This document shows positions 1 to 12,599 of a stretch of DNA of 12,599 bases, in pieces; position 1 is the first letter of the stretch, and every line of letters starts with the position of its first letter. Both the position numbers and the translations under genes were made by a program. Under the pieces are notes generated by a model. That model had not been told where the DNA came from. It saw only the letters and a program-made list of their open reading frames with translations, and made no database searches. Origin of the DNA: Deltaproteobacteria bacterium (GTDB lineage: Bacteria; JAUYMQ01); the NCBI GenBank assembly GCA_030698575.1, contig JAUYMQ010000589.1, forward strand, positions 1-12,599, given 5' to 3'.

Positions 1-68
1 GCCGCATTTTCGCCCTATCGGCCGGCTAACAGTGGGCTACTTTGGCATCCCGCACGCGGGAGCGCACT

Positions 69-170
69 GTGAAGCCGATTCTCGTTCCAACCGCCGGCGT
101 CCAGAACTGGCAATCGGAAGTATTTCAAGATGTAGCCGCCGAGGGCCCATGGACCAACGGCACCTCCTGA
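69..170 (+). CDS. Possible 33-aa leader or remnant ORF
   Basis: A GTG codon at 69 has a purine-rich GGGAG about six bases upstream (58-62), a credible ribosome binding site. It opens a 33-codon frame beginning VKPILVPTAGVQNWQ and ending at TGA 168-170. The frame overlaps the first 22 bases of the next gene, which starts at 149 in another frame. The start of the peptide reads like a genuine protein N-terminus rather than random GC-rich translation. It could be the decayed 5' end of another gene or a translationally coupled leader. I cannot assign a function. Confidence 0.3.
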   Translation: MKPILVPTAGVQNWQSEVFQDVAAEGPWTNGTS

Positions 171-1309
171 CGCTCTGGAACCCGCTCTACGGCCCCAACG
201 CCATGGAGCTGCATCTCGCCGTGTTGCTCGGCAAGATCGCGGAGCATCGCGAAGGGAAAACAGACGAGAACGATGTCTATGTGTGGTGGGGGAAGGTCAA
301 ATCCCAACACCGCGACAAGCCGCTCCCGCATCTCGAGGATATCCGCGCCCTCGATAGCGAGCTGGCCGAGAAGGCGAGTGATCCCTCCGAGATCCACCTC
401 TACCTGACAGACTACCGTTCGCTCTACATCGCCGAAGTCGGCGAAATCACGAGCGATAACATGCTCGCGCAAGATCGTGCGCATGTGCCGGATTACTATG
501 ACCGCGGCGATCTGCTGTGCGACTGCTGGTTCCGTCTGTGGGATATCCGGCGACTCGTCGGCGACGACCTGGTCTCGGTGGCGTCCGAGCTTCAGCGCCT
601 TCGCAATACGCGACACCACGATCACCCCGTGTCCCTCTACGGAGGCATGGTCGAGCTCCCCCTCATCGTCACTCGGCCCGATGGCACGCGCTTCTTCGAT
701 CTCGAGGCGCGTAATCGGGTCACCGACGGCAAGTACTGGGCGGAATTCGACGCGGAGCGTGTCGGCATTGGCGCCATGGAGCGCGAGCTGCGCGAGAATC
801 TCTTTGGCGACGAGCAGTGGGCCAATCTCGACCCTGTGGCCCGCACATTCATCGCCACAGGGGAGAAGATCTTCAGAGACCACCGCGGCGACCCGGGCTT
901 CGACTTTACGCCCGTGATCATCGAGTTCGCGAAGGTCTTTGAGGTCCAGGGCAACGCCATCCTCAGCCGCGCGCTCTCGGGCGCCCCGCCCGATCTGCGC
1001 CAGGCCAACATTGACGGCAAGACCATTGATTTTGTCAGACAGGGACCCCTGAGCCTCGGACAGCTCGGCCTACTGCTCGATGGGGATAAACGCCTCGTGG
1101 ACTATCTCCGCAAGCAGTTGCGTCACGGTGAATGGTTCACCGGGAGTCTTCCGGCGATCACGACCGCGTTTGCGCAGTTGCGCAACGAGGCTGCCCACAC
1201 GAAGCGTGTTAGCCGGGAGACCGCGACACAGTGGCGGAACCAGCTACTCGGGATCGGGTGCTATGGGGATTTTGGGCATTTGGCGAATGTGAGGAGGGCG
1301 GGATGGTGA
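149..1309 (+). CDS. Uncharacterised protein with C-terminal HEPN-type RNEAAH motif
   Basis: A 386-aa soluble protein if started at ATG 149 (MDQRHLLTLWNPLYG). The frame is open further upstream to 32, but residues before this ATG are arginine-rich and look non-coding. GAGGG precedes the ATG at very short spacing. The N-terminal half is rich in Trp, Tyr and Asp (for example DVYVWWGKV, HLYLTDYRSLY, CWFRLWDIRRL) and ends in a PVSLYGGMVELPLIVTR stretch. I do not recognise a named domain there. The C-terminal third is helical and carries RNEAAH at residues 345-350, which fits the R-x4-H active-site signature of HEPN ribonucleases in toxins and abortive-infection proteins. There is no signal peptide or membrane segment. 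It is followed after 109 bases by a restriction-type nuclease gene. A toxic RNase or RNA-binding role in defence is inferred, not shown; the HEPN call rests on one motif. Confidence 0.8.
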   Translation: MDQRHLLTLWNPLYGPNAMELHLAVLLGKIAEHREGKTDENDVYVWWGKVKSQHRDKPLPHLEDIRALDSELAEKASDPSEIHLYLTDYRSLYIAEVGEITSDNMLAQDRAHVPDYYDRGDLLCDCWFRLWDIRRLVGDDLVSVASELQRLRNTRHHDHPVSLYGGMVELPLIVTRPDGTRFFDLEARNRVTDGKYWAEFDAERVGIGAMERELRENLFGDEQWANLDPVARTFIATGEKIFRDHRGDPGFDFTPVIIEFAKVFEVQGNAILSRALSGAPPDLRQANIDGKTIDFVRQGPLSLGQLGLLLDGDKRLVDYLRKQLRHGEWFTGSLPAITTAFAQLRNEAAHTKRVSRETATQWRNQLLGIGCYGDFGHLANVRRAGW

Positions 1310-1418
1310 GACGTGAAATCTCGAGCACAGTTGGCCGCACGCGCTCCTGTCGTAGGTCAGGGCGTGCTGAGTGGGCATGCTTCGTTCGGATGGCGGATTC
1401 TGGCAGGGATGTCTTACC

Positions 1419-2306
1419 ATGACCAAGCTGTGGCGCATTCACCTTCGCCCATCCTCGGAGACAGGTGTCGATGCGTGTCTATTTTGTACCCGAGAATCCG
1501 TTCTTGGTGTGGGCTGGGCCGTTGGCCAAGGTGAACAGGCGCTTGATTGGCAGACCTACAGCTCGTTGGCTGCGATCAAGCACGCGGGAGATCGCAGTTG
1601 GCGACTTGCGTTAACGCCCCTAAGGACAGGTTTGTCCATAGGAGATCTCTGCTGGTCGCGCGATCAAAAAGGCATCTACTACCTCGGGCAGGTCACGGGT
1701 GACTGGGAATATCGTTCCGGTGAAGCATACCGCCGTGCCGACATAGTAAATGTTCGTCTCTGTAAATGGGTTGAGGTAGGAACGGTTGAAGAAGTTCCCG
1801 GCAAGGTGTTAAGCAGTTTTGTGCCACGGCGAATACTGCAACCCATCAACGACGCGACTGCTCTATTCTACTCAGAAATGGTATTCGGACAGAAGACCGG
1901 TGCCGAAGTCATTAAGTCGCCCGAGAAGAAGGACGTCTTCGCACTTCTGTCTTCAGAAGACTGCGAGGATGTCGTCGGGCTTTATCTCCAAAGTCTAGGC
2001 TATAGCCTCATCCCGAGTTCCTGCAAACGAAGAGACACCCTGGCGTATGAATACGTGTTCAGGCACCGGACCACCGGGCATCGAGCTGTAGCTCAGGTGA
2101 AACGGGGCGCGGATGATCTGGTAATTGATGACCTGTTAGGCGTAGCTGATGACGTGTTCCTATTCACGACGCATGGCAAGTATCTCGGAGCGCCGACTCC
2201 GCGCGTGCATTGTATCGACCGAAGCACGATTGAGGGATTCCTTCGTGCAAACCCGCAGATTCTCACGCAACGAATCAAGACTTGGGTCCAGGCCGCTGGA
2301 TTGTAG
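1419..2306 (+). CDS. PD-(D/E)XK restriction-type endonuclease, possibly modification-dependent
   Basis: A 295-aa protein starting MTKLWRIHLRP at ATG 1419, with AGGGA about ten bases upstream. The frame extends back to 1371, but those residues look non-coding. The N-terminal half contains GVGWAV (about 31-36) and a beta-rich block GIYYLGQVTGDWEYR (85-99) to VPGKVLSSFVPRRILQPI. This resembles small beta-barrel PUA/EVE-like readers seen in modified-DNA restriction enzymes, but I cannot prove that fold. The C-terminal part has an acidic helix (SSEDCEDVVGLYLQSLGY, about 178-195), then D206 and Q226-V-K228 in RAVAQVKRG. This is the Mrr-like order of a PD-(D/E)XK active site with Gln in the usual Glu position. 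Base composition is clearly lower in GC than its neighbours: 1741-1800 has 26 G or C in 60. That suggests separate, recent acquisition. The 3' end overlaps the convergent ATPase gene by 32 nt. Confidence 0.75.
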   Translation: MTKLWRIHLRPSSETGVDACLFCTRESVLGVGWAVGQGEQALDWQTYSSLAAIKHAGDRSWRLALTPLRTGLSIGDLCWSRDQKGIYYLGQVTGDWEYRSGEAYRRADIVNVRLCKWVEVGTVEEVPGKVLSSFVPRRILQPINDATALFYSEMVFGQKTGAEVIKSPEKKDVFALLSSEDCEDVVGLYLQSLGYSLIPSSCKRRDTLAYEYVFRHRTTGHRAVAQVKRGADDLVIDDLLGVADDVFLFTTHGKYLGAPTPRVHCIDRSTIEGFLRANPQILTQRIKTWVQAAGL

Positions 2307-3618
2307 ACTCGGGGCTCAGGCACACCTTCACGAATCCGGCCTGCCGTTTCCCAACGTTCGAGTCAAGGCTCCGGACCTGCTCGTGTTGCCTCATTACGCG
2401 TCTTACTTCCTCTCGGAGGATTCCCACGTAGCGTGCCGGGTCTTCAGCTACACTTACCGCTGCTGCGAAGCACGCTTCACGCAGATGGGCACCTGTGAGC
2501 CCTTCACACTGGAGGCCAATCTCGGTTAGCTCGCCAGCGTACAACGGCCAAGGTGAATAGCGCTGAAGAAGGCCAATTCGCTCAGCTTGTCCGGGCCCTG
2601 GAAACACGAAGACTCGATCAAATCGCCCCGGTCGATCTAGAAGATTAAGCTCGAGTTTCGTGGGATCATTCGACGTCGCAATCCACAGCACCGGCTTGCT
2701 CGGCTGAAACATCCCGTCGAGCACATTCAAAAAAAACTCGGCCGTTACCACGCCAGAGTCCAATAGCCGGTCCACGTCCTCCAGCACGACAATCGCGGGC
2801 GCGTCAGTCGCCTCGATCTCCTGTACCATCGCCCGAAACGGCGACTCCAGCGCGCGCGCCGCCGAGCTGCCTTCCACGAGAAACAGAAAACGCCGGCAGT
2901 CCGGGTAACGATGCAGCAGGTGCCGCACCATCAACGTCTTGCCGGTCCCCGGCGCACCCACAAAAAGAACCCCACGCGTCGGCGCGATTCGCAGCTTGGC
3001 ACACAGCTCGGCACCCCGCCAAAACCGGTCGAGATACGCGAGGAGATCGACCTTGAATTGATCGGGGAGGATCACGTCGGCCTCCGCAACCGGCGTCAAC
3101 CCGGTCGGCTTCGCGTCCGCGCCATACACGACCACTTGCTCCCGAAACAGCTCCGCTCGCTTCGCCTTTAGCAGCGCCGCGAGCCCGAGCGTCGTCGCGA
3201 GCGACGAGCCCGCGAGCAATAAGGCCCGCTCAACCTGCCCCGGAAACACCTGCTCGTTCACGCGCAGGGCGAGGTACTGCTGACCATTTAGTGTCAGCGT
3301 GACCATCCCGTGGAAATCATCGATATGCACACCCTCCTCCACGAGTTCGGGAGCGTGCGCGACGATGGGCTCGGTGCGGCCACCGTTCCGAATCGCCAGG
3401 ATCCAGCCGAAGAACGGAAGGCCAGGCTCCGCTGTACCGCCGATGCTTCGAATGCACGTGATCAGCTCGGCGCCGTTCATCCATCCGCGGATGACCACAG
3501 GTTCTTCGGTCCAGCCAAGAGCCGTCGCGGCGGCACGGAGCGTTTCCACCCAGCGGGGGGCGATATTCGCGTCCCGATACCAGACTCGATGATCCATGAG
3601 GAGTCCATAGAATGCCAC
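2275..3618 (-). CDS. AAA+ family ATPase
   Basis: A 447-aa protein if read from GTG 3618. The in-frame ATG at 3597 (MDHRVWYRD) gives 440 aa, and neither start has a clear ribosome binding site. Residues 1-185 form an N-terminal region I do not recognise. The AAA+ module follows: Walker A GAPGTGKT at 221-228, a Walker B strand IVVLEDVDR at 276-284 with Glu before Asp instead of the usual DE order, sensor-1 Asn in ATSNDPTKL (about 314-322), and the RPGRFD arginine-finger box at 329-334. This is the classic AAA layout of proteases, katanin- or BCS1-like remodelers and many defence ATPases. No protease or membrane domain follows, so it probably acts on a separate partner. The gene lies on the opposite strand to the nuclease and overlaps its 3' end by 32 nt. 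Its upstream DNA contains the tRNA terminator. The last ~30 residues are antisense to the nuclease C-terminus and may be poorly conserved. Confidence 0.9.
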   Translation of the reverse strand: MAFYGLLMDHRVWYRDANIAPRWVETLRAAATALGWTEEPVVIRGWMNGAELITCIRSIGGTAEPGLPFFGWILAIRNGGRTEPIVAHAPELVEEGVHIDDFHGMVTLTLNGQQYLALRVNEQVFPGQVERALLLAGSSLATTLGLAALLKAKRAELFREQVVVYGADAKPTGLTPVAEADVILPDQFKVDLLAYLDRFWRGAELCAKLRIAPTRGVLFVGAPGTGKTLMVRHLLHRYPDCRRFLFLVEGSSAARALESPFRAMVQEIEATDAPAIVVLEDVDRLLDSGVVTAEFFLNVLDGMFQPSKPVLWIATSNDPTKLELNLLDRPGRFDRVFVFPGPGQAERIGLLQRYSPWPLYAGELTEIGLQCEGLTGAHLREACFAAAVSVAEDPARYVGILREEVRRVMRQHEQVRSLDSNVGKRQAGFVKVCLSPESTIQRPGPKS

Positions 3619-3653
3619 GAGGATGTGACAGCGCGCGGATTACGCTGCCATCT

Positions 3654-3704
3654 AGTGCGCCCTCTAAGGGCGCACTCCCGCCGAGCGCGGGCTCTCAGCC
3701 CGCG
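3654..3704. repeat. Two adjacent perfect hairpins upstream of the AAA+ gene
   Basis: AGTGCGCCC (3654-3662) pairs with GGGCGCACT (3668-3676) around a 5-base loop, and CGCGGGCT (3686-3693) pairs with AGCCCGCG (3697-3704) around CTC. The linking sequence CCGCCGAGC recurs in diverged form at about 4119-4128 and 9980-9989. This points to a REP-like palindromic family rather than a terminator, since neither hairpin has a T-tract. Confidence 0.7.
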
Positions 3705-3708
3705 TACA

Positions 3709-3788
3709 AAACACGAAAGCCGGAGAGCATTTGCTCCCCGGCTTCCGATCACGTAGCGAAACTGGCTACGCGGAGGTCCCTCACGTAT
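3709..3788. repeat. About 80-bp dispersed two-hairpin repeat, copy 1
   Basis: It matches 8552-8632 in the same orientation with only a handful of differences. Most of these fall between the hairpins and in the last twenty bases. Each copy holds a long GC-rich hairpin (arms 3719-3728 and 3733-3742) followed by a short one, CGTAGC (3752-3757) and GCTACG (3765-3770), around the loop GAAACTG. The 3' part (3768-3783) is also complementary to the anticodon arm of the adjacent tRNA transcript. Confidence 0.8.
3714..3747 (-). terminator. Rho-independent terminator downstream of the tRNA
   Basis: On the minus strand GCCGGGGAGC (3742-3733), loop AAAT and GCTCTCCGGC (3728-3719) form a 10-bp stem with one G-U pair. 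TTTCGTGTTTT follows. It lies about 90 bases after the tRNA 3' end and would stop the tRNA transcript before the AAA+ gene. The near-palindrome could also work, more weakly, on the + strand. Confidence 0.65.
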
Positions 3789-3833
3789 GGAAACATCGGC
3801 TCTTGATTCAGCCGAGTCAATGGGAAGCAGGGG

Positions 3834-3917
3834 TGCTGGTGGTGGGATTCGAACCCACAAGGGCTTTCGCCCAGAGATTTGAGGGACCTCTGCGTTTACC
3901 GATTTCGCCACACCAGC
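3834..3917 (-). tRNA. Class II tRNA with leucine-type body and aberrant CTC anticodon
   Basis: Read on the minus strand: acceptor GCTGGTG (3917-3911) pairs perfectly with CACCAGC (3841-3835), with discriminator A at 3834. The next bases are CCC, so the terminal CCA is not encoded. The D arm GCG-AAATCGGTAAA-CGC is leucine-like. The long variable arm is a GGGC-GAAA-GCCC hairpin, and the T arm is GTGGG-TTCGAAT-CCCAC with a canonical T loop. The anticodon stem GAGGT (3890-3886) and ATCTC (3878-3874) pairs fully with one G-U. The 7-base loop is CCCTCAA (3885-3879), giving anticodon CTC (a glutamate codon reader) with C instead of the near-invariant U33. The reverse complement of the loop, TTGAGGG, is an ordinary Leu(GAG) loop. 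An alternative fold with stem CAGAG/CTCTG has an 11-base loop that includes TCAA, but it breaks the D stem. It may be a functional variant, a tRNA damaged by a local inversion, or a tRNA-like remnant. Confidence 0.8.
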
Positions 3918-4229
3918 ACCTCATGGCTGCGAACCCCGGTAATCCCGAAGGCCAAGACGCGAGACCCCACACGTGCTGCCGCCCGCCCGAGCACGATGCG
4001 AGAACAATGTGAGTGGGAGTGCATCAAACCAACGCTGGAAGAATCACTTCAACGCGAAGATTTATCCGTCGGCTGACGCCGCGGCTCGGCCACTACACTC
4101 GCCCTCAAGGGGCGCGCTCTCGCCGAGCCGGCCCTGCAGCGCACGGGAAGACGCCTTTTCGCCGCCCGTCCGTAGTGCTAGGCTAGAGGAGCCGCACCGG
4201 CTGTCACACCCATCCGCAATGCTTCATCC
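3918..4229. other. Intergenic region between the tRNA and the nuclease operon
   Basis: About 310 bases with no convincing gene. Open frames here on both strands have arginine- and proline-rich, low-complexity products typical of antisense or non-coding GC-rich DNA. The promoter of the minus-strand tRNA should lie just right of 3918 and a + strand operon promoter probably lies near 4150-4225, but I see no clear -35/-10 pair for either. The notable structure is the palindromic element at 4082-4130. Confidence 0.6.
4082..4130. repeat. Nested palindrome of the REP-like family
   Basis: CGGCTCGGC (4082-4090) pairs with GCCGAGCCG (4122-4130), enclosing an inner hairpin CGCCC (4100-4104) and GGGCG (4110-4114). 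The right half contains CGCGCTCTCGCCGAGCC (4113-4129), found exactly again at 9974-9990, and it resembles 3670-3686. This suggests a dispersed extragenic palindrome family in this genome. Confidence 0.6.
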
Positions 4230-4349
4230 ATGGACATCGGCCCCGTCATCCGCATCATCGAAAACGTCCCCGCCACGCTCCCCATGGAGCGTGTGGCGCA
4301 TCCCTCTCCAGCGCCGCCTCGCCCCGCGAACGAGCCGGCGCCCAAATGA
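4230..4349 (+). CDS. Small 39-aa ORF coupled to the following gene
   Basis: ATG 4230 opens MDIGPVIRIIENVPATL, a 39-codon frame ending at TGA 4347-4349. This overlaps the ATG of the next gene (4346-4348) in an ATGA arrangement, the usual mark of translational coupling. The first 17 residues alternate hydrophobic and charged positions like a real beta strand. The rest is proline- and alanine-rich, like the N-terminus of the next protein. There is no strong ribosome binding site. It may be a genuine short protein of the operon or a leader peptide. I do not recognise a family with certainty. Confidence 0.45.
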   Translation: MDIGPVIRIIENVPATLPMERVAHPSPAPPRPANEPAPK

Positions 4350-5017
4350 GCGCGCTGTTTCGCCGATTCCTGGGATTCATGAATCCTCCCCCGCCGCAGC
4401 CGGTGCTCGGGCTGCCGGCCGCGGGAGTGCCCGCCCCCGCACTGCCACCACCGCCTCGCCCGTCCATCCCGTGGCCGCCCGTGGTGGAGTGGCAGAGCGC
4501 CGAGGAGCTGGTTGCCTGGCGCGCCTGGCGGTTGCTCACAGTCATGAGCCCGTCGGGCCCCGAGATCGGGCTGCGGCTCGTGTCCATTTCGGTGCCACGA
4601 ATCTGGATGGGCCCGGTCGCGCAGACCGATCCACCAACCGTCGAGAGCGAGACGCCCAGCGGTATTCATGTATTGAAGGAAGCGATCTGGCGCCAGTGCC
4701 GCTGGTCGTTCCTCGAAGACTGCTGGGTGAGCGGTACCGTCGCCCTATCCGGACGCGTGATCGAGCACGCTGCCGGCTATCGCGCCGAGCGGGCCGTCAT
4801 CCGTGACCTGCGCCTGTCCGTCGGCACCCACTTGGCGGTCCGATCTCTCGAAGAGCTGAGCCGGCTCATTGGTTCCCTGGAACAGCGCTATCAGGTGGCT
4901 GTGGACGTAGGCCAGGCTGAACGCGAAGCCGCCGACAAGATGCTCACAAAGGGCACGACTCCAAAGTTTCCCCGGACTCCGTGGGTCAAACTGGTGCCAC
5001 CATGGGCGCTGATCTAG
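4346..5017 (+). CDS. Uncharacterised proline-rich protein
   Basis: A 223-aa protein beginning MSALFRRFLGF. Residues 13-45 are a proline-rich linker (MNPPPPQPVLGL, APALPPPPRPSIPWPP), which suggests an extended tether. A folded domain follows, with a WRAWRLLTV start (about 58-66), a GIHVLKEAIW element (about 106-115), then CWVSGTVALSGRVIEHAAGYRAE (about 125-147). The GTVALxGRVxEHxxGYRAE pattern occurs in small uncharacterised proteins of actinobacteria and phages, to my recollection, without a known role. There is no signal peptide, membrane segment or catalytic motif. It is coupled by ATGA to the preceding 39-aa ORF and lies 33 bases upstream of the first WYL gene, so it is probably co-transcribed with the WYL-nuclease operon. 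Confidence 0.75.
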   Translation: MSALFRRFLGFMNPPPPQPVLGLPAAGVPAPALPPPPRPSIPWPPVVEWQSAEELVAWRAWRLLTVMSPSGPEIGLRLVSISVPRIWMGPVAQTDPPTVESETPSGIHVLKEAIWRQCRWSFLEDCWVSGTVALSGRVIEHAAGYRAERAVIRDLRLSVGTHLAVRSLEELSRLIGSLEQRYQVAVDVGQAEREAADKMLTKGTTPKFPRTPWVKLVPPWALI

Positions 5018-5050
5018 CAGAGTCACACCCGGGCCTTAGTGTTGGTGCTG

Positions 5051-6148
5051 ATGACCAAGACCGAGCGCTGGCTCAACCTCCTCGCCTTCCTCCTCGACCA
5101 CCGCCGGCCCGTGCCGCGCGAGGAGATCCTGAGCCAGGTCGAAGACTACAAGACCGACTGGATTGAAGGCTCGGAGCGCAGCCGCGAATCGGTGCGCCGC
5201 AAGTTCGAGCGCGACAAGGCCGAGCTCAAAGAACTCGGCGTCGTGATCGAGCCCCTCAAGGAAAAGATCGTCGCGAATCACTCTGATCAGGAAGTCGAAG
5301 CCTATCAACTGAAGCCGCGCGAGTTCTATTTACCATACCTGAAGGTCGTCCCCCCTCTCCGCTCGCGGAGAGGGGGTCAGGGGGTGAGGCCGGAGGCACG
5401 ACCCTACTTCCTGAACGAGGTCGCGCTCGCGAGCGACGAGCTGCCCATCCTCCGCCGCGCCGCCGAGCGCATCGCGGCTCTCACCGAAACGCCCCTCGGC
5501 AGCGCGGCTCGCGCAGTCATCCGCAAGCTTTCCTTCGATCTCCCGGAAGCGAACGTCGGCGCCGAAGAGCGGGCGTTCCCGGCGCCATCGACGGTGGATC
5601 AGCAGTTCGCAATCCTCAGGCAGGCGGTCGAGCAGCGCCGCGCCGTGCAGTGCCGCTACTACACGATCCGCCGCGACTCCGAAGAGAAGCGCGTGATCGA
5701 GCCGTATGGCCTCATGCTCTCATGGGGACACTGGTACTGCGTCGCCCGCGCGCGCGAACGCGACGCGCTCAGGGTCTTTCGGCTCGACCGAATGAAGAAC
5801 TGCGCATTGATCGAAGGCGAGAAGGGGGAGTTCGCGGTCCCCAAGAACTTCAGGATCAGCAGCTACCTGAACCGCGCACCGTGGGAGCTGTCGGACGACA
5901 AGCCGGTCACCGCGCGCGTCCGGATCAACTTCCCCCAGTCCCGCTGGGTCATCGGCGAGCGCCTCGGCAAGGTCGTCAAAGCCGTGACCGACGACGCGGG
6001 CAGCGAGTTCGAATTCGAAGTACGTGCCGTGGATGCTTTCGTGCGCTGGCTCCTGCCGCTCGGCAACCAGGTCGAAGTGCTGTCACCGCCGTCAATCAAG
6101 AACCGACTGGAAGAAGCACGGGCGCAGCTCCGCGCCGTCTATCCCTGA
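5051..6148 (+). CDS. WYL-domain transcriptional regulator (PafC/PafB-like), first of pair
   Basis: A 365-aa protein from ATG 5051 (MTKTERWLNLLAFLL). GTG 5039 is also in frame but less likely. A helix-turn-helix covers residues 1-65 (LNLLAFLLDHRRPVPREEIL, then SRESVRRKFERDKAEL as the recognition segment). The WYL domain covers about 195-255, with RAVQCRYYT, the RVIEPYGLMLSWGHWYCVARA box (W228-Y229-C230) and RVFRLDRM. A WCX-type C-terminal extension follows (280-365). WYL proteins sense nucleic acids or nucleotide ligands and commonly control DNA-repair and phage-defence genes. Residues about 99-118 (PPLRSRRGGQGVRPEARP) are encoded by a palindromic repeat inserted in frame between the HTH and WYL parts, and are not part of the family. 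The stop TGA directly abuts the next ATG, a tandem WYL layout like pafB-pafC. It probably regulates this operon as a heterodimer with its neighbour. Confidence 0.92.
   Translation: MTKTERWLNLLAFLLDHRRPVPREEILSQVEDYKTDWIEGSERSRESVRRKFERDKAELKELGVVIEPLKEKIVANHSDQEVEAYQLKPREFYLPYLKVVPPLRSRRGGQGVRPEARPYFLNEVALASDELPILRRAAERIAALTETPLGSAARAVIRKLSFDLPEANVGAEERAFPAPSTVDQQFAILRQAVEQRRAVQCRYYTIRRDSEEKRVIEPYGLMLSWGHWYCVARARERDALRVFRLDRMKNCALIEGEKGEFAVPKNFRISSYLNRAPWELSDDKPVTARVRINFPQSRWVIGERLGKVVKAVTDDAGSEFEFEVRAVDAFVRWLLPLGNQVEVLSPPSIKNRLEEARAQLRAVYP
5351..5390. repeat. Palindromic repeat inserted in frame in the WYL gene
   Basis: CCCCCTCTCCG (5351-5361) and CGGAGAGGGGG (5366-5376) form a perfect 11-bp palindrome around CTCG. 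GGGGGTGAGG (5380-5389) follows. The same architecture occurs at 10677-10716 and, inverted, at 11848-11889. Here it is read as PPLRSRRGGQGVR without a stop or frameshift. Confidence 0.85.
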
Positions 6149-7084
6149 ATGCCTCAAACCGCCCAGGCCCAAGCGCCGCGCCTGATCGAGCTGATCGCCT
6201 GGCTGTCACAGAGCGACAGCCCGAAAACCATCACGTATAAGGCAGCGGCCAAGCAGCTCGGTGTTTCGGAGAAGATGCTGCGAGAAGACCTCGAGGTGCT
6301 GCTCGAGCTGACGGCCGAGCATAAAGACTGGCTCGCGAGTCTGCGCGTGGCGCTCGTGGCCGAGGAATTCACGGTGCTGAGCCGCGGCGCATTCCTCCGG
6401 CCGATCCACCTCACCGAAGAAGAAGGCCTCGCCCTGCTCCTCGGCCTCACCGGCGTGCGCGGCGGCAGCGCGGTCGCCGCCAAGTTCACGAACCACGGGC
6501 GAGGGAAGCGCTCGCCCGAATCGGTGGAGTCGGCCTTCGCCATCGGCGCCGCGCCGAGCGCCGAGCTCGATGGCCTCTTGGCCGTGGCGCGGCGGGCGCG
6601 CGACGAGAAGCGGAAACTCGAGATTCTCTACTGCGGCTCGGCGGGCGAGCCCTCTCGGCGCACGATTCACGTGCACCAGATCGTGGAGCACGCCGGCCGC
6701 TGGTACGTCATCGCCTGGTGTGAGACCTGCTGCGACATGCGTCACTTCCGCGCCGATCGGCTTCTCGAGGCTCGGCTGCTGGTCCAGGACTTCCGGCCGC
6801 AGGTGCTGTTTCGGCCCATCGGCAATCCACAGGAGCTGCTGCAGACCGACGAGACCGTCACTGCGCAGGTCGCGTTCAGCAAAAAGATCGCGCGCTGGCT
6901 CGAAGAGAAGTACCCGAATGGTCGGACGAGCCCTGATGGGCGGTACGTGGTGAAGTTTCAGGTCGCCGATCCCGCCTGGTTCGTGCGCGAGATCTTGCAG
7001 TACGGCGCGCAGGCTGAGGTATTGTCCCCGGACAGTTTCCGTGAGGCCGTGCGGAAGATGGTCAGCGTTGGTGAGGTGAATTGA
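6149..7084 (+). CDS. WYL-domain transcriptional regulator, second of pair
   Basis: A 311-aa protein starting directly after the stop of the first WYL gene (TGA-ATG). Residues 10-60 form a winged helix-turn-helix: LIELIAWLSQ, then ITYKAAAKQLGVSEKMLREDLEVLLEL. The WYL domain spans about 150-215, with LEILYCGSAGEPSRRTIHVHQIVEHAGRWYVIAWC (box W185-Y186) and FRADRLLEARLL. The C-terminal 90 residues match a WCX-like ligand-binding extension. Length and order are typical of PafC-like proteins. In the first WYL protein the box follows a PYGL element. Here that is replaced by HVHQIVEHAG, so the two are diverged paralogues rather than a fresh duplication. Its TGA overlaps the ATG of the downstream nuclease by one base, which argues for one transcript and coordinated output. 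Confidence 0.92.
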   Translation: MPQTAQAQAPRLIELIAWLSQSDSPKTITYKAAAKQLGVSEKMLREDLEVLLELTAEHKDWLASLRVALVAEEFTVLSRGAFLRPIHLTEEEGLALLLGLTGVRGGSAVAAKFTNHGRGKRSPESVESAFAIGAAPSAELDGLLAVARRARDEKRKLEILYCGSAGEPSRRTIHVHQIVEHAGRWYVIAWCETCCDMRHFRADRLLEARLLVQDFRPQVLFRPIGNPQELLQTDETVTAQVAFSKKIARWLEEKYPNGRTSPDGRYVVKFQVADPAWFVREILQYGAQAEVLSPDSFREAVRKMVSVGEVN

Positions 7085-8544
7085 TGACCCTCCGCCTCTC
7101 GAAATCCAAGTTCGTCGCCGGCACGCAGTGCCACAAGCTGCTCTGGTGGAAAGTCCACGACCCTGATGCTGAAGAGCTGCAACCCGACAAGGTGCTCCAG
7201 GACCGTTTCGATCAGGGAGCCCAGGTCGGCGAGCTCGCGCGTGGCCGCTTCCCTGGTGGAACGTTGATCGATCTGCCGTACTACGCGACTGACGAGCGGA
7301 TCAGACTCACCCAACAAGCCATCAAGGCCGGATCCCCGGCGATCTTCGAGGCGAGTTTTGTCGCCGATAACACCTACGTCGCCGTGGATATTCTCGCCCG
7401 CGAGCACGACGCCTTCCGTCTCATCGAAGTGAAATCGTCCTCGTCGCAGAAAGACGAGCACATCCTCGACGCCGCCGTCCAGGTGCACGTGGTCAAGCAG
7501 AGCGGTATCGACGTGCGTGCCGCGGAGATCATGCACCTCAGCAAGGAGTTCCGGCACCCCGATGAGGGCGACCTGTTCGCGCGTAGCGATGTGACCGAAA
7601 GCGCCTTCGGGCTGCTGCACACCATCCCGGGGGAGATCAAGGCGCAGCTCGCGATGCTCAGCGGGCCGCTCCCCGACGCGCCGATCGGCATGCACTGCCA
7701 CGAGCCGCGGGCCTGCCCGTTCATGGAGCGCTGCTGGCCGCAGTCGCGCGACCACATCATGCGGCTGTACAACGTCGGGCCCAAGCGCGGCTGCGACTAC
7801 ATGACGACCGGCGTCCACACGATTCCCGACATCCCGCCGACGCAGAAGCTGCCCGACGCCGCCAAGCGGCAGATCCGCGCGATGAAAGAGCAGCGGATCA
7901 TCGTCGAGGCCGGTCTCAAGAAAGCGCTGGAGCCGTTCAGCGGCCGCCTCGGCTTCCTCGACTTCGAGACCATCTCGCGCGCGGTCCCGGTCTGGCCGGG
8001 TATGGCCCCCTGGGAGCAGGCCGCGGCGCAATTCAGCTATCACGAAGCCCAGCCCGACGGGTCCTACACCCACGCCGCCTTTCTCGCCGAAGGCTCGCAT
8101 GACGCGCGTCCCGAGCTTGCCAAGGCGATGATCGCAGCCACCGCGGGCGCCGAGCGGGTCGTGACGTACACGGCGTTCGAGAAGACGCGCATCCGGGGGC
8201 TACAGAAGTGCGTGCCAGCGCTCGAGACTGAGCTGAAGCAGCTCGAGGGCAAGCTCATCGACCTGCATCCCATTATGCGGGACTACGTATACCACCCCGA
8301 CTTCCTGGGGAGCTTCAGCCTGAAGTACGTCCTCACGCCGATGGTGCCGGAGCTGACGTACAGCGACCTCGTCATCGTGGACGGCCTGGTCGCGAGCGTC
8401 GAAATCGCCCGGCTGCTGTTCGTGGCTCAGAAGATCTCGCCGGAAGAGAGGGATCGTGTGAGGCAGGATCTGTTGAACTACTGCGAGCGGGATACGTGGG
8501 CGATGGTGAAGCTGTTGGAGCGGCTGCGGGAGTTGGCCAACTAG
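7084..8544 (+). CDS. DUF2779/TM0106-type nuclease: Cas4-like PD-(D/E)XK plus DEDD exonuclease fusion
   Basis: A 486-aa protein from ATG 7084, which overlaps the preceding stop codon by one base. The N-terminal half is a RecB/Cas4-type nuclease: start RLSKSKFVAGTQCHKLLWW, active-site D102 in VAVDILARE and E115-V-K117 in RLIEVKSS. Four cysteines, C16, C205, C211 and C217 (CHEPRACPFMERCW), are spaced as the Fe-S cluster ligands of Cas4/AddB-like enzymes. The C-terminal half is an RNase H-fold 3'-5' exonuclease: D293-F-E295 in GFLDFETISR, a middle Asp in LIDLHPIMRDY (D393) and D470 in NYCERDTWAM. Both active sites look intact. The family is widespread but poorly characterised and is presumed to act in DNA repair or defence. 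Placement after two WYL regulators suggests damage- or phage-inducible expression. A strong terminator begins 12 bases after the stop. Confidence 0.92.
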   Translation: MTLRLSKSKFVAGTQCHKLLWWKVHDPDAEELQPDKVLQDRFDQGAQVGELARGRFPGGTLIDLPYYATDERIRLTQQAIKAGSPAIFEASFVADNTYVAVDILAREHDAFRLIEVKSSSSQKDEHILDAAVQVHVVKQSGIDVRAAEIMHLSKEFRHPDEGDLFARSDVTESAFGLLHTIPGEIKAQLAMLSGPLPDAPIGMHCHEPRACPFMERCWPQSRDHIMRLYNVGPKRGCDYMTTGVHTIPDIPPTQKLPDAAKRQIRAMKEQRIIVEAGLKKALEPFSGRLGFLDFETISRAVPVWPGMAPWEQAAAQFSYHEAQPDGSYTHAAFLAEGSHDARPELAKAMIAATAGAERVVTYTAFEKTRIRGLQKCVPALETELKQLEGKLIDLHPIMRDYVYHPDFLGSFSLKYVLTPMVPELTYSDLVIVDGLVASVEIARLLFVAQKISPEERDRVRQDLLNYCERDTWAMVKLLERLRELAN

Positions 8545-8551
8545 GGTGGGG

Positions 8552-8632
8552 AAACACGAAAGCCGGAGAGCTTTGCTCCCCGGCTTTCGTTTTGGCGTAG
8601 CGAAACTGGCTACGCGGAGACCTGTCAAGTAT
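8552..8632. repeat. About 80-bp dispersed two-hairpin repeat, copy 2
   Basis: Direct copy of 3709-3788. The second hairpin is perfect: GCGTAGC (8595-8601) and GCTACGC (8609-8615) around GAAACTG, as in copy 1. Here the first hairpin serves as terminator of the nuclease operon. The last 20 bases differ from copy 1 exactly where copy 1 resembles the tRNA anticodon arm. Confidence 0.8.
8557..8593 (+). terminator. Rho-independent terminator of the WYL-nuclease operon
   Basis: CGAAAGCCGGAGAGC (8557-8571) and GCTCCCCGGCTTTCG (8575-8589) form a 15-bp stem with one A-C mismatch and a TTT loop, followed by TTTT (8590-8593). It starts 12 bases after the nuclease stop codon. Confidence 0.8.
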
Positions 8633-8686
8633 CGTCGCGGACTGGACCCTATCGGACGACGGCGGGAGCTATATCGTCAAGCTGCG

Positions 8687-9676
8687 ATGAAACTCTTCCT
8701 GAGCCTGTGGCTCCTCGCCGGGCAGCTGGCAGCCCAACATCTCGAAATCCGCTTCCTCAACGTCGGCCAGGGCGACGCTGCACTCATCCGCGAGAGCGGC
8801 AAGACCGCCCTGATCGACGCCGGCGGCAGCGGTACGGTCGTCTCCTATCTCAAAGCCTTCCGTCTCGACACGCTCGACGTCGTCGTCGCCAGCCACAACC
8901 ACGCCGACCACATCGGTGGGATGAGCACCGTCCTGAGCTCGGCGGTCGTTCGGTTCTATATGGATAACGGCGTACCGCACACCACCGCGACGTACGCTCG
9001 GACGATCCAAGCCGTCCGCGCGAGCGGCGCGCAGTACCTCAGCGCCACTAGCCGCACGATCACGCTCGGGGCAGCCAAGCTGCAGGTGCTCGAACCGCCA
9101 CCCGCGCACCGCGTACCGCGCACCCATAATAACAGCTCGGTGGGCATCCTCTTGGAGTACGGCCAGTTTCGCGCGCTCTTTACGGGTGATTCCGAGCGTG
9201 CCGAGCTCGGCTATTGGCTGAGTACGGGTACGATCGGCCGAGTGCATGTGCTGAAAGTGGCGCATCACGGGAGCTGGAACGGAACGAGCCGCGACTGGGT
9301 CGATGCCACCCGACCACAGGCCGCCGTCATCTCGGTAGGGCGCAACAGCTACGGGCACCCATCGCCACAAGTCGTGGCCCAGTGGCAGGCGGCCGGCGCG
9401 CGGGTGTACCGCACTGACCTCGACGGCAGCATCCTGATCCTCGCCAATACCGACGGCAGCTTTGTCGTCACGACCGATCAATCAGATCCCAGTGGCGTCG
9501 TGCAGCTCCGTCCGTTTGTCCAGGACACGAGCCCACGAGCCGGTGCCGCGGCGGCCCAGCCCGCACGCGCGTGCTGCCGCATCTGCACCCGCGGCAAAGC
9601 CTGCGGCAACTCCTGCATCAATCGCGCCTATCAGTGCCGCCGGCCGCCCGGCTGCGCCTGCGACGCCCAACCATGA
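8687..9676 (+). CDS. Secreted ComEC/Rec2-like metallo-beta-lactamase-fold hydrolase with Cys-rich tail
   Basis: A 329-aa protein from ATG 8687. Upstream in-frame codons run through the repeat element and are not coding. Residues 1-17 (MKLFLSLWLLAGQLAAQ) look like a short signal peptide. The MBL domain begins LEIRFLNVGQGDAALIRE, the hallmark of the ComEC C-terminal subfamily. Its metal motifs are H70-x-H72-x-D74-H75 (SHNHADHIGG), D168 in FTGDSE, HH193-194 in VAHHGS and H224 in YGHPS. From 294 a cysteine-rich tail reads ACCRICTRGKACGNSC to PPGCACD (eight Cys), a small conserved module found on secreted bacterial nucleases, probably metal-binding or disulfide-linked. The likely activity is extracytoplasmic nuclease or phosphodiesterase. 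There are no membrane helices, unlike full ComEC. The stop overlaps the DUF3006 start (ATGA). Confidence 0.9.
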   Translation: MKLFLSLWLLAGQLAAQHLEIRFLNVGQGDAALIRESGKTALIDAGGSGTVVSYLKAFRLDTLDVVVASHNHADHIGGMSTVLSSAVVRFYMDNGVPHTTATYARTIQAVRASGAQYLSATSRTITLGAAKLQVLEPPPAHRVPRTHNNSSVGILLEYGQFRALFTGDSERAELGYWLSTGTIGRVHVLKVAHHGSWNGTSRDWVDATRPQAAVISVGRNSYGHPSPQVVAQWQAAGARVYRTDLDGSILILANTDGSFVVTTDQSDPSGVVQLRPFVQDTSPRAGAAAAQPARACCRICTRGKACGNSCINRAYQCRRPPGCACDAQP

Positions 9677-9942
9677 TCACCGCCTTCTACGCCGTGGACC
9701 GCCTCGAGGGCAAGATCGCCGTGCTCGTCGCCGACGACGGCACGACCGTCGAGGTCGATCGCTCACGCGTGCCGGCACGCGTGCGCGAAGGGACGGTGCT
9801 TCGTGTGCCAGTTGCAGGGAGCGAGCCGGACTGGGCCGGCGCCGAGATCGATCAGAACGAGCAGCAGCGCCGGATGAAGCAGATGCGGTGGACGCTGGAC
9901 GAGATGAAGCGGACCGATCCGGGCGGAGGTATCGAGCTGTGA
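9673..9942 (+). CDS. DUF3006 family protein
   Basis: An 89-aa protein whose ATG overlaps the stop of the MBL gene in an ATGA arrangement. It begins MITAFYAVDRLEGKIAVLVADDGTTVEVDRSRVP, followed by VREGTVLRVPV. This is the beta-rich core of DUF3006: a DRxEGxxAVLxxDDG start and an xLPxxxxEGxVLxV centre. A charged helical tail (EQQRRMKQMRWTLDEMKR) follows. DUF3006 genes regularly sit beside ComEC-like MBL genes, so the pairing supports both calls. Their shared function is unknown. The protein has no signal peptide while its partner appears secreted, so direct contact in the mature state is uncertain. Confidence 0.8.
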   Translation: MITAFYAVDRLEGKIAVLVADDGTTVEVDRSRVPARVREGTVLRVPVAGSEPDWAGAEIDQNEQQRRMKQMRWTLDEMKRTDPGGGIEL

Positions 9943-9973
9943 GAACGTGGCCCGAGTAGGTTGACCCCGGGCA

Positions 9974-9990
9974 CGCGCTCTCGCCGAGCC
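9974..9990. repeat. Fragment of the REP-like family
   Basis: CGCGCTCTCGCCGAGCC is identical to 4113-4129. It lies in the 63-base gap between the convergent DUF3006 and cysteine-rich genes. The other arms of the palindrome are not evident. Confidence 0.5.
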
Positions 9991-10005
9991 TCGCAATCCT
10001 CGGTC

Positions 10006-11916
10006 CTAGTGCGTCACCACCCGATCGGGCTCGGAGGCAGCGCACGTGACGCAACGGCCGGACTCCGGCACGAAATGCTGAGCACAGGCGGTCTTGCCGC
10101 ACACGGAACAGGCGCTCACCTCGTCCGCTGCGAAGACCGCCTCCGGCTCTGCCACGCACGTCGCGCGGTGTTGTTCGCAGACCAGGCGGCCCGAACCGTC
10201 GGCCCGGCGCAAATGCCTGGAGCACTGAATCTGTTCGTCCACGGCGCACACGGCCTGGTGCGCGGTGCAGACCGATCGGCCGCAGCTCGCGCACTCCACC
10301 ACCTCGTCCACGCCCACGGGCTCGTTGGTGCCCCCTTCGCAATAGCGCAGACACGCCGAGCACAATCGTCGGCTCCCCTTGGGCGCGTCGGCCTTGCTCC
10401 GCTCCGCATGACGGTTGCAGACGATCCGGCCGCAACTGCCGCACGCTTCGAGACACGCGGTACACGCCGGATGCTCGCCCTCCCCGTCCGCGCAGACGCC
10501 TTCGTGCGCCGTGCAGTGCGCCATGCGGCACGACGAGCACACGCGCGCGTGCTGCTCGCAGGCGGGCTGATCGTCCACGCGGCAGTAGGCGATACCGTGA
10601 TCGGCGCAGAAGTCCGAGGCGCACACCGAGCAGCGGGCGGAGCACGCGTCACAGACGCAATGTCCGTCCCTTCGTTCCCCCTCTCCCGAAGGGAGAGGGG
10701 GAGAGGGGGTGAGGACGCAGACCACCAGCTCGGCCGGCGAACGGCCGCACTTCGGGCATGCGAGAATCCACGCCGCCGATCCAGCGATCGGCCGCTGCGC
10801 CGCAAACCGGGCGCGAAGCCCTCGCTTCGAGCGGATTTCCCACTCGACACGCTGCATCAGGACCTGCGCCTGGACGATCTGGAGCGGATGCACGATCGCC
10901 ATCACCTGATGGCGACGCATCTCCTCCGCCCGCCGCCGCTCGTGCAACGCGGTGATGGTGCGCACGTCGTCGGGATCGGTCTTGTCCGCCAGGACTGACG
11001 CGAAGTAGCGATCGAGCCGCTCCAGCTCCACGGCGACTCCCTGCTCCGCGCCCACCTGCCGCGCGGCCACCCGCTCGGCGCTCTGTTCTCGCAGATCGCT
11101 GAGCAGCAGCTGGAGCATTTCCGCGGGTGGGCGCGCGGGAACCGCAACGGCATCGGGAACGTCATCCGAATCGGCCGGCTTGCTGCGCCGCGCCTCCAGA
11201 TCTGCGAACTGCGCGGTCACCTGGTCGTCCGCGCGGGCGCCGGTGGCGAGATCGATGACGGCGCTCTCGATCACGGTTTCCTCGACCACCGCGCCGGCGC
11301 GCAGCACGACGCGCGCGAGCAGCCGCCCCACCGTATGCGTCGCCAGTTGGGATTTGCGGCGCCGGACAGTGGCGTCGCGGACGGGGACGGGCAGGTCGAG
11401 ATCGTGCGTCGTGCGTCGTACGTCGTGCGTGGTGCTCTTGGCTGACCCCCGGCGCCTGGCTGCCTTGGCTGACTTGGCTGACCCCGGGCGCAAGCCCGGG
11501 GTTTTCGGGAGGGTGATCATGCCGAGTGACAGCCGGCCCGCCCGGGTGCGGATGGCCTCGAGCAGGTGCCCTAGGAACGGGCTGCCGAGCACCGCCATTT
11601 CGGCGTCGGGATCGCGCTCCAGGGCCTCGAGCGACAGGGCCACGCGCACCGTCGCGCGCCCCGAGAAGTGCGCGCGCTCTGAGAGCGGCAGCTTCATGTC
11701 GTACAGATCGGCGCCGCGCGGCATCAGCTTCACTTTGGCGAGCTTGCAGTACCGCTCCAACAGCGGCCAGATACGCGCGTCGGTCTTCACCTCCTGGACG
11801 GTTTTGCGCGCCCGTTTGGTCCTCACCCCCTGACCCGCTCGGCCTTGGGTCCTCACCCCCTTTCCCCCTCTCCCTCCGGGAGAGGGGGGACGATGGACCT
11901 TGCGTCGGGCCGTCAC
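10006..11916 (-). CDS. Large cysteine-rich, probably zinc-binding partner of the SNF2 helicase
   Basis: A 636-aa protein starting at GTG 11916, whose GTGA overlaps the helicase stop; no earlier start is plausible. Residues 1-36 are largely encoded by a palindromic repeat. Residues 40-380 are a soluble alpha/beta and helical region with no family I recognise, including SLEALERDPDAEMAVLGSPFLGHLLEA (about 95-121) and a long charged helical stretch 262-370. From 387 the protein is a string of CxxC and CxxH units: CPKC at 387, CDAC, CSVC, CADH, CSSC, CTAH, CTAC, CGSC, CNRH, CSAC, CASC, CTAH, CEQH, CSVC, CAQH and CVTC. This gives about forty Cys/His ligands in tandem treble-clef or B-box-like folds. 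Residues 400-420 come from a second in-frame repeat and about 138-176 from a low-complexity insert. Stop/start coupling to a SNF2 helicase suggests a nucleic-acid-binding adaptor. Function is otherwise unknown. Confidence 0.8.
   Translation of the reverse strand: MTARRKVHRPPSPGGRGGKGVRTQGRAGQGVRTKRARKTVQEVKTDARIWPLLERYCKLAKVKLMPRGADLYDMKLPLSERAHFSGRATVRVALSLEALERDPDAEMAVLGSPFLGHLLEAIRTRAGRLSLGMITLPKTPGLRPGSAKSAKAARRRGSAKSTTHDVRRTTHDLDLPVPVRDATVRRRKSQLATHTVGRLLARVVLRAGAVVEETVIESAVIDLATGARADDQVTAQFADLEARRSKPADSDDVPDAVAVPARPPAEMLQLLLSDLREQSAERVAARQVGAEQGVAVELERLDRYFASVLADKTDPDDVRTITALHERRRAEEMRRHQVMAIVHPLQIVQAQVLMQRVEWEIRSKRGLRARFAAQRPIAGSAAWILACPKCGRSPAELVVCVLTPSPPLPSGEGERRDGHCVCDACSARCSVCASDFCADHGIAYCRVDDQPACEQHARVCSSCRMAHCTAHEGVCADGEGEHPACTACLEACGSCGRIVCNRHAERSKADAPKGSRRLCSACLRYCEGGTNEPVGVDEVVECASCGRSVCTAHQAVCAVDEQIQCSRHLRRADGSGRLVCEQHRATCVAEPEAVFAADEVSACSVCGKTACAQHFVPESGRCVTCAASEPDRVVTH
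10677..10716. repeat. Palindromic repeat inserted in frame in the cysteine-rich gene, central copy
   Basis: CCCCCTCTCCC (10677-10687) and GGGAGAGGGGG (10691-10701) form a perfect 11-bp stem around GAA, with GAGGGGGTGAGGAC following. On the coding (minus) strand it reads VLTPSPPLPSGEGER, placed between two cysteine motifs without breaking the frame. Confidence 0.85.
11400..11505. repeat. Low-complexity and palindromic insert within the cysteine-rich gene
   Basis: It has two parts. Tandem CGTCGTGC-like units (about 11403-11430) are read on the minus strand as STTHDVRRTTHDLD. TTGGCTGAC units follow (from about 11438), ending in the perfect hairpin ACCCCGGGC (11481-11489), GCAA, GCCCGGGGT (11494-11502) and a T run. 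It encodes the Lys/Arg/Ser-rich stretch at residues 138-176, which separates otherwise ordinary protein sequence. Confidence 0.6.
11818..11889. repeat. Palindromic repeat at the 5' end of the cysteine-rich gene, with partial tandem copy
   Basis: Inverted relative to the copies at 5351 and 10677: GGGTCCTCACCCCCT (11847-11861), then CCCCCTCTCCC (11864-11874) and GGGAGAGGGGG (11878-11888). A truncated second copy of the tail, GGTCCTCACCCCCT, starts at 11818, about 30 bases before. Read on the minus strand they give RPPSPGGRGGKGVRTQ and GQGVRTKR just after the start codon. Confidence 0.85.
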
Positions 11917-12599
11917 GCGGACTCCACGGAGATGTCGACCAGTGCCAGCGGGAGGCGCTCGACCTGCGCGACGAGCGTGATCGCGCGGCCCGCGCTGGTC
12001 AAACCGGTGAGCCGCACGAGGGCGCCGTATTCGGAATGACTGCCCGCGGAGGGGGGCTGCGTGGTGGTGACGCCGCCGATAGGCTCGATCGATTCGAGCG
12101 CTTCGAGCAGCTCGGTGACCGTGATGCGGACGCGCTGCCGCTTGGCCTCCCATCCCGCGGCCTTCACGACGTGGCTCGTGCCCAGACCGAGCCGCAGCCG
12201 CGCGGGAACAGAGAGCGTATCGAACCGCCGCTCGAGCCGTGTGGCGTTGTCGTCCGGCGCGATCGCCGAGTTCAGCTGCTCCTGTTCCCGGCCGGCCGCA
12301 CTGCTCCGCTCGAGATCGAGGCCCAACGTTTCCACGCGGCGCTCGAAGTCTTCGTCGTTCTCCGCCGCCAGCCACTCGTCCGCGAGCCGCACCTCGAACT
12401 TCTGCGCGCCGCCGAACTCGCCCAGGATCATGTCCAGCTCGCCCACGACCAGCTCGAACAGTTTGATCTTCTTGTCGAGCAATTGGAGGATGTACGACTC
12501 GATGGTGCCGGCCGCGGCCAGGTTCACGATGTGGACCTCGCGCTTTTGCCCGATGCGGTGCACCCTCCCGATGCGCTGCTCGATCACCATCGGATTCCA
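11913..12599 (-). CDS. SNF2-family helicase, C-terminal part (truncated by window edge)
   Basis: The frame is open at the right edge of the window, so only the last 228 residues are visible. It opens with WNPMVIEQRIGRVHRIGQKREV, helicase motif VI of the SNF2/RapA group (QRxGRxHRIGQ), followed by the usual IVNLAAAGTIESYILQLLDKKIKLFELVVGELD post-motif helix. The last ~160 residues are a family-specific C-terminal domain with EVRLADEWLAAENDEDFERRVETL, then a beta-rich end (RVRITVTELLEALESI, VRLTGLTSAGRAITL). Such helicases remodel duplex DNA or protein-DNA complexes and recur in DISARM-like and other defence islands. The stop codon overlaps the GTG start of the cysteine-rich gene, so the two form one transcript. 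Class cannot be settled without the ATPase motifs outside the window. Confidence 0.9.
   Translation of the reverse strand, partial: WNPMVIEQRIGRVHRIGQKREVHIVNLAAAGTIESYILQLLDKKIKLFELVVGELDMILGEFGGAQKFEVRLADEWLAAENDEDFERRVETLGLDLERSSAAGREQEQLNSAIAPDDNATRLERRFDTLSVPARLRLGLGTSHVVKAAGWEAKRQRVRITVTELLEALESIEPIGGVTTTQPPSAGSHSEYGALVRLTGLTSAGRAITLVAQVERLPLALVDISVESA

Follow-up and report, generated by a model that had tools for sequence, protein, structure and literature searches.

Type VIII toxin-antitoxin systems are loosely defined by the pairing of an RNA toxin with an RNA antitoxin (PMC10767807). The members of CreTA pairs can share one strand within 200 bp (PMC10767807), and the CreT toxin acts on translation by sequestering tRNAs (PMC8501985). 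The natural mistranslators of the tRNA-ProX group have been reported to be toxic to E. coli (PMC10365949), and LeuRS depends little on the anticodon (PMC11415595). Here we describe a module in which a Leu-bodied tRNA with a non-Leu anticodon is followed by what appears to be a gene for an RNA antisense to its anticodon arm. To our knowledge, no tRNA has its own dedicated antisense RNA. The literature that we searched, with subscription papers mostly outside its coverage, likewise yielded no tRNA-antisense module.

The window, which is the whole stretch of 12,599 nucleotides that was analysed, carries the tRNA gene on its minus strand (Table 1). The gene reads GCTGGTG TG GCG AAATCGGTAAA CGC A GAGGT CCCTCAA ATCTC T in its 5' part and continues as GGGC GAAA GCCC TT GTGGG TTCGAAT CCCAC CACCAGC A, with no encoded CCA end (the final A is followed by CCCC). 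A first-pass annotation of this DNA had described a class II, Leu-like tRNA with a CTC anticodon, no U33 and a single G-U pair in the anticodon stem, and we confirm all of these features; the loop is C32 C33 C34 U35 C36 A37 A38. The mismatch between isotype and anticodon that had been noticed also stands. The molecule scored 55.9 bits against the Rfam tRNA model (RF00005; gathering score 29, E 4.7e-10) and was labelled 'tRNA-Glu ctc' by ARAGORN, while the tRNAs of its own genome nearest to its body are Leu tRNAs (75% identity to Leu-CAA). It has the class II form, the A73 and the Leu-like D-arm and variable arm of a tRNA-Leu body, but its anticodon is neither NAG nor YAA. It is therefore Leu-bodied and is not a member of ordinary tRNA-Leu.

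The home genome (4.13 Mb in 653 contigs), in which a protein neighbouring the window tRNA is closest to those of soil Gemmatimonadetes MAGs, encodes all five ordinary Leu tRNAs (TAG, TAA, GAG, CAA and CAG), including the ordinary Leu(GAG) tRNA that the earlier annotation had suggested looking for. Since it also has an ordinary Glu-CTC tRNA (L032), decoding does not depend on the odd tRNA of the window. Elsewhere in the same genome (G000:C176:8067-8150) lies another Leu-bodied tRNA of this odd kind, with loop CCCACAA and anticodon CAC.

On the same strand, 50-100 nt downstream of the window tRNA, lies an antisense copy of its anticodon arm with what appear to be its own promoter and terminator. 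The first-pass annotation had not picked up this copy, which is the most important feature of the locus. The RNA encoded there resembles the 5' half of the tRNA in inverted form. The stem of the terminator contains G-U pairs on the minus strand where the plus strand would have A-C, which indicates that the minus strand is the one transcribed; a plus-strand tRNA-like gene considered at 3753-3792 was dropped because these G-U pairs occur on the minus strand only.

Table 1. Features of the tRNA-antisense module and related elements in the window (positions count from the first letter of the window; promoter, terminator and pairing assignments are predictions).
Feature	Positions	Strand	Remarks
Leu-bodied class II tRNA	3834..3917	minus	anticodon CTC (34-36 at 3883-3881), C33, A37, A73
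Anticodon arm of the tRNA, GAGGT-CCCTCAA-ATCTC	3874..3890	minus	putative target of the antisense RNA
Leader GGU, -3..-1 of the tRNA	3918..3920	minus	complementary to A73-C-C (3834-3832)
-35 box TTGACT, antisense-RNA promoter	3815..3820	minus	
-10 box GATGTT, antisense-RNA promoter	3792..3797	minus	17-bp spacer
Antisense segment TGAGGGACCTCCGCG	3769..3783	minus	pairs with 3' side of tRNA D-stem and with anticodon arm
Antisense-RNA hairpin GCGTAGCCAGTTTCGCTACGT	3751..3771	minus	resembles reverse complement of tRNA D-arm
Terminator hairpin GGAAGCCGGGGAGC-AAAT-GCTCTCCGGCTTTCG	3714..3746	minus	
Degenerate second anti-arm TGTGGGGTCTC, upstream of the tRNA	3961..3971	minus	fits CAC arm better than CTC arm
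Orphan antisense-RNA remnant (anti-arm for GTC loop plus hairpin)	8595..8632	minus	no tRNA beside it

The first relative found was a class II 'Glu CTC' tRNA with U33 that lies near a DUF2779 gene (L051/L069, isolate AG20), and a search of eleven relatives with a D-arm and loop pattern added three further odd tRNAs, with anticodon CGC. A covariance model (R1) was built from six modules and searched over 395 Gemmatimonadota genomes. Full-length matches scored 92-184 bits and ordinary Leu tRNAs scored up to about 95 bits; once the sequences had been read, 43 intact modules were kept from 24 Gemmatimonadota genomes, with up to 6 in a single genome. This count is a lower bound, given that 20 lower-scoring matches comprised 18 ordinary Leu tRNAs and two diverged modules. 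L171 and L183 are additional, more diverged modules that carry perfect antisense segments. When the module model was run over 386 genomes, the best eight matches outside the phylum proved on reading to be ordinary Leu tRNAs, and a pattern combining a Leu body with C36A37 matched the home genome alone among 366 genomes. A phage or plasmid origin was dropped, as no module match was found in phage and plasmid records or, with one exact pattern, in IMG/VR.

In all 43 modules the nearest tRNA body is Leu rather than Ser or Tyr, A73 and A37 are invariant, and position 33 is always a pyrimidine. The anticodons are CGC (19 modules), CAC (9), CTC (3), GAC (3), GGC, GTC and GGT (2 each), and TTC, CGG and GAT (once each); a Leu anticodon occurs in none of the 43. 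The corresponding codons rank 1, 2, 4, 5, 9, 10, 11, 13, 16 and 25 in usage in the carrier genomes, which suggests that the odd tRNAs would mostly decode codons among the most used. Modelled pairs of the cloverleaf and the antisense hairpin are 97.6% paired, a figure favoured by the fitting of the alignment to the structure; 23 of the 34 pairs show double changes, and none of 500 shuffles matched. These patterns point to odd tRNAs that are kept functional throughout the family.

The same relatives bear on how the window loop arose. The first-pass annotation had proposed that a single Leu(GAG) tRNA had its loop flipped by template switching, on the grounds that CCCTCAA and TTGAGGG are reverse complements of each other and that the arms are self-complementary. 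The chance of such an origin is now practically nil. The 43 homologues carry ten non-Leu anticodons and none has a TTGAGGG loop, an identical CCCTCAA loop is present in another genome (L109, G299), and close relatives combine U33 with the CTC anticodon (CTCTCAC in L069). Relatives sharing the CCCTCAA loop, with no TTGAGGG homologue, are what the annotation itself had named as evidence against a flip, and the likeness to a Leu(GAG) loop reflects only the reverse complementarity of CTC and GAG. Two other suggestions have likewise been overtaken: the cloverleaf has been maintained through compensatory change, which is at odds with a dead gene, and the independent genomes exclude an assembly error.

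The modules share the architecture of the window. Each tRNA is followed downstream, on the same strand, by a sigma-70-like promoter, then by an antisense copy of its own anticodon arm and a hairpin; a terminator-like hairpin closes the unit in 40 of 43 modules. Of the 43 modules, 27 have a TTGAC motif 30-36 nt ahead of the antisense start (shuffles: mean 1.6, maximum 5), and 33 have TANNNT within the 14 nt that precede it (shuffles: 4.9, maximum 12). Consequently, the antisense unit looks like a gene. The promoter of the tRNA is less clear: a scan upstream with the sigma-70 consensus scored no better than shuffled sequence. At about -105 upstream of the tRNAs there is a recurring motif like GATGACG/GGTTACC, with weak TANNNT boxes near -73; together they perhaps form a promoter that another sigma factor recognises.

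Further evidence comes from the joint variation of the two genes. Pairing between an anticodon arm and its own antisense segment scored 32.3 on average, against 15.8 (sd 3.9) for swapped pairs, and 0 of 10,000 permutations reached the observed sum over own pairs (44 tRNAs, with one exceptional module included). Since model R1 contains no pairing between arm and antisense, this test is not circular. Positions 28-38 of the tRNA pair with the antisense almost everywhere, and positions 34, 35 and 37 are Watson-Crick paired in all 43 modules. The pairs covary, with three pair types at position 34, three at 35 and four at positions 30-31. Predicted duplex energies average -27.0 kcal/mol for own pairs and -11.2 for swapped ones. 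For the window pair, cofolding predicts -93.4 kcal/mol, compared with -34.1 and -44.2 for the RNAs apart, in a structure with the D and anticodon arms opened. The exceptional module (L145, G274:C110:2020-2184) is the sole out-of-step pair among the modules read: its Leu-bodied tRNA has a Gly anticodon (GCC), but its antisense RNA fits a GTC loop. Overall, selection on tRNA-antisense pairing at the anticodon arm is strongly supported by these comparisons.

It is important to ask whether this signal could belong to DNA rather than RNA. In every copy, inverted repeats 11-24 nt long are separated by about 100 nt, and the copies occupy scattered, unrelated genomic places, as would suit an attachment site, an invertible segment or a hairpin transposon end beside which the tRNA is incidental. 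A DNA repeat should accumulate G-U and A-C mismatches in about equal numbers, but among the transition-type mismatches at positions 28-38 there are 23 G-U and 2 A-C (p = 1e-5), an asymmetry that argues for selection on RNA:RNA pairing and not on a DNA palindrome. Furthermore, a promoter with the correct spacing starts at the repeat, a terminator closes the unit, and none of the neighbouring protein families is conserved, so that a DNA-level element is very improbable. The direct repeats at 3753 and 8597 were also considered as an attachment site or as invertible DNA, a view rejected because of the G-U bias and the placement of promoter and terminator. In the aligned modules, the conservation of the tRNA and its antisense partner, their architecture and their co-evolution at the RNA level are thus evident.

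We propose, with a probability of roughly 0.6, that the module is an RNA-only toxin-antitoxin system of type VIII-like form, or a regulated-mistranslation switch, composed of a Leu-bodied tRNA with a wrong anticodon and a dedicated antisense RNA. The tRNA would be expected to be charged with leucine, because LeuRS largely ignores the anticodon, and would place Leu at frequent non-Leu codons: GAG in the window, and GCG, GTG, GAC, GCC and others in relatives. The resulting Leu-for-Glu, Leu-for-Ala, Leu-for-Val or Leu-for-Asp errors would harm the cell. The second RNA, a short transcript from the sigma-70-like promoter just downstream, would carry at its 5' end the antisense of its own tRNA's anticodon arm, and in its 3' part the D-arm antisense hairpin and the terminator. 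By binding the tRNA it would open the D and anticodon arms and keep the tRNA off the ribosome. The narrower proposal of an addiction module, with a mistranslating tRNA as toxin, an anticodon-arm antisense as antidote and a codon target diversified by paired changes, we hold at about even odds. We infer that both RNAs are expressed, that the tRNA is charged with Leu, mistranslates and is toxic, and that the antisense RNA neutralises it. The earlier idea of a mischarging tRNA, or of a tRNA in another role, survives, with charging presumed.

Remnants provide indirect support for the direction of this relationship. In one locus (L159, G046) the 3' half of the tRNA has been lost and in another (L107:3538-3684) the 5' half, and both keep the antisense promoter and hairpin. 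In the window itself, the orphan antisense-RNA remnant is followed by a terminator hairpin (region 8557-8640, minus strand) between the DUF2779 gene and a metallo-beta-lactamase gene; its anti-arm matches a GTC-type loop, so that another module may formerly have occupied this place. In a non-exhaustive look through the modules read, no intact odd tRNA was seen without an antisense gene. Broken tRNAs beside kept antisense genes suggest that the tRNA is the toxic partner and the antisense RNA the neutralising one. The decay cases are few in number, and at L140:49-200 the tRNA is broken and the antisense part is missing as well; both points count against the toxin-antitoxin reading, as do the mismatched L145 and the unclear tRNA promoter. 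About half of the tRNAs also have a weaker second anti-arm some 50 nt upstream (own 15.4 versus 12.7), which may represent an earlier copy or belong to the leader. The upstream anti-arm of L107 fits CGC, and its present tRNA has anticodon TTC; there and in the window it is as if this segment recorded an earlier anticodon.

Some features of the tRNA itself fit a translating toxin less well. C33 replaces U33 in 13 of 43 modules, so that weaker decoding is expected, which also counts against the toxin reading. CCA is encoded in none of the 43, whereas the ordinary Leu tRNAs of the home genome do encode it, and in most family members the leader GGU can pair with A73CC, with one compensatory change (GCU/AGC); the leader was not seen at ordinary Leu tRNAs. 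Processing of the 5' and 3' ends may consequently be unusual. The same features would suit a non-translational riboregulator, a tRNA-like RNA that acts as a sponge, sensor or decoy, with anticodon nucleases or the antisense RNA among its possible partners, and the defence-like genes of the window would suit it too. Yet cloverleaf, A73 and A37 are retained throughout the family, and anticodons that avoid Leu and match frequent codons are hard to explain without decoding. The defence-like neighbours are not conserved, and the first-pass annotation's idea of a decoy or sensor tRNA belonging to a defence region thus gains no specific support; we regard the riboregulator as doubtful.

A physiological alternative is the main rival to the toxin-antitoxin reading. 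The odd tRNA could be a useful stress mistranslator whose dose is set by the antisense RNA, with no addiction or killing. The molecular evidence of pairing, covariation, structure, promoter and terminator applies to such a dosage switch in the same way, and bacterial mistranslating tRNAs with conditional benefit exist in nature, a role proposed for Streptomyces tRNA-ProX (PMC10365949). However, anticodons differ among the copies of one genome (CGC, CAC and GGT in G283), and the copies lie at unrelated locations and decay. All this is easier to reconcile with a selfish or addictive module than with a single fixed physiological programme. Among the genes adjoining the modules, none stood out as a dedicated synthetase. 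Adaptive mistranslation is therefore unlikely in our judgement, if less so than the riboregulator, and the toxin-antitoxin reading is retained.

No conserved protein partner was found among the 44 loci, where the commonest neighbour cluster, which contains Ser/Thr kinases, occurs at 8. The window copy sits among WYL regulators, a DUF2779 protein, an AAA ATPase and a candidate defence protein. An association with DUF2779/WYL genes was considered and rejected, as DUF2779 is nearby at three loci and absent from most modules. The candidate defence protein (1371-2306, plus strand) matches the PADLOC candidate family PDC-S02 (E 2e-93) and is flanked by a Pua-like domain protein (32-1309) and the AAA ATPase (2275-3618, minus strand). 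Two tandem WYL/WCX regulators (PafBC-like) and then the DUF2779 protein, with weak Cas4-like similarity, occupy 5039-8544 (plus strand). At 11913-12590 (minus strand) the C-terminal part of a SNF2-type helicase, DrmD/BrxH-like, is cut by the window end, and a DISARM- or BREX-like locus beyond that end is possible.

If the proposal is correct, a tRNA is used as a poison, and cells or selfish elements have an easily retargeted attack on any codon, a form of 'deliberate mistranslation' switchable through base pairing. A class of tRNA genes to which annotation pipelines wrongly assign Glu, Ala or Val identity would be accounted for as well. The module further suggests a programmable means of turning off single tRNAs. 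The module itself, for which a toxin-antitoxin role is proposed, belongs to a type of system of which our literature searches turned up no description.

Comparison with described systems makes the differences explicit. The odd tRNAs resemble Streptomyces tRNA-ProX (tRNA-ProA/N/T with ProRSx) in that body and anticodon disagree and one family holds several anticodons (PMC10365949). The tRNA-ProX genes, however, have a Pro body, belong to Actinobacteria and usually adjoin the variant synthetase ProRSx, whereas here the body is Leu and no neighbour is conserved at the 44 loci; the commentary on tRNA-ProX mentions no antisense RNA (PMC10365949), and the present module has a co-evolving one. Candida tRNA-Ser(CAG) and other chimeras of identity and anticodon offer a parallel in programmed ambiguous decoding, but that is a eukaryotic single-gene case for which the accessible part of the source mentions no antisense partner (PMC11415595). 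Type I toxin-antitoxin systems likewise rely on an antisense RNA transcribed from a promoter of its own; they have a protein toxin, with the antitoxin located opposite the toxin mRNA, whereas no toxin ORF is involved here. In form the module agrees with type VIII, given two paired RNA genes with a putative antitoxin RNA, as judged from the predicted promoter, antisense segment, terminator and covariation. CreTA differs in that CreA acts via CRISPR Cascade on the creT promoter, while the guide-like segment of the present module targets a tRNA arm and not a promoter, with no conserved protein neighbour, and SdsR-RyeA differs in consisting of overlapping antisense transcripts. In neither CreTA nor SdsR-RyeA is the toxin a tRNA or the antisense directed at an anticodon; in the module described here a tRNA is the putative toxin, and an inverted copy of its D and anticodon arms lies downstream on the same strand.
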